In this document: positions 1 through 5,690 of the stretch, one piece after another
Layout: each line of letters opens with the position of its first letter
How positions within the stretch are numbered: position 1 is the stretch's first letter
Assembly (NCBI GenBank): GCA_030620115.1
Contig: JAUXFG010000209.1
Span: 1 to 5,690 of the forward strand
Direction of reading: 5' to 3'
Origin: Candidatus Fermentibacterota bacterium
GTDB lineage: Bacteria > JAFGKV01
DNA length: 5,690 bases
Program-made: the position numbers and the translations under genes
Notes under the pieces: generated by a model
What the model was told of the DNA's origin: nothing
Database searches by the model: none
Seen by the model: the letters and a program-made list of their open reading frames with translations, nothing else

Positions 1-12
1 AGGGCCTACGCC

Positions 13-48
13 CCGGAGGGAGCTTGCCGAAGGACTTCTCGCGATGAC
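13..48. repeat. Possible copy of a dispersed genomic repeat
   Basis: The stretch reads in one frame as PEGACRRTSRDD followed by a stop. I recognise this kind of peptide (EGxxRRTSRND) as the spurious translation of a short repeat common between genes in many environmental bacterial genomes. No second copy exists in the window, so the repeat status rests on memory of the motif and not on the sequence shown. It could equally be the end of an unrelated upstream gene. Confidence 0.25.
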
Positions 49-180
49 TGAGGGTGGGGCCACGGTTCCGGGATCTCTCTACGGGATATTGTATTCCTAT
101 CGTGAGCCGTAGCGCGAGGCCGAGACCGTAAAACGAGAGAATGAAACATCCCCGAATCTGTACCGATCAAGTCGTCTTCG

Positions 181-196
181 TCCGCCAGCCGGCGGA
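181..196. repeat. Perfect GC-rich hairpin TCCGCC-AGCC-GGCGGA
   Basis: A 6-bp perfect stem (181-186 pairing with 191-196) closes a 4-base loop. No T-tract follows, so it is not a standard intrinsic terminator. It may be a small palindromic intergenic repeat or a leftover transcript-end structure from a gene upstream of the window. The pairing is read directly; the role is unknown. Confidence 0.45.
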
Positions 197-320
197 TTCC
201 ATCATACCATGACGGTAATCCCTCCGGCCCTGAAAGGGTGTGACAGCCCCTTGCCCATCAGGTCCACAGATAGCATCTTTCCTCGGCGTCTTGTCACGGG
301 GTTGTCATTCATAGACGGAA

Positions 321-342
321 GCCCTGAGCCTGTCGATGGGGC
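321..342. repeat. Possible dispersed repeat fragment (GCCCTGAGCCTGTCGATGGG)
   Basis: The 20-base core resembles a short element, close to GCCCTGAGCTTGTCGAAGGG, that I remember as widely dispersed between genes in many bacteria. Its ends, GCCC and GGGC, can pair weakly. No second copy is present in the window, so the assignment is from recall and is weak. Confidence 0.25.
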
Positions 343-377
343 AGAGACGGGCCATCGTATTCAACCGGTGTTCATGA

Positions 378-396
378 AGGAGTTCAAAGAACTCCT
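378..396. repeat. Perfect 8-bp hairpin AGGAGTTC-AAA-GAACTCCT
   Basis: Bases 378-385 pair perfectly with 389-396 around an AAA loop. The next bases are mixed and not T-rich, so a rho-independent terminator is unlikely on the plus strand. On the minus strand no T-run follows the stem either. It may be a structured repeat fragment; it lies about 35 bp before the compound hairpin block at 431-531 and could be part of the same element. Confidence 0.5.
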
Positions 397-430
397 CCAA
401 CTACGACTGGGTGATCTTCTTGTCCTTATC

Positions 431-531
431 TATGTCTCGCCCTGTCAGGGCTGAGGGCGTTTTGTTTCCGTGCCCCAGGGTTACGCCCTCTCGGGCTTGC
501 CCTGGGCTGGTATGTCAAGCCCCTTCGGGGC
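431..531. repeat. Compound hairpin repeat: two TATGTCnnGCCCnnTCnGGGC arms around a 7-bp stem
   Basis: The outer parts, 431-451 and 511-531, match at 16 of 21 positions as TATGTCnnGCCCnnTCnGGGC in direct orientation, exactly 80 bp apart. Each folds into a 5-bp hairpin with a 3-base loop (439-443/447-451 and 519-523/527-531). Between them CCCAGGG at 474-480 pairs with CCCTGGG at 500-506, and inside this stem GCCC 485-488 pairs with GGGC 493-496. The first hairpin has a rival fold, CGCCCT 438-443 with AGGGCG 454-459. The substitutions between the two copies keep the stems paired, which suggests a maintained structure. I recall similar GCCCTTCGGGGC/CCCAGGG blocks as dispersed intergenic repeats in some environmental genomes, comparable to REP/BIME elements, but only one block is present here. 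Confidence 0.65.
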
Positions 532-574
532 ACAATGGCCAGAATGGCTATGACCGCCAATGTCTTCATCCTGC

Positions 575-602
575 ATCGGAATCGGGATCGGAATCGGGAT
601 CG
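575..602. repeat. ATCGGR hexamer tandem repeat (12-bp unit twice)
   Basis: The 12-base unit ATCGGAATCGGG occurs at 575-586 and again at 587-598, followed by a partial ATCG. In hexamers this is four ATCGGR units in a row. The array does not lie in a supported gene. Short GAT/CCGAT low-complexity arrays of this kind occur between genes in some bacteria; the function is unknown. Confidence 0.8.
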
Positions 603-619
603 AATTAAGGCGTGATCAC

Positions 620-652
620 ATGGTCCTCAGTTACGAGAATCTGGATGTTTGA
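620..652 (+). pseudogene. Possible severed N-terminus of a four-helix-bundle (23S rRNA IVS-type) protein
   Basis: An ATG at 620 reads MVLSYENLDV and then meets TGA at 650. This resembles the usual opening of the small four-helix-bundle proteins of the 23S rRNA intervening-sequence family, which begin roughly SF/YxxLxVW followed by a helix. The base order GTTTGATGG after the aspartate could be a damaged GTTTGG (Val-Trp) codon pair. Nothing resembling the remaining hundred or so residues follows, so this would be an internal deletion that left only the start. The match is ten residues long and from memory; chance resemblance is a real possibility. Confidence 0.25.
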
Positions 653-791
653 TGGAGGCGAGAGCCACAGGGTGACTGATTTCGATGGCGATCCCGATTC
701 CGATGATGCTGTGGATGAAAGATTTCCCCTGGTGTTAAGTGTGTCCGAGTGACAGCTTCGCAGAAGGGGGAGGAGGGGATGCCTGGATCCA

Positions 792-839
792 ATGAGACTC
801 CATAAGGAATTCATGAAATCACTCGGAGGTATGAGGTGA
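792..839 (+). other. Possible 15-codon leader ORF overlapping the PLP-gene start
   Basis: An ATG at 792 opens a 15-codon frame (MRLHKEFMKSLGGMR) whose TGA at 837-839 overlaps the GTG start of the next gene as GTGA. Internal ATGs at 813 and 831 share the same stop. The overlap would permit translational coupling. No good ribosome binding site stands at the right distance before 792, and a frame this short easily occurs by chance, so it is listed only as a possibility. Confidence 0.15.
825..829 (+). promoter_or_regulatory. Ribosome binding site that fixes the GTG start at 836
   Basis: GGAGG stands 6 bases before GTG at 836, an ideal spacing. The nearby ATG at 831 reads ATG-AGG-TGA and stops at once, and no in-frame ATG near the site competes, so the GTG is the best-supported start. 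Confidence 0.8.
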
Positions 840-2302
840 AAGAAGCAGAGAAGATACTGGAGAACACCATCAAACGCTGTCGGGAACGGGATATCATTCT
901 TCCCACGTATGAGGAGGTGGCGGATCCGGAGAAGATCCCGGGGAAGATCCGGGATGAGTTGAAGCAGATCGGTCTATGGGATCTGCACCCACGGAATCTT
1001 TTTCGGATCACTTGGAAGAATGAGCCGATAAGGTTCGGCGGTGGATTCGGCGGTGTGAACTACATGGAGATTCCTCCGGAATTGACCGGCGTAAAAGCGC
1101 GCATTCTTATGCTCGTCGGCAAGTATTTTCCCACGGGATCACACAAAGTGGGCGCGACCTTTGGTCCCCTGGCGGAGAAGCTCATCCGCGGTGTATTTGA
1201 TCCCACACGTCATAAAGCCCTCTGGCCTTCCACGGGGAACTACTGCCGTGGCGGCGCCTATGACTCGCACCTCTTGGCGTGCGAGTGCATTGCCGTACTT
1301 CCGGAAGAGATGTCGAGGGAACGATTCGAGTGGTTAGAGAAGGTCGGGGCCGAGATCCATGCCACGCCGGGGTGTGAGAGCAATGTCAAGGAGGTCTATG
1401 ACAAGACCAAGGAGCTCGTGGCGGAACGTCCCGACGAGATTGTGGTCTTGAATCAGTTTGATGAGATCGGGAATGCCATCTGGCACTATGTCTGCACCGG
1501 GCGGGCCATGGAGGAAGTATTCCACATGGAGCGCGAAGGCCAGGAGCAGCTCAGGGCCATCTTCCTGACGCAGGGTTCCGCAGGGACGTTGGGGAGCGCG
1601 GAGTACCTGCGCGAGAAGTTCCCGGGCATCAAGGTGGGTGCAGGAGAGGCGCGCCAATGTCCGACCCTTCTCTACAACGGGTATGGTGGGCATCGCATTG
1701 AAGGGATCGGTGATAAGCATGTCCCATGGATTCACAATTTGAAGAACATGGATATGGTGGCGGATATCGATGATGAGGACTGCATGCGGCTTGTTCGGCT
1801 CTTCAACGAGCCCGTGGGCAGGGAATATTTGAAAAAGCAGGGCGTTGCTCCCGAGATTGTCGACAGATTGGATCTCTTGGGGATCTCTTCCATCGCCAAT
1901 CTTTTAGGCAGTATCAAGATGGCCAAGTACTATGAAATGAACGAGAATTCCGTAGTGGTTACGTTGGCCACAGATTCCATGGAGTTGTACGAGTCGCGCT
2001 ATCAAGAGGCGCGCGAGAGGTTTGGCCCCTATACGGAGCTCCGCGCCGCGGTTGATTTCGAGAAGTGTCTTCTGGGACAGACGATTGATTGGATGCTGGA
2101 ACTCTCCTATTGGGATAAGAAACGGATGCATAACCTCAAGTACTTTACGTGGGTGGAGCAGCAAGGCAAGACAGTGGAGGAACTTGACGCACAATGGTAT
2201 GATGATAACTACTGGAGAACGCAGTTCCATTCCTATGAGAAATGGGACGAGCTGATTCGCGAATTCAATGAAAGGACGGGGCTGCTCAAGCATTCCCGGT
2301 GA
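836..2302 (+). CDS. Fold-type II PLP-dependent enzyme, cysteine-synthase-related
   Basis: The 488-residue product belongs to the tryptophan-synthase-beta/cysteine-synthase superfamily of pyridoxal-phosphate enzymes. Seen in the sequence: PTGSHKVG at 99-106, where K104 should form the Schiff base with PLP; STGNY at 132-136, the substrate-carboxylate Asn loop; QGSAGTLGS at 246-254 with YLRE just after, the glycine-rich phosphate-binding loop; GISSIAN at 349-355 and VVVTLATDS at 373-381, matching the GISSGA and pyridine-nitrogen-contacting end of CysK. It is longer than ordinary cysteine synthases (about 310 residues): about 80 extra residues precede the core, and an aromatic-rich tail follows (about 428-470, with HNLKYFTWVEQQG and WYDDNYW). 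I recall that tail from proteins annotated only as PLP-dependent beta-subunit-like, so it probably marks a subfamily. No signal peptide is seen, so it should be cytoplasmic. The reaction is unknown: beta-elimination or beta-replacement on a serine- or cysteine-type substrate is a family inference. The gene ends 28 bp before the tldD-like gene and is probably co-transcribed. Confidence 0.9.
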   Translation: MKEAEKILENTIKRCRERDIILPTYEEVADPEKIPGKIRDELKQIGLWDLHPRNLFRITWKNEPIRFGGGFGGVNYMEIPPELTGVKARILMLVGKYFPTGSHKVGATFGPLAEKLIRGVFDPTRHKALWPSTGNYCRGGAYDSHLLACECIAVLPEEMSRERFEWLEKVGAEIHATPGCESNVKEVYDKTKELVAERPDEIVVLNQFDEIGNAIWHYVCTGRAMEEVFHMEREGQEQLRAIFLTQGSAGTLGSAEYLREKFPGIKVGAGEARQCPTLLYNGYGGHRIEGIGDKHVPWIHNLKNMDMVADIDDEDCMRLVRLFNEPVGREYLKKQGVAPEIVDRLDLLGISSIANLLGSIKMAKYYEMNENSVVVTLATDSMELYESRYQEARERFGPYTELRAAVDFEKCLLGQTIDWMLELSYWDKKRMHNLKYFTWVEQQGKTVEELDAQWYDDNYWRTQFHSYEKWDELIREFNERTGLLKHSR

Positions 2303-2320
2303 ATAACGTGTTCCAGACTA

Positions 2321-2325
2321 GGAGG
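2321..2325 (+). promoter_or_regulatory. Ribosome binding site for the tldD-like gene
   Basis: GGAGG lies 5 bases before ATG at 2331 and supports that start over the in-frame ATGs at 2337 and 2358. All three would keep the twin-arginine motif, so the export prediction does not depend on this choice. Confidence 0.75.
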
Positions 2326-2330
2326 GCGAG

Positions 2331-3860
2331 ATGCCCATGATACCTTTCAAGAGCGACATGTCGCGTCGATCATTTCTCAAAGGCGCCTGCGCCTCGGTGG
2401 CCGTGCTCTCGATACCGAGGCTGGGGCATGGATTGCGCCACCCCTCCGCTCCTCCTGACTTCGTGGATTTCCCGTCACCCGAAGTCATGAGCCGAGTCCT
2501 GGCAACGGCGCTCAACCGTGGCGGCGACTATGCGGATCTTTTCTTGGAATCTACGATACGGACCAACATCTCCATTGCCGCGGGAGAGATCAGATCCATG
2601 GAATACGGAGTCATCCAAGGTGGAGGGATCCGGATAATCCAGGGTGAGAAGACAGGATACGCCTATGCCGAATCGCTGGCTTCTCATCTTTTGAACGACG
2701 CGGCAAAGACGGCCGCCGCCATGGCATGTGGGGGAAAAACGGCTCCTTTTTCCCTGAGCGAGATATCGTATCCGCGGTATGTGCTGGCCCGAGAAACCAT
2801 CGAGGATGTTGGTGTGGCGGAGAGAGTGGCATTCCTGGAGAGAATCGATCGAGCAGCGCGCGCGGTGAATCCCGCGGTGAAGCAGGTCACAATCGAGTAC
2901 ATGGATGAGATCAAGACCTATGTGGTGGCACACTCGGAGGGTGTGTTTGCGCGCGATCGACTCCCTGTGATCTATCTTCGCGTCACAGTCAACGCATCAA
3001 AGGATAAGAAGCGTGCGGAAGGGATGTTCCGGACTTCGGGTCGTCAGGGGATGGAGCTGCTGGCCGGAGACATGCCCGAGCAGGCGGGCCGCGAGGCGGC
3101 TGAACAGGCGCTGCGCATGCTGGACGCGGTTCCCGCTCCCACAGGGGAGCTGCCGGTGGTGATTGCTGCCGGAGGAGGCGTCATGTTCCATGAAGCGGTG
3201 GGGCACGGCCTGGAGGCCGATGGCGTCATCCGCGACGCATCGGTATTCGCCGGGCGCGTAGGAAAACGTGTTGCCACTGAGCTCGTGACGCTCTATGACG
3301 ATTCAACGATGCCAGGCAAGCGTGGGAGCTTCAACGTGGACGACGAGGGTACTCCTGCTTCCAGAACATTGCTCATCGAGAATGGAGTACTCGTAGGCTA
3401 TATGCAGGATCGTCGCACAGCGCATGTCATGAGCGCAGATCTTACCGCCAACGGCCGTCGCCAGTCGTTCCGTTATCCTGCCATGGTTCGGATGACCAAT
3501 ACCAACCTCGCGCCGGGAGATGAGACTCCGGAAGACATCATCAAGGCAACCAACCGCGGGATCTTTGCCGCGCATTTTGGCGGCGGGGAGGTCGATATCG
3601 GCAGCGGCCAGTTCACCTTTGGCCTGCGGGAGGCGTATCTCATCGAGCAGGGGAAGATCACTGCGCCCATCAAGGGCGCCAACCTGGTGGGTTCGGGGCT
3701 CGAAGTGCTGGCTCGCATCGACCGGATTGGGGCTGATTTCGGATCATGGCCGGGGACATGCGGCAAGTCAGGCCAGTGGGTACCGGTCACCAGTGGGTGC
3801 CCCACCCTGAGGATCTCACGAATCACCGTAGGCGGCACTGCCGGGGGAGGAGGATCATGA
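2331..3860 (+). CDS. tldD: TldD-type metalloprotease subunit with a twin-arginine export signal
   Basis: The 509-residue product is the catalytic TldD half of the TldD/TldE (PmbA) metalloprotease, which in known systems trims peptides such as microcin B17 precursor and CcdA. The zinc motif HEAVGH is at 287-292 (H287, E288, H292), inside GGGVMFHEAVGHGLE. The third family ligand, a C-terminal cysteine, is C477 in GTCGKSGQ, followed by PVxxGxPTLRI and ITVGGT typical of the TldD end. Catalytic residues therefore look complete. Unusually, the N-terminus has SRRSFLKG at 11-18, a twin-arginine motif, then a short hydrophobic stretch (19-29), so the protein is predicted to go out through Tat, folded and probably with its metal. 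Without the leader the length (about 470) fits the family. The cleavage site is unclear; it may be an uncleaved anchor. The C-terminal GGGGS tail is encoded by bases that double as the ribosome binding site of the next gene. The stop overlaps the pmbA-like start. Confidence 0.93.
   Translation: MPMIPFKSDMSRRSFLKGACASVAVLSIPRLGHGLRHPSAPPDFVDFPSPEVMSRVLATALNRGGDYADLFLESTIRTNISIAAGEIRSMEYGVIQGGGIRIIQGEKTGYAYAESLASHLLNDAAKTAAAMACGGKTAPFSLSEISYPRYVLARETIEDVGVAERVAFLERIDRAARAVNPAVKQVTIEYMDEIKTYVVAHSEGVFARDRLPVIYLRVTVNASKDKKRAEGMFRTSGRQGMELLAGDMPEQAGREAAEQALRMLDAVPAPTGELPVVIAAGGGVMFHEAVGHGLEADGVIRDASVFAGRVGKRVATELVTLYDDSTMPGKRGSFNVDDEGTPASRTLLIENGVLVGYMQDRRTAHVMSADLTANGRRQSFRYPAMVRMTNTNLAPGDETPEDIIKATNRGIFAAHFGGGEVDIGSGQFTFGLREAYLIEQGKITAPIKGANLVGSGLEVLARIDRIGADFGSWPGTCGKSGQWVPVTSGCPTLRISRITVGGTAGGGGS
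3846..3853 (+). promoter_or_regulatory. Ribosome binding site inside the tldD-like 3' end
   Basis: GGAGGAGG lies within the last codons of the tldD-like gene, with GGAGG at 3846-3850 placed 6 bases before ATG 3857. It decides the start of the next gene: the frame is open back to an ATG at 3746, but that start lacks such a site and would add 37 residues unlike the family, lying deep inside the upstream gene. Confidence 0.8.
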
Positions 3861-5209
3861 GCATATCACAAGACCCCCATGGTGTAGCGAGAAGAGCAGT
3901 CGAACTCGCGCTGCAGGCAGGTGCAGAGAAAGCTGATGCCTATGTGCAGTTTGCCTCTGAACTGAATCTCGAGGTTCGGCGGGGGGAGATGGAGAACCTA
4001 CGGCGCGCCATGAGCCGCGGACTTGGCCTTCGTGTAAGCCGTAACCGGCGTATGACCCTGGTCCACACCACGGATTTGGGAGAGCGATCATTGGCTCGGC
4101 TCGCCGCCAGGGCGGTGGAAATGACCGGCTCGCTCAAAGAGCAACGAGACGACATGCTGTTGGCGGCGCCAGGGGCCATTACCACGTTGACACATCCGGA
4201 TCCCGAGCTGCACCGTGAGACCGTGGACACAAAGGTGGCTCGGATGTGCGAGGTCGAGTCGGCCATGACGGAAGTGAAGGGCGTTGCCAGGGCGGTGAGC
4301 GTCTCGTGGACCGAGGTCGATGGGGTGATCGCATTGGCGAACTCCAGGGGGCACGGCCTCAGTGAGCCATTCTGCCACATGACCCTTGAGGCTGAATGTT
4401 TAGCTGAGCAAGGCGACCAGAGTTATACCGGCTCCCGTCATGTACGGGTGCCGGCTCGCCGGTACCTGCCGGAGCCGGCGCGGATTGGGCGGGAGGCTGC
4501 GGAACGAGCGGTGGGGCTTCTTGGCGCTCGGCCCATTCCTTCGACCAAGGCGCCGGTGATCTTCACGCCGGATACCGGATGGACGCTGCTGGTCTATCTG
4601 GCCTTGGCGCTACGGGGAGACCACGTAGTTCATGAGCGCTCGTACCTTGCCGAACGCTTGGGGCAAACCATTGCCGCAGACGAGATGACGATCCATGACG
4701 ATCCATTGTTGGAGCAGGGGCCATCCCGGCGTTCTTTTGATGCGGAAGGAAGCGCTGCGAAGAAGAGCGCCCTTGTCGAGCGTGGCGTGATGTCGGCCTA
4801 TCTCACTGATCTGGCCAGCGCCGCCCGGCTCGAACTTCCTCCGGGGGGCAATGCGGTTCGAGATGGCTATGATCAACGCGTCTCCATTGGCGCCGCCAAC
4901 CTGTACATGGAGGCCGGGAGGCATACTCCTCAGGAGATCATCGCGCAGACCGAGCGGGGGCTTCTCGTGAATCTCGTCTCAGGATGGTGGGTCGGCTTGT
5001 CACCGGCCACCGATACGTTTTCTTCCGCAGCCATGGGATTTTGGATCGAGAATGGCAAGCTGGCACATCCGGTCCGCGGCGTGACCATCGGCGGCAATCT
5101 CCGCGATATGCTCATGACGGTGGACATGATCGGAAATGATCTCTCCTTTCTCGAGCGAACCAGTACCCCGACCTTCCGAGTCTCGGAGATGGCCATCTCG
5201 GGAATTTAG
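3857..5209 (+). CDS. pmbA: PmbA/TldE-type non-catalytic partner of the TldD protease
   Basis: Read from ATG 3857, the product has 450 residues, the usual length of PmbA (TldE). It shares the TldD/PmbA fold: an N-terminal half with LALQAGAEKADAYVQF (17-32) and EVRRGEMENL (39-48), and a C-terminal half ending TIGGNLRDML (410-419), IGNDLSFLE and a PTFRVSEMAISG tail. An ungapped comparison with the neighbouring TldD-like protein places LVYLAL (245-250) where that protein has HEAVGH, and no cysteine matches its C477, so this subunit cannot bind zinc in the same way. In characterised systems TldD is active only as a heterodimer with TldE, and the ATGA overlap (3857-3860) fits tightly matched synthesis of both subunits. 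It has no signal peptide of its own, although its partner carries a Tat signal, so it either stays inside or is carried out as a folded complex. The ATG at 3746 is rejected as start. Confidence 0.92.
   Translation: MSISQDPHGVARRAVELALQAGAEKADAYVQFASELNLEVRRGEMENLRRAMSRGLGLRVSRNRRMTLVHTTDLGERSLARLAARAVEMTGSLKEQRDDMLLAAPGAITTLTHPDPELHRETVDTKVARMCEVESAMTEVKGVARAVSVSWTEVDGVIALANSRGHGLSEPFCHMTLEAECLAEQGDQSYTGSRHVRVPARRYLPEPARIGREAAERAVGLLGARPIPSTKAPVIFTPDTGWTLLVYLALALRGDHVVHERSYLAERLGQTIAADEMTIHDDPLLEQGPSRRSFDAEGSAAKKSALVERGVMSAYLTDLASAARLELPPGGNAVRDGYDQRVSIGAANLYMEAGRHTPQEIIAQTERGLLVNLVSGWWVGLSPATDTFSSAAMGFWIENGKLAHPVRGVTIGGNLRDMLMTVDMIGNDLSFLERTSTPTFRVSEMAISGI
5186..5199. repeat. Palindrome GAGATGGCCATCTC at the end of the pmbA-like gene
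   Basis: This 14-bp perfect palindrome ends 8 bases before the stop codon. An alternative pairing joins CCGAG at 5176-5180 with CTCGG at 5197-5201 around it, so the 3' end of the message can form a sizeable stem. Only TTT within AATTTAG follows, so it is a poor intrinsic terminator, and coding constraint may explain it. A transcript-end or stability role is possible but unproven. Confidence 0.3.
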
Positions 5210-5296
5210 GGTTCGCGCAGAAATAGCCTCAAACAGACACGGCAAAGATGGGATGCAAGAGTGAGAAGTTCGTGTTAGGCCTACGGAGATCCATAC

Positions 5297-5690
5297 ATGA
5301 GCGATGACAGGAAGAGCGAAGAACAATATGGCCGCCTGATAGAGTCGAGTGGTGATCTGATCTTTTGTGTTAATCGTGCCGGAGTCTTCCGGACGGCGGG
5401 GGGCGGGCGTCTCCAGGAATACGGTCTCAGGTCGGAGGACATTGTTGGTCGCTCGCCAAAGGAGTTCTTCTCCAAAGAAGAAGTGAACCGTTACTGGAAG
5501 CGGCATCGCTGGGTTCTCGAGAGCGGCATGGCGTTGACGTACGAACATACCTTGGACCTCGGCGGGGTGACTAGGTTCCATCTGTCCACGCTCTATCCTA
5601 TCAGAGATAAGCAGGGGGAGGTCGAACTGGTAGGCGCCATATGCCGTGACATCACGGAACGCAAACGGGCTGAGGAGATACTCAAGAAAC
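5297..5690 (+). CDS. PAS-domain sensor protein, N-terminal part (runs off the window)
   Basis: ATG 5297 is the first start after an in-frame TAG at 5276, with GGAG at 5285-5288 eight bases before it. The 131 codons visible form one PAS sensor domain: YGRLIESSGDLIFCVNRAG at 11-29 is the start of the PAS core, IVGRSPKEFF (49-58) the middle helix region, and ICRDITERKRAEEILKK (115-131) the typical PAC end leading into a coiled-coil linker. No signal peptide or membrane segment is seen before the domain, so this part is cytoplasmic. The effector lies beyond the window: a histidine kinase is the commonest arrangement, but a diguanylate cyclase, phosphodiesterase or sigma-54 activator is equally compatible. 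The ligand is unknown. The 86-bp gap from the pmbA-like stop shows no clear terminator or promoter, so read-through from the protease operon is possible. Confidence 0.88.
   Translation, partial: MSDDRKSEEQYGRLIESSGDLIFCVNRAGVFRTAGGGRLQEYGLRSEDIVGRSPKEFFSKEEVNRYWKRHRWVLESGMALTYEHTLDLGGVTRFHLSTLYPIRDKQGEVELVGAICRDITERKRAEEILKK

Follow-up and report, generated by a model that had tools for sequence, protein, structure and literature searches.

A single Tat-type leader on a TldD/PmbA pair suggests a hitchhiking heterodimeric peptidase outside the cytoplasm

The two-subunit peptidase TldD/TldE has so far been known as a cytoplasmic enzyme. In the stretch of DNA analysed here (5,690 nucleotides, hereafter the window), we found a TldD/TldE-type pair in which only TldD carries a twin-arginine (RR) leader, and this peptidase is quite probably moved out of the cytoplasm as a heterodimer, with its PmbA (TldE-type) subunit as a Tat hitchhiker. 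Comparison among homologues gives good support for export of TldD, co-export of PmbA can be strongly inferred, and translocation itself and activity outside the cell are what we infer. Somewhat less firmly, we consider it likely that a widely distributed branch of the TldD/TldE family is extracytoplasmic, metallated inside and then exported as a Tat-hitchhiking heterodimer, sometimes lipid-anchored, with the trait gained or lost several times and present in two TldD classes.

The window is a single complete contig of a 4.1-Mb draft genome (296 contigs); among named relatives, MAGs of Candidatus Eisenbacteria and Krumholzibacteriota are nearest. The TldD N-terminus (MPMIPFKSDMSRRSFLKGACASVAVLSIPRLGHG) lies downstream of a good ribosome-binding site (Table 1). 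The first-pass annotation had described an SRRSFLKG motif plus hydrophobic stretch on TldD, together with HEAVGH and C477, and a coupled PmbA without a signal, and both descriptions are borne out by the sequence. The ATGA overlap couples the translation of TldD and PmbA, and the PmbA N-terminus (MSISQDPHGVARRAVEL) has no hydrophobic stretch and no match to a TAT model. Upstream of the pair, the PLP-dependent (PALP) protein belongs to the cysteine synthase fold group and scores below every NCBIfam cut-off (best score cysK/M, about 101 bits versus about 350 needed); its gene ends 28 bases 5′ of TldD and was not seen at the other RR-TldDs listed. Short intergenic GATCGGAATCGGGATCG-like repeats are found 5′ of the PALP gene (575-605 and 685-705), and the PAS-domain protein cut by the contig end is probably a sensor.

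Table 1 Features of the window, with positions counted from its first nucleotide.
Feature	Position	Strand	Basis
PLP-dependent enzyme	836-2302	+	Pfam
Shine-Dalgarno AGGAGG, 5′ of TldD	2320-2325	+	Sequence
Metalloprotease subunit of TldD type, bearing the RR leader, 509 aa	2331-3860	+	Pfam, NCBIfam, PDB, fold
N-terminal leader of TldD, residues 1-43	2331-2459	+	AlphaFold; E. coli TldD lacks it
Twin-arginine motif SRRSFLKG, residues 11-18 (S11-R12-R13)	2361-2384	+	Sequence; R12, R13 and F15 identical in all 12 aligned TldDs
Uncharged h-region GACASVAVLSIP, residues 18-29	2382-2417	+	12 residues; mean Kyte-Doolittle 1.75
HEAVGH metal-binding motif, residues 287-292	3189-3206	+	Aligned with E. coli HEAVGH; ligand role PMC5810440
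C477 of TldD, within GTCGK	3759-3761	+	Equivalent to E. coli TldD Cys454, third metal ligand (PMC5810440)
GGAGGAGG, ribosome-binding site of PmbA, within TldD 3′ end	3846-3853	+	Sequence
ATGA, PmbA start/TldD stop overlap	3857-3860	+	Sequence
PmbA/TldE-type non-catalytic subunit without signal, 450 aa	3857-5209	+	Pfam/NCBIfam; no HExxxH; model
PAS protein, 5′ part only (contig ends)	5297-5690	+	Pfam

Both subunits belong to the PmbA/TldD family by Pfam and NCBIfam, and each contains the three PmbA_TldD Pfam domains (PF01523, PF19290 and PF19289 in TldD, which also matched NCBIfam TldD). Profile scores assign the window TldD to the TldD family, outside the E. coli equivalog, with 391.4 bits against NF008006 (E. 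coli type) where the cut-off is 513. It matches PDB 5nj5_A (E 1.6e-104), with the E. coli alignment beginning at residue 56, and the AlphaFold core superposes on the TldD of 5nj5 and 5njc with TM of 0.84-0.90. The HExxxH motif and the distal Cys are found on TldD only, and PmbA partners have no HExxxH. The PmbA model is folded from its first residues (pLDDT 95) and matches TldE/PmbA structures 3qtd and 5nj5_B (TM 0.87-0.88). In the TldD model, nearly all of residues 1-43 have pLDDT <50, with one helix at 12-26 over the h-region, and the folded core starts at about residue 45-50. Since the leader is poorly ordered and the core has the E. coli TldD fold, the models present the leader as an appendage outside the enzyme fold, not as part of the enzyme.

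The window TldD has an S/T-R-R-x-F-L-K motif followed by a moderately hydrophobic h-region. Its leader is a weak example of its type, and the h-region is short (12 residues, then R30). The TAT models matched TldD at the expected site and not PmbA, at scores just below their cut-offs (TIGR01409 in NCBIfam, 16.3 bits versus 16.7, E 0.009; PF10518 in Pfam, 16.5 bits versus 22.7). The evidence for the leader comes from comparison with homologues. TIGR01409 (TAT_signal_seq) matches nine of the 12 TldDs of the alignment set (counted at E up to 0.5, not at the curated cut-off) and none of the 16 PmbAs. Among these 12 TldDs (the window and 11 relatives), R12, R13 and F15 are the sole invariant residues in a hypervariable first 55, and the RR leader is kept in all six of the closest homologues (58-65% identical). 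A rule combining the TatP motif (PMC6085387) with an uncharged hydrophobic stretch was passed by 20/20 RR leaders, by 0/46 PmbA N-termini and by a mean of 0.9% of shuffled leaders. The earlier expectations of a recognisable Tat-type leader, conserved in close homologues, both held.

To survey the arrangement more widely, 73 distinct TldDs of the window class (class A) were collected from a domain-wide search of 386 genomes and from named loci, and 20 of them bear an RR leader; a PmbA adjoins all 20 downstream, and none of these PmbAs has a leader. Of 38 TldDs read in another phylum, 35 bear an RR leader (32 pass the rule, and L204 with INRRVFIHH, L230 with IDRRDFLKK and L233 with LNRRQFLQK, missed by the script's start or length test, were added), with 0/38 leaders on the partner PmbAs. 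This gives a class-A total of 55 RR-leader TldDs from at least 23 family-level groups. Phe occupies the Tat consensus position in all 55 leaders, where the rule permitted other residues, Ser/Thr precedes RR in 31 and Lys is at the K position in 25. A distant second class (class B), the type of the C97 pair in the window's own genome, has five RR-leader cases in three genomes with the same arrangement. The mapping of leaders against partners that the first-pass annotation had suggested thus returned, for both classes pooled, 60 RR-TldDs, 60 adjacent PmbAs and no PmbA leader, figures that count sequences and not independent events. On the TldD tree, the leader label needs eight changes, of which at least five are forced by well-supported branches, and the window TldD falls in an 11-member clade with the leader in all 11. 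PmbA linkage was 20/20 for RR-TldDs versus 26/49 for leaderless TldDs (raw p 5e-5), a contrast that loses significance when independent pairs of the tree are compared and is descriptive only. One genome (G204; L184, L185) has three class-B RR-TldD genes, each followed by a leaderless PmbA, and one PmbA partner of an RR-TldD (L102:2569-4479, minus strand) has a 637-aa open frame, which exceeds the usual length by nearly 190 residues.

A check of the genome for tatABC had been suggested, and tatC and tatA were found there. Across genomes, tatC is present in 19/20 with RR-TldDs versus 32/40 others, and the sole RR genome without it is a 2.2-Mb MAG of unstated completeness. None of the three observations named beforehand as counting against export turned up, and comparative sequence evidence supports export of the TldD/PmbA pair. 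The window's own genome has five TldD/PmbA pairs (the other four on contigs C97, C161, C212 and C232; L011-L014), with the leader on the window TldD only. No leader was seen on any PmbA of the TldD/PmbA proteins identified in this genome, and hence there was no candidate for a PmbA exported separately to complete TldD outside.

These observations bear on whether TldD could be exported alone, acting as a homodimer or pairing with a different protein, while PmbA remains in the cytoplasm, which we consider unlikely. Hu et al. 2012 reported that a Sulfolobus TldD homodimer is catalytically active (discussed in PMC5810440), and PmbA could serve the leaderless pairs of the same genome. However, PmbA adjoins the RR-TldD in 60/60 cases, mostly no more than about 60 nt away, the TldD/PmbA proteins identified in the window's own genome include no leader-bearing PmbA, and in E. 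coli both subunits are required, TldD being inactive without TldE and the metal being bound by TldD alone (PMC5810440). Hitchhiking is favoured over solo export because E. coli needs both halves and only TldD holds the metal, and because across the 60 RR-TldDs no neighbour was lost and no neighbour gained a leader.

Further evidence comes from the leader ends, where a lipobox-like Cys (motifs including LLSC, LSSC and LPGC) was found in 9/55 leaders versus 0.6 expected from shuffling, with eight of the nine related and thus representing few events. In these leaders (L210-L216, L220 and L128) the Cys lies about 25 residues past RR. As a lipobox is meaningful only after membrane crossing, this points to translocation, and lipobox-bearing RR-TldDs may be Tat-exported lipoproteins. 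It also argues against the complex being Tat- or membrane-targeted and then anchored by a leader that is not cleaved, perhaps facing the cytoplasm; this we regard as improbable, even though no clean AxA signal-peptidase site was found in the window leader and 5/55 leaders lack AxA-like and lipobox-like sites alike. AxA-like sites were not enriched (50 in the leader set versus 48 in shuffles) and are uninformative. Cys depletion or a clear composition shift was sought in RR-TldDs and their partners without a hit, and the composition thus carries no signature of an oxidising compartment. Least probable of all, and very much so, is that the RR-hydrophobic N-terminus is no targeting signal and reflects a misassigned start or chance. 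The window leader does score slightly below the formal Tat model cut-offs, but the invariance of R12, R13 and F15 within a hypervariable region and the universal Phe, together with the rarity of shuffles passing the rule, are at odds with chance, and a good ribosome-binding site lies 5′ of the upstream ATG, while the latest start ahead of the motif (M10) still retains RR.

Under the favoured hitchhiking model, TldD and PmbA would be translated together from their coupled genes, TldD would load its metal (HExxxH and Cys) inside the cell, and the two would close into a hollow heterodimer in the cytoplasm. The folded complex would then be exported by TatABC, with the TldD leader as its sole ticket and PmbA as the hitchhiker. 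Once outside, the complex could be released, held by its leader or, in lineages with a lipobox, lipid-anchored, and would trim unfolded peptides from their N-termini. The gene neighbourhood gave no clue to the substrate, as the RR loci listed (about half) have no flanking genes in common, and neither RiPP genes nor a conserved neighbour were recognised beside the RR pairs examined.

If true, this would give many uncultured bacteria a processive peptide-trimming protease in the periplasm or at the cell surface, go some way towards accounting for the five TldD/PmbA pairs of one genome, and provide a natural non-redox Tat hitchhiker cargo, a protease. The pattern of a putatively exported TldD/TldE is widespread, recurrent and directly testable. 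An exported TldD was sought in the open-access literature, and none was found; TldD/TldE and Tat hitchhiking are each known, and it is their combination that this literature did not contain. A Tat signal on such proteins may already be flagged in database annotation.

Compared with known systems, the window pair shares its fold with E. coli TldD/TldE (PmbA; microcin B17-processing; PDB 5nj5; PMC5810440), and likewise has HExxxH and Cys on one subunit and a non-catalytic second subunit. E. coli TldD has no signal, whereas the RR leader of the window TldD, about 45 residues long, lies beyond the fold. RiPP-processing TldD/TldE pairs (ammosamide and biphenomycin pathways) share the family with the window pair and serve in peptide trimming; they differ from the RR pairs examined, alongside which no RiPP genes were recognised. 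One-signal hitchhiker export is established for HybOC and PaoABC (PMC4273604), in which, like the window pair, one subunit bears the Tat signal, its partner is signal-less and the genes are adjacent. HybOC and PaoABC are redox enzymes, whereas the window pair would be a putatively co-exported protease shell.
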